From: Pseudomonadota bacterium | GTDB taxonomy: Bacteria; Pseudomonadota; Gammaproteobacteria; Xanthomonadales; Rhodanobacteraceae | Direction of reading: 5' to 3' | DNA: 56,589 bases | Assembly (NCBI GenBank): GCA_021805685.1 | Contig: JAJZET010000217.1 | Location: 1 to 56,589 of the forward strand | Part shown: positions 1 to 56,589 of the stretch, piece after piece | Layout of the letters: each line of letters starts with the position of its first letter | Numbering within the stretch: position 1 is the stretch's first letter | Notes under the pieces: generated by a model | The model's input: the letters and a program-made list of their open reading frames with translations, nothing else | The model's database searches: none | Told to the model about the DNA's origin: nothing | Translations under genes and position numbers: made by a program

Positions 1-1542
1 ATCGTGCTGGCCGTGCTGGCGCTGGTGGTGGTGAAGGCGCTCACGCACAGCCCGTGGGGCACGTTCACCGTGGCGATGACCATCCCGATCGCGCTGCTGA
101 TGGGTGCCTACCTGCGCTGGTTCCGCCCGGGCCGCATCCTCGAGGTGTCGATCATCGGCCTGGTGTTGTTGCTGCTGGCGATCTGGATGGGCAAGTACGT
201 GGCGGATTCGGCCGCGCTGGCGCCGGTGTTCGACCTCGACGCCAGGGCGCTGGCCTGGTGGCTGATCGGCTATGGCTTCGTCGCCTCGGTGCTTCCGGTG
301 TGGCTGCTGCTGGCGCCGCGCGACTACCTTTCCACCTTCCTCAAGATCGGCACCATCGCGCTGCTGGCGCTGGCGATCTTCCTGGCCGCGCCGATGCTGC
401 AGATGCCGGCGGTGACCAAGTTCATCGACGGCACCGGTCCGGTGTTCCAGGGCAACCTTTTCCCGTTCCTGTTCATCACCATCGCCTGCGGCGCGGTGTC
501 GGGCTGGCACTCGATCATCGCCTCCGGCACCACGCCCAAGCTGCTGGCCAACGAGGGCCAGGCGCGCATGGTCGGCTACGGCGGCATGCTGTGCGAGGCG
601 TTCGTGGCGATCATGGCGATGGTGGCGGCGGTGTCGCTGCACCCGGGCGTGTACTTCGCGATGAACTCGCCGAGCGCGATCATCGGCACCACCGTGGAAC
701 ACGCGGCGCAGACGATCAGCCAGTGGGGCTTCGTGCTGACGCCGAACGACCTGGTGCAGACCGCGAAGAACGTGGGCGAGCAGAGCATCCTCAGCCGCGC
801 CGGCGGCGCGCCCACGCTGGCGGTGGGCATGGCCCAGCTGCTGCACAACATCCTGCCGGGCGAGGGCATGATGGCGTTCTGGTACCACTACGCCATCTTG
901 TTCGAGGCGCTGTTCATCCTCACCACGGTGGACGCCGGCACGCGCGTCGGCCGCTTCATGATCCAGGAGATCGCCGGCCTCATCCACAAGCCGCTGCAGG
1001 CCACCGAGTCCTGGGCCGGCAACCTGCTGGCCACCGCGATCTGCGTGGCGTTGTGGGGCTACTTCCTGTATCAGGGTGCGGTCGATCCGCTGGGCGGCAT
1101 CAATACGCTGTGGCCGCTGTTCGGCATCGCCAACCAGATGCTGGCGGCGATCGCGCTGATGCTGGCCACGGTGGTGGTGGTCAAGCTCAAGCGCGAGCGC
1201 TACGTGTGGGTGCCGGGCATCCCGGCGATCTGGCTGATCGTTTGCACGCTGGCGGCGGGCTGGGAAAAGCTGACGGGCCCGATCAGCTTCACCGCCGCGG
1301 CGGACAAGTACGCCGCCGCGCTGGCCAACGGCCAGATGCTGGCGCCGGCCAAGACCGCGGCGGCGATGCGGCAGATCGTGACCAACAACCGCGTGGACAT
1401 GGCCATGACCGCGCTGTTCATGGCGCTGGTGGTGGTGATGACGCTGTTCTGCCTCAACGCGCTGGCCAAGGCCTGGAAAACCAACCACCCCACCGCCCAC
1501 GAGGAACCCTACGTGGCACTGACAGACGTCGCGGTACACTGA
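1..1542 (+). CDS. cstA: CstA/BtsT-family carbon starvation transporter, 5' end missing
   Basis: This is a polytopic inner-membrane protein of the CstA/BtsT family, proton-coupled importers of pyruvate or peptides induced when carbon runs low. The frame is open from base 1, so the N-terminus lies outside the window. About 513 residues are visible against roughly 690-720 for the family, so about 180 are missing. Counting from the first in-frame GTG at base 4, the family-typical segments PRDYLSTFLKIG (residues 105-116), GWHSIIASGTTPK (167-179) and a FEALFILTTVDAGTR segment (about 301-315) are clear, among about ten hydrophobic stretches. The stop is 4 bases before ybdD, the usual cstA-ybdD pairing. 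CstA and BtsT cannot be told apart here, so the exact substrate is open. Confidence 0.93.
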   Translation: MVLAVLALVVVKALTHSPWGTFTVAMTIPIALLMGAYLRWFRPGRILEVSIIGLVLLLLAIWMGKYVADSAALAPVFDLDARALAWWLIGYGFVASVLPVWLLLAPRDYLSTFLKIGTIALLALAIFLAAPMLQMPAVTKFIDGTGPVFQGNLFPFLFITIACGAVSGWHSIIASGTTPKLLANEGQARMVGYGGMLCEAFVAIMAMVAAVSLHPGVYFAMNSPSAIIGTTVEHAAQTISQWGFVLTPNDLVQTAKNVGEQSILSRAGGAPTLAVGMAQLLHNILPGEGMMAFWYHYAILFEALFILTTVDAGTRVGRFMIQEIAGLIHKPLQATESWAGNLLATAICVALWGYFLYQGAVDPLGGINTLWPLFGIANQMLAAIALMLATVVVVKLKRERYVWVPGIPAIWLIVCTLAAGWEKLTGPISFTAAADKYAAALANGQMLAPAKTAAAMRQIVTNNRVDMAMTALFMALVVVMTLFCLNALAKAWKTNHPTAHEEPYVALTDVAVH

Positions 1543-1546
1543 CGTC

Positions 1547-1747
1547 ATGGAACTCGTCGCGCGACTGCAGGCATTCCGGAAGCGGGCGGTGCAGACCGCT
1601 CGCCTGTGTTGCGGCGTGCCCGACTACGAGGCCTACGTGAAGCACCTGCGCGAGCACCACCCCGGGCACAAGGTGCCCAGCTACGCCGAGTTCTTCCGCG
1701 AGCGCCAGGAAGCCCGCTACAAGGGTGGCGGCGGGCGCTGCTGCTAA
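1547..1747 (+). CDS. ybdD: YbdD/YjiX-family small protein (DUF466)
   Basis: This 66-residue cytoplasmic protein belongs to the YbdD/YjiX family, which almost always sits just downstream of cstA/btsT genes. The family core CCGVPDYEAYVKHLREHHPG is present at residues 21-40, followed by a Pro-containing FFRERQEARY stretch and a Gly/Cys-rich tail. Family members are about 65-70 residues, so it is full length. It starts 4 bases after the transporter stop and is surely co-transcribed with it. Its biochemical role is not established; an accessory role in transporter function is the usual inference. Confidence 0.9.
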   Translation: MELVARLQAFRKRAVQTARLCCGVPDYEAYVKHLREHHPGHKVPSYAEFFRERQEARYKGGGGRCC

Positions 1748-1765
1748 ACTGTGCGCACTCCCATG

Positions 1766-1800
1766 GCCCCGCCGCAGCAATCCGGCGGGGCTTCGCGTTT
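1766..1800 (+). terminator. Probable terminator of cstA-ybdD
   Basis: A 9-bp G+C stem (1766-1774 with 1783-1791) and 8-base loop lie 19 bases after the ybdD stop, followed by a weakly T-rich tail. It fits the end of the cstA-ybdD operon and separates it from the next gene. Confidence 0.55.
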
Positions 1801-1815
1801 CCAGAGTCGCAGGGC

Positions 1816-3975
1816 ATGCCCGCAGCACCCCACCCCGTCAGCTTCGGATACTTCGTCACCGCACTGATCGCCACCGCCGTGGTCGCTGCAGGCGCCGGCC
1901 TGCAATTCCTGCTGATCGGCTGGCGCCAGAAGCACGACCGCACGCCGCTGGCCTTCGCCGCGCTGTGCGTGTGCGCCGCGATGCTGGCGTTCGGGCGGGC
2001 GGGCGTCTACTCGGCGCAAACCCATGAGCAGACCCTGCTCGCGCTGCGCATCCTGGCCGGGGCCGTGCTGCTCGCCCTGCCGGCGTTGATGTTCTTCGTC
2101 GCCAGCTACACGGGCAAACCGATGCGGCGCCCCCTGGTGCTGCTGCTGTTGCTGGCGACGCTGGCGATGTCGGTGCTCAACCTGGTCGAGCCCGGCACCG
2201 TGTTCTACGCATCGGTGCAACCGGGCGCACTGGTGCGGCTGCCCTGGGGCGAATCACTGCAGGGCATCGACGGTACGCGCTCGACGTCGGGGCGGGTGTT
2301 CTACGCCTTCTGCTACGCGGTATTCGCCTGGACGTTCTATCGCGCTGCGCGCCAATGCGCGACACAGGGCCAGCGCCTGCGCGGCGCCATGCTGCTGGCC
2401 TGCCTGCTGGTGCAGTTCCTTGCCCTGCTGTGGAGCGTCGTGGTGATCGACGCGATGAACCGCCCCTACCCGGCCACCGACGCGTTCGCGTTCCTCTCCT
2501 TCGTGCTGCTGATGGGCCTGTCGCTGGTCGAGCAGATGCGCATGCATACCGTGCAGCTCGAACGCACCACCGCGCAGTTGCGCGCGGAGGCCGCCACCCG
2601 CCGCCAGGCGGAACAGGGGTTGCGCCATGCCGCCTGGCACGATGCGCTGACCGGCCTGCCCAACCGACTGCATGCGCAACACACGCTGGGCGGCCTGCTG
2701 GCCGACGCCGAGCGCAACGGCCTGCACGGCAGCGTGCTGCTGGTCGACCTCGACCACTTCAAGACCGTCAACGAATCGCTGGGCCACCGCTTCGGCGACC
2801 TACTGCTGCAGGCGGTGGCCGAGCGCCTGGCCGATGCGATACCCGATGCCATCTCGGTAGCGCGCCTCGGCGGCGGCGAGTTCATGCTGCTGCTGGACGC
2901 CACCGCCGCCGATGCAGCCGCAGCCGCGCAGCACGGCATGGCGATGGCCGAACACGTGCTGGCGCACATGGCCAGGCCCTTGGCGGTCGAACGCCGTGCG
3001 CAAGCCGTCGGCGTCAGCATCGGCGTAGCCACGTTTCCCGACGCCGGCAGCGGCCCCGCCGACATCGCGCGGCGTGCCGACATCGCCCTGCACCGGGCGA
3101 AGGCGGCGGGCCGCCACTCCGCGCGACTGTTCGAAGCGCAGATGCAGGACGAGGCGGATACCCGCCTCGAACTGGAGCGCGGCCTGCGCCTCGCCCTGCA
3201 GCGCGACGAACTGGTGCTGTATTTCCAGCCGCAGGTGGATAGGCGCGGCCGCCTCGCCGGTGCCGAGACGCTGCTGCGCTGGCACAACCCGACCCTGGGC
3301 ACGCTGCTGCCCGACCGCTTCGTGCACATCGCCGAGGAGACCGGCCTGGTGCATGCGCTGGGGCAATGGGTGATCGACGCTGCCTGCCGCCAGTTGCGGG
3401 ACTGGCAGCAATCGGGCCTCGCCACCGACATCCACCTGGCGATCAACGTCAGCCCCTGGCAGATCGCCCAGCCGAAATTCGCGGACAACATCGCGGCACA
3501 GGTACGTGCGGCGGGCATCGAACCCCGCGAACTGACGCTGGAACTGACCGAGAACGTGCTGTTGGATGATTTCGATGCGGCCCGGCAGACGCTGCAGCAA
3601 TTGGCCAACCTCGGCTTCCGGCTGTCGCTGGACGACTTCGGCACCGGCTATTCGTCGCTCGCCCGCCTGCAGCAGTTGCCGCTGCACGAACTGAAGATCG
3701 ACCGCTCCTTCGTCCACGCGTTGCAGCCGGACAGCGCCAACCCGCTGGCCGGCTTCATCGTGGATATCGGCAAGCGGCTGGGTATGACCACGGTTGCCGA
3801 GGGCGTCGAGAACGCCGATCAGCAAGCCATGCTGGCGGCGCTGGGCTGCGACCTGGTGCAGGGCTATTTCATTGGCAGGCCCATGCGTGCGGAGGCCTTC
3901 CGGCACTGGCTGCGCCAGCGCCAGGCCGTCAACGTCGACGAAGCCGCCATGGATCGCGCCCCCTTCCTTCCCTGA
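1816..3975 (+). CDS. Membrane GGDEF-EAL protein; degenerate GGDEF, probable c-di-GMP phosphodiesterase
   Basis: A 719-residue protein with an N-terminal multi-helix membrane module (about seven hydrophobic segments, residues 10-240), a short linker, a GGDEF domain (about 270-435) and an EAL domain (about 445-705). The GGDEF signature reads GGGEF (residues 352-356): the third position, normally Asp/Glu and needed for metal binding and catalysis, is Gly, so cyclase activity is doubtful. The EAL domain looks intact: ETL at 484-486 keeps the metal-binding Glu, and ELTE, DDFGTGYSS (606-614), KIDRSFV and AEGVE follow. It therefore probably degrades cyclic di-GMP, with the GGDEF domain as a possible GTP sensor. 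ATG 1816 is preferred over the upstream in-frame start at 1606, which would overlap ybdD and the terminator. The stop overlaps the next start (TGATG). Confidence 0.9.
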   Translation: MPAAPHPVSFGYFVTALIATAVVAAGAGLQFLLIGWRQKHDRTPLAFAALCVCAAMLAFGRAGVYSAQTHEQTLLALRILAGAVLLALPALMFFVASYTGKPMRRPLVLLLLLATLAMSVLNLVEPGTVFYASVQPGALVRLPWGESLQGIDGTRSTSGRVFYAFCYAVFAWTFYRAARQCATQGQRLRGAMLLACLLVQFLALLWSVVVIDAMNRPYPATDAFAFLSFVLLMGLSLVEQMRMHTVQLERTTAQLRAEAATRRQAEQGLRHAAWHDALTGLPNRLHAQHTLGGLLADAERNGLHGSVLLVDLDHFKTVNESLGHRFGDLLLQAVAERLADAIPDAISVARLGGGEFMLLLDATAADAAAAAQHGMAMAEHVLAHMARPLAVERRAQAVGVSIGVATFPDAGSGPADIARRADIALHRAKAAGRHSARLFEAQMQDEADTRLELERGLRLALQRDELVLYFQPQVDRRGRLAGAETLLRWHNPTLGTLLPDRFVHIAEETGLVHALGQWVIDAACRQLRDWQQSGLATDIHLAINVSPWQIAQPKFADNIAAQVRAAGIEPRELTLELTENVLLDDFDAARQTLQQLANLGFRLSLDDFGTGYSSLARLQQLPLHELKIDRSFVHALQPDSANPLAGFIVDIGKRLGMTTVAEGVENADQQAMLAALGCDLVQGYFIGRPMRAEAFRHWLRQRQAVNVDEAAMDRAPFLP

Positions 3976-4499
3976 TGTTTTCCATGCCCCGAACCGAGAC
4001 CGCCATCGCCACGCAACCCAGGAACCATCGCGCCGGCCTGCGCGTCATCGCCATCTACGAGGTCGTGAAGACCCTCTGTCTCGTACTGGTCGCCATCGCC
4101 GCCTTCCACCTCGAGCACGAGCAGGCCTTCCGGCAGCTGGTGCACTGGCTGGAACACCTGCCACTCACCGGCAGCAACGCACTGCGCTGGCGCCTGGTGG
4201 GCGCGCTGCAGGACTTCGGGCCCAGCCGCTTCGTGGCCGTGGGCATGGTGGCGCTGGGCTACGCGCTGCTGTTCGGCATCGAGGGGGTGGGCCTGCTGAT
4301 GGGCAAGTACTGGGCCGAGTGGTTCACCGTGGTCGCCACCGGATCGCTCATCCCGGTCGAGCTTTACGAAGTGCTGCGCCACTTCGGCTGGCTGCAGTTC
4401 GCCGCGCTGGTCGGCAACGTGGCGATCGTGGTGTACCTGGTACGCGTGGCGCTGCAGACCCGCGCGGAGCGGCTGGCCGCCGCCGACCGGCTCCGCTGA
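3975..4499 (+). CDS. DUF2127 family inner-membrane protein
   Basis: A 174-residue hydrophobic protein of the DUF2127 type, judged by the overall pattern: an RVIAIYEVVKTL first helix, a central YALLFGIEGVGLLMGKYWAEW segment, and the PVELYEV motif before the last helix. About four membrane spans are expected. The start overlaps the stop of the GGDEF-EAL gene by one base, so translation is probably coupled; a second Met three codons in is an alternative start. Function is unknown. The coupling makes a link with the c-di-GMP protein possible, but nothing in the sequence proves it. Confidence 0.75.
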   Translation: MFSMPRTETAIATQPRNHRAGLRVIAIYEVVKTLCLVLVAIAAFHLEHEQAFRQLVHWLEHLPLTGSNALRWRLVGALQDFGPSRFVAVGMVALGYALLFGIEGVGLLMGKYWAEWFTVVATGSLIPVELYEVLRHFGWLQFAALVGNVAIVVYLVRVALQTRAERLAAADRLR

Positions 4500-4555
4500 G
4501 GGCACTCGCGCTGCGGGCGGCTTGCGCAGGCAGGCACGCCCGGCAGCCGCCGCGC

Positions 4556-5598
<1,043 letters not shown>

Positions 5599-5618
5599 AG
5601 CACCGCAGCGTGCAGCGT

Positions 5619-5662
5619 GGATGGCCGCCCATCGGCTTCCCGCGGTCATGGATGACCGCAAA
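5619..5662 (+). repeat. Dispersed two-hairpin repeat, copy 2
   Basis: Second 44-base copy, 20 bases after copy 1. Its second stem reads GCGGTCA-TGGA-TGACCGC (5642-5659), where the A-T pair of copy 1 has become G-C. This covariation suggests the fold matters. The pair lies between pip (minus) and the beta-lactamase gene (plus), an intergenic position typical of REP-like elements. Confidence 0.75.
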
Positions 5663-5784
5663 GCCTTGGGAAGGCTAGCACGACCACCCGCTGCGTCGGC
5701 CTCACCCCGACCGCCCGAGTGCCACCGCATTGCCCTTTTCGGGTGGCAAGCTGGGCATTCACTGTTTTCCAGCCAGGGGCTCAC

Positions 5785-6798
5785 ATGCCTACCGTCCGCA
5801 CCCGCCTGTCGAAATGGCTCGTCCTGACCCTCGCCTTGCTGGCACCGACGACTCTGCTGGCGACCCAGCCATCAGCCAGGCAGGCCAACCGCGCCGTCCT
5901 GCAGGGCAAGCTCGAAGCCCTGGCCCGGCGCGCACGACCCGGCACGTTCGGCATCGTCGTGCTCGACCCGCAGAGCGGCGAGCGCTGGAGCGTCAACGCC
6001 GACCGTGCCTATCCGATGATGAGCACGTTCAAGGCGCCGGTGGCCGCCGCGGTATTCGCGCGCATCGACCGCGGCGCGCTCTCGATGGACAAGACGGTCA
6101 CGCTGACACGCGCGGACATCGTCAACGGCTCCGCCGTACCATCGATCGGCGCGCACTTCCACGGCGAACGCATGAGCTTCACCGTGCGTCGGCTGCTGGC
6201 AGCAGCCGTCAGCGACAGCGACAACACCGCCGTCGATGCGCTGCTGAAGCTGGTCCCGCCGCGCGAGGTCACCGCCTTCCTGCGTGCGCACGGCATCACC
6301 GGCATGCGCGTGGACATGGGTGAAGAGGACGTCGACCGCGTGTTCGAACAGCTGGCACCTGGCCAACAGCCACCAGCGAACGAGACGCCGAAGGCAGAGG
6401 ATGCGCGCCTGCAGCGCGGCTACCGCGCCTACCTTGCCGATCCGCGCAACCGCAGCACGGCGGATGCCGCCGCCGACTTTCTGGACAAGTTGCAGCGCGG
6501 CGAACTGCTTTCGGCTGCGTCGACGCGCGCGCTGCTGGCGCTGATGCGTGCGCAGACCACTCCGGACCGCATCCGGCAAGGCCTGCCCGGCGACGTGCGT
6601 TTTGCGGACAAATGCGGCACGTCCTACACGCTGGACGGGCTCACCGCCGCCTACAACGACATCGGCATCCTGACCTGGCCGGACGGCCGCAGCGTGATCG
6701 TGGCGGCCTTCCTCACGGCGTCAACCGCCTCGAAGGCCGGGCGCGAAGCCTTGTTCGCCGACCTCGGCCGGACGATCGCGGAAAGCTGGCACCACTGA
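5785..6798 (+). CDS. Divergent class A beta-lactamase-like serine hydrolase
   Basis: A 337-residue exported protein with a signal peptide (hydrophobic 11-26, likely cleavage after LLA) and a class A beta-lactamase fold. The catalytic STFK is at 80-83, SDN at 145-147, and the KTG equivalent is KCG at 276-278, followed by TS. The spacing from SDN to the omega loop matches TEM, placing the general base at Glu180 (Ambler 166), but the Ambler 170 Asn is Asp184. About 28 extra residues, rich in Pro, Ala and Glu, follow before the RSTADAAADFLDKL helix. The family is normally about 290 residues. ATG 5785 has an AGGGG Shine-Dalgarno and starts the signal peptide. No ampR-type regulator is adjacent. 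It is either a chromosomal beta-lactamase or a related hydrolase; substrates cannot be read from sequence. Confidence 0.85.
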   Translation: MPTVRTRLSKWLVLTLALLAPTTLLATQPSARQANRAVLQGKLEALARRARPGTFGIVVLDPQSGERWSVNADRAYPMMSTFKAPVAAAVFARIDRGALSMDKTVTLTRADIVNGSAVPSIGAHFHGERMSFTVRRLLAAAVSDSDNTAVDALLKLVPPREVTAFLRAHGITGMRVDMGEEDVDRVFEQLAPGQQPPANETPKAEDARLQRGYRAYLADPRNRSTADAAADFLDKLQRGELLSAASTRALLALMRAQTTPDRIRQGLPGDVRFADKCGTSYTLDGLTAAYNDIGILTWPDGRSVIVAAFLTASTASKAGREALFADLGRTIAESWHH

Positions 6799-6802
6799 GG
6801 CC

Positions 6803-8191
6803 TCAGTCGGCCTCGAACAGCTTGCCCGGGTTGAGGATGCCGTTCGGGTCGAACACCTTGCGCACGCCACGCATCAACGCGATCTCCGCCGCGCTGCGCG
6901 TGCTGTCGAGATACGGCTTCTTGACCAGGCCGATGCCGTGCTCGGCGGAGATGCTGCCGCCATGTTCCTTCAGTGTGGCGGCCAGCAGCTTGGTAACGTG
7001 CTCGCACTGCGCGATGAAATCCGTATCGATCATGCCGGCAGGCTTCAGCACGTTGATGTGCAGGTTGCCGTCGCCGATGTGGCCGAACCACACCACCTCG
7101 ATCTGCGGGTACTCGCGCGCCAGCAGCGCCTGCATGGCATGCAGGAAAGCCGGCACCGCGCCGATGCGCACCGACACGTCGTTCTTGTACGGCTTGTGCG
7201 GCGCCAGGCTCTCGGTGATGCCCTCGCGCAGCCGCCACAGCGCGGCGGCCTGGGCCTCGCTCTGCGCGATGGTGCCGTCGACGATCCAGCCCTGCTCCAT
7301 GCCCTCGCCGAGCACCGCCAGCGCGGCGTCCTGCGCAGATTCGTTCGGCGCATCGAACTCGGTGACCACGTAATACGGATGCTCGCCGTCCAGCGCGCGC
7401 TGCGCGCCGTGCGCCAGCACGTGCTTCAGCGCCACGTCGGTGAAGAACTCGAAGGCCTGCAGCGACAGTTTCGCGCGGAACAGGCCGAACACCGCCAGCA
7501 CCGCGTCCATATCCGGCAGCGCCAGCAGCATGGTCTGCGCGGGCGGCGGCGGCTCGGCGAGCCTGAGCGTGGCTTCCACCACGATGCCCAGGGTGCCCTC
7601 CGAGCCGACCATCAGGTGGCGGAAATCGTAGCCGCTGGAATTCTTCACCAGCGCGCGGTTGAGGTCGAGCAGCTCGCCGTTGCCTGCCACCACTTTCAAG
7701 CCCGCTATCCACTCGCGGGTGTTGCCGTAGCGGATCACCCGGATGCCGCCGGCATTGGTCGCGATGTTGCCGCCGATGGAACACGAACCGCGTGCGGCGA
7801 AGTCCACCGGGTAGATCAATCCGTGCTCGCGCGCCGCCGCATGCACCGCCTCCAGCGGCATGCCCGGCTGCACGGTGAGCGTGCGGTCGGCCGCATCGAA
7901 GCCCAGCACGCGGTTCATCCGCTCCAGGCCGAGCACCAGCTCGCCATGGGCCGCCACCGCACCGCCGGAGAGCCCGGTACGGCCGCCCGAGGGCACGATG
8001 GCCACGCGGTGATCATTGGCCCAGCACACGATGTCCTGCACCTCCTCCACCGAGGCCGGCAGTGCGATCGCCAGCGGTGCGGGCGTCCAGCGGCGCGTCC
8101 AGTCGCGGCCGTAATGCTCCAGGTCGCCTGGCTCGGTGAGCAGGCGCAGCCCGGGCAGGCGGCGGGCGAGATCGTCCAGGGAGTCGCTCAT
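6803..8191 (-). CDS. FAD-linked D-2-hydroxyglutarate dehydrogenase-like oxidoreductase
   Basis: A 462-residue flavoprotein of the GlcD/D-lactate dehydrogenase group. The N-terminal FAD-binding PCMH domain has PSGGRTGLSGGA near residue 66 and GGNIATNAGG near 139. The C-terminal FAD-oxidase domain has the HIGDGNLH metal/substrate motif and ends with SAEHGIG and the DPNGILNPGK tail. It is divergent from serA with a 109-base intergenic region. In Pseudomonas a D-2-hydroxyglutarate dehydrogenase is genetically and metabolically paired with SerA, which makes 2-hydroxyglutarate as a by-product; this neighbourhood supports that function over glycolate or lactate oxidation. It converges on the beta-lactamase gene with 4 bases between stops. 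Confidence 0.85.
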   Translation of the reverse strand: MSDSLDDLARRLPGLRLLTEPGDLEHYGRDWTRRWTPAPLAIALPASVEEVQDIVCWANDHRVAIVPSGGRTGLSGGAVAAHGELVLGLERMNRVLGFDAADRTLTVQPGMPLEAVHAAAREHGLIYPVDFAARGSCSIGGNIATNAGGIRVIRYGNTREWIAGLKVVAGNGELLDLNRALVKNSSGYDFRHLMVGSEGTLGIVVEATLRLAEPPPPAQTMLLALPDMDAVLAVFGLFRAKLSLQAFEFFTDVALKHVLAHGAQRALDGEHPYYVVTEFDAPNESAQDAALAVLGEGMEQGWIVDGTIAQSEAQAAALWRLREGITESLAPHKPYKNDVSVRIGAVPAFLHAMQALLAREYPQIEVVWFGHIGDGNLHINVLKPAGMIDTDFIAQCEHVTKLLAATLKEHGGSISAEHGIGLVKKPYLDSTRSAAEIALMRGVRKVFDPNGILNPGKLFEAD

Positions 8192-8300
8192 GAGGTTTCC
8201 GTCGGGTTATGCCTGGCGCCGCGTTCGGACGTCCAAACGACCATGTGTTGCGTTGCCGCAATTCTGGCATAGTAGCAGTTCACCCAGCGCCGGAGCCCCC

Positions 8301-9533
8301 ATGAAGACCTCGTTCCCACGGCAAGACATCAAGGTGCTGCTGCTGGAGGGCGTGAGTCGCACCGCGGTCGATGTCTTCGAACGCGCCGGCTACAGCAACA
8401 TCGAATACCACGAGAAGTCGCTGCCCGAGGCGCAACTGCTGGAACGCATCGCCGATGCTCACATCGTGGGCCTGCGATCGCGCACCCAGCTCACCGCCCA
8501 GGTGCTGCGCCACGCCAAGCGGCTGATCGCGGCGGGCTGCTTCTGCATCGGCACCAACCAGGTGGACCTGGGCGAGGCGGAACGGCTGGGCGTGCCGGTG
8601 TTCAACGCCCCCTATTCCAACACGCGCAGCGTGGCCGAGCTGGTGATCGCCGAGACGATCATGCTGCTGCGCGGCATTCCGCAACGCAACGCGCAATGCC
8701 ACCGCGGCGGCTGGAGCAAGTCCGCCGCGGGCAGCTACGAGGCGCGCGGCAAGGTACTGGGCGTGATCGGCTATGGCCACATCGGCACCCAGGTGGGCGT
8801 GTTGGCCGAAAGCCTGGGCATGCGGGTGATCTTCCACGACGTGGAGACCAAGCTGGCGCTGGGCAACGCCCAGGCCGCCGCCGGCCTGCACGACCTGCTG
8901 CAGCGCGCCGACGTGGTGACCCTGCACGTGCCGGAGACGCCGGCCACCAAGCTGATGTTCGGCGCCGCGGAAATCGCCGCGATGCGCCAGGGCGCGGTAC
9001 TGATCAATGCCTCGCGCGGCAGCGTGGTCGACATCGACGCGCTGGCCGGCGCGCTGCACGAGGGCCACCTGGCGGGGGCCGCGGTGGACGTGTTCCCGGT
9101 CGAGCCCAAGGGCAACGACGACCCGTTCGTGTCGCCGCTGGTGGGCCTGGACAACGTGATCCTGACCCCGCACATCGGCGGCAGCACGCTGGAGGCGCAG
9201 GACAACATCGGCATCGAGGTGGCCAGCAAGCTGGTGCGCTACAGCGACAACGGCTCCACCCTGTCGGCGGTGAATTTCCCCGAGGTGTCGCTGCCCGAGC
9301 ATCCGAGGAGCCGCCGCCTACTGCACATCCACAGGAACGTGCCCGGCGTGCTGTCGCGCATCAACGAGCTGTTCTCCGTCGGCAACATCAACATCGACGC
9401 GCAGTTCCTGCAGACCGACGCCGAGGTGGGCTACGTGGTGATCGACGTCTCGGCCGACGAAGCCCAGGCCAACGCGCTGAAGGACAAGCTGGTGGCCATC
9501 CAGGGGACCTTGCGCACCCGCGTCCTGTACTGA
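8301..9533 (+). CDS. serA: D-3-phosphoglycerate dehydrogenase
   Basis: A 410-residue cytoplasmic enzyme for the first step of serine synthesis, oxidising 3-phosphoglycerate with NAD. It has the E. coli SerA length and layout: N-terminal substrate domain with GLRSRTQLT, central Rossmann domain with GYGHIGTQVG, catalytic Arg in NASRGSVVD and His in LTPHIGGST, and a C-terminal ACT domain (about 335-410) that in E. coli binds serine for feedback inhibition. ATG 8301 follows CGGAG at good spacing. A weak promoter-like pair (TTGCGT 8248-8253, TAGTAG 8270-8275, 16-base spacer) lies upstream. The gene is divergent from the D-2-hydroxyglutarate dehydrogenase-like gene. Confidence 0.97.
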   Translation: MKTSFPRQDIKVLLLEGVSRTAVDVFERAGYSNIEYHEKSLPEAQLLERIADAHIVGLRSRTQLTAQVLRHAKRLIAAGCFCIGTNQVDLGEAERLGVPVFNAPYSNTRSVAELVIAETIMLLRGIPQRNAQCHRGGWSKSAAGSYEARGKVLGVIGYGHIGTQVGVLAESLGMRVIFHDVETKLALGNAQAAAGLHDLLQRADVVTLHVPETPATKLMFGAAEIAAMRQGAVLINASRGSVVDIDALAGALHEGHLAGAAVDVFPVEPKGNDDPFVSPLVGLDNVILTPHIGGSTLEAQDNIGIEVASKLVRYSDNGSTLSAVNFPEVSLPEHPRSRRLLHIHRNVPGVLSRINELFSVGNINIDAQFLQTDAEVGYVVIDVSADEAQANALKDKLVAIQGTLRTRVLY

Positions 9534-9645
9534 CGGCCGCCAGCGCCGGCAGGCGATGCCGGTCCCGGCCGATGCCGCCGCGGCACTCAAGCCGTTGCCC
9601 TGGCGTGCCGATAACCCGGCACTCCACCCGGCCCCAGGTCTCGCC

Positions 9646-11247
9646 ATGACATTCCGGTTAAGCGACTTGCGCATCGCCCTGCGTCTCGGCCTGCTCGGCC
9701 TGATCATGCTGCTGGCCACGGCCGTGGTCGGCTTCGGCGGCTGGCAGGGCCTCAAGCACACCCACCGATTGCAGATCCGCGCCACCGCTACCGCCACGGC
9801 CTTCGCTGCCGCCGTGGATACCGCGCGCGTGGCCCAGGTCGACTTCAAGAAGCAGGTGCAGAACTGGAAGGACACGCTGCTGCGCGGCGCGTCCCCTGCC
9901 GCGTTCACCAAGTACCACGACGACTTCCTCCGCCGCAGCCACGCGGTGGACAAGGACCTCGCCTCCCTCAAGCAGCAGATGGCCGCACTGGGACTGGACA
10001 CCCGCGGCGTCGATGCCGCGCTGGCCACCCATGCCGAGCTGCAGAGGCGCTACGACGCGGCTCTGCTGAAATACGACGGGAAACGGCCGGAAAGCACGCA
10101 CGTGGTGGACTCGCTGGTGGCCGGCATGGATCGTCCTCCGACCGATGCCATCGACGCCCTGGTGACCGGCATGAAGGACAAGGCGGCCGCCACCGGTCGC
10201 AGCATCGACCTGGAGAGCCAGGACGCCTACCTGCGCGCCTGGCACCTGCTGGCGGCGGTGGTGGTTTGCGCGCTGATCGCCTGCACGCTGCTGATCTGGC
10301 TGCTGGCCTACAGCATCACCATGCCGATCCATCGCGCGGTAAAGGTGGCCGAGGCGGTCGCCGACGGCGACCTGCGCATGCGCATCGAGGCCGCCAGCCG
10401 GGACGAGACAGGCCAGCTGCTGGCCGCGCTGGATCGCATGAACCGCCAGTTGCTGCAGGTCGTCGGCACGATCCGCAAGGGCTCGCACGAGATCTCGTCC
10501 TCCACGCACCAGATCGCCAGCGGCAACCACGACCTTTCCTCGCGCACCAGCGAGCAGGCGGCGGCGCTGGAGGAAACCGCGGCGTCGATGCAGGAGTTCA
10601 CCGAAAGCGTCAGCGCCAACGCCACGCGCGCGCAGCACGCCGCCCAATTGGCGAGCGGGGCTTCCGACGTGGCGCGCCAGAGCGGTGCCGCCATGGGCGA
10701 GGCCGTCAAGGCGATGGAGCGCGTCCAGGACGTCTCCGGGCGGATCAACGAGATCACCGAGACGATCGCGCGGATCGCGACCCAGACCCGGATCCTGGCG
10801 ATCAACGCCTCGGTGGAAGCGGCCCATGCCGGCGAGGCCGGCAAGGGATTCAGCGTGGTGGCGTCCGAGGTGCAGTCCCTGGCGCGCAGCTCGCGCGAGG
10901 CATCCGACCAGATCCGGGCCTTGATCGAGGAGTCGATCTCCATCATCAACGGCAGCACCGAGAGGATCGGCCACGCCGAGGCCATGGTCGGCAGGCTGGT
11001 CGGAAGCGTGGAGAACGTAGTCGACACGATCAGCGCCATTGCCCGGCAGAGCCAGGAGCAGGCGACCGGCATACAGCAGGTCAACCAGGCCATGCGCCAG
11101 ATGGACGAGGTCACCCAGAGCAATGCCGCGCTGGTGGAGCAGGCGGCTGCTGCGGCCGAGGCCGTGCAATCGCGTGCCGGTTCGCTGGTCCGCAGCGTGG
11201 CGTTCTTCAAGATGGACGACGACGGGGAACTGGCGGAAGCCGCCTGA
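9646..11247 (+). CDS. Methyl-accepting chemotaxis protein
   Basis: A 533-residue inner-membrane chemoreceptor: short cytoplasmic N-terminus, first membrane helix (about 10-32), a helical periplasmic domain of about 165 residues, second membrane helix (about 202-225), a HAMP domain (about 225-277) and the cytoplasmic signalling domain. The kinase-contact hairpin is recognisable near TRILAINASVEAAHAGEAGK, a mild variant of the consensus. No NWETF-like pentapeptide ends the protein (the tail is DDDGELAEAA), so adaptation enzymes would need assistance from other receptors. ATG 9646 is chosen because the membrane helix follows directly; an in-frame start 30 codons upstream has no coding character. 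No che genes are nearby, so the ligand is unknown. Confidence 0.93.
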   Translation: MTFRLSDLRIALRLGLLGLIMLLATAVVGFGGWQGLKHTHRLQIRATATATAFAAAVDTARVAQVDFKKQVQNWKDTLLRGASPAAFTKYHDDFLRRSHAVDKDLASLKQQMAALGLDTRGVDAALATHAELQRRYDAALLKYDGKRPESTHVVDSLVAGMDRPPTDAIDALVTGMKDKAAATGRSIDLESQDAYLRAWHLLAAVVVCALIACTLLIWLLAYSITMPIHRAVKVAEAVADGDLRMRIEAASRDETGQLLAALDRMNRQLLQVVGTIRKGSHEISSSTHQIASGNHDLSSRTSEQAAALEETAASMQEFTESVSANATRAQHAAQLASGASDVARQSGAAMGEAVKAMERVQDVSGRINEITETIARIATQTRILAINASVEAAHAGEAGKGFSVVASEVQSLARSSREASDQIRALIEESISIINGSTERIGHAEAMVGRLVGSVENVVDTISAIARQSQEQATGIQQVNQAMRQMDEVTQSNAALVEQAAAAAEAVQSRAGSLVRSVAFFKMDDDGELAEAA

Positions 11248-11294
11248 AGCGGTCGCAGTCCCGTGCAGCCGCCGCGTGCATCATGCGGCGACAA

Positions 11295-11320
11295 CGAAAA
11301 ACCGCGCCAGGGCGCGGTTT
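11295..11320 (-). terminator. Intrinsic terminator after tRNA-Pro
   Basis: A perfect 10-bp inverted repeat (11299-11308 with 11311-11320) is followed on the minus strand by TTTTTCG, 34 bases beyond the tRNA 3' end. It may also end the chemoreceptor transcript on the plus strand, where the T tail is weaker. Confidence 0.8.
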
Positions 11321-11354
11321 CGGGGACTTCCAGCGATTTTTAGGCTAGTCCAAT

Positions 11355-11431
11355 TGGTCGGGGCGGCCGGATTCGAACCGACGACCCTTTGCCCCCCAGG
11401 CAAATGCGCTACCAGGCTGCGCTACGCCCCG
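11355..11431 (-). tRNA. tRNA-Pro (GGG anticodon)
   Basis: A 77-base cloverleaf: acceptor stem CGGGGCG paired with CGCCCCG, D-arm with AGCGCAG, anticodon loop CTGGGGG giving anticodon GGG, GGTTCGAATCC T-arm, discriminator A, and an encoded CCA (TGG at 11355-11357 on the plus strand). It lies 88 bases downstream of merR on the same strand. Confidence 0.96.
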
Positions 11432-11519
11432 ACTTGGACTTGAAAGGCGGCACCATGGCCGCCTTTTGCGCTTCGCGATCATGTGATCGGAAAGCGCGAA
11501 CTATAACAGAGGAATACGC

Positions 11520-11876
11520 TCAGCGGCGCAGCAGGGCCAGAACTTCTTCCAGTTCCAGGCGCACCTGGTGCACGATCTGGTGTGACATGCTCGCTTCGAC
11601 GCGCGCCTGCGGACCTTCCAGCCGTGCACGCGCACCGGTGATGGTGAAGCCCTCGTCGTACAGCAGCGCACGGATCTGGCGGATCATCAGCACGTCGTGG
11701 CGCTGGTAGTAGCGGCGGTTGCCGCGGCGCTTCACCGGGTTCAGCGCCGGGAATTCCTGTTCCCAGTAGCGCAGCACGTGCGGTTTCACGCCGCACAGTT
11801 CGCCGACCTCACCGATGGTGAAGTAGCGCTTGGCCGGGATGGGCGGCAGTTCGGTGTTATTCCCTTGGTCCAGCAT
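11520..11876 (-). CDS. MerR-family transcriptional regulator
   Basis: A 118-residue regulator with an N-terminal winged helix-turn-helix (about residues 17-85) typical of Mer[21 protein letters not shown], the WEQEFPAL wing lead-in and RRYYQRHDV. The C-terminus is a short helix for dimerisation without the Cys clusters of metal sensors. This small MerR protein regularly follows ihfA in gammaproteobacteria. Its start lies 20 bases inside the 3' end of ihfA, so the two are translationally coupled. The effector is unknown. Confidence 0.9.
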
Positions 11877-12156
11877 AGCCCTCGACTCGCACCTTGAGTT
11901 TCTGACCCGGCCGGAACGTCACCACCCGGCGCGCGGAGATCGGGATCTCCTCGCCGGTTTTCGGGTTGCGCCCGGGCCGCTGGTTCTTCTCGCGCAGGTC
12001 GAAGTTGCCGAAACCGGACAGCTTCACCTGCTCCCCCCTTTCCAGAGCCTCGCGAACGACTTCGAAACAGGCGTCCACGAATTCCTTGGCTTCCCGCTTG
12101 TTGAGGCCAACGTCGAGGAAAAGCCGCTCGGCCATATCCGCCTTGGTCAGAGCCAT
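11857..12156 (-). CDS. ihfA: Integration host factor subunit alpha
   Basis: A 99-residue DNA-bending protein that pairs with IhfB and acts in recombination, replication and sigma-54 transcription. It begins [13 protein letters not shown] and has the HU/IHF core [10 protein letters not shown] and the beta-arm [20 protein letters not shown] with the intercalating Pro. ATG 12156 is one base after the pheT stop (TGAGATG), the conserved pheST-ihfA arrangement; the longer upstream frame runs inside pheT and is rejected. Confidence 0.97.
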
Positions 12157-12157
12157 C

Positions 12158-14536
12158 TCACCCTCGCAATTTGGCCTTGCACGTTTGTTCCAGTGCGGCA
12201 AGGGTTTGCCGCACACAATGATCTGCGTCTTCGTCGGTAAGGGTGCGGGAAGCATCCTGCAAAATCAAGCCCATAGCGAGACTTTTTCGGCCCGCTTCGA
12301 CCCCCTTGCCGCTGTAGCGGTCGAACAGACGCAACTCTTTCAGCACCCCGCCGAGGCTGCCACGGACGACCTCTCCAATCCGCGACCAGGCCACGTCCTC
12401 CGGGACCTCGATGGCGATGTCGCGGCGCACCGAGGGGAACCGCGCCACCGGCTGGGCCCTGGGCAGGCGTCGGGCCAGTAGCGGCTCCAACGCCAGCTCC
12501 AGCACGTGCACGTCCGGCCCCAGGTCCAGCGCCTTGGCCAGTTGCGGATGCAGGGCGCCCAGCCAGCCCACGGTCTCGCCGTCCCGCGAGAGACGGGCGC
12601 CCCGCCCCGGATGCAGCCAGGCCGGCAGACCGTCGGCATGCACCGCCCAGCGGTGGGCTTCGCCGCCCCAAGCCAGCAACGCGTCCAGATCGCCCTTGAG
12701 ATCGAAGAAATCCAGCGCACGGGACGGCTCGCCCCACTGCTCGGCGCGGGCACTGCCGCAGGCGGCGATGGCCAGGGTCGGTGTCTCGACCGGCGGGTTG
12801 CCTTCCGCGAACACGCGGGCGACTTCGAACAGGCGCACGCGCTCCTGCTGGCGTGCACGGTTGTGGCGCAACGCCTCAACCAGGCCCGGCAGCAGCGAAG
12901 GGCGCATCACCGCCAGGTCGGCCGACAGCGGATTGGCCAAGGGTACGCCCCGGCCGGCAAAGCCCCAGCACGACAGCAGTTCGGCGGAGACGAAGGACAG
13001 GTTTACCGCCTCGTGGTAGCCGCGCGCGGCGAGTTGCTCGCGCAACGCCGGCTCGCCGATGCGCGCCTCGGGCTCGGCTGCCAGTGCCAGCGCACCAGCC
13101 GGCGTGGCGGTGGGGATGTTGTCGTAGCCGAAGATGCGGGCGACCTCCTCGACCAGGTCTTCCTCGCGCTCGATGTCGAAACGGCTGCTGGGTGCAATGA
13201 TGCGCCAGCCGTCGGCCTGCGGCTCCACCTGCATGCCCAGTGCGGTGAAGATGCGCGCCACTTCGGCGTCGGCCACCTCCACGCCCAGCACGCGCCGGAG
13301 GCGCGCGCGGCGCAGCGTCACCGCCGCCGGCCGCGGCAGGTCGGCCAGGTTCTCCGCCACCAGCACCGGACCGGCCTTGCCGCCGGCGATCGCCAGCAAC
13401 AATTCGGTGGCGCGCTCCAGCGCACGGCGCGGCAACTCGGGATCGACGCCGCGCTCGAAGCGATGCGAGGCGTCGGTGTGCAGGCCGAGCTTGCGCGCAC
13501 GCCCCATGATCGCGGCCGGCGCGAAGTGCGCCGACTCCAGAAAGATGTTGCGCGTGGCATCGGTGACGCGCGAATCGAAGCCGCCCATCACGCCGGCCAC
13601 CGCCAGTGGCTTGTTGTCGTCGGCGATCAGCACGAAGCCGGCGTCCAGCATCGCCTCGCTGCCGTCGAGCAGCTTCAGCGTCTCGCCGGCGCGCGCATGG
13701 CGCACCACGACATCGCCTTCGAGCCGGTCGTTGTCGAACGCGTGCATGGGCTGGCCAAGCTCCAGCATCACGTAGTTGGTGATGTCGACCACAGCGCTGA
13801 TCGGGCGCAGGCCGGCGCGGCGCAGGCGTTCGGCCAGCCACAGCGGCGTGCGCGCGGCCGGGTCGATGCCTTCGACAATACGGCCGAGGTAGCGCGGCGC
13901 ATCCTTGCCGGCTTCGAGGCGGATGCCGCGACGCGCGTCGCCAGTCACCCGGGCAGCGGCCTGCTCGCCGGTCTTCACGCGGCTGCCGAACAGCGCGGCT
14001 ACATCATGGGCGAGTCCGTAGAGCCCCAGGCAGTCGGGGCGGTTCGGGGTGAGCTTCAGCTCGATGCTCGCATCCGGCAGGCCAAGGTAATCGGCCAGCG
14101 GCGTGCCAACCGGCGCATCGGAAGGCAGCTCCAGCAAGCCCGAAGCATCGTTGTCGACGCCCAGCTCTTTCGCCGAACACAGCATGCCGAACGACTCGAC
14201 GCCGCGCAGCCTGGCTGCCTTGATCTGGATCCCGCCCGGCAAGCTCGCGCCCACGGTCGCCAGCGGCACCTTGATGCCGACGCGCGCGTTCGGGGCACCG
14301 CAGACGATCTGCAGCGGCTCGCCTTGTCCCGCATCGACCCTGCACACCTGCAGGCGGTCGGCCTCGGGGTGCTTTTCGGCGCCGATGATCTCGGCCACCA
14401 CTACGCCGCCCAGGCCCTCGCCCAGCGGGGTGAGCTCTTCCACTTCCAGTCCGGCCATGGTCAGGGCATGGGCCAGTTGGGCGCGGTCGGCCTGCACGTC
14501 GACCAGCTCGCGCAGCCAGTTCTCGGAGAATTTCAT
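12158..14536 (-). CDS. pheT: Phenylalanyl-tRNA synthetase beta subunit
   Basis: A 792-residue subunit of the alpha2-beta2 enzyme that charges tRNA-Phe (E. coli 795). Domains in order: N-terminal tRNA-binding OB fold (about 40-150, with [19 protein letters not shown]), B3/B4 editing domain (about 215-385), B5 domain (about 400-475), the catalytic-like core, and a C-terminal anticodon-binding ferredoxin-like FDX-ACB domain ending at the stop. It starts 19 bases after the pheS stop and is followed by ihfA with one base between, giving one pheS-pheT-ihfA-merR unit. Confidence 0.98.
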
Positions 14537-14555
14537 CGTGTGTTCCCTGCCCGGT

Positions 14556-15631
<1,076 letters not shown>

Positions 15632-15640
15632 CCCCAGAAG

Positions 15641-15694
15641 AGTGCGGCCATGGCTGGCCGCTTCCTGATCTCAACGATCAAGGATGAGCGCACA
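15641..15694 (+). repeat. Dispersed two-hairpin repeat, degenerate copy 3
   Basis: It begins with the same AGTGCGGCCA as copy 1 (5544) and keeps a first stem GCGGCCA-TGGC-TGGCCGC and a weakened second stem around GATCAAGGATGAGC with one mismatch. It fills the rplT-pheS gap and contains the start codon of the 9-codon ORF. Confidence 0.6.
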
Positions 15695-15696
15695 AA

Positions 15697-16056
15697 TTAC
15701 GCTGCCAGTGCGGCCTTCGCCTTTTCCGCGATGGCACCGAACGCCTTGATGTCGTGGACGGCGATGTCGGCCAGCACCTTGCGGTCGACCGTGATGCCGG
15801 CCTTCAGCAGGCCATTGATGAGGCGGCTGTAGGACAGGCCGAACTGGCGGGCTGCAGCGTTGATACGCACGATCCACAGGGCGCGGAACTGACGCTTCTT
15901 CTGCTTGCGGCCGATGTACGCGTACTGACCGGCCTTGATGACGGCCTGGTTGGCGACGCGGAAAACCTTGCGGCGGGCGTTGTAGTAGCCCTTCGCACGG
16001 CCAATGATCTTCTTGTGACGACGACGGGCGGTAACGCCACGCTTTACACGAGCCAT
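15697..16056 (-). CDS. rplT: 50S ribosomal protein L20
   Basis: A 119-residue basic protein of the large subunit that binds 23S rRNA early in assembly. It shows the family start [17 protein letters not shown], the [21 protein letters not shown] region and the C-terminal [21 protein letters not shown]. Length is as expected. It follows rpmI by 17 bases. In E. coli L20 represses its own operon; no matching operator could be identified by eye. Confidence 0.98.
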
Positions 16057-16073
16057 GGTCTAGTCCTCCCGGT

Positions 16074-16271
16074 TCAGAGATACGGCAACATGCGAGCCAC
16101 ACCCTTGGTGTCGCACGCCTTGACGTGATTGGTGGCGCGCAGGTTGCGCTTACGCTTGGTCGACTTCTTGGTCAGGATGTGCGACTTGAAGGCGTGGCCG
16201 GCCTTGAACTTGCCGGAAGCGGTCTTGCGAAAACGCTTCGCCGCCGCCCGGTTGGTCTTGATCTTGGGCAT
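16074..16271 (-). CDS. rpmI: 50S ribosomal protein L35
   Basis: A 65-residue basic ribosomal protein with the family start [20 protein letters not shown] and the [14 protein letters not shown] segment. ATG 16271 follows AAGGAG at good spacing; the 25-codon upstream extension is not part of the family. It is separated from infC by 233 bases that include a terminator-like hairpin, so rpmI-rplT may have a promoter of its own in 16272-16474. Confidence 0.97.
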
Positions 16272-16474
16272 GGGAATGCTCCTTGATGGGGCCACCCTAC
16301 GTGAGTGAGGGCAGCCGGTTTCTGACTGATTCGGCGGCGACCGCAAGGCCGCGCTTTCCGTCCTGCCGACATCGGTTCACGACCCTTCCTGGCGGATCGA
16401 ACTGGCAATGGTACGGGAAAATGGGGGCTTGCGCCACCCCGTGACGCCGCCTTCAAACCCGACAGCCCCCATGC

Positions 16475-16501
16475 AAAACGGCAGCCCGCAGGCTGCCGTT
16501 T
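16475..16501 (-). terminator. Terminator-like hairpin just after infC
   Basis: A perfect 11-bp stem (16491-16501 with 16476-16486), four-base loop, then TTTTG on the minus strand, starting 3 bases past the infC stop. It would separate thrS-infC from rpmI-rplT, which are one operon in many bacteria. Confidence 0.7.
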
Positions 16502-16504
16502 GAC

Positions 16505-17032
16505 TTACTGCTTCTTCTTGGGGCCGATCATCATGACCATTTGGCGCCCTTCCAGGCGCGGGAAGGATTCCACCTGGCCGTTCTCGCCGATGTCGGCCTG
16601 GATGCGCTTGGCCATTTCCTGGCCCAGGTCCTGGTGCGACATCTCGCGGCCGCGGAAACGGATGGTGACCTTGACCTTGTCGCCTTCCTCAAGGAAGCGA
16701 AGCATGTTGCGCAGCTTGATCTCGTAGTCGCCCACGTCCGTGACCGGACGGAACTTCACTTCCTTGATCTCGACCTGCTTCTGCTTCTTCTTGGCGGCCT
16801 GCGCCTTCTTCTGGGCTTCGAACTTGAACTTGCCGTAGTCCATGATGCGGCAGACCGGCGGGTCGCCGTTCGGCTGGATTTCGACCAGATCCATCCCCGC
16901 TTCCTGCGCCAAAGCCAGCGCCTCGTCGCGGGTGAGGATGCCGAGCTGCTCGGCATCGGCGCCGATCACGCGTACGCGTGGAACGCGGATTTCCAGGTTA
17001 CGGCGATTACCCTTGTTGTCGGTGGTAGCGAT
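16505..17032 (-). CDS. infC: Translation initiation factor IF-3, AUC start
   Basis: A 175-residue factor that binds the 30S subunit and proofreads start codon choice. The [19 protein letters not shown]-terminal segment, CRIMDYGKF, and the C-terminal [15 protein letters not shown] and [14 protein letters not shown] are typical. No ATG, GTG or TTG precedes the conserved N-terminus at a usable distance; the only fitting start is ATC at 17032, 8 bases after GGAGG, giving (M)[17 protein letters not shown] rare AUU/AUC/AUA start is the hallmark of infC autoregulation. The gene starts 45 bases after the thrS stop. Confidence 0.94.
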
Positions 17033-17040
17033 ACCACTAT

Positions 17041-17045
17041 CCTCC
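17041..17045 (-). promoter_or_regulatory. Shine-Dalgarno deciding the infC AUC start
   Basis: GGAGG on the minus strand lies 8 bases before the ATC at 17032 and is the only strong ribosome binding site upstream of the conserved IF-3 N-terminus. Confidence 0.85.
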
Positions 17046-17077
17046 AGAAGAAGTTTCGATTAGGCCGTGCAACGCCT

Positions 17078-18979
17078 TCAGCGTTGCGTCTCAGCCTGCA
17101 GCCGCCCGATGAAGTCGGCCAGCGGCATGCTGCCCAGATCCTCACCCGAACGGGTACGCACAGAAACCGCCCCGGACTCCTTCTCGCGATCTCCGACGAC
17201 AAGCAGGTAGGGCACTTTCTGCAACGTATGTTCGCGGATTTTATAGCCGACCTTCTCATTGCGCAAATCGGCCTCCACCCGGAAACCTTTATCGACAAGG
17301 GCTTGCGCCACTTCGCGGACGTAATCGGCCTGGGCATCGGTGATGCTGAACACCATCGCCTGCACCGGTGCCAGCCACGGCGGCAGCAGGCCGGCATGGT
17401 GCTCGATCAGGATGCCGATGAAGCGCTCCATCGAGCCGACGATGGCCCGGTGCAGCATTACCGGATGCCTGCGCTGACTGTGCTCGTCCACGTACTCGGC
17501 ACCCAAACGCTCGGGCATCATGAAATCCACCTGCATGGTGCCGACCTGCCAGGCACGGCCGATCGAGTCCTTCATGTGGTATTCGATCTTCGGGCCGTAG
17601 AAGGCGCCCTCGCCCGGCAGCTCCTCCCACTGCACGCCGGCAGCGCGCAGCGCGGAACGCAGCGCGTCCTCGGCCTTGTCCCATACCTCTTCGGAACCGA
17701 TGCGCTTGTCCGGGCGCAGCGCGATCTTCAGCGCGATGTTGTCGAAGCCGAAGTCGGTATAGACCTTCATCGCCTGGCGATGGAATGCCGTGACCTCCGG
17801 CTCGATCTGCTCCGGCGTGCAGAAAATGTGGCCGTCGTCCTGGGTGAACGCACGCACGCGCATGATGCCGTGCAGCGCGCCCGAGGGCTCGTTGCGGTGG
17901 CAGCCGCCGAACTCGCCGTAGCGGATCGGCAGGTCGCGATAGCTGTGCAGGCCGGTATTGAAGATCTGCACGTGCCCGGGGCAGTTCATCGGCTTCAGCG
18001 CGAAAGTGTGCTTCTCCGACTCGGTGAAGAACATGTTTTCCTGATAGTTGTCCCAGTGGCCGGACTTCTTCCACAGCGAGACATCGAGCACCTGCGGACA
18101 GCGCACCTCCTGGTAGCCGCTCTTCCTGTACACGCCGCGCATGTACTGCTCGACCTGCTGCCAGATCGCCCAGCCGCGCGGGTGCCAGAACACCATGCCC
18201 GGGCCTTCCTCCTGCTGGTGGAACAGGTCCAGCGCCTTGCCAATCTTGCGGTGGTCGCGCTTCTCCGCCTCCTCCAGTTGATGCAGGTAGGCCTTGAGGT
18301 CCTTGTCGTTCAACCACGCCGTGCCGTAGATGCGGGTCAGCATCGCGTTGTTGCTGTCGCCTCGCCAGTAGGCGCCGGCCACCTTCATCAGCTTGAACGC
18401 GCGCAGCTTGCCCGTGTTAGGCACGTGCGGGCCGCGGCACAGGTCGGTGAACTCGCCCTGCGAGTAGAGCGACAGCTCCTCGTTCGCCGGGATGCTCTCG
18501 ATGATCTCGGCCTTGTAGGCCTCGCCGATGCGGCGGAAGAACGCCACTGCGTCGTCGCGCGACTTCACACTGCGCGTCACCGGCAGCGCCTCCTTGACGA
18601 TCTTCTCCATCTCCGCCTCGATCTTCTCCAGGTCGTCGGGCGTGAACGGGCGTTCGTAGGCGAAGTCGTAGTAGAAGCCGTTGTCGATCACCGGGCCGAT
18701 GGTGACCTGGGCGCCCGGATACAGCCGCTGCACGGCCTGGGCCAGCAGGTGCGCGGTGGAATGGCGCAGGATCTCCAGCGCCTCGGGGCTCTTCTCGGTG
18801 ACGATCTCGAGGCTGGCGTCGTGCTCGATGGGGAAGCTGGCGTCCACCAGCCTGCCGTCCACCTTGCCGGCCAGGGTGGCCTTGGCCAGGCCGGCACCGA
18901 TGGAGGCGGCCACCTCCTGCACGGACACGGGGTAGTCGAACGGGCGCTTGCTGCCGTCGGGTAGCGTAATCTCGATCAT
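17078..18979 (-). CDS. thrS: Threonyl-tRNA synthetase
   Basis: A 633-residue class II synthetase (E. coli 642). Domains: N-terminal TGS domain (about 1-62), the second N-terminal editing domain with the HxxxH motif in [10 protein letters not shown] (about 63-225), the catalytic core with MNCPGH zinc/ATP-site motif, motif 2 around [15 protein letters not shown] and a late motif 3, and the C-terminal anticodon-binding domain ending near the [12 protein letters not shown] segment. It heads thrS-infC. About 200 bases of leader with a short Thr-containing ORF and terminator precede it, suggesting threonine-dependent attenuation. Confidence 0.98.
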
Positions 18980-19049
18980 GATTCGTTCCTGCCGCGGCGT
19001 TCCGATGCGTCGCCGCTTTTATTTCGAGGAGCCCGGCCATGGATGGCGG

Positions 19050-19077
19050 ACAAAAACAAAGGCGCCGAGGCGCCTTT
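19050..19077 (-). terminator. Terminator in the thrS leader (candidate attenuator)
   Basis: An inverted repeat AAAGGCGCC/GGCGCCTTT (19069-19077 with 19058-19066) is followed on the minus strand by GTTTTTG. It lies between the predicted thrS promoter and the thrS start, 71 bases upstream of the ATG, so it would stop the thrS transcript itself unless prevented. Confidence 0.75.
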
Positions 19078-19103
19078 CGACAAGGTCAGGGCTCGGCGGA
19101 AAT

Positions 19104-19130
19104 TCAGCGTGGGCGGTTGGTAGTGGACAT
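19104..19130 (-). other. Candidate thrS leader peptide ORF (MSTTNRPR)
   Basis: An 8-codon ORF with two consecutive threonine codons (ACT ACC), ending 26 bases before the terminator stem. Six bases after its stop lies CGCCGAG (19092-19098), able to pair with CTCGGCG (19063-19069) in the terminator. The Shine-Dalgarno is weak (GAG, 8 bases upstream). Confidence 0.45.
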
Positions 19131-19188
19131 GTCGCACACTCGGCCGGCACTTGCGCGCGGGCCACCTCGTTTCCGGAAAGATGCCTGA

Positions 19189-19218
19189 AAAATAGTCCAG
19201 CGCCGCCCACGCCGTCAA
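19189..19218 (-). promoter_or_regulatory. Predicted sigma-70 promoter of thrS
   Basis: On the minus strand TTGACG (19213-19218) and TATTTT (19189-19194) are 18 bases apart. This puts transcription start near 19181 and gives a leader of about 200 bases. Confidence 0.6.
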
Positions 19219-19239
19219 TCGAGCGATGGCCGCGCCCGC

Positions 19240-19245
19240 TACAAT
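19240..19245 (+). promoter_or_regulatory. Predicted -10 element of the epimerase gene
   Basis: TACAAT, 27 bases before the ATG; the same hexamer precedes pyrH and lpxD in this window. No good -35 is seen. Confidence 0.4.
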
Positions 19246-19272
19246 GATGCCTCATTCCCCAAGGGCGAAGTC

Positions 19273-20280
19273 ATGCGCATCCTCGTCACCGGCACCGCCG
19301 GCTTCATCGGCGCCGCCCTGGCCGAGCGCCTGCTGGCGCGCGGCGACGAAGTGCTGGGCATCGACAACCACAACGACTACTACGACCCGGCGCTGAAGGA
19401 AGCGCGACTCGCCCGCTTCGTCAACCATGCCGGCTACACCCATCGCCGGGCCGACCTGGCCGATGCCGCGGCGATCAACGACGCCTTCGCCGGCTTCAAG
19501 CCGCAACGCGTGGCGAACCTGGCGGCGCAGGCGGGCGTGCGCTATTCGCTGAAGAATCCACAGGCCTACGTGCAGAGCAACCTGGTCGGCTTCGGCAACA
19601 TCCTCGAAGCCTGCCGCCACGGCGGCGTGGAGCACCTGGTCTACGCATCCTCCAGCTCGGTCTATGGCGCCAACCGCAAGCTGCCGTTCGCGGTGGAGGA
19701 CGCGGTGGACCACCCGGTGAGCCTGTACGCGGCCACCAAGAAAGCCAACGAACTGATGGCGCACAGCTACAGCCATCTCTACGGCCTGCCCACCACCGGC
19801 CTGCGCTTCTTCACCGTCTACGGGCCATGGGGCCGGCCGGACATGTCGCCGATGCTGTTCGCCGACCGCATCAGCCGCGGTGAGCCGATCGACGTGTTCA
19901 ACTTCGGCAACCACAGCCGCGACTTCACCTACGTCGACGACATCGTGGAAGGCGTAATCCGCACGCTCGACCACCCGGCCACGCCCGACCCGGCCTACGA
20001 CGCGAAGTCGCCGAACCCAGGCACGTCGAACGCGCCCTACCGCGTCTACAACATCGGCAACGACCAGCCGGTGCAGCTGTTGCGCTTCATCGAACTGCTG
20101 GAACAACACCTTGGCCGCACGGTGGAAAAGAACCTGCTGCCGATGCAGCCCGGCGACGTGCCGGACACCTGGGCCGACGTGTCGGCGTTGCGCCGGGACG
20201 TCGGTTACGCGCCGGACACCTCGATCGAAGAGGGCGTGGCGCGCTTCGTGGCCTGGTACCGCGACTACTTCCGGCGATGA
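19273..20280 (+). CDS. NAD-dependent epimerase, probably UDP-glucuronate 4-epimerase
   Basis: A 335-residue extended short-chain dehydrogenase. The N-terminal GTAGFIG binds NAD, DNHNDYYD follows the second strand, SSSSVYG carries the catalytic Ser/Thr region, and YAATKKANE is the YxxxK motif. The set DNHNDYYD, LAAQAGVRYSLKNP and TVYGPWGRPDM is typical of the CapI-like UDP-glucuronate 4-epimerases that make UDP-galacturonate for surface polysaccharides. It is alone here, divergent from thrS and 13 bases from the convergent hemJ stop; UDP-glucose 4-epimerase is less likely. It starts at ATG 19273. Confidence 0.88.
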   Translation: MRILVTGTAGFIGAALAERLLARGDEVLGIDNHNDYYDPALKEARLARFVNHAGYTHRRADLADAAAINDAFAGFKPQRVANLAAQAGVRYSLKNPQAYVQSNLVGFGNILEACRHGGVEHLVYASSSSVYGANRKLPFAVEDAVDHPVSLYAATKKANELMAHSYSHLYGLPTTGLRFFTVYGPWGRPDMSPMLFADRISRGEPIDVFNFGNHSRDFTYVDDIVEGVIRTLDHPATPDPAYDAKSPNPGTSNAPYRVYNIGNDQPVQLLRFIELLEQHLGRTVEKNLLPMQPGDVPDTWADVSALRRDVGYAPDTSIEEGVARFVAWYRDYFRR

Positions 20281-20293
20281 CGGGCCGGCGCGA

Positions 20294-20743
20294 TCAGAAC
20301 GGCCTGGCCAGCACCAGGAAGATCACCCCCAGCAGCAGCAGCACCGGCAATTCGTTGAGCCAGCGCAGCGCCCTCGCGGACGGCAGTGCCCCACCGTTCC
20401 CGCAGCGCTTGATCATCCGTCCCGCCCACACGAAATAGGCCAACAACAAGGCCACGAGGGTCAGCTTGGCGTCGATCCAGTGCATGCCGGCGGTCACGTC
20501 CGGCAGTCTCGACGGGAACAATCGCCAGCCCTGCCACAGCACCAGGCCGAACAGGAAGGCGAGGCCGAACATGTTGTGGCCGAACTTGTACAGCCGCCGC
20601 CCCATCAGCAGCAGCCGCGCCTTCACCGCCGGCTCGTCGCCAGCCTCGGCAAGGTTGACCAGGATGCGTGGCAGGTAGAACACCGTGGCCATCCAGGCGA
20701 TCACGAACAGCACATGGAAGCTCTTCACCCACAGATAGACCAT
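20294..20743 (-). CDS. hemJ: HemJ/CopD-family membrane protein, probable protoporphyrinogen oxidase
   Basis: A 149-residue inner-membrane protein with four hydrophobic segments. The first helix carries the family pattern KSFHVLFVIAWMATVFYLPR, with the conserved His that binds heme in HemJ; HWIDAKLTLVALLLAY and RWLNELPVLLLLGVIFLVL match the later helices. HemJ oxidises protoporphyrinogen IX in heme synthesis. ATG 20743 (MVYLWVK) fits the family start; the longer frame runs back through the tRNA-Val terminator. The wider CopD superfamily is the alternative. Confidence 0.82.
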   Translation of the reverse strand: MVYLWVKSFHVLFVIAWMATVFYLPRILVNLAEAGDEPAVKARLLLMGRRLYKFGHNMFGLAFLFGLVLWQGWRLFPSRLPDVTAGMHWIDAKLTLVALLLAYFVWAGRMIKRCGNGGALPSARALRWLNELPVLLLLGVIFLVLARPF

Positions 20744-20756
20744 CACAAAGCTCCAA

Positions 20757-20792
20757 CCAGAAAAAGAAACGGCGCGAACCGGAGTTCGCGCC
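20757..20792 (-). terminator. Intrinsic terminator after tRNA-Val
   Basis: A perfect 9-bp stem (20784-20792 with 20771-20779), four-base loop, then GTTTCTTTTTCTGG on the minus strand, 13 bases past the tRNA. It also lies 13 bases upstream of hemJ. Confidence 0.8.
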
Positions 20793-20805
20793 GTTGCATG
20801 GTATC

Positions 20806-20880
20806 TGGTGGGCGGTACAAGGATCGAACTTGTGACCCCTACCATGTCAAGGTAGTGCTCTACCGCTGAGCTAACCGCCC
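20806..20880 (-). tRNA. tRNA-Val (GAC anticodon)
   Basis: A 75-base cloverleaf: acceptor GGGCGGT paired with ACCGCCC, D-arm GCTCAGCGGTAGAGC, anticodon loop TTGACAT giving GAC, GTTCGATCC T-arm, discriminator A and encoded CCA. Confidence 0.96.
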
Positions 20881-20963
20881 GATTCGCACGGCAGCAGGCC
20901 GCGCGAGCCGCGCAGTATAGGTGACTCCCGGGCCATCCACAAGCTCAACCGGGCCAGACCGGG

Positions 20964-22985
20964 TCAGCGCAGCGCCTGCTCGCGCAACTGGTGGATCTGG
21001 TCGCGCAGTCGCGCCGCTTCCTCGAACTCCAGGTTCTGGGCGTGCTTGTACATCTGCGCCTCCAGTTTCCTGATCGCGGCGGCGGCCTTGGCCGGGTCCA
21101 TCGCCTCGTAGCTTGCCGCCGGCTCGGCCACGGCGGCTGCGCGTTGCCGCCCCTTGCCGCCACGGCCACGCGGCGACTCGCTGCGCGCGCCCTCCATGAT
21201 GTCGGCGATGCGCCGCTCCACCGTCCTGGGCGTGATGCCGTGTGCCTCGTTGTAGGCCAGCTGCTTCTCGCGGCGACGGGCCGTCTCGTCCATCGCCGCC
21301 CGCATCGAGCGGGTGACCTCGTCGGCGTAGAGGATGGCCTTGCCGCGCACGTTGCGGGCGGCGCGGCCGATGGTCTGGATCAGCGAGCCGGTGGAACGCA
21401 GGAAACCCTCCTTGTCGGCGTCGAGCACCGCCACCAGCGAAACCTCGGGCATGTCCAGGCCCTCGCGCAGCAGGTTGATGCCCACCAGCACGTCGAACTC
21501 ACCCAGGCGCAGGTCGCGGATGATCTCGCTGCGCTCCACCGTCTCGATGTCCGAATGCAGGTAGCGCACCTTCACGCCGTGCTCGGAGAGGTATTCGGTG
21601 AGGTTCTCCGCCATGCGCTTGGTCAGCGTGGTGACCAGCACGCGGTCGCCCATGGCGATGCGCTTGTTGGCCTCGCCCAGCAGGTCGTCGACCTGGGTGC
21701 GCACCGGGCGCACCTCCACCTCGGGATCGATCAGGCCGGTGGGGCGCACCACCAGCTCGACGATGGCGTCGCCGGATTTCTGCAGCTCGTATTCGCGTGG
21801 CGTGGCGGAGACGTAGATCGCACGCGGTGCACGCGCCTCCCATTCCTCGAAGCGCAACGGACGATTGTCCAGCGCGGACGGCAGGCGGAAGCCGAACTCC
21901 ACCAGGGTCTCCTTGCGCGACCGGTCGCCCTTGTACATCGCGCCGACCTGCGGCACGGTGACGTGCGATTCGTCCACCACCAGCAGTCCGTCGGGCGGCA
22001 GGTAATCGAACAGGGTGGGCGGCGGCTCGCCGGGGCCGCGCCGGGAGAGGTGGCGCGAGTAATTCTCGATACCCTGGCAATAGCCCACCTCGGCCATCAT
22101 CTCCACGTCGTAGCGGGTGCGCTGGTCCAGCCGCTGCGCCTCGAGCAGCTTGTTGTCGCGGTACAACACCTCCAGCCGCTCCTTCAACTCGTCCTTGATG
22201 GTGTCGATCGCGTTGAGCACGCTCTCGCGGGTGGAGGCGTAGTGCGTGCGCGGATACACCGTGTAGCGCGGCACCTTGCGGATGGTCTCGCCGGTCAGCG
22301 GATCGAACAGCGAGAGACCTTCCACCTCGCCGTCGAACAGCTCGATGCGCAGCGCTTCGGTTTCCGACTCGGCGGGGAACACGTCGATGATCTCGCCACG
22401 CACGCGGTAGGTGCCGCGGCGCAGCTCCATCTCGTTGCGCGTGTACTGCAGCTCGGTGAGCTGGCGGATCAGCTGGCGCTGATCGATGCGTTCGCCCTTG
22501 GCCAGGATCAGGCGCAGGCTGAGGTAATCCTCCGGATTGCCCAGGCCGTAGATCGCCGACACCGTGGCCACGATGATCGCGTCGCGCCGCGACAACAGCG
22601 CCTTGGTCGCCGCGAGGCGCATCTGCTCGATGTGGTCGTTGATCGACGCGTCCTTCTCGATGAAGGTATCCGACGCCACCACGTAGGCTTCCGGCTGGTA
22701 GTAGTCGTAGTAGCTGACGAAGTACTCAACCGCATTGTGCGGGAAGAACTCCTTGAACTCGCCGTAGAGCTGTGCCGCCAGCGTCTTGTTCGGCGCCATC
22801 ACGATGGTGGGCCGCTGCACCTGCTGGATCACGTTGGCGATGGTGTAGGTCTTGCCCGAGCCGGTGACGCCGAGCAGGGTCTGCGCGGCCAGGCCCGCCT
22901 CGAAGCCCTCGCTCAGGCGGCGGATCGCCTCGGGCTGGTCGCCGGAGGGCTGGTAGGGCGCGACGAGTTCGAAGCGGTCGGTCAT
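20964..22985 (-). CDS. uvrB: Excinuclease ABC subunit B
   Basis: A 673-residue DNA-damage recognition helicase, the same length as E. coli UvrB. Visible are Walker A GVTGSGKT (about 38-45), the beta-hairpin region after [11 protein letters not shown], the DESH box, helicase motif [11 protein letters not shown], and the C-terminal UVR domain that contacts UvrC ([19 protein letters not shown]). ATG 22985 ([17 protein letters not shown]) matches the family; the 37-codon extension is rejected. No LexA-type box is recognisable, but a perfect 13-bp palindrome is 39 bases upstream. Confidence 0.98.
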
Positions 22986-23023
22986 GGCGGACAAGATGCG
23001 GGCGGATGCCTGCATTCTAAATA

Positions 23024-23054
23024 GCCGCTGCTGACAATCCCTGTCAGCAGCGGC
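23024..23054 (-). promoter_or_regulatory. Perfect 13-bp inverted repeat in the uvrB upstream region
   Basis: The arms 23024-23036 and 23042-23054 are exact inverse complements around a five-base centre. It lies between the divergent uvrB and fimT-like genes, next to the AT-rich TATTTAGAAT that could be the uvrB -10. No T tract follows on either strand, so an operator or mRNA structure is more likely than a terminator. Confidence 0.6.
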
Positions 23055-23137
23055 CGACGCCATCGCCCTTCGACCGATGGCAGGCTGCGTACACACATCT
23101 TTCTAGCATGGCCGCTCCGCCCAGGCAGGAGCATGTC

Positions 23138-23680
23138 ATGGCGCTACGGCGAGCCGGCAAACAACACGGCGTCACCCTGGTCGAGCAGATCATGGTCATC
23201 GCGATCCTGGGCGTACTCGCCGCCATCGCCCTGCCGCCGCTGGCGCGCCTACTCCACCGCAACCGCGTGCAGGTCGCCCAGACGGACTTCATGGCCGCCA
23301 TGCAGCACGCGCGCAATGCCGCCATCACCAGCGGCCAGCCCACCCTGTTCTGCCCCACCCGCAACGGCACGCAATGCAGCGGCGGTACGCGCTGGGAATC
23401 CGGCTGGCTGATCGGCCACGACCCGGACCGCGACGGCCAGCCCAACTCCAGCCTGCGCACCGGGGCCGCCTATGCCGGCATCACCATCCTCGGCGACAGT
23501 GGCCGCCCGCTGGTGCGCTTCCGCGCCGATGGCAGCGCCCTGGGCACGACCAACACCTTGCGGTTCTGCAGCCGCGGCCAGTCGGAGCAGGCCTTGGTGG
23601 TGGTGATCTCCAATGTGGGCCGTGTCCGTGGCGCCAAGGCCAGCGCCGTTGAGGCTGCCCGTTGCGCCGCCGCACAGTGA
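23138..23680 (+). CDS. FimT/GspH-type minor pseudopilin
   Basis: A 180-residue type IV pilin-like protein. The short basic leader ends at Gly11 with prepilin peptidase cleavage before VTLVEQ, Glu at +5 (residue 16), and a hydrophobic N-terminal helix. The globular domain has the FimT pattern of conserved Cys (FCPTRNGTQC and RFCSRG), the GWLIGHDPDRDG strand turn and, near the C-terminus, GRVR, matching the GRxR motif that in FimT proteins is implicated in DNA binding during natural transformation. ATG 23138 has AGGAG 7 bases upstream; 23108 is an alternative. No other minor pilin genes adjoin it. Confidence 0.85.
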   Translation: MALRRAGKQHGVTLVEQIMVIAILGVLAAIALPPLARLLHRNRVQVAQTDFMAAMQHARNAAITSGQPTLFCPTRNGTQCSGGTRWESGWLIGHDPDRDGQPNSSLRTGAAYAGITILGDSGRPLVRFRADGSALGTTNTLRFCSRGQSEQALVVVISNVGRVRGAKASAVEAARCAAAQ

Positions 23681-23759
23681 GCCGCCGCCTGGCATAGTCA
23701 CCGCTTCCGCATGCGCCGGCGCCCTGCAAGAATCGGCGCATCAACCAGGGGAGCCGCAC

Positions 23760-24605
23760 ATGGAAACCAGCTTCAAACGTTCCGCCGTATTCCAGGGCGG
23801 CAGCAGGCGCACGCTCTCGCTCGCCATAGTCGTCGCGGCCCTGATGTCGCTGTGGTCGAGCGTCGTTACGATCGGCCCAGGCAACCGTGGCGTGCTGATG
23901 ACCCTTGGCGCGGTACACCAGGGCGTGCTGACGCCTGGCCTGCACTTCAAGCTGCCGTTCGTGCAGTCGGTCAAACAGATGAACGTGCGGATCCAGAAAT
24001 CGCAAACCACCGAAACAGCAGCGAGTCGCGACTTGCAGAACGTCTCCACCGAGGTTGCCGTGAACTGGGCAATCAACCCGGTCGACGCGGAATGGGTGTA
24101 CCAGCGGCTCGGCGACGAGTCGGAACTCGCCAACAAGGTGATCGCCCCGGTGGTATCGAACGCAGTGAAAGCCGTCGCCGCCCGCTACAACGCCGAGGAC
24201 TTGATCGAAAGCCGCGACAAGGTGGCCGCGCAGATCCAGCAACAGATCGTCACGGTGCTGAACCAGTACAAGGTGCAGGTGCAGGGCGTGAACATCACCA
24301 ACTTCCAGTTCAGCCACGCCTACACGGAAGCCATCGAACAGAAGCAGGTGGCCCAGCAGCGTGCACTGCAGGCGACCTATGATCTGCAGCGCACCAAGAT
24401 CCAGGCCGAACAGGAAATCGCGCAAGCGCAAGGCCAGGCACAAGCGCAGAAACTCCTGCAGCAAACCATCTCGCCGGAGATCATCCAGTTGAAGGCCGTG
24501 GAGAAATGGAACGGTGTGTTGCCGCAAGTGGTGGGCGGCAGCGGTACGCTGCCGATGGTCGGACCGCTCAAGCCGTCATCCAAATCCCCTCCGGCAACCG
24601 GCTAA
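23760..24605 (+). CDS. Prohibitin-like SPFH/Band 7 membrane protein
   Basis: A 281-residue protein with one N-terminal membrane helix (about 19-38), an SPFH domain (about 38-195) and a long C-terminal coiled coil rich in Gln and Ala (about 190-250). VRIQKSQTTETAASRDLQNV and the FQFSHAYTEAIEQKQVAQQ run are typical of prohibitins. Such proteins form large ring assemblies and often control membrane proteases, but no protease gene is adjacent. ATG 23760 follows GGGGAG at good spacing. It is 79 bases behind the fimT-like gene on the same strand. Confidence 0.88.
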   Translation: METSFKRSAVFQGGSRRTLSLAIVVAALMSLWSSVVTIGPGNRGVLMTLGAVHQGVLTPGLHFKLPFVQSVKQMNVRIQKSQTTETAASRDLQNVSTEVAVNWAINPVDAEWVYQRLGDESELANKVIAPVVSNAVKAVAARYNAEDLIESRDKVAAQIQQQIVTVLNQYKVQVQGVNITNFQFSHAYTEAIEQKQVAQQRALQATYDLQRTKIQAEQEIAQAQGQAQAQKLLQQTISPEIIQLKAVEKWNGVLPQVVGGSGTLPMVGPLKPSSKSPPATG

Positions 24606-24673
24606 GCCACCGCGCAACACCCGCTGCTCACCGCATGGCGATATGCGCTCGTGGAACCGTAAGCGGGCAACCA

Positions 24674-24704
24674 ACAAAAAGGGCTTGCATCGCTGCAAGC
24701 CCTT
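24674..24704 (-). terminator. Intrinsic terminator after tRNA-Asn
   Basis: A perfect 11-bp stem (24694-24704 with 24679-24689) and four-base loop; on the minus strand the stem runs into TTTTTGTT. It starts 6 bases past the tRNA and may also stop the prohibitin-like transcript. Confidence 0.85.
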
Positions 24705-24710
24705 GGAATT

Positions 24711-24787
24711 TGGCGCCCGAAGTTGGACTCGAACCAACGACCCCCTGATTAACAGTCAAGTGCTCTAACCGGCTGAGCTATTCGGGC
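24711..24787 (-). tRNA. tRNA-Asn (GTT anticodon)
   Basis: A 77-base cloverleaf: acceptor GCCCGAA paired with TTCGGGC, D-arm GCTCAGCCGGTTAGAGC, anticodon loop CTGTTAA giving GTT, GGTTCGAGTCC T-arm, discriminator G and encoded CCA. Confidence 0.96.
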
Positions 24788-24847
24788 GGGAGCTGCGTAG
24801 TTTGTCGGTGACGCGGCAGGCTGTCAAGTCGGCAAACGACCCTGCGG

Positions 24848-26248
24848 TCAACCCGTGATGACGCGGTAGCAGGGGACGTAGGCGGCGCCGCCCGGAAGCT
24901 TCATGCGGTGCTGCTCCACGAAGGCCTGCAGCAGCTTGTCCAGCGCCTGCATGATGTCGCGATCGCCGTCGATATCGAACGGACCGTGCTTCTCGATGGC
25001 CTCGACACCCTCCTCCTTCACGTTGCCGGCGACAATGCCGGAGAAGGCGCGGCGAAGATCCGCCGCCAGCTCGTGCTGCGGGCGGCCATGGTGCAACTGC
25101 AGGCCGCGCATCGCCTCGTGGGTGGGACGGAACGGGATCTGGAATTCCAGCGGAATGCGCAGCGCCCAGTTGAAGAAGAACGCGTCCTTGGTATCCAGCC
25201 GGTAGTTGCGCACCTTGTCCACCCCACGGGCCATCGCCTTCGCCACCGCGGCAGGATCGTCGACGACGATCTGGTAGTGCTGCGCCACCGCGTCGCCCAG
25301 CGCGAGACGCAGGAACCGGTCGATCTGCTCGAAGTACGCTGCCGACTGCCGCGGCCCGGTCAGGATCAGCGGGAACGGGGTGCCCGCATTGTCCGGATGC
25401 AGCAGGATGCCGAGCAGGTAGAGGATCTCCTCGGCCGTACCCACGCCGCCGGGGAACACGATAATGCCGTGGCCGATGCGCACGAAGGCTTCGAGGCGCT
25501 TCTCGATGTCCGGCATGATGACCAGGTGGTTGACGATGGGGTTCGGCGATTCGGCTGCGATGATGCCCGGCTCGGTAACGCCGATGTAGCGGTTGTTGCG
25601 GCGTCGCTGCTTGGCATGCGCGATGGTCGCGCCCTTCATCGGCCCCTTCATCGCGCCCGGGCCGCAACCGGTGCAGATGTCCAGCCCGCGCAGGCCGAGC
25701 TGGTAGCCCACCGCCTTGGTGTAGTCGTACTCTTCGCGCGAGATCGAGTGGCCGCCCCAGCACACCACCAGGCTGGGGTCGATGTTCGGCTTGAGGATGC
25801 GCGCATTGCGCAGCACTTCGAACACCGCCTGGGTCAGCGCATCGGAGGGATCCAGGTCGCCGCCGATCTCCTCCAGCTGGGTGGACACGTAGACGATGTC
25901 GCGTACCACCGCCACCAGCAGTTCGTTGATGCCGCGGATGATCTGGCCGTCCACGAAGGCCTGCGCCGGCGCATTGGTCAGTTCGATCTTGATCCCACGG
26001 TCCTGCTGCAGGACCTGGATGTCGAAATCGGGATACTGCTCGAGGATCGCACGCGGGTCGTCGCTGATCGCCCCGGAGGTCAGCACCGCCAGCGCACAGC
26101 GGCGCAACAGGCCGTGCAGCCCTGAACCACTGGCGCCACGCAGGCGCGCAACCTCGTGACGGGAAAGAATGTCCAGGCCGCCGGCGGGCGAAATGCGCGC
26201 ACTCACGGTGGCGTTGCTGCCGGCGGCGCCGGCACCTGCATCGTTCAT
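24848..26248 (-). CDS. ppnN: Nucleotide 5'-monophosphate nucleosidase PpnN (YgdH)
   Basis: A 466-residue LOG-family enzyme that cleaves nucleoside monophosphates to base and ribose 5-phosphate; the E. coli homologue is stimulated by (p)ppGpp. The LOG nucleosidase signature PGGVGTAEE is present, with the upstream CTGCGPGAMKGPMKGA segment; N- and C-terminal PpnN-type domains flank the core, and the N-terminal ISPAGGLDILSRHEVARL matches the family. ATG 26248 follows GGAG; an ATG 11 codons upstream is less likely. It is a single gene with its promoter in the following 380-base gap. Confidence 0.92.
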   Translation of the reverse strand: MNDAGAGAAGSNATVSARISPAGGLDILSRHEVARLRGASGSGLHGLLRRCALAVLTSGAISDDPRAILEQYPDFDIQVLQQDRGIKIELTNAPAQAFVDGQIIRGINELLVAVVRDIVYVSTQLEEIGGDLDPSDALTQAVFEVLRNARILKPNIDPSLVVCWGGHSISREEYDYTKAVGYQLGLRGLDICTGCGPGAMKGPMKGATIAHAKQRRRNNRYIGVTEPGIIAAESPNPIVNHLVIMPDIEKRLEAFVRIGHGIIVFPGGVGTAEEILYLLGILLHPDNAGTPFPLILTGPRQSAAYFEQIDRFLRLALGDAVAQHYQIVVDDPAAVAKAMARGVDKVRNYRLDTKDAFFFNWALRIPLEFQIPFRPTHEAMRGLQLHHGRPQHELAADLRRAFSGIVAGNVKEEGVEAIEKHGPFDIDGDRDIMQALDKLLQAFVEQHRMKLPGGAAYVPCYRVITG

Positions 26249-26632
26249 CGATATCTCCGCGCCACTGTCCCGCAGGCACACGCCCGCGCGGATGCGGCAA
26301 CCCGGGAGCTTCCCGCCTGGGCCTCGTCGCAGTCAAGACAAAGCACGGGAGCGCCTGCGCTGCGCAGCGCTGATTTGCGCGACGTGGCCCGGGACGCAGC
26401 CGCTGGATCACCGCTCTCGGATCCATGGGCGCTTGAGCGACGGCATATCGCATGTGCGCGTAGGAGAGGCCATGCTCTCGCGGCCGCCGGCTCCTGGCTA
26501 CGCGTCGAGGTGTGCGACCGGCGACGTGCCGAACCCTTGCCGGTTCCGGTGGGCACCGGCGTCGTTCGCCATCAACGGCTACGGCCGGCTGTCGCTCCGT
26601 CGGCGTGGCACCTGCAGGTCATCAAGCACAAT
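26249..26632. other. Intergenic region upstream of ppnN, no gene seen
   Basis: About 380 bases between ppnN and the terminator of the TonB-receptor gene. Short frames on both strands have no recognisable product or codon pattern. It should contain the ppnN promoter; I could not pick a convincing one. A 14-base palindrome GCGCTGCGCAGCGC lies near 26358. Confidence 0.6.
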
Positions 26633-26661
26633 AAAAAAAGCCGGCCCCCAAGGGGGCCGGC
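26633..26661 (-). terminator. Strong terminator of the TonB-receptor gene
   Basis: A perfect 10-bp stem of G+C only (26652-26661 with 26640-26649) with a two-base centre, then seven T on the minus strand, 43 bases past the receptor stop. Confidence 0.93.
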
Positions 26662-26704
26662 CCGATGGCCCGCGCCGTACAAGCCGCGGGCGACAACCGT
26701 GGCG

Positions 26705-29209
26705 TCAGTGGATCGAGACGCCAAAGGTGACCATGAAGGTACGCTCCTGCAGGATCGAGTAGGTCGCCGGCGACGCGTAGAGCTTGGTGCCGTTGACGTC
26801 GTACTGCGTGCCCGCGCTCGCGGCAAGGAACGGGTTGCTGGAAGCCCACGTGAACGCGTGGTGGTCGGTCAGGTTGAACACGTTGAGCTTGACGTAGGGC
26901 TTGGTGAACTCCGTCGAGAAGTCGGGCAGGTGGTAGCCCGCGCTCAGGTTGAAGGTGGTGTAGCCGCCGACCTTCTCGGTGTTCGACCAGTCGCCCCACA
27001 CCGCGCCGCGGTACTTCGCGCTGAGGCTGGCCCACAGCCCGCCCTGCTTGTAGCCCAGGCGCACGTAACCGCTGTTGCGCGGCGTGTTGGTCAGCGTCTT
27101 GCCCTTGGTGAAGTAGATGCCGTCGCTGCCCGCGTTCACGTTGTCCTGCTGGCGGGCCAAGGTGTAGGTGTAGGCACCGTACAGGGTGAACTGGTGGTTC
27201 AGCTTGAGGCTGGCTTCGCCGTTCAGGCCACGCATGTGGACGCTGGGCAGGTCGGTGAACACGGTCTGGCCGCTGTTCTCGTCGTAGCCGCTGACCTGCT
27301 TGTTGTGGAAGTTGGCGGCGTAAGCGTCGATGCTGGCCGAGAAGCGCGTGGTGTAGAAGCGCCAGCCCAGGTCGGCGCTGGTCGACGTCTCGGGCTTGTT
27401 CACCGCGCCGAAGCTACCCGACTGCGGATGCAGCTGGTTGAGGTAGTCCGCCGCACCGTTCTGCGCCAGCGCACCGTTGACCGGGATGCGGTAGGTCTTG
27501 CCCACGCCGAAGTAGAACTGGTTGGCATCGTCCAGTTGGAACTTCGCGCCGACCGTCGGCGACCACTTGTGGTAGGTGCCCTTGAACGAACCGCCGAACT
27601 GCTGGCGATAGTACGGACCATAGTTGGCGCCCGGGTATTCGTAGTCGTAGCCCTGGCGCTTGGCCCAGATATAGGCCACGCCCGCGGTAACCGTCCACTG
27701 GTCGCTGGGCGTCCAGGTGTTGGTGGCGAAGGCCTTCTCGGTGGTGGTGGTGGTGTATTCGTTGTAGGCCTTCTGGATGTTGCCGTTCGGGTAGCGGATC
27801 ACGTCGGTCTGGCCCCAGATGTCCGAGGGCACGCCGGTGGCCGGATCGATCAGCGAGAACACCTCGTCCTGCTGCTCGCGCGGACGCTCCCACCACACGC
27901 CGTAGACCAGGGTGTCGTTGCTGCCGATGTCCTGGCTCAACTTGGCGATGACGCCCGGACGATAGGTGAAGTTCTGGCTGAGCGAGTACACCAGGCCCTT
28001 GCTGCCGTTCTTCACCATGCCGTCGCCATTGAGGTCGGCGTTCACGCTGAGGTACTGGTTGTTGCTGGAGGTGCTTTCATAACCGGCGGTCGCGCCGCTG
28101 CCGCCACCGCTGCCGTACTGGAAGTAAGGCACCACCGACAGGTGCAGGCTGTCGCTCAGCGTGAATTCGCCGTCGGCGCTGAGCATCGCGCTGGTGTACG
28201 GGTTCACGTGCAACTGGTAGTTGCAGACGTTGTAGCTGGAGTTGGGGCCGCAGGAGCTGGTGCTGGTCGACTTCAGGTTCTCGGGCACCGACCAGACGCC
28301 GGAGTAGTTGTAACCGTAATCCTGCGCCGCCTGCTGCTTGGTCGGATGCAGGTAGCTGTTCTTCACTTCGCGGTTGTACTGCAGCGAGAAGGAGATCGAG
28401 TTGCGGTCGTCGATGGTCCACAGCGACTTGCCGTCGACCTTGGTCACCTTCTGCTTGCCGGGGCCGTCCCAGATGCTGGCGGCGTTGTTCGAGTACGAGA
28501 GCCACGAGCGCACCGGACCGAGGTCGCCGGTGTTCAGGCGCAGGAAGGTGCGGTGGTAGCTGTTGCTGCCGAAGGTCTGGCTGATATCCAGCCCGCCGTT
28601 GTGCGACGGATCGATGGTCGCCCAGCCGATGGAGCCGCCGGCCGCGCCGGAGATCGGCTGGTCGACGTCCGGCCAGCCCTGCTGCACGGTGATGTCGCCC
28701 ATGTTCTCGGCATCGCCGTACTCGGTGGCATAGACCCGGTAGTTGCCGCTGTCGTTGATCGGCGCACCGTTGACGGTGGTACCCACTTCGTCGCTGGTGA
28801 AGCCGCGGATGGAGTAGTCGCCGTCGTTCAGGCCGGTGTAGTCGTCGGTGGAGGTGAACACACCCGGGATGCTCTCGATCGCCTGCGCGAAGGTGCCTCC
28901 GGGCGCACCCTGCTGGATCGCCTCGCGGGTGATGGTCGATACCGCCTTGGGCGCATCCTGCTCGGACATCAGGCCACCGCCGAGGGTCGGCACCGTGGCC
29001 GTCACTTCAACGGACTGCAGTTCGCGCGCGCGCTTGGTGGCCACCGCCGACACCTTGGAGGTGCTGGATACGCTGGCCTGGCCGCCGCCGCCCTGCTGGT
29101 TCGTCGCCTGCGAGGACTGCTTGTTGCCAGTCGCGGTCTGCGCCAGCGTCATCGAGGACGCCAGGCCAAGGGACAGGGCGATCGCAGCGGATAGGTAGGC
29201 TCGTTTCAT
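26705..29209 (-). CDS. TonB-dependent outer-membrane receptor
   Basis: An 834-residue receptor. A signal peptide (residues 1-23, ending LAQ) is followed by a Gln/Gly/Ser-rich linker, a TonB-box-like SVEVTATVP (about 66), the plug domain (about 80-205, with SIRGFTSDEVGTTVNGAPI) and a 22-strand barrel with many Tyr/Asn/Gly strands, ending TFGVSIH. The last residue is His rather than the usual Phe. Ligand unknown: no siderophore, sugar or vitamin genes are near. Its 5' region is unusual: two terminator-like stems with T6 and T7 runs and, further up, a direct repeat that resembles a Pho box. marC precedes it on the same strand. Confidence 0.93.
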   Translation of the reverse strand: MKRAYLSAAIALSLGLASSMTLAQTATGNKQSSQATNQQGGGGQASVSSTSKVSAVATKRARELQSVEVTATVPTLGGGLMSEQDAPKAVSTITREAIQQGAPGGTFAQAIESIPGVFTSTDDYTGLNDGDYSIRGFTSDEVGTTVNGAPINDSGNYRVYATEYGDAENMGDITVQQGWPDVDQPISGAAGGSIGWATIDPSHNGGLDISQTFGSNSYHRTFLRLNTGDLGPVRSWLSYSNNAASIWDGPGKQKVTKVDGKSLWTIDDRNSISFSLQYNREVKNSYLHPTKQQAAQDYGYNYSGVWSVPENLKSTSTSSCGPNSSYNVCNYQLHVNPYTSAMLSADGEFTLSDSLHLSVVPYFQYGSGGGSGATAGYESTSSNNQYLSVNADLNGDGMVKNGSKGLVYSLSQNFTYRPGVIAKLSQDIGSNDTLVYGVWWERPREQQDEVFSLIDPATGVPSDIWGQTDVIRYPNGNIQKAYNEYTTTTTEKAFATNTWTPSDQWTVTAGVAYIWAKRQGYDYEYPGANYGPYYRQQFGGSFKGTYHKWSPTVGAKFQLDDANQFYFGVGKTYRIPVNGALAQNGAADYLNQLHPQSGSFGAVNKPETSTSADLGWRFYTTRFSASIDAYAANFHNKQVSGYDENSGQTVFTDLPSVHMRGLNGEASLKLNHQFTLYGAYTYTLARQQDNVNAGSDGIYFTKGKTLTNTPRNSGYVRLGYKQGGLWASLSAKYRGAVWGDWSNTEKVGGYTTFNLSAGYHLPDFSTEFTKPYVKLNVFNLTDHHAFTWASSNPFLAASAGTQYDVNGTKLYASPATYSILQERTFMVTFGVSIH

Positions 29210-29283
29210 GTGTGTTCCCCGTTATGCAAAGTGAAACCGGTAGTGGTCGATGGGTGGGTGGCTGGCGATCGCGGCATCGCAGG

Positions 29284-29318
29284 AAAAAAAGGGCCCATCA
29301 GGCGCAAAAAAGCCCGGC
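29284..29318 (-). terminator. Second terminator-like element in the TonB-receptor leader
   Basis: On the minus strand GGGCCC is followed directly by seven T (29284-29290). GCCC can pair with GGGC of the first stem's right arm (29312-29315), or GGG/CCC pairs with ACCCAT (29319-29325), so it competes with the first stem. It lies 75 bases before the receptor start. Confidence 0.45.
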
Positions 29319-29336
29319 ATGGGTTGAAGCCGAGCT
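29306..29336 (-). terminator. First terminator-like hairpin in the TonB-receptor leader
   Basis: AGCTCGGC (29329-29336) pairs with GCCGGGCT (29311-29318), eight pairs with one G-U, followed by six T on the minus strand. It either ends the marC transcript, 143 bases after its stop, or attenuates the receptor gene. Confidence 0.6.
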
Positions 29337-29418
29337 GGCACCTGGTTTCGTATTTTCCTGCGGCCTCGTTTTCCGACCGAGCCGCCTCGTCGCTGGAATC
29401 TTGCTTATTGTTTGCCAC

Positions 29419-29440
29419 TTATTTTACAGCAATTTTACAT
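29419..29440 (-). promoter_or_regulatory. Pho-box-like direct repeat upstream of the TonB-receptor gene
   Basis: On the minus strand ATGTAAAATTG and CTGTAAAATAA repeat with an 11-base period, as PhoB half-sites do (CTGTCAT consensus), in an AT-rich stretch of this GC-rich region. The match is partial. It could instead be simple promoter AT-richness. Confidence 0.3.
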
Positions 29441-29478
29441 CAGTTCCAGCTTTTGGCATCCGCTGCCGTATGGAACCT

Positions 29479-30090
29479 TCAAAGCGCCAGATGCAGGAAC
29501 GCCGCGACTCCGCCCATGAACATCTGCACCGACAGGGCGATCAGCAGCATGCCCATCACGCGCTCCAGTGCCGTCAGCACGCTCTCGCCCAGCCAGCGGA
29601 ACAGGTAGGTGGAGAACAGCAGGATCAGCGCCGTGGCCGACCAGGCGCCGATCAGCGCGATGGCCCATTCGGCCGTGCGCCCGGGCTGGGTGTTGGTGAG
29701 CAGCAGCAGCGCCGCCATCGCGGAGGGGCCTGCCACGCCCGGAATCGCCATCGGCACGATGAAGGGCTCGCCTTCCCCGGACTTGCCGAAGATGCCGCCG
29801 CCGTCGGCTGGCGGGAACACCATGCGGATGCCGATCAGGAACAGTACGATGCCGCCGGCAATGCTGATCGAGTCCGGCTTGAGCTGCAGCAGGCTCAACA
29901 GGTGCTGGCCGCCGACCAGGAAGCCCAGCAGCACGCCCAGCGCGATCAGCAGCTCGCGCACCATCACGCGGCGGCGGCGCTTGGGCGGCACGTCCTTGAG
30001 CAGGCTCAGGAACAGCGGGATGTTGCCCAGCGGATCCATGATCAGGAATAGCATGATCCCCGCCGACAAGGTGGTCATCTGCGATTCCAT
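29479..30090 (-). CDS. MarC/YhgN-family inner-membrane protein
   Basis: A 203-residue protein with six hydrophobic segments and the family features FLIMDPLGNIPLFLSLLK in the first helix, SIAGGIVLFLIGIRMVFP in the middle and the conserved FIVPMAIPGVAGPSAMAALL loop. Once linked to multiple antibiotic resistance by position only, the family has no proven substrate. Its start overlaps the SDR stop by one base, so the two are coupled. Confidence 0.9.
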   Translation of the reverse strand: MESQMTTLSAGIMLFLIMDPLGNIPLFLSLLKDVPPKRRRRVMVRELLIALGVLLGFLVGGQHLLSLLQLKPDSISIAGGIVLFLIGIRMVFPPADGGGIFGKSGEGEPFIVPMAIPGVAGPSAMAALLLLTNTQPGRTAEWAIALIGAWSATALILLFSTYLFRWLGESVLTALERVMGMLLIALSVQMFMGGVAAFLHLAL

Positions 30091-30860
30091 CAGCCATCGT
30101 CCCGCAGATCGAGCACGTGCCCGCGTGCCGGCGAACCCAGGGTGGACAGGAGCCAGACGAGCGCGTCCGCCGTGGCCTCCGGCGGGGGATGCCGCATGGT
30201 GTCCTCGCCGAAGTAGGCCTGCCGACGCAGCTTGCTGCGCATCGGCGCGGGCAGCAGCGCGTGCACGCGCAGCGGGGTTTCGTCGGTCTCCTCGTGCAGG
30301 ATCGTCGCCAAGCGCTCCAGCGCCGCCTTCGATGCGCCGTAGGCGCCCCAGTGCGCACGCGCGAGCCGCTGAGGATCATCCAACACGAACACCACCGCGC
30401 TATCGGCCGCTTCCTGCAGCAAGGGCATGCAGGCCTGGGTGAGCGCGAACGGGGCGTTGACGTTGACGTGCATCGTGCGCAGCCAGTCGTCCGGCTTGTG
30501 CATGGAAATCGGCGTAAGACCGGCAAAGCTGGCGGCGCAGTGCGCGATGCCGTCCAGCCGGCCGAAATCCTGGCGCAGTCCGTCGGCCAGCGCGGCGTAG
30601 TCCCGCGGGGTGGCGGTTTCCATGTCCAGCGGGTGGATGACCGGCTCTGCCAGGCCCTCGGCCAGCATGTCATCGTAAAGCTGCTCCAGCTGGCGCTGGC
30701 GCTTGCCGCTCACCACCACGGTGGCGCCGGCACGCGCAGCCGCGCGCGACACCGCCCCACCAAGGCCGCCATAGGCACCGGTGACCAGCACCACGCGACC
30801 GGCCAAGGCGTCGCTCGCGGGCGCCCAACCCGCGGGAAGTCGTACCGTCGATGAGCTCAT
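30090..30860 (-). CDS. Short-chain dehydrogenase, YciK-like
   Basis: A 256-residue oxidoreductase with the glycine-rich TGAYGGLGG cofactor loop, the HCAASF variant of the NNAG strand and YGASKAA as catalytic YxxxK. The catalytic Ser strand reads VVFVLDDPQR, where Ser is replaced, an odd feature shared with some YciK-type members; activity is uncertain. An N-terminal extension of about 20 residues precedes the fold. It overlaps grxD by four bases (ATGA) and marC by one, forming grxD-SDR-marC. Confidence 0.85.
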   Translation of the reverse strand: MSSSTVRLPAGWAPASDALAGRVVLVTGAYGGLGGAVSRAAARAGATVVVSGKRQRQLEQLYDDMLAEGLAEPVIHPLDMETATPRDYAALADGLRQDFGRLDGIAHCAASFAGLTPISMHKPDDWLRTMHVNVNAPFALTQACMPLLQEAADSAVVFVLDDPQRLARAHWGAYGASKAALERLATILHEETDETPLRVHALLPAPMRSKLRRQAYFGEDTMRHPPPEATADALVWLLSTLGSPARGHVLDLRDDG

Positions 30861-31183
30861 CCGCGCGCCGCCCCGCTCACGTCACCGGCCATGCGCGCCA
30901 GTTCGCCGGAGGCTTCGAGATCGACGACGATGTCGCAACCGCCGATCAGCTCGCCTTCGATGAACAGCTGCGGAAAAGTCGGCCAGTTCGCGTAGTGCGG
31001 CAGCGCGGCGCGGATTTCCGGGTCGGCCAGCACGTTCACCGCATGGAACGGCGCGCCGGCCCGCTGCAGCGCCTGCGCGGCACGGCTGGAAAAACCGCAC
31101 ATCGGGAATTCCGGCGTGCCCTTCATGAAGAGCACGATGGGGTGCGCAGCGAGCAGCGACTTGATTCGCTCGTTTACGTCCAT
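30857..31183 (-). CDS. grxD: Monothiol glutaredoxin, Grx4 type
   Basis: A 108-residue CGFS glutaredoxin that carries [2Fe-2S] clusters with glutathione and BolA-type partners. The motif is FPMCGFSSRA, preceded by IVLFMKGTPE and followed by the cis-Pro TFPQLFIEGELIGGCD segment. Length is standard. It heads the grxD-SDR-marC unit and is divergent from sodB across 110 bases, a plausible iron or oxidative-stress pairing. Confidence 0.96.
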   Translation of the reverse strand: MDVNERIKSLLAAHPIVLFMKGTPEFPMCGFSSRAAQALQRAGAPFHAVNVLADPEIRAALPHYANWPTFPQLFIEGELIGGCDIVVDLEASGELARMAGDVSGAARG

Positions 31184-31293
31184 AGGTTGATTGTTCGTCT
31201 TTACAATCCGGGCAGGCCTGTATTGTATCAGTCGGCCACCGACGGCCGCCGGCCGTCCCGATCCCTTCCCCAGCCACCGTCAAGGAGCCACTC

Positions 31294-31875
31294 ATGGCGA
31301 TCGAACTTCCCGCCCTGCCCTACGAAAAGAACGCGCTCGAGCCGCACATCTCCGCCGAGACGCTGGAGTTCCACCACGGCAAACACCACCAGGCCTACGT
31401 CACCAACCTCAACAACCTGATCAAGGGCACCGAATTCGAGGGCGCCGCGCTGGAAGACATCATCCGGAAGTCCTCCGGCGGCGTGTTCAACAACGCCGCG
31501 CAGATCTGGAACCACACGTTCTACTGGCACTCGATGCGCAAGCCGCAGGAAAACAACGCGCCCACCGGCAAGCTGGCCGACGCGATCGACAAGGCGTTTG
31601 GCTCTTTCGACAAGTTCAAGGAGGAATTCGCCAAGTCCGCCGCCGGCAATTTCGGCTCAGGCTGGACCTGGCTGGTGCAGCGCCCGGACGGCGCACTGGG
31701 CATCGTCAACACCTCCAACGCCGCCACGCCGATCACCGGCAGCGACAAGCCGCTGCTCACCGTGGATGTGTGGGAACACGCCTATTACATCGACTACCGC
31801 AACGCCCGCCCGAAGTACCTGGAGGCGTTCTGGAGCCTGGCGAACTGGGAATTCGCGGCGAAGAACCTCGCCTGA
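31294..31875 (+). CDS. sodB: Superoxide dismutase, iron type
   Basis: A 193-residue cytoplasmic enzyme that dismutes superoxide. Metal ligands are visible as His in [10 protein letters not shown], His in IWNHTFYW, and DVWEHAYY. The Gln of [11 protein letters not shown] and the [13 protein letters not shown] segment are typical of Fe rather than Mn enzymes. It is preceded by an AAGGAG Shine-Dalgarno and followed by a strong terminator, so it is monocistronic. Confidence 0.97.
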
Positions 31876-31896
31876 TCCGTCCCTTGCGCCAACCGG

Positions 31897-31926
31897 AGGC
31901 GGAGCCATCGCGGCTCCGCCTTTTTT
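31897..31926 (+). terminator. Terminator of sodB
   Basis: A 9-10-bp stem (31897-31906 with 31912-31921), five-base loop and six T, 22 bases past the sodB stop. Confidence 0.93.
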
Positions 31927-31972
31927 GCGCCCGGATCGCCGACCTGAACTCGCGGGGACCGGCCGCCACCGC

Positions 31973-31978
31973 TACAAT
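31973..31978 (+). promoter_or_regulatory. Predicted -10 element of pyrH
   Basis: TACAAT, 34 bases before the pyrH ATG and just after the sodB terminator, so pyrH needs its own promoter here. No clear -35. Confidence 0.45.
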
Positions 31979-32011
31979 GCGCCGGTTTGCCCCACACAAT
32001 CCGGAGATCCC

Positions 32012-32731
32012 ATGAGCGACCAGCCCAAGTTCCGCCGCATCCTGCTCAAGCTCTCCGGCGAGGCGCTGATGGGCGAAGCCGACTACGGCATCGATCCGAA
32101 GGTGATCGGGCGGCTGGCCGACGAGATCATCGGGGTGGTCAAGGCCGGCGTGGAAATCGGCGTGGTGATCGGCGGCGGCAACATCTTCCGCGGCGAGGGC
32201 CTGGCGGCGGCGGGCATGGACCGGGTCACCGGCGACCACATGGGCATGCTGGCCACCGTGATGAACGCGCTGGCGATGGCCGACGCGATCGAAAAGCGCG
32301 GCGGCTACGCCCGCGTGATGAGCGCGATCCAGATCCACGACGTGGCCGAGGATTTCATCCGCCGCCGCGCGATCCGCCACATCGAGAAGGGGCGCATCGC
32401 CCTGTTCGCCGCCGGCACCGGCAACCCGTTCTTCACCACCGACTCGGCCGCCGCCCTGCGCGCGGTGGAGATCGGCGCCAACCTGCTGCTCAAGGCCACC
32501 AAGGTGGATGGCGTGTACACCGCCGACCCGGCCAAGCACGCCGACGCCACCCGCTACGACCAGCTCAGCTACGACGAGGTGATCCAGCGCAACCTGCAGG
32601 TGATGGACACCGCCGCCATAGCGCTGTGCCGTGACCACCGCATGCCGCTGCGCATCTACGACATGACCGTGCCGGGCAACCTCATGCGCATCATGCAGGG
32701 CGAAGCGGTGGGCACCCTGGTCCACAACTGA
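32012..32731 (+). CDS. pyrH: UMP kinase
   Basis: A 239-residue hexameric kinase making UDP from UMP, of the amino-acid-kinase fold. Features: [13 protein letters not shown] at the N-terminus, [27 protein letters not shown], and [12 protein letters not shown] near the nucleotide site. ATG 32012 follows CGGAG. In most proteobacteria rpsB-tsf precede pyrH; here sodB with a terminator does, and pyrH-frr start their own unit. Confidence 0.97.
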
Positions 32732-32749
32732 GCCCTCGGCCCGCGCTGC

Positions 32750-32755
32750 TATACT
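32750..32755 (+). promoter_or_regulatory. Predicted -10 element upstream of frr
   Basis: TATACT, 34 bases before the frr ATG in the short pyrH-frr gap; no convincing -35. frr could be read from both pyrH and this site. Confidence 0.35.
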
Positions 32756-32788
32756 CGCCGGCTAGCCGGATTCAGTGGAAAACCGCCC

Positions 32789-33346
32789 ATGATCAATGAC
32801 ATCAAGACCGATGCCCAGACCCGCATGGGCAAGAGCATCGACGCGCTCAAGCACGAACTCACCCGCCTGCGTACCGGCCGCGCCAGCACCGCGCTGGTGG
32901 ACGGCATCCGCGTGCCGGCCTACGGCTCCGAGATGCCGCTGAACCAGGTGGCCACGGTCGCGCTGGGCGACGCGCGCTCCATCATCATCACGCCGTTCGA
33001 TAAGAGCCTGGTCGGCCCGGTCGAGAAGGCCATCCTGGGTTCGGACATCGGCATCACGCCGACCACCGCCGGCACCGTGATCCGGCTGAACCTGCCGCCG
33101 CTCACCGAGGAGCGCCGCCGCGAGCTGGCCAAGCACGTGTCGCACGAGGGCGAGAACGCCAAGATCGCCATCCGCAACGTGCGCCGTGACGCCATGCAGA
33201 AGGTGAAGGACCTGCTCAAGGACAAGCAGATCAGCGAGGACGAGGAGCGCCGCGCCGACGACGAGATCCAGAAGCTCACCGACCGCTTCGTGAAGGACGT
33301 GGACGGCGTAGTGAAGGCCAAGGAAGACGAGTTGATGTCCATGTAA
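32789..33346 (+). CDS. frr: Ribosome recycling factor
   Basis: A 185-residue factor that splits post-termination ribosomes with EF-G, exactly the family length. Typical are the LRTGRAS segment (about 29-35), [25 protein letters not shown] and the C-terminal [13 protein letters not shown] helix. It follows pyrH by 57 bases and is followed by 235 bases of repeat-containing spacer. Confidence 0.97.
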
Positions 33347-33421
33347 CCGGCGCCACGGCGAAGCCCGGGCGCGCGAGCCACCTCGACGCCTGCGGCAACG
33401 GACCCGCACGGCACCGCGTTC

Positions 33422-33568
33422 CCCTCTCCCCGCCGGGGAGAGGGCAAAGGGAGGAGCCCATCTTGCGACACCCTTGCGACCATTCGCGCTCCGACCGGCG
33501 GCAAAGCGAGCACCCGCCCCTCATCCGCCCCCTCGGGGCACCCTCCCCCCGACCGGGACAGGGATCAC
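33422..33568 (+). repeat. Dispersed palindromic repeats between frr and uppS
   Basis: Two elements: a perfect 10-bp palindrome CCCTCTCCCC/GGGGAGAGGG at 33422-33444, and a degenerate CCTCATCCGCCCCCTCGGGG-type block at 33520-33568 of a kind common between genes in GC-rich proteobacteria. The first may double as an frr terminator; no T tract follows it. Confidence 0.55.
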
Positions 33569-33581
33569 TCCGCTTGGCGCC

Positions 33582-34325
33582 ATGACATCCACACCCGCCA
33601 TTCCCCGCCACATCGCCATCGTGATGGACGGCAACGGTCGCTGGGCACGGCTGCGCCATCGCCCGCGCAGCTTCGGCCACAATGCCGGCCGCAAGGCGGT
33701 GCGCGAGGTGGTGGAAGGCTGCCTGCGCGAGGGCGTCGAGGCACTCACCCTGTTCGCCTTCTCCAGCGAGAACTGGCAGCGCCCCGAGGAGGAAGTCGGT
33801 GCGCTGATGGCGCTGTTCGTGCGCGCGCTGGACAAGGAGACCGACGAACTGCACGACCAGGGCGTGCGGCTGCGCTTCGTCGGCGATCTCGCCGCGTTCG
33901 ACGCGCCGCTACGCGAACGCATGCTGGCCGCAATGGCGCGCACGGCGGGCAACCGCAGGCTTAACCTCAACATTGCGGTGAACTACGGCGGGCGCTGGGA
34001 CATCGTGCAAGCCGCCCGCGCCGCCGCCGCTGCGGTGCTGCGTGGCGAACTGCGCGCCGAAGCCATCGACGAGGCCGAACTGGGCCGGCGCATGTGCCTG
34101 GGCGAACTGCCGCCGTTGGACCTGTTCATCCGCACCGGCGGCGAATGCCGGCTCAGCAACTTCCTGCTGTGGCAGGCGGCCTATGCCGAACTGCATTTCA
34201 CCGATACCCTGTGGCCGGACTTCGACCAGGCCTGCCTGCGCCGGGCCATCGAAGACTTCGGCCGGCGCGAGCGTCGCTACGGCCGTACCGGCGACCAGGT
34301 CGCCGCCACGGGGAATCAGGGATAA
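33582..34325 (+). CDS. uppS: Undecaprenyl diphosphate synthase
   Basis: A 247-residue cis-prenyltransferase that makes the C55 lipid carrier for peptidoglycan and LPS. The signature HIAIVMDGNGRWA with catalytic Asp is near residues 9-21, followed by FAFSSENWQRP and the C-terminal IRTGGECRLSNFLLWQ and AYAELHFTD. ATG 33582 fits the family; the frame extends 36 codons further into repeat DNA. The stop is 2 bases before the cdsA start. Confidence 0.97.
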   Translation: MTSTPAIPRHIAIVMDGNGRWARLRHRPRSFGHNAGRKAVREVVEGCLREGVEALTLFAFSSENWQRPEEEVGALMALFVRALDKETDELHDQGVRLRFVGDLAAFDAPLRERMLAAMARTAGNRRLNLNIAVNYGGRWDIVQAARAAAAAVLRGELRAEAIDEAELGRRMCLGELPPLDLFIRTGGECRLSNFLLWQAAYAELHFTDTLWPDFDQACLRRAIEDFGRRERRYGRTGDQVAATGNQG

Positions 34326-34327
34326 GC

Positions 34328-35143
34328 ATGCTGCGTCAACGCGTCATCACCGCCTTGCTGCTCGCGCCGCTGGCCATCGTGGTCATCCTGCTGCTGCCCA
34401 CGCCGTGGTTCGCCCTGGTGGCCGCCGCCGTGTTCCTCGGCGCACAGGAGGAATGGGCGCGCCTCGCCGGCGTGGGGAATCCGTCCGTGCGGCTCGCCTT
34501 GCTGGTGGTCGGCGCCGCACTGTTCGCCGCCTTGTGGGGCGCCCATGCCCTCGCCACGCGCCCGCTGCTGGTGCTGGGTGTGGCCTGGTGGCTGCTGGCC
34601 TGCCTGTGGCTGCGCCATTTCGCCTTCGGCGCCGCGCCCACGCCGGAAAACCGCGCGATGAAGCTTGCCGCCGGCGCCCTGGTGACCTTCCCCGCGTGGA
34701 TCGCGCTGCTGGCCCTGCACGGCCGCGAGCCGCACGGCCCATGGTGGATGCTGCTGGCGTTGCTGATCGTATGGGCGGCCGACATCGGCGCGTATTTCAG
34801 CGGCCGCCGCTTCGGCAAGCGCAAGCTGGCGCCGCAGATCAGCCCCGGCAAGACCTGGGCCGGCGCGTACGGCGCGATGGTCGCCGGCGTGCTGGTGGCG
34901 CTGTGCGGCGGTTGGCTGCTCGGCGTGCGCGCCACGGCCCTGCCCGGCCTCGGCGTGCTGGCCGCGCTCACCGTGGCCATCTCGATCGTGGGCGACCTGT
35001 TGGAAAGCCTGATGAAGCGCCATGCCGGCATCAAGGATTCCGGCACCATCTTCCCCGGCCACGGCGGCCTGCTCGACCGTATGGACAGCGTGTTCGCGGC
35101 GCTGCCGGTGTTCGCGCTCGGCCTGTTGCTGCTTGGGCTGTGA
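34328..35143 (+). CDS. cdsA: Phosphatidate cytidylyltransferase
   Basis: A 271-residue inner-membrane enzyme forming CDP-diacylglycerol, precursor of all phospholipids. About eight hydrophobic helices; the family signature runs from [11 protein letters not shown] through KDSG to [13 protein letters not shown] (about 220-255). [11 protein letters not shown] is the second conserved loop. It sits between uppS and dxr with 1-2 base gaps. Confidence 0.96.
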
Positions 35144-35144
35144 C

Positions 35145-36323
<1,179 letters not shown>

Positions 36324-36409
36324 TTCCCAAGTAACTCGCCTGGGAGGCATGAGCAGGCTCCAGGGGCTTGCTGATATCCTTCCCCGATAGATTCCTGCCT
36401 CGGCGTTTG

Positions 36410-37756
36410 ATGACTTCCTTTTTCGGCTCGGTGTTCTGGTTGCTGGTCACGCTGGGCGTGCTGGTGACCTTCCATGAGTTCGGCCACTACTGGGTCGCGC
36501 GCCGCTGCGGGGTCAGGGTGCTGCGTTTTTCGGTGGGCTTCGGCAAGGCGCTGTGGAAGCGCGTCGGTCGCGACGGCTGCGAATACCAGATCGCCGCGAT
36601 TCCGCTGGGCGGCTACGTGAAGATGCTGGACGCCCGCGAAGGCGTGGTGCCGCCGCAGTACCGCGACCAGGAGTTCACCGTACAGCCGGTATGGAAACGC
36701 ATCCTGATCGTGCTGGCAGGGCCGGGGTTCAACCTGATCTTCACCGTGGCCGCGCTGTGGCTGATGTTCATGCTGGGCCGGCCGGACGCAGCGCCCGTCG
36801 TCACCGCCAAGCCGCAAAGCATGGCGGCCGTGGCGGGCATCCAGCCCGGCGACCGCATCGTCAGCATCGACGGCCGCGCCGTGGCCACCTGGAGCGATTC
36901 GCTGGATGCGGTGGCCAACGCCCTGCTGGACCGCAACCCGCTACCGCTGACCGTGCGCCACGCCGATGGCACGCAGAAGCAGCTGCTGCTGCCGCTGGAC
37001 AAGCTGCCGCCGGGCCGGACCGTGGACCAGTACATCACAACCCTGGGCCTGGAACTGGCGCCGACTCCCGCGATAGCCGCCACCGTGCTGCCCGGCCAGC
37101 CCGCCGCGCTGGGCGGCATGCGGGTAGGCGATCGCATCGTCAGCATCGATGGCAAGCCGGTGCCGGACTACGAAGCGGTGGCCAAGCTGGTGCGGCAGAA
37201 CGCAGCCGTGTCGCCCAGGCTTGCCATCGTGGTCGAACGCAACGGCAAGACGATGCCGCTGCAGGTCGTGGCCAGGCACGAGTCGCTGCAGGGCCAGCCA
37301 CCGAACTGGGTGATCGGCATCGGCGCACGGCCGCAGGAGACCGCGACGCTGCGTTACGGCCCGCTGCGCGCGCTGCGCGTCGCACTGACCGACACCTGGC
37401 GCAACGTCGTGCAGACCTTCGGCATGGTCGGCAAGATGGTGGGCGGCGAGGCCTCGACCAGGAACCTGTCCAGCGTGATCGGTATCGCGCAGATGGCCAA
37501 TGCCAGCGCCCAGATGGGCCTGGCGTGGTTCCTGCAGTTCCTCGCCACGGTGTCGCTGAGCCTGGCGGTGCTGAACCTGCTGCCCATTCCCGTCTTGGAT
37601 GGCGGGCACCTGCTGTATTACCTTATCGAGTTGCTCAAGGGCAGCCCGCTCAGCGAGCAGGCCATGGCCATCGGCCAGTACATCGGGTTGGCGCTGCTGT
37701 TCAGCCTGATGGGTCTGGTGTTCTACAACGATATCCATCGCCTGCTGTTGTCGTGA
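36410..37756 (+). CDS. rseP: RseP intramembrane zinc protease
   Basis: A 448-residue site-2 protease that cleaves RseA in the sigma-E envelope stress response. HEFGH (about 22-26) and LDGGH (about 396-400) supply zinc ligands, and two PDZ domains lie in between (about 115-205 and 205-290, each with GDRIVSIDG). ATG 36410 matches the family; an upstream in-frame TTG at 36368 is less likely. It precedes bamA, a conserved envelope pairing. Confidence 0.96.
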   Translation: MTSFFGSVFWLLVTLGVLVTFHEFGHYWVARRCGVRVLRFSVGFGKALWKRVGRDGCEYQIAAIPLGGYVKMLDAREGVVPPQYRDQEFTVQPVWKRILIVLAGPGFNLIFTVAALWLMFMLGRPDAAPVVTAKPQSMAAVAGIQPGDRIVSIDGRAVATWSDSLDAVANALLDRNPLPLTVRHADGTQKQLLLPLDKLPPGRTVDQYITTLGLELAPTPAIAATVLPGQPAALGGMRVGDRIVSIDGKPVPDYEAVAKLVRQNAAVSPRLAIVVERNGKTMPLQVVARHESLQGQPPNWVIGIGARPQETATLRYGPLRALRVALTDTWRNVVQTFGMVGKMVGGEASTRNLSSVIGIAQMANASAQMGLAWFLQFLATVSLSLAVLNLLPIPVLDGGHLLYYLIELLKGSPLSEQAMAIGQYIGLALLFSLMGLVFYNDIHRLLLS

Positions 37757-37900
37757 CGCCAGCGCACCGCACCCACGGTTCGTCGACGCCGCGCCCGGCA
37801 ACCCGTGCGGGCGCCAGTTATTTTCTCGCGGCAGGCCACCCCCTGCAGCGTGCCTTGATCGGGCCGGCGGCCTGATCGAAACCCTCCACCGGAACCGACG

Positions 37901-40327
37901 ATGAAGCGTATCGCCGCCCTGCTGTTGCTTGCCTCCCTCTCCGCGAAAGCGCTCGCCTTCGATCCGTTCGTGATCTCGGACATCCGCATCGACGGCCTCA
38001 CCCGCATCTCCGCCGGCACGGTGTTCAACTACCTGCCGATGGGTCGCGGCGACCGGATGACCGACGCCATGGCGCAGCGGGCGATCCGCGCGCTGTACCA
38101 GACCAAGTTCTTCAGCGACGTGGAACTGGAGCGCGACGGCAACATCCTGGTGATCAAGGTCGTGGAGCGGCCGTCCATCGCCAAGCTGACCATCCGCGGC
38201 AACAAGGCGATCAAGACCGACGACCTGAAGAAGGGCCTGAAGTCCATCGGCCTGGCCGAAGGCGACACCTTCGACCGGCTGGCGCTGGACAACGTGCAGC
38301 AGGAGCTGATCCACCAGTACTACAACCGCGGCAAGTACAGCGTCTCGGTGATCCCCCACGTGGTGCGGCTGGATCGCAACCGCGTGGCGATCGACATCGA
38401 AATCCGCGAAGGCGAGGTGGCGAAGATCAAGGAGATCAACATCGTCGGCAACCACGCGTTCACCGACAAGGCGATCCGCAGCGATTTCGAACTGGGCACG
38501 CCGAACTGGATGTCGTGGTACTCCAAGAACGACCAGTATTCGCAGGAGAAGCTCTCCGGCGACCTGGACAAGCTGCAGGCCTACTACATGAACCGCGGCT
38601 ACGCCGACTTCGGCGTGGACTCCACCCAGGTGACCATCGCGCCGGACAAGCAGTCCATGTACATCGCGGCGGACATCAAGGAGGGCGAGGTCTACAAGAT
38701 CGCCGACGTGAAGCTGCTCGGCACCCTGGTGCTGCCGGAAACCACGCTGCGCAAGCTGGTGTTCGTCAAGCGGGGCGAGTTGTTCAACCGCGCCGCGATC
38801 GAGGCCAGCACCAAAGCGATCAAGGGGCTGCTGGCCGATATCGGCTATGCCTATGCCAAGGTGACGCCGTACCCCAAGCTGGACAAGGAAAAGCACACCG
38901 TCGACCTCACGCTGTACATCGAGCCGGGCCAGCGCGTGTACGTGCGTCGCGTGATCTTCGAAGGCAACACGCTGACCGAGGACAACGTGCTGCGCCGCGA
39001 AATGCGCCAGCTCGAGGGCTCCTGGTACTCGCAGGCGGCCATCGACCGCTCCAAGATCCGCCTGCAGCAGCTGGGCTTTTTCAAGAAGGTCGACATCAGC
39101 AAGAAGAAGGTGCCCGGCTCCAATGACCAGGTGGACGTCACCGTCAAGGTCGAGGAGCAGTCCGCCGGCAGCCTGCAGTTCGGCATCGGCTACTCGCAGT
39201 ATTCGGGCATCATCCTGTCCTCCTCGGTATCGGAGCGCAACCTGTTCGGCAGCGGCGACTCCGTCTCGATCGGCGGCGAACGCAGCAGCTACTACACCCG
39301 CTTCAACGTCAACTACTACAACCCCTACCTCACCAACAACGGCGTGGGCATCGGCTATAACGCCAGCTACTCCAAGACCGACTACAGCAACGTAAACAGC
39401 GGTGCGTTCGCCAACTACTCGACCAGCCAGACCGCGTTCTCCACCTTCCTCGGCTTCCCGATCACCGACTTCTCGAGCATCCGTGCGGGCCTGGGCCTGA
39501 GCAGCAACAAGATCAACTCGCTGCCCGGCTACACGCCGCAGTCGCTGATCGACTACCAGAACGAGATCGGCCACTACACGATCCACTCCGCCATCGCCAC
39601 GCTGGGCTGGAACCGCGACACCCGCAACGGCTACTGGGCGCCCACCGCGGGCGGCAGGTTGTCGCTGAACTCCGAGATTGCGCTGCCCACCTCCACCGTG
39701 AAGTACTGGAAGCTCACCGGCGAGGCGAACCACTACTGGCCCATCGGTGGCGGCTTCGTGCTTTACCTCGACGGCCAGGTCGGCTACGGCAAGACCTACG
39801 GCCAGAACGGCATCAGCGACGCACAGTTCAACCAGTTGAAGTCCGCCTATGCCGCCAACGGCCAGACCCTGGTGGACATGCGCAACCAGTTCCCGTTCTG
39901 GGAGAACTTCTACGCCGGCGGCGTGAGCGACGTGCGCGGCTTCCAGGACAACACACTGGGTCCGCGCCTCTGCGGCGGCACCGGCATAAAGAACGCTGCC
40001 GACTACTGCAACAACAGCTACTACAGCTACGCCCAGCCGGTCGGCGGCGCGTTCAAGGTGCTGGGCACGGCCGAGCTGTATCTGCCGCTACCCTTCCTGA
40101 AGGACATCAACACCGCGCGCGTCTCCTGGTTCGTGGACACCGGCAATGCGTACTCCAACTGGAACACCTTCAGCGCGAGCACGCTGCGCGCGTCCACCGG
40201 CCTGTCGCTGCACTGGCAGTCGCCGATGGGCCCGATGATCATCAACTTCGCCATGCCGTTCCGTACCCAGCCGGGCGACAACCATTACGAGGAACGCATC
40301 CAGTTCACCTTCGGCTCCACGTTCTGA
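37901..40327 (+). CDS. bamA: Outer membrane protein assembly factor BamA
   Basis: An 808-residue central subunit of the BAM complex. Signal peptide 1-19 (ALA), five POTRA domains (about 20-420), then the 16-strand barrel. VRGF (in DVRGFQDN, loop 6) is the conserved barrel motif, and the last residue is Phe as in BAM substrates. It follows rseP by 144 bases and is closed by a strong terminator. No skp follows, unlike E. coli. Confidence 0.97.
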   Translation: MKRIAALLLLASLSAKALAFDPFVISDIRIDGLTRISAGTVFNYLPMGRGDRMTDAMAQRAIRALYQTKFFSDVELERDGNILVIKVVERPSIAKLTIRGNKAIKTDDLKKGLKSIGLAEGDTFDRLALDNVQQELIHQYYNRGKYSVSVIPHVVRLDRNRVAIDIEIREGEVAKIKEINIVGNHAFTDKAIRSDFELGTPNWMSWYSKNDQYSQEKLSGDLDKLQAYYMNRGYADFGVDSTQVTIAPDKQSMYIAADIKEGEVYKIADVKLLGTLVLPETTLRKLVFVKRGELFNRAAIEASTKAIKGLLADIGYAYAKVTPYPKLDKEKHTVDLTLYIEPGQRVYVRRVIFEGNTLTEDNVLRREMRQLEGSWYSQAAIDRSKIRLQQLGFFKKVDISKKKVPGSNDQVDVTVKVEEQSAGSLQFGIGYSQYSGIILSSSVSERNLFGSGDSVSIGGERSSYYTRFNVNYYNPYLTNNGVGIGYNASYSKTDYSNVNSGAFANYSTSQTAFSTFLGFPITDFSSIRAGLGLSSNKINSLPGYTPQSLIDYQNEIGHYTIHSAIATLGWNRDTRNGYWAPTAGGRLSLNSEIALPTSTVKYWKLTGEANHYWPIGGGFVLYLDGQVGYGKTYGQNGISDAQFNQLKSAYAANGQTLVDMRNQFPFWENFYAGGVSDVRGFQDNTLGPRLCGGTGIKNAADYCNNSYYSYAQPVGGAFKVLGTAELYLPLPFLKDINTARVSWFVDTGNAYSNWNTFSASTLRASTGLSLHWQSPMGPMIINFAMPFRTQPGDNHYEERIQFTFGSTF

Positions 40328-40348
40328 TCCGCCGGTACGGCGTCGCAT

Positions 40349-40384
40349 CGCGAAAAGCGCGGCTTGCCGCGCTTTTCGCGTTTT
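40349..40384 (+). terminator. Strong terminator of bamA
   Basis: A 14-bp perfect stem (40349-40362 with 40367-40380) followed by TTTT, 22 bases past the stop. It separates bamA from lpxD. Confidence 0.9.
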
Positions 40385-40397
40385 CGCACCCGGCCGA

Positions 40398-40403
40398 TAC
40401 AAT
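40398..40403 (+). promoter_or_regulatory. Predicted -10 element of lpxD
   Basis: TACAAT, 25 bases before the TTG start and right after the bamA terminator. No clear -35, since that position falls within the terminator arm. Confidence 0.4.
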
Positions 40404-40427
40404 GGCGGCCCCGCCGAGGAGCCGCCC

Positions 40428-41459
40428 TTGAGCCAGCCATCCAGCCACACCCTCGCCGAACTGGCCGAACGCTTCGGCCTGCGCCTGCGCGGCGACGGCA
40501 ACCGCCGCCTCGAGGGCATCGCCACGCTGGCCAACGCGAACGCCAGCCAGCTGAGCTTCCTTTCCAACAGCAAGTACACCGCGCAACTGGCCTCCACGAC
40601 CGCCGGCGCGGTGATCCTGCGCGAGGAAAACCTTGCCGACTGCCCGGTCGACGCCCTGCTCGCCGCCGATCCCTACGTGGCCTACGCCAGGGTCGCCGCG
40701 CTGTTCGAGCGCCAGCCCGCCAGCGCACCGGGTATCCATCCCACCGCCGTGGTGGACGCAAACACCACGGTCAGCGCGAGCGCCAGCATTGGTCCGTGCT
40801 GCGTGATCGGGCACGGCGCGGTGGTCGAGGACGGTGCCGTGCTCGGTCCGCACTGCATCGTGGGCGACGACTGCACGGTGGGCGCGCAATCGCGCCTGGT
40901 GGCGCGCGTGACGCTGGTGACGCGCGTCGTGCTGGGCAGGCGCGTACTGGTGCATCCCGGCGCGGTGATAGGCTCGGACGGCTTCGGCCTGGCCTTCGAT
41001 CGCGACCGCTGGGTGAAGATCCCCCAGCTCGGCGGCGTACGCATCGGCGACGACTGCGAGATCGGCGCGAACACCACCATCGACCGCGGCGCGCTGGACG
41101 ACACCGTGCTGGAAGAGGACGTGCGGCTGGACAACCAGATCCAGATCGCCCACAACGTGCACATCGGCGCACACAGCGCGCTGGCCGGCTGCGCCGCCGT
41201 CGCCGGCAGCGCGAAGATCGGCCGCTATTGCATGATCGGCGGCAACGCCGGCGTGCTTGGCCATCTGGAAGTCGCCGACCGGGTTACCATTACCGCCAAG
41301 AGCCTGGTTACGCACTCGATACGCGAGCCGGGCGAGTACTCCTCCGGCACGCCACTGCAGGACAACCGCAGCTGGCGCAAGAACGCCGCCCGCTTCAAGC
41401 ACCTGGACGATTTCGCGCGCCGCCTCGCGGCGCTGGAAAAGGACAAGAACGATGAGTGA
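40428..41459 (+). CDS. lpxD: UDP-3-O-acylglucosamine N-acyltransferase, TTG start
   Basis: A 343-residue lipid A enzyme adding the second 3-hydroxyacyl chain. N-terminal uridine-binding domain (about 1-100), left-handed beta-helix of hexapeptide repeats (about 105-300), catalytic His in IQIAHNVHIG, and a C-terminal helix. The start is TTG at 40428, 6 bases after GAGGAG; no ATG in frame fits the N-terminus. The last 8 bases overlap fabZ. Confidence 0.95.
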   Translation: MSQPSSHTLAELAERFGLRLRGDGNRRLEGIATLANANASQLSFLSNSKYTAQLASTTAGAVILREENLADCPVDALLAADPYVAYARVAALFERQPASAPGIHPTAVVDANTTVSASASIGPCCVIGHGAVVEDGAVLGPHCIVGDDCTVGAQSRLVARVTLVTRVVLGRRVLVHPGAVIGSDGFGLAFDRDRWVKIPQLGGVRIGDDCEIGANTTIDRGALDDTVLEEDVRLDNQIQIAHNVHIGAHSALAGCAAVAGSAKIGRYCMIGGNAGVLGHLEVADRVTITAKSLVTHSIREPGEYSSGTPLQDNRSWRKNAARFKHLDDFARRLAALEKDKNDE

Positions 41460-41925
41460 CAACACCGCGACCCTGACCCTGCCGGTGAACGTGGAACAGA
41501 TCCAGCAGCTGCTGCCGCACCGCTATCCGTTCCTGCTGGTCGATCGCGTGATCGAACTGGTGCCCGACCAGAGCGCCGTGGCGATCAAGAACGTCACCAT
41601 CAACGAACCGTTCTTCAACGGCCACTTCCCCGGCCACCCGGTGATGCCGGGCGTGCTGATCGTGGAAGCGATGGCGCAGGCCGCCGGCCTGCTCACCCAG
41701 CTCAGCAACCGCATGAAGGGCAACCATGGCAGCCCGCTGTTCTACCTGGTCAAGGTGGACAACGCGCGCTTCAGCGCGCCGGTGGTGCCGGGCGACCAGC
41801 TGCGGCTGGAGGTGTCGGTGAAGCGCGTGATGCGCGGCATGGGCCTGTTCGCCGCACGCACGCTGGTGGACGGCAAGGAAGTGGCCAGCTGCGAACTGAT
41901 GTGCGCGGCGAGGGCGGACAAATGA
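41452..41925 (+). CDS. fabZ: 3-hydroxyacyl-ACP dehydratase
   Basis: A 157-residue hot-dog fold enzyme of fatty acid elongation. [14 protein letters not shown], the catalytic His/Glu motif [20 protein letters not shown] and [12 protein letters not shown] are all present. ATG 41452 lies within the 3' end of lpxD (8-base overlap); its stop overlaps the lpxA start (ATGA). It balances phospholipid against lipid A use of 3-hydroxyacyl-ACP. Confidence 0.97.
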
Positions 41926-42695
41926 TCCACGCCACCGCGCAGATCGACCCCACCGCGAAGATCGGTGCCAACGTCAGCGTCGGCGCCTTCAGCGTGATCG
42001 GCGCCGAGGTGGAGATCGGCGACGGCACGGTGATCGGCCCGCACGTGGTGATCGAGGGGCCGACGAAGATCGGCCGCGACAACCGCATCGCGCAGTTCGC
42101 CTCGCTGGGTGGGGACCCGCAGGACAAGAAGTTCGCCGGCGAGCGCACCGAACTGGTGATCGGCGACCGCAACCTGATCCGTGAATTCGTCACCATCAAC
42201 CGCGGCACCGGCGACGGTGGCGGCATCACCCGCGTCGGCAACGACAACTGGCTGCTGGCCTACGTGCACATTGCGCACGACTGCCAGGTCGGCAACCACG
42301 TGGTGTTCTCCAACTACTCGGCGCTGGCCGGGCACGTGGAAATCGGCGACTGGGTGATCATTTCCGGCTACGCCGGCGTACATCAGTTCGGCAAGGTGGG
42401 CGCGCATGCCTTCATCGCGATGGGCTGCCTGGTCGGCGCCGACGTGCCGCCGTTCCTGATGATGGCGAACGAGCAGAGCGGACGTCCGCGCGGCATCAAC
42501 AGCGAAGGCCTCAAGCGTCGCGGCTTCGACAGTGCGCGCGTCAGCGCGATCAAGCGCGCGTACCGCACCCTGTACATGGCCGGCCTGTCGCAGGCCGAGG
42601 CACGCGAGCAACTCGCACTGCAGGCGCAGGACAGCGCCGACGTACGCGCGATGCTGGACTTCATCGAACGCAGCGAGCGGGCGCTCGCCCGCTGA
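41922..42695 (+). CDS. lpxA: UDP-N-acetylglucosamine acyltransferase
   Basis: A 257-residue first enzyme of lipid A synthesis. Left-handed beta-helix with hexapeptide repeats from residue 2 on; catalytic His119 in VHIAHD; the C-terminal helical domain begins after [10 protein letters not shown]. At the acyl-chain ruler site (Gly173 in E. coli, Met in the C10-selective P. aeruginosa enzyme) this protein has Met167, read from an ungapped alignment from VHQF to DVPP. A 10-carbon 3-hydroxyacyl chain is therefore predicted. It overlaps fabZ by four bases; its stop sits in an inverted repeat. Confidence 0.97.
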
Positions 42696-42716
42696 TATGC
42701 GCACAGCGCATATCAG
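42692..42716 (+). promoter_or_regulatory. Intercistronic inverted repeat lpxA-lpxB
   Basis: A perfect 11-bp stem (42692-42702 with 42706-42716) with three-base loop includes the lpxA stop codon. A second palindrome CAGGCACGTGCCTG (42723-42736) follows. No T tract, so mRNA stabilisation, processing or partial polarity is more likely than termination. Confidence 0.6.
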
Positions 42717-42757
42717 CAAATCAGGCACGTGCCTGCCTTTGCCCTGACAACTGAACC

Positions 42758-43969
42758 ATGCCGACTGTCGAAACAACCGGCGCCCCTCTGATCGCCATCC
42801 TTGCCGGCGAAGACTCCGGCGACCAGCTCGGTGCCGACCTGATCGCCGCACTGCGCATCCGCTATCCGCAGGCTCGCTTCGTCGGCATCGGCGGCAAGCG
42901 CATGCAGGCGCAGGGATTCGATCCCTGGTACGACATCCGCGAACTGTCGCTGTTCGGCTTCGCCGAGGTCGTGTCGCACCTGCCGCGCCTGCTGCGGCTG
43001 CGCAAGGAACTGGTCGCACGCCTGCGCGCCGCCAAGCCGGCCGTGGTGGTCGGCATCGACGCGCCGGACTTCAACCTCGGCGTAGAGCAACGTCTGCGCA
43101 AGGCTGGCCTGCGCACCGTGCATTACGTCAGCCCTTCGGTGTGGGCATGGCGCGAAAAGCGTGCCGGGAAAATCGGCCGCTCGGCTGACCGCGTGCTGTG
43201 CCTGTTCCCGATGGAACCCGCGATCTACGCGAAGCACGGCGTCGATGCGCGCTTCACCGGCCACCCGCTGGCCGACCGCTTCCCGCTGGTATCCGACCGC
43301 GCCGCCGCGCGCGAAGCACTGCATCTGCCGCACGATGCGCCGGTGCTGGCCGTGCTGCCCGGCAGCCGCGGCAGCGAGCTGGCGCGATTGGGCGAACCCT
43401 TCCTGGATGCCGCGCGACGGGTCGCCGCTGCGCTGCCCGGCCTGCGTGTGGTCATACCCGCCGCCAATCCGCACGTGCTGGAGTCGTTGCGCGTCCTGCT
43501 TGCCAGGGCCCCGCAGGACGCCACCATGCCGCAGTTGCTGGACGGACACGCACACGAGGCGATGCAGGCCGCCGACGTGATACTGCTGGCGTCCGGCACC
43601 GCCACGCTGGAAGCCATGCTGGCCAAGCGCCCGATGGTGGTGGGCTACCGTGTCTCGCCGACGAGCTATCGCATCGCGAAGCTGCTGCGCATGCTCAAGA
43701 CCGACGTCTACGCCCTGCCCAACATCCTCGCCCGCGCCTGCGGCCTCGGCGAACGCGTCGTGCTCGCGCCGGAGCTGATGCAGGACGATTGCACCGCCGC
43801 CAAGCTCGCCGACGCCGTGCTCGCACTGTTCAACGACAGCGAACGCCGCGGCGCCATCGTGGCCGCGTTCGAGCAGCTGCACCGGGCCCTGCGCGCGAAC
43901 CTGGATGGCAATGCGGCCGATACGGCTGCCGCGGCGATTGCCGATTTGATTGGACGGGAGCGCGCATAG
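42758..43969 (+). CDS. lpxB: Lipid A disaccharide synthase
   Basis: A 403-residue GT19 glycosyltransferase joining UDP-diacylglucosamine with lipid X. Seen: [14 protein letters not shown], the [10 protein letters not shown] strand, [22 protein letters not shown] (donor site) and [20 protein letters not shown]. About 20 residues longer than E. coli LpxB, mostly at the N-terminus. It follows lpxA across the hairpin-containing 62-base gap. Confidence 0.96.
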
Positions 43970-44046
43970 CTTCTCTCTCGCCACTCCCCGAAAAGGGAGG
44001 GAATGCGGACTCGCGCCACTCCACCCTCATAAGTACCGCTGCATTC

Positions 44047-44655
44047 ATGAGTATCTCGACCTTGCCGGACAATGCCCTTCTGAGCGCGGGGGTGGACGAA
44101 GCCGGCCGCGGCCCGCTCGCCGGCCCGGTGGTGGTGGCCGCGGTGATCCTCGACCCGGCGCGCCCCATCGCCGGCCTCGACGACTCCAAGAAGCTCAGCG
44201 AGAAAAAGCGCGAGGCGCTGTACCCGCAAATCATCGAACGCGCACTGGCGCATTGCCTCGTCGTGGTGGAGGCAGAGGAAATCGACCGCCTCAACATCTT
44301 CCAGGCCACCATGGCCGGCATGAGCCGCGCGGTCGCCGGTCTCGCGCCTGCCGCGCACGAAGCCCTGGTGGACGGCAACAAACTGCCGCGGGATCTGCCC
44401 TGCCCCGGTCGCGCTATCGTGGGCGGGGACGCACTGGAGCCGGCGATCGGCGCCGCCTCCATCCTCGCCAAGGTCACCCGTGACCGGTTGATGGTGGCGC
44501 TGGAGAGCATCCATCCCGGCTACGGCTTCGCCGTGCACAAGGGTTACCCCACGCCCGCCCACCTGGCCGCGCTGCAGCGGCTCGGGCCGTGCCCGCAGCA
44601 CCGACGCAGCTTCGCACCGGTACGCCAGCGACTGGACCAGGGCGTCTTGTTCTGA
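44047..44655 (+). CDS. rnhB: Ribonuclease HII
   Basis: A 202-residue enzyme that removes ribonucleotides from DNA. Active-site features: [15 protein letters not shown] (Asp-Glu pair), DDSKKLS, VDGNKLP and the later Asp in [21 protein letters not shown] is the family C-terminal motif. ATG 44047 fits the family start. It lies 77 bases after lpxB across a short palindromic spacer. Confidence 0.97.
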
Positions 44656-44927
44656 CGGTCTCGCAGGCCTCCCGCGAAGAGATGCCACGCCGGGCAAGTC
44701 GGCGTCACTGCCGCCAGCAGCGCCAGCCGAACCTGCCGCACTCCGACGGCAACCACCGGATCCTGCCGACACGCGGCCTTGGGCCTGGCGTGAAAGCCGG
44801 GGAAGGCAAACGCTCCCACCTGAGCCGATCCTGCCTTGTCGTCCTGTGCGAACATGGTCCCTGGTCATGGCCTGCGGTGACGTCCTTCGACGCCTGCCGC
44901 CCGCTGAGCCGCACAGGGAGAGAGGGG

Positions 44928-45482
44928 ATGCGCACCACGATAGCCTTGCTCTGCGGACTGCTGGCCAGTACCAGCCTCATGGCCGGGGCGAAGCCGGGCG
45001 ACCGGCCTGCCGACCTGCTGGGACAGACCGTCGACGGACAAACCGTCACGGCGGCGTCGTTGCGTGGCGACGTGGTCGTGGTCGGCTTCTGGGCAACCTG
45101 GTGCCCATACTGCATGCGGGAAATGCCGACACTGGCCGGCCTGCAGACCCTGGCCACCCAACGTCACCTGCCGCTGCAGGTTGTCTATGTCAACAGCAGG
45201 GAGGACCGCGAGGTGTTCGTGCGCGCCTCGCGCGCCCTCAGGCGGCGCATGCCAGGGCTGTTGATCACCTGGGATCCGCACGGAAGCATCGGAAAGCCGT
45301 ACGGCACCAACGATATGCTTCCGGTCATGGTGCTGCTGCACCGGGACGGCACCATCGCGGACATCCGCGCTGGCTACGACGAAAGGGATTTGGACGATCT
45401 CCTCGCCGAGATCAATACCCTGATGGCGGAACCCGCACCGCCCCCGGCGACAGCTTCCTCCGCCCAACCGGCTCAGCTGTAA
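44928..45482 (+). CDS. TlpA/ResA-like periplasmic thioredoxin
   Basis: A 184-residue exported thiol-disulfide protein: signal peptide (1-20, ending LMAG), thioredoxin fold with VVVGFWATWCPYC giving Cys59-Cys62 (CPYC), cis-Pro in MLPVMVLLHRDG, and a Pro/Ala-rich tail. Such proteins reduce cytochrome c maturation factors or other envelope thiols; the partner is unknown. ATG 44928 follows an AG-rich Shine-Dalgarno. The 272 bases between rnhB and this gene show no gene. Confidence 0.88.
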   Translation: MRTTIALLCGLLASTSLMAGAKPGDRPADLLGQTVDGQTVTAASLRGDVVVVGFWATWCPYCMREMPTLAGLQTLATQRHLPLQVVYVNSREDREVFVRASRALRRRMPGLLITWDPHGSIGKPYGTNDMLPVMVLLHRDGTIADIRAGYDERDLDDLLAEINTLMAEPAPPPATASSAQPAQL

Positions 45483-45587
45483 TGCACATGTGGCGCCAGC
45501 GGCCGCCGCGTCGCAAGCACGCCGCTGTCAAGCTTGTGAGCCGACGTCCCCACGGTTAGCCTTCCGGGACTCACCCGATGAGTCCGC

Positions 45588-49133
<3,546 letters not shown>

Positions 49134-49237
49134 CCTGAGCGGTTGCCTACCAGGGCGGTGGAAGCGGCCTCCTTTCCGCGGCGCAACAAGGCCGAAAAAG
49201 GCATAATTCGCCGCGCATCCACCAATCGGGGAACACC

Positions 49238-51043
49238 ATGCAATCGAGGACGCGCTTTATCGCGCTGTGCCTGGCTGGCGCCATGCTGACGGCGTGCGCG
49301 CACAAGGACAAGAATGCGCCGTTGGCCTTCGTGCCCGCAGACACGCCGTACGTGGTCGCCAACCTTGCCGTGCTGGACAAGGATACGCGCCAGGCGTTGC
49401 TGGCCCAGGCCGATCGCCAGTTGCCGTCGCAGCTGGCCCAGATGGAAGCCTTCGCCACACGCGAGCAGCCGCGCGATCCCGATGCCGCCCGGCTGGTGCG
49501 CGCCTTTGCCGCGGAGTTCAAGGGCAAGACCATCGAGGGCTTCGCGCAGGCCAACGGGCTCGACCTGAAGGGACACTTCGCGCTCTACGGCGAAGGCATG
49601 TCACCGGTGCTGCGCGTCGAGCTAAACGATCCCAAGGCCTTCGAAGGTTTCGTGAGCCGCCTGGAAACCGCCTACGGCAAGAAGCTCGACACCGCCAGCA
49701 TCGGCACGCAGAGCTACCGCCGGGAAGCGCTGCCCGCCTCCGGCACCGAGGTGATCCTGGCCGTGGTCGGCAGGCAGATGGTGGCGGCGATCCTGCCCGC
49801 CGATCCGGGCACGCCGCTGCTACGCCAGACCCTGGGCCTGGACCGCCCGGCGAAGAGCCTGCAGGACGATGGCCGGCTCGCCAAACTGGCCAGCAAGAAG
49901 GGCTATGCGAAATGGCTGGTGGGCCAGCTCGACCTCACCCGCGCACTGCCGCTGGTAATCTCCGGCAGCGACCCGCTGATCGCCTCGATCGAGAAGGCGC
50001 ACGCCAGCGCCGAGTCCGCCAAGACCGGCGAGCCGTTGGCGAACCTGCTGAAGTCCTCGCCGAGTTGCACACCGGAGGCCAGCCGCATCGCCGCACGCGC
50101 GCCGTCCATGAGCTTCGGTTACACCCGGCTGGACGCCACGCACCAGGATGCACGCTTCGACCTTGCGCTCGCCGACGACATAACCAAGGCTTTCAGTGGC
50201 CTTGCGGTAGAGCTGCCGGGACTGGGCAGCCACGGCAACGCCGCGCCGCTTGACCTCAGCTTCGCCGTACCGGTGGCCGCGCTGCGCACGTTCTGGTCGG
50301 CACAGGCCGACGCGGTGGCGGCCAAGCCATTCACCTGCCCGATGCTGGTCGACCTCAACGACAGCTTCGCCAAGCTCGGCGCAGCGCTGCCGAAGACCGC
50401 GATCCCGCCGTTCGGCAACCTGCTGGGCGTGCGCATCGCGCTGGACTCGCTGGGCAACGACAAGACCAGCAGCCTGCCGAATTTCACCGGCCGCATCGTG
50501 CTGGGCACCAGCGATCCCGCCGGCCTGTTCGCCACCGGCCAGATGATGGTGCCGGCGCTGGCCACGCTGAAGCCCGCCGCCAACGCCGCGCCGGTGGCGC
50601 TGCCGCAAGAGGTAACCGGCATGTTCGGGCAACCGGCCTGGGTGGCCACCGGCGACAAGGCGCTCGCGCTGGGCATCGGCAACGGCGAGAACGCCAAGCT
50701 CACCACCGCGTTGCACGATGCCACGGGCGAGCCCGGCCAGATGGCACGCATGCATCTCTCGGGCGCCATGTACCTCGAGTGGCTGAAGTACCTGGAAGCC
50801 AAGGCCGACAGCCTCGCCGCCGCTGCCGCCGAGATGAACGTGGGCAAGACCGCCGAACCCTCGCTCAACGGCGACAGCACGCCAGCCGACGAGGCCGCCC
50901 AGGCCGCCGCCGATGCCGCGCACAGCAAGGCCCAGTTCGTCGCACTGGAGGCGCAAGCGCAGCATGTCGACAGCATCGACGCCGAGATGCACGTGGATGC
51001 CGACGGCCTCGTCGTCACCAGCCACACCACGCTGAAGCAGTGA
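49238..51043 (+). CDS. Large lipoprotein of unknown function
   Basis: A 601-residue protein with a signal peptide and lipobox LTAC, Cys20 (followed by Ala-His, so outer-membrane retention is likely). The mature N-terminus LAFVPADTPYVVANL resembles the opening of DUF3352-like extracytoplasmic proteins, a weak similarity judged by eye. Ala/Gly/Lys-rich repeats of alternating strands and helices continue to a C-terminal segment with a low-complexity Ala/Asp/Glu linker (about 540-570). No catalytic motif, peptidase or binding signature is evident. CATAAT (49202) may be its -10. It is alone between dnaE and the pilU-proximal terminator. Confidence 0.8.
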   Translation: MQSRTRFIALCLAGAMLTACAHKDKNAPLAFVPADTPYVVANLAVLDKDTRQALLAQADRQLPSQLAQMEAFATREQPRDPDAARLVRAFAAEFKGKTIEGFAQANGLDLKGHFALYGEGMSPVLRVELNDPKAFEGFVSRLETAYGKKLDTASIGTQSYRREALPASGTEVILAVVGRQMVAAILPADPGTPLLRQTLGLDRPAKSLQDDGRLAKLASKKGYAKWLVGQLDLTRALPLVISGSDPLIASIEKAHASAESAKTGEPLANLLKSSPSCTPEASRIAARAPSMSFGYTRLDATHQDARFDLALADDITKAFSGLAVELPGLGSHGNAAPLDLSFAVPVAALRTFWSAQADAVAAKPFTCPMLVDLNDSFAKLGAALPKTAIPPFGNLLGVRIALDSLGNDKTSSLPNFTGRIVLGTSDPAGLFATGQMMVPALATLKPAANAAPVALPQEVTGMFGQPAWVATGDKALALGIGNGENAKLTTALHDATGEPGQMARMHLSGAMYLEWLKYLEAKADSLAAAAAEMNVGKTAEPSLNGDSTPADEAAQAAADAAHSKAQFVALEAQAQHVDSIDAEMHVDADGLVVTSHTTLKQ

Positions 51044-51055
51044 GCGGAACGAACG

Positions 51056-51099
51056 GCCGAAACGAAGAAGGCGCCCTCGGGCGCCTTCTTCGTTTCGGC
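51056..51099. terminator. Bidirectional terminator, perfect 20-bp stem
   Basis: 51056-51075 and 51080-51099 are exact inverse complements with a four-base loop, lying between the convergent lipoprotein and pilU genes, 13 bases after each stop. A-rich and T-rich ends serve both strands. Confidence 0.9.
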
Positions 51100-51112
51100 A
51101 TGGCAGCAAGCG

Positions 51113-52279
51113 TCAGCGTTTCAACAGGACGCCGCCGAAGTTGTCGCCGCCGCGCGGTTGCTCCACCTCCACGCCGTCCAGCCCCTGCGACAGCGTGTGC
51201 GCGTCGCCGCCCTGCGACAGCTTGATGCGCAGGCGGACTTCGTTCGCGCTGTCGGCGTGGCGCAGCGCGTCCTCGTAGCTGATCTCGCCGGCGTGGTAGA
51301 GCTCGACCAGGCTCTGGTCGAAGGTCTTCATGCCGAGCAGGTTGGATTCCTTCATCACGTCCTTGAGCTTGTGGATCTCGCCCTGGCGGATGTAGTCCTG
51401 CACCAGCGGCGTGCCCAGCAGCACCTCCACCGCGACGCGGCGCGCCTTGCCGTCCGGCGTGGGGATCAGCTGCTGCGCCACCACGCCCTTGAGGTTCAGC
51501 GACAGGTCCATGAACAGCTGCTGGCGCCGGTCCTCCGGGAAGAAGTGCAGGATGCGGTCCATCGCCTGGTTGGCGTTGTTGGCGTGCAGGGTGCACAGGC
51601 ACAGGTGGCCGGTTTCGGAGAAGTTGATCGCGTGCTCCATCGTCTCGCGGGTGCGCACCTCGCCGATCATGATCACGTCGGGCGCCTGGCGCAGGGTGTT
51701 CTTCAGCGCGTTCTCCCAGCTGTCGGTGTCGATGCCGATCTCGCGCTGGGTGATGATGCAGCCCTCGTGCTTGTGCACGTACTCGATCGGGTCCTCGATA
51801 GTGATGATGTGCCCGGTGGAGTTGGCGTTGCGGTAGCCGATCATCGAGGCCAGCGAGGTGGACTTACCGGTGCCGGTACCGCCGACGAAAATGATGATGC
51901 CGCGCTTGGTCATCGCCAGCTGCTTGATGATCGGCGGCAGGCTCAGCTCCTCGATGGTCGGGATCTTCGACTCGATCCGGCGCAGCACCATGCCCACGCA
52001 GTTGCGCTGGTAGAAGCACGAGACGCGGAAGCGGCCCACGCCCTGCGCGGAAATCGCGAACTGGCATTCATGGGTCTTTTCGAACTCCTCGCGCTGCGAG
52101 GGCGTCATCACGTTGAGCACCATGTCGCGCGACTGCTGCATGGACAGCGGGCTCTGGGTGATCGGCAGGATGCGGCCCTGCACCTTCATCGACGGCGCCA
52201 CGCCGGCGGTGATGAACAGGTCCGACGCCTGCTTGTGCACCATCAGCTTGAGGAAAGAGGTGAAATCGAAGTCGCTCAT
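51113..52279 (-). CDS. pilU: Type IV pilus retraction accessory ATPase PilU
   Basis: A 388-residue PilT-like secretion ATPase. Walker A GGTGTGKST, Asp box IEDPIEYVH, Walker B VIMIGEVRTRETM, His box HLCLCTLHANN. It lacks the AIRNLIRE motif of PilT and has the PilU-typical LLGTPLVQDYI and long C-terminal tail. It boosts PilT-driven pilus retraction and twitching. It lies downstream of pilT on the same strand, 127 bases apart. Confidence 0.95.
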   Translation of the reverse strand: MSDFDFTSFLKLMVHKQASDLFITAGVAPSMKVQGRILPITQSPLSMQQSRDMVLNVMTPSQREEFEKTHECQFAISAQGVGRFRVSCFYQRNCVGMVLRRIESKIPTIEELSLPPIIKQLAMTKRGIIIFVGGTGTGKSTSLASMIGYRNANSTGHIITIEDPIEYVHKHEGCIITQREIGIDTDSWENALKNTLRQAPDVIMIGEVRTRETMEHAINFSETGHLCLCTLHANNANQAMDRILHFFPEDRRQQLFMDLSLNLKGVVAQQLIPTPDGKARRVAVEVLLGTPLVQDYIRQGEIHKLKDVMKESNLLGMKTFDQSLVELYHAGEISYEDALRHADSANEVRLRIKLSQGGDAHTLSQGLDGVEVEQPRGGDNFGGVLLKR

Positions 52280-52406
52280 GGCTTTTGTCCGCGGATGAAA
52301 ATGAGGGGGTCGGAACTCGGCAGAGAGGAAACCCGTCGTCCCCCGGGGCTGTGGCGAGGCAGCGCCGGATAGCGGTATTCACCTCCCTGCCCCCGCGCCC
52401 GCCGTT

Positions 52407-53444
52407 TCACCTGAACAGCTCCTTGTTCTTGGCGTAGCTGCCCGCCTCCTGACGCGACACCAGGCCGCGCTTCACCAGGTCCTGCAGGCACTGGTCCAGC
52501 GTCTGCATGCCGAACTGCTGGCCGGTCTGGATCGCCGAGTACATCTGCGCCACCTTGTCCTCGCGGATCAGGTTGCGGATGGCCGGTACGGCCACCATGA
52601 TCTCGTGCGCCGCGATGCGGCCGCCGCCGGTCTTCTTCAGCAGCGACTGCGAAATCACCGCGCGCAGCGACTCGGAGAGCATCGAGCGCACCATCGGCTT
52701 TTCACCTGCCGGGAACACGTCGATGATGCGGTCGATGGTCTTGGCCGCCGAGCTGGTGTGCACGGTGGCGAACACCAGGTGGCCGGTTTCCGCGGCGGTC
52801 AGCGCCAGGCGGATGGTTTCCAGGTCGCGCAGCTCGCCGACCAGGATGAAGTCCGGATCTTCGCGCAGCGCCGAGCGCAGCGCCTCGTTGAAACCGTGCG
52901 TGTCGCGGTGGACTTCGCGCTGGTTGACCAGGCACTTCTGCGAGGTGTGCACGAACTCGATCGGGTCCTCGATCGTGAGCATGTGCCCGTATTCGTTCTT
53001 GTTGATGTGGTCGACCATCGCCGCCAGCGTGGTGGACTTGCCCGAGCCGGTGGGACCGGTCACCAGGATCAGTCCCTGCGGCTGCTCGATCAGCTCCTTG
53101 AACACGCGCGGGCAGGCCAGGTCTTCCAGCGTGAGCACTTCGGAGGGAATGGTACGGAACACCGCGCCGGCGCCACGGTTCTGGGTGAACGCATTGACGC
53201 GAAAGCGCGCCAGGCCGGGGATCTCGAACGAAAAGTCGGTCTCGAGGAATTCCTCGTAGTCGCGCCGCTGCTTGTCCGACATGATGTCGTACACCAGCGA
53301 ATGCACCTGCTTGTGCTCCAGCGCGGGAATGTTGATCCGGCGCACGTCGCCGTCAACGCGGATCATCGGTGGCAGGCCGGCGGACAGATGCAAGTCCGAG
53401 GCCTTGTTCTTCACCGAGAAGGCAAGCAGTTCGGCGATGTCCAT
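52407..53444 (-). CDS. pilT: Type IV pilus retraction ATPase PilT
   Basis: A 345-residue hexameric ATPase for pilus retraction. N-terminal PAS-like domain with SDLHLSAGLPP, Walker A GPTGSGKST, IEDPIEFVH, Walker B ILVGELRDLET, His box VFATVHTSS and the PilT-diagnostic AIRNLIRE near the C-terminus. With pilU it forms the retraction motor gene pair; the orphan FimT-like gene elsewhere in the window fits a type IV pilus organism. Confidence 0.97.
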   Translation of the reverse strand: MDIAELLAFSVKNKASDLHLSAGLPPMIRVDGDVRRINIPALEHKQVHSLVYDIMSDKQRRDYEEFLETDFSFEIPGLARFRVNAFTQNRGAGAVFRTIPSEVLTLEDLACPRVFKELIEQPQGLILVTGPTGSGKSTTLAAMVDHINKNEYGHMLTIEDPIEFVHTSQKCLVNQREVHRDTHGFNEALRSALREDPDFILVGELRDLETIRLALTAAETGHLVFATVHTSSAAKTIDRIIDVFPAGEKPMVRSMLSESLRAVISQSLLKKTGGGRIAAHEIMVAVPAIRNLIREDKVAQMYSAIQTGQQFGMQTLDQCLQDLVKRGLVSRQEAGSYAKNKELFR

Positions 53445-53705
53445 GCGTGGTTCCCCTCAACCGGTCGTCAGGATGTATGGCGATGGCCGCAACGGGAGGG
53501 CATGGCGCGGACGCGGCGCACGGCGCGATGCGCGGCCCGCCCAGCCATCCTGTTCCCCCTGCAGCGAGACGATACTACTCGCGGCGCGGGGCGAACGGCC
53601 AGCCTCCGCAATGGTTTGCGCACCACGTCACCGAAACCGCCGCGGCGCAGGACGGCGCCCGCTCGGGTAAGGTATGCGGCCTGCCCACGCAACCGAGGGA
53701 ATCCC

Positions 53706-54533
53706 ATGACACGCATCGCCTTCATCGGCGGCGGCAACATGGCACGCAGCCTGATCGGCGGCCTGCTGGCCACCGGCTTGGCGCCCGCCGACATCCGCGT
53801 GGCCGATCCGCTGGCGGAAACCCGCGACCGGCTCGGCCACGACTTCGGCATCGTCACCTTCGCCGAGAACCGGCTGGCGGTGACCGACGCCGACGTGGTC
53901 GTGCTGGCGGTGAAGCCGCAAGCCATGCCCAAGGTGCATGCCGAGCTGCGACTGGCCATGCAGGGCCGGCGTCCGCTGCTGATCTCGATTGCCGCCGGCG
54001 TCCGGCTGGAGCAGTTGGAGCGCTGGCTGGGCAACCTGCCCATCGTGCGCTGCATGCCGAACACGCCGGCGCTGATCGGCGCCGGCGCCACGGGACTGTG
54101 CGCCAACAGCCGTGTCAGCCCGGTGCAGAAGGCGCAAGCGCAGCACATCATGGATGCCGCAGGGCTCACCCGCTGGATCGCCGACGAGTCGCTGATGGAT
54201 ACCGTGACCGCGCTTTCCGGCTCCGGCCCGGCCTATTTCTTCGCCCTGGTCGAGGCGCTGGAGGATGCCGCCGTGGCGCAGGGACTGCCGCGCGAGACCG
54301 CCCGCGCGCTGGCCGCGCAGACCTGCCTCGGCGCCGGTCGCATGCTGGTGGAAAGCGGCGAGGATCCGGCCGAACTGCGTCGCCGCGTCACGTCGCCCAA
54401 CGGCACCACCCAGGCCGCGCTGGAAAGCTTCGCTGCCGACGGCTTGCCGCGCATGGCGGCCCGTGCCGTCGCCGCCGCCACCCGCCGCGGCGCGGAACTG
54501 GCCGACGCCCTGGACAAGGAGACACGCCCGTGA
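53706..54533 (+). CDS. proC: Pyrroline-5-carboxylate reductase
   Basis: A 275-residue last enzyme of proline synthesis. N-terminal Rossmann GGGNMARSLIGGL, VVVLAVKPQ, RCMPNTPALIGAG, and the C-terminal ALSGSGPAYFF and VTSPNGTTQAALES motifs. It is divergent from pilT; the PLP-protein gene yggS, often directly before proC, is absent here. Its stop overlaps the yggT GTG start (GTGA). Confidence 0.97.
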   Translation: MTRIAFIGGGNMARSLIGGLLATGLAPADIRVADPLAETRDRLGHDFGIVTFAENRLAVTDADVVVLAVKPQAMPKVHAELRLAMQGRRPLLISIAAGVRLEQLERWLGNLPIVRCMPNTPALIGAGATGLCANSRVSPVQKAQAQHIMDAAGLTRWIADESLMDTVTALSGSGPAYFFALVEALEDAAVAQGLPRETARALAAQTCLGAGRMLVESGEDPAELRRRVTSPNGTTQAALESFAADGLPRMAARAVAAATRRGAELADALDKETRP

Positions 54534-55105
54534 GCTACCTGCTCAATGCCATCGCGCTGCTGGTCGAGCTGGCGTTCGACGCCGTCGCCACGCTGTTCCT
54601 GCTGCGCCTCGCCGCCGAGGCCTGCCGCGCGGACTTCCACAACCCGCTCAGCCAGTTCGTCTACCGCACCACCAACCCGGTGCTGGCGCCGCTGCGGCGC
54701 GTGCTGCCGAACTGGCGGCGCATCAACCTCGCCGCGTTGCTGGTGGCGTGGCTGGCGATGCTGCTGAAGCGCCTGCTGCTGTTCGTGCTGGGCGGGCTCC
54801 TGCCGCACATCGCCGGTCTCGTGGTGCTGTCGCTGGCCGAACTGCTGGATTACGCCCTGCTGTTCTACCTGGTACTGGTGTTCGCCTGGTCGCTGATGAG
54901 CATGTTCGCCCCCGATCCCTACCACCCGCTGCAACGCCTGCTCGGCGCGCTGGTCGATCCGCTGCTGCGGCCGCTGCGCGGCAAGCTGACGGTGGGCATG
55001 ATCGATTTTTCGCCGACGGTGGTGATCGTCGCCCTGCTGCTGGCGCGCATCCTGGTGGCGCAGCCGCTGCTCGACATGGGCATGCGGCTGGCGGTGGCAG
55101 GATGA
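54530..55105 (+). CDS. yggT: YggT-family inner-membrane protein, GTG start
   Basis: A 191-residue membrane protein with two YGGT repeats, each ending in the DPLLRPLR/NPVLAPLRRVLP pattern. GTG 54530 has AAGGAG upstream and overlaps the proC stop by four bases; the long upstream frame is antisense-like and rejected. Proposed roles in osmotic or division-related membrane organisation are unproven. Confidence 0.93.
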   Translation: MSYLLNAIALLVELAFDAVATLFLLRLAAEACRADFHNPLSQFVYRTTNPVLAPLRRVLPNWRRINLAALLVAWLAMLLKRLLLFVLGGLLPHIAGLVVLSLAELLDYALLFYLVLVFAWSLMSMFAPDPYHPLQRLLGALVDPLLRPLRGKLTVGMIDFSPTVVIVALLLARILVAQPLLDMGMRLAVAG

Positions 55106-55114
55106 CCCGGCCGG

Positions 55115-55909
55115 CTATTCGGTACGCAACACCTGCAGCAGCTGCGCGGGCGCCAGGTAGCCGCCGATCATCCGGCCACTGGCGGTGACGATGGCCGGGG
55201 TGCCGCTGACGCCGAGCTTCTCGCCCAGCTCGTACTCCTGCCGCACCGGGTTGGCGCAACTGGCCTGCTTCGGCATGCGACCCGCGAACGCAGCGTCCAA
55301 CGCAGCCTTGGGATCGGTGGCGCACCACGCCGAAACCATCGCCTTGTACGTTTCGGTCGGCCGGCCGGCGGCGTCGGTGACGCCAGCGCGCGGCCACGCC
55401 AGGTAATCCACCGCCACGCCGGCCTTGTTCAGTTCGGCCATGTGCTCGTGCAGCACGCGGCAGTACGGGCAGGTCACGTCGGTGAACACGGTGATGCGGT
55501 ACTTCGGGTGGGCCGGCGCGTATTCGATATGTGCGGCCGCCGGCAGCTTGGCCAGTTCGGCCTTGCGGAACGCCGCCCAAGCGGCATCGTTGACGTTCCT
55601 CCGGGTGCCCAGGTCGATCAGGTCGCCGTTCATCAGGTACTTGCCGTCGGTGCTCACGTAGACCAGGTGGCCCGCGGCGATCACCTGGTAGAAGCCCGGC
55701 AGCGGGGCGCGGTTCACCACGTCCACCTGCACGTCCGGCACCAGCTTGGCGATCGCCTGCCGTACCACCTGCAGCGCAGCCGCATCCACGCCGGCGCCCA
55801 GCGTCGGGGCCGCCGCGACCGGCGCCTTGGCCGTGGGCGGATTGTCGGCCGCACAGGCCACCAGGGCGAAGCCGCCAATACACGCGGCCAGCAACCACTT
55901 CTTCAGCAT
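55115..55909 (-). CDS. dsbC: DsbC/DsbG-like thiol:disulfide isomerase, possible lipoprotein
   Basis: A 264-residue envelope protein with an N-terminal dimerisation domain and C-terminal thioredoxin domain (VFTDVTCPYCRVLHEHM, cis-Pro in GVSGTPAIVTASG). CPYC is as in DsbC. ATG 55909 gives MLKKWLLAACIGGFALVACA, where LVAC could be a lipobox (Cys19), while VACAA could be a signal peptidase I site. It probably corrects disulfides in periplasmic proteins. It lies 65 bases after the xerD stop on the same strand. Confidence 0.9.
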   Translation of the reverse strand: MLKKWLLAACIGGFALVACAADNPPTAKAPVAAAPTLGAGVDAAALQVVRQAIAKLVPDVQVDVVNRAPLPGFYQVIAAGHLVYVSTDGKYLMNGDLIDLGTRRNVNDAAWAAFRKAELAKLPAAAHIEYAPAHPKYRITVFTDVTCPYCRVLHEHMAELNKAGVAVDYLAWPRAGVTDAAGRPTETYKAMVSAWCATDPKAALDAAFAGRMPKQASCANPVRQEYELGEKLGVSGTPAIVTASGRMIGGYLAPAQLLQVLRTE

Positions 55910-55974
55910 CTTGCACCTCGATGGCCGCGGGGAAGGCGGCGCGCAAGCCGCAATTCTCGCACAGCGGCGCCGCC

Positions 55975-56589
55975 TCACCCGCGCGGATGGTGCTGCGCGT
56001 GCAGGCGCTTCAGGCCTTCCTTCGCCACCAGGGTATAGATCTGCGTGGTGCTGAGCGCACTGTGGCCGAGCAGCATCTGCAGCGCACGCAGATCGGCACC
56101 GTGGTTGAGCAGGTGGGTGGCGAAGGAATGCCTGAGCACGTGCGGCGATATGCGCTTCGCCTGGATGCCGACCCTGAGCGCATAGCGCTTGACCAGGGTC
56201 CAGAACATCTGCCGTGACATGCCCTCGCCTCGCCTGCTGAGGAACAGCGCCGCGGGCTGGCGGCCTTTCGCCAGCACGGGGCGGGCCGCGGCGAGGTAGC
56301 CCTCGATCCAGCCCAGCGCCACTTCGCCCACCGGCACCAGGCGATCCTTGCCGCCCTTGCCGGTGATGCGCAGCACGCCCTGCCGGGGATTCAGCGCGGC
56401 CAGCGGCAGCTCCACCAGCTCGGATACGCGGAGGCCCGAGGCATACATCAGCTCCAGCATCGCGCGGTCGCGCAAACCCAGGGTGGCTTCCGTGTCCGGT
56501 GCATTGAGCAGTACCTCGATCTCGCGCTCGGCCAGTGCCTTGGGCAAGCTGCGCGGCATGCGCGGACGCTCGATCAGCGGGGTGGGATC
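55975..56589 (-). CDS. xerD: Tyrosine recombinase XerD, 5' end missing
   Basis: The C-terminal 204 or so residues of a tyrosine recombinase that resolves chromosome dimers at dif with XerC. Catalytic Arg in SGLRVSEL, Lys in [35 protein letters not shown] with the final His and Tyr; ending HAQHHPRG as XerD proteins do. The frame is open to the window edge, so about 95-100 N-terminal residues are outside. It precedes dsbC, a common order. Confidence 0.95.

Follow-up and report, generated by a model that had tools for sequence, protein, structure and literature searches.

The thrS gene studied here is in all likelihood preceded by a genuine and widely conserved ribosome-mediated attenuator of transcription, which responds to charged tRNA-Thr: a mini-peptide with Thr codons and a transcription stop signal lie before the gene, so that threonine scarcity would very probably lead to more threonyl-tRNA synthetase (ThrRS). 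The window, i.e., the whole stretch of DNA that was analyzed (56,589 nucleotides), belongs to a genome of the Rhodanobacteraceae (3.07 Mb in 294 contigs, 87% complete) to which, among named relatives, two Rhodanobacter strains come closest in thrS (96% and 95% identical). The regulated gene, which encodes threonine--tRNA ligase, lies on the minus strand at 17078..18979 (TIGR00418, 721 bits, cut-off 383.65), and the next operon gene on that strand is infC (IF-3, 16505..17032; TIGR00168, 254 bits), which probably starts at an AUC codon (17032-17030). The operon genes thrS, infC, rpmI, rplT and pheS were each found above the NCBIfam cut-off, and a tRNA-Val(GAC) is located at 20806-20880 of the window.

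The original prediction had placed the elements of a threonine-responsive attenuator at 18979-19218 of the minus strand, and all of them were present there. The promoter was located as claimed, with the -35 hexamer TTGACG (19218-19213) and the -10 hexamer TATTTT (19194-19189) separated by an 18-base spacer, so that transcription would start at about 19182; this was the one promoter-like site in 18700-19500, where 0.1 was expected. Then comes S1 (CGAGGTGG, 19162..19169), a candidate Shine-Dalgarno sequence of the leader ORF that is conserved in the 69-sequence alignment described below, its GGTGG core being invariant or at least 90% conserved. The 8-codon ORF, ATG TCC ACT ACC AAC CGC CCA CGC TGA (MSTTNRPR), occupies 19130-19104, again as predicted, and its adjacent Thr codons are ACT (19124-19122) and ACC (19121-19119). 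It is immediately preceded by the conserved sequence GAGTGTGCGAC (19131..19141; of its 11 columns, 8 are invariant or conserved to 90% or more), within which GAG is a candidate alternative Shine-Dalgarno core. The intrinsic terminator (19050..19077) was confirmed between the ORF and thrS, with a stem at 19077-19058 and a T-rich tail to about 19050; four terminator-like sites were detected in 18700-19500, against 0.5 expected. S2, the putative 5′ strand of the antiterminator (CGCCGAG, 19098-19092), is an exact 7-base reverse complement of CTCGGCG (19069-19063), the 3′ strand, which lies inside the terminator, as had been proposed; only the distance from the stop codon to S2 had been misstated, since it is five bases and not six. 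A second part of S2, ACCTTG (19086-19081), is complementary to CGAGGT within S1 (19169-19164), and is a possible, marginal, partner of S1. A promoter-like site, a Thr-rich ORF, a terminator and an S2 complementary to the terminator, which are sequence features of an attenuator, were thus found, next to the marginal pairing of S1 with S2. The geometry is compact, with mostly 8 codons, Thr at codons 3-4, and, in the window, a gap of about five bases from the stop codon to S2. In addition, the interval between S1 and the start codon holds a conserved and covarying hairpin that was absent from the original prediction (hp1, GGCC-C-GCG / YGC-C-GGCC, 19163-19142), flanked by GAGGTGG of S1 and by GAGTGTGCGACATG.

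Conservation of this arrangement was analyzed in the family, where 116 of 117 genomes yielded a thrS and the upstream regions of all 116 (the window and 115 further loci) were read. A pattern search detected a short ORF with the conserved start context before thrS in 114 of them; the two misses were L152, where the leader is lacking, and L180, where inspection by eye revealed a variant (MTRTWTSPN). A second thrS copy in one genome (L197 in G006, 54% identical), outside the 116, is also without the leader. Every one of the 114 leader peptides has at least one Thr and 101 have at least two, Thr occupies codon 3 in 106 and TT codons 3-4 in 72, and the length is 8 residues in 86. The Thr share was 57% at codons 2-4 versus 10.6% from codon 5 on. 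The ORF is followed by an intrinsic terminator in 109 of the 114 leaders, the scan detecting none in the other five. The comparison therefore supported the reading as a Thr attenuator, and the expected conservation of Thr codons, terminator and pairing in relatives was found on the whole. Loss of the ORF or of its Thr codons in close relatives, which was to count against it, was not seen in the seven same-genus genomes (MSTSNRPR, MSTTNRPR, MATTRNHR, MATTRDPR, MATTRNHR, MATTRFP and MDTSRFPS), all of which have the ORF with at least one Thr codon, and five of which have both; but a named Rhodanobacter MAG outside the counted set (L007, thrS 88% identical) has no recognizable leader, which argues against the leader being universal. 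Seventeen named Lysobacterales loci, hand-picked after viewing, enter the 131-leader table and the 122-leader swap test but not the family counts, and L066 was not used, its thrS match starting at residue 29.

The terminator might simply end an upstream transcript, ancestrally that of tRNA-Val, the ORF being a chance frame. This explanation was already disfavored and we regard it as highly improbable, even though many relatives have tRNA-Val(GAC) ahead of the leader, as do 18 of 18 leader loci checked with ARAGORN, which were picked for a visible tRNA. A promoter-like site (TTGAC[AG]-17/18-TANNNT) intervenes in 79 of the 106 main-type family leaders scanned (the 8 second-type leaders were left out), where 0.1 was expected from shuffles, and the ORF, its Thr codons and the complementarity of S2 are conserved. 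Furthermore, a short ORF with TT or T.T (two Thr, adjacent or one residue apart) preceded 56 of 500 terminators on both strands of the window and 80 loci, and 44 of these 56 pairs were thrS leaders, so that a comparable ORF was present at only 12 of the 456 other terminators (2.6%).

We then analyzed the helices in alignment A1. Dropping near-duplicates, terminator-less and second-type leaders had left 75, of which 69 make up this alignment; six long or odd ones (L012, L129, L134, L136, L145 and L174) were left out by hand, and nine of the hand-picked Lysobacterales loci are included. For hp1 (helix 1), 96.0% of the cells were paired and 5 of the 7 pairs had changed on both sides, and for the terminator (helix 2), the figures were 92.8% and 5 of 8; taken together, with 94.4% of cells paired and 10 both-side-changed pairs, the two helices were equaled by 0 of 500 shuffles on every measure. 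S2 is complementary to the loop and arms of the terminator, while the sequences themselves differ among lineages. When partners were swapped over 122 leaders, 0 of 2000 permutations were as good as the native combination for S2:terminator and 0 of 2000 for S1:S2, but the control pairing S1:terminator was also reached by only 6 of 2000, which indicated that relatedness matters, so the test was repeated by genus. Twenty-four of the 26 genera (109 leaders) could be used, because two had no terminator-bearing leader. The native S2:terminator duplex was more stable than between-genus swaps in 19 of the 24 genera (mean -1.30 kcal/mol; sign test, p=0.0066; Wilcoxon, p=0.0012), whereas the controls were null (S1:terminator, 12/24; ORF:terminator, 9/24), and S1:terminator pairing is thus unsupported. 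Compared with a shuffled first strand, S2:terminator reached the ≤0.05 level in 23 of 109 leaders, the ORF control in 15 and S1:terminator in 6, so that the effect in individual leaders is weak. In the alignment, the covariation of S2:terminator was 0.227 against 0.177, and 1 of 500 shuffles was as high. The sequence and its comparison among relatives thus show the promoter-like site, the ORF with its Thr codons, the terminator, hp1, and the complementarity of S2 to the terminator together with its covariation. The case for a putative anti-antiterminator (1:2) formed by S1 and S2 is marginal: its pairing was stronger than the swaps in 17 of 24 genera (p=0.064, or 0.037 by the Wilcoxon test) and reached the ≤0.05 level against shuffles in 35 of 109 leaders, and its alignment covariation was reached by 140 of 500 shuffles.

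From these elements the following mechanism can be proposed. The transcript would begin near 19182, and a ribosome would start on the 8-codon ORF. With ample Thr-tRNA the ribosome would move on to the stop codon and cover S2 (19092-19098), so that the terminator (19077-19058) forms and thrS is not reached. With scarce Thr-tRNA it would stall at ACT-ACC, leaving S2 free to pair with the loop and arm of the terminator (19063-19069), and RNA polymerase would then read through into thrS-infC-rpmI-rplT. If the leader is not translated, the rest of S2 may be bound by S1 (19164-19169), which would favor termination, and hp1 probably determines how the leader ribosome-binding site is spaced or how accessible it is. 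A folding model in which the ribosome footprint was forced to be single-stranded, which gives equilibrium probabilities and ignores kinetics, was applied to these states. The probability of the window terminator was 0.90 without a ribosome, and 0.83, 0.31 and 0.94 with codon 3, codon 4 and the stop codon, respectively, in the A site, and the means of 109 leaders, in the same order, were 0.83, 0.78, 0.74 and 0.85. The codon-4 stall lay below the stop state by more than 0.2 in 23 of the 109 leaders and above it in 5, the difference (stop minus codon-4 stall) exceeded zero in 18 of the 24 genera (p=0.011), and no effect was seen in L110, which is near the family consensus (0.91 in all four states). 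The outcome depended on the footprint, since the codon-4 state of the window came out at 0.31, 0.79 or 0.82 under the three footprints tried. The minimum for the window lay, by footprint, at codons 4+5, at codon 5, or at codons 5+6 (83 eight-codon leaders were scanned), so that with two of the three it was found with codon 5 (Asn), a non-Thr codon, in the A site. The folding model agrees with attenuation, the predicted effect being footprint-dependent, modest over the set, and small over the set in the scan of ribosome positions. The strong conservation of hp1 and of GAGYGTGYGAC is more than the basic attenuation model needs, and hp1 is left unexplained by it.

The leader could instead serve a general control through leader translation, reporting on coupling, initiation or IF-3 capacity, the Thr codons being a by-product of RNA conservation. 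The region around the leader start codon is indeed the most conserved part of the alignment, infC with its probable AUC start lies behind thrS, and ACT dominates codon 3, accounting for 99 of the 121 Thr codons at this position in the 131-leader table. Conservation of the RNA would not account for the synonymous variation of the Thr codons, however: at codon 4, ACC was used in 15 genera, ACG in 11, ACT in 3 and ACA in 2. Nor is any other amino acid comparably enriched in the family or order sets. When XX or X.X was sought in short ORFs before a terminator, Thr was found in 95 of the 116 family loci and the next amino acid, Ala, in 19. The Thr codons also persist in unrelated leader sequences (MTRT.., MKTTTKN, MLTTTTG, MTSTTT and MTPRTTT..), and we hold the general-control explanation to be unlikely.

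These unrelated leaders came to light in other families of the order and beyond it. A covariance model of the leader matched 124 of 250 genomes of the order, 50 in family f1, 53 in f2 and 21 elsewhere; of the latter, 17 matches lay directly upstream of thrS, three were located elsewhere (in G174, G206 and G228), and in G171 thrS was not found. We then analyzed 38 thrS upstream regions (37 from families f3-f12 and one from f2) of genomes with weak or no model matches; they derive from 40 genomes drawn from the model-search listing (106 further matchless genomes stand outside that listing), from which G171 (no thrS match; L273 unanalyzed) and G132 (match without the N-terminus) were dropped. A terminator was present in 32 of the 38 loci, in 27 of them behind an ORF with TT or T.T, and in the same scan the next amino acids, Ala and Arg, reached 3 of 38 each. 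The peptides, such as MTRTAFNA, MRTTTMAIH, MASTLTTVD, MKTTTKN, MLTTTTG and MTSTTT, are embedded in sequences that are mostly unrelated to the leader of the window. A Thr-rich ORF was not found in six of the 38 loci (L249, L252, L255, L258, L269 and L270), and only a single Thr in L246 and L272. Eleven of the 38, L272 among them, are apparently leaderless, with an ATG 6 or 7 bases past a -10-like hexamer. Eight of the 116 family loci were flagged in the same way, and here the leaderless reading was judged false, because the promoter-like site ends 58 bases before the ATG in the window (and 56-64 bases before it in the first ten leaders listed), and because each flagged hexamer either falls on the conserved GAGTGTG stretch or belongs to another frame.

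Another explanation starts from hp1, which could be a tRNA-Thr-like hairpin bound by the synthetase, so that ThrRS would regulate its own synthesis and the peptide would be incidental. In E. coli, the thrS operator comprises a tRNA-like hairpin at the start of thrS that is bound by ThrRS, acts on translation, and splits the ribosome-binding site. As in that operator, hp1 lies between two ribosome-binding-like sequences, and it is conserved and covarying. Nevertheless, hp1 is located about 160-185 bases upstream of thrS and not at its start, it is missing by eye in several f8, f10 and f12 loci that keep the Thr codons and the terminator, and under ThrRS binding the Thr codons would need no conservation. 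A strict operator pattern (an anticodon-like hairpin just before thrS, with 6-pair arms and a loop with SGTR; GTGATC-TTTCGTGTG-GGTCAC at the operator place of E. coli K-12) had no match among the 154 loci of the order (116 from the family and 38 from other families), versus 16 matches in the 40 loci sampled from the rest of the class. A looser scan, which allowed 5 of 6 pairs, gave five weak matches in the 116 family loci, against a shuffle mean of 1.7. With no strict operator among these loci of the order and hp1 missing by eye in several relatives, hp1 is disfavored as a tRNA-Thr mimic, and we give autoregulation by ThrRS little credence. The contrast drawn in the original prediction with the control of E. 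coli thrS was borne out by this distribution.

The class sample contained 40 loci, one per family, taken from even-numbered entries (G330 and G364, whose matches were not N-terminal, and G406 were skipped). Its sole Thr match was a chance frame in L312, a locus that by eye carries a betaproteobacterial-type ORF (MTPRTQEIT..). Among 54 further thrS loci, mostly from betaproteobacteria, 26 had an ORF with TT or T.T before a terminator; Arg reached 16, because the Thr peptides also hold RR or R.R, and the other amino acids 2 or fewer. Typical betaproteobacterial peptides are MTPRTTT.. or MTPRTLTETT.., and ARTTT peptides are found in four Bordetella and Achromobacter loci; an analogous thrS leader is thus present in betaproteobacteria. 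The strict operator hairpin was present in 4 of these 54 loci (three Halomonas relatives and L018); an ORF with TT or T.T before a terminator is absent from all 20 loci that have this hairpin. We tentatively propose that thrS is controlled in the class in one of two ways that exclude each other, in many lineages through a tRNA-like operator to which ThrRS binds, and in the order of the window and in betaproteobacteria through an attenuator with Thr codons; that initiation of the attenuator peptide changed repeatedly (between a direct Shine-Dalgarno sequence, a site split by a hairpin and a leaderless form) while the Thr codons and the terminator were kept; and that in the group of the window hp1 and S1:S2 make leader initiation a regulated step. 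As a joint proposal this may well go too far, and we consider it plausible rather than probable.

The proposed attenuator resembles the classical enterobacterial leader-peptide attenuators (thrL-thrABC, pheM-pheST, trpL and hisL), with which it would share a short ORF with cognate codons, a terminator before the first gene, an alternative antiterminator, and the coupling of ribosome position to termination. It differs from them in that it regulates thrS and that its peptide has only 8 codons; many classical leaders have more cognate codons than the two Thr codons of the window. Strand 1 of the classical attenuators lies inside the leader ORF, whereas S1 of the window is located ahead of the ORF, where it may belong to a ribosome-binding site, with a conserved hairpin between it and the start codon. 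With the E. coli thrS operator the proposed attenuator has in common the gene and the operon, and would have in common control in the 5′ leader. T-boxes bind tRNA directly, without translation. In the Bacillota, thrS is under T-boxes, according to the portion of the source available, and the order thrS-infC-rpmI-rplT is also found there (PMC12452182); with these T-boxes the attenuator proposed here would share control of expression by threonyl-tRNA charging before thrS. A direct precedent for a Thr leader peptide before thrS is provided, as far as the text available from that paper goes, by an actinomycete, Streptomyces lividans TK24, for which a reannotation based on RNA-seq proposes a leaderless 18-residue Thr leader peptide, thrL, with two adjacent Thr codons (MKRVRPFLETTPGFVPAR) and an unclear terminator, i.e., one hairpin with no U-tract (PMC8079986). 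Adjacent Thr codons before thrS are shared with the leader of the window, and the leaderless form with the 11 of 38 relatives in the order; on the same partial text, the window differs in its clear terminator, in not being leaderless, in the presence of hp1, and in a peptide unrelated to that of thrL.

Rfam RF00506 (Thr_leader) gave no match at E 0.001 in the host genome (87% complete), while the E. coli control was matched; at gathering thresholds only tRNAs, and no T-box, were detected in the window, and a permissive scan of 18960-19272 gave three matches far below their cut-offs, none of them a T-box. The leader is matched by no Rfam family. The covariance model found a single strong copy in the host genome (106 bits); the next match (14.4 bits, E 0.36) was unconvincing, so that a regulon of this element is unsupported, and the leader DNA had no match in a plasmid collection. 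In the literature, no Thr leader of thrS was found for Xanthomonadales/Lysobacterales or betaproteobacteria, older subscription work on attenuator prediction being outside this scope, so that an earlier printed prediction is possible. In a genome-wide survey of attenuators, threonyl-tRNA synthetase comes up once in the accessible text, for the autoregulation in E. coli (PMC2965389). The thrS leader would thus be an attenuator of a known kind that is, as far as the literature found goes, newly described for Xanthomonadales/Lysobacterales.

If this reading holds, a specific mechanism of control that can be tested would be assigned to thrS together with infC, rpmI and rplT in most families sampled from the order, and the compact geometry with a hairpin before the ORF would make this leader a simple model attenuator. 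Since operator and attenuator complement each other in their distribution over this sample, an evolutionary switch between sensing of the enzyme/tRNA balance and sensing of charged tRNA would become testable, and one gene would be controlled by differing sensors in related lineages, namely binding of the synthetase to an operator, attenuation through codon reading and, in the Bacillota, the T-box.

In the class-wide set of thrS upstream loci (L-numbers; one locus per family), an operator hairpin of the E. coli thrS type (in E. coli, a tRNA-like hairpin bound by ThrRS) was found in 16 of the 40 loci, at most 110 bases before thrS (L280, L282, L286, L289-L291, L293, L294, L296, L297, L302-L305, L307 and L310). 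The loop of these hairpins was anticodon-like, often TCTCGTATG. With the strict pattern (6-pair arms and SGTR in the loop), no such hairpin was found in the order of the window (0/116 loci of the family and 0/38 loci of the other families), and an Rfam search of the E. coli thrS leader locus (L315) returned no family. Betaproteobacterial thrS genes have their own Thr leader, which is analogous to that of the window but different, and the scan for TT or T.T in a short ORF ahead of a terminator was positive in 26 of the 54 loci of this mostly betaproteobacterial set (L023-L081; e.g., L025 at about 1835-1870 and L046 at about 1793-1840). The encoded peptides have the forms M[V]TPRTTT.. and MTPRTLTETTSERR, and ..ARTTTRNFRPMSR in Bordetella/Achromobacter.

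Within the order, the Thr leader peptide appeared to be leaderless in 11 loci (L251, L253, L254, L256, L257, L260, L261, L263-L265 and L272), where a TACAAT-like hexamer is followed 6-7 bases on by the ATG. A second type of leader carries a conserved GAGCCGTAGTTCGAAAGAACACGATCACC ahead of ATG ACG CGA (usually ACC), and here the GGAG sequence and the start codon are likewise set apart by an apparent hairpin (L156, L159, L180, L189-L192, L194, L195, L235, L236 and L244; in part L237 and L241-L243). A second thrS copy in one genome (L197 in G006), 54% identical to the thrS of the window, had no leader of the window's kind upstream.

The distance from terminator to thrS varied from 19 to 213 bases across loci. 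By eye, several loci show REP-like palindromes of the GCCCGCCGTCCGGGCGGGC type in this interval, directly following the terminator (e.g., window 19020-19050, L085, L096, L104 and L107). In L010, the leader ORF MSTTIGQR (at 1365) lies upstream of short-repeat arrays of the CCTTGAAGCCGCAAAA and CCCGAATC/CCCGAGTC types (about 1690-1990, before thrS). Further upstream in the window is a tRNA-Val(GAC) gene (20806-20880), with two genes between it and the leader, one HemJ-like and the other divergent and sugar epimerase/dehydratase-like. Of 22 loci chosen by eye, 21 had this tRNA called by ARAGORN immediately before thrS and its leader (L011, L014, L015, L027, L046, L235, L237-L239, L241, L245, L247, L251, L262, L266-L268 and L271, and the operator-type loci L289, L291 and L297), the sole miss being L281.

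The infC gene of the window probably starts at a non-canonical AUC (17030-17032, context GGAGG-ATAGTGGT-ATC); the E. coli infC start, AUU, is likewise non-canonical. If true, the AUC start would permit IF-3 autoregulation.
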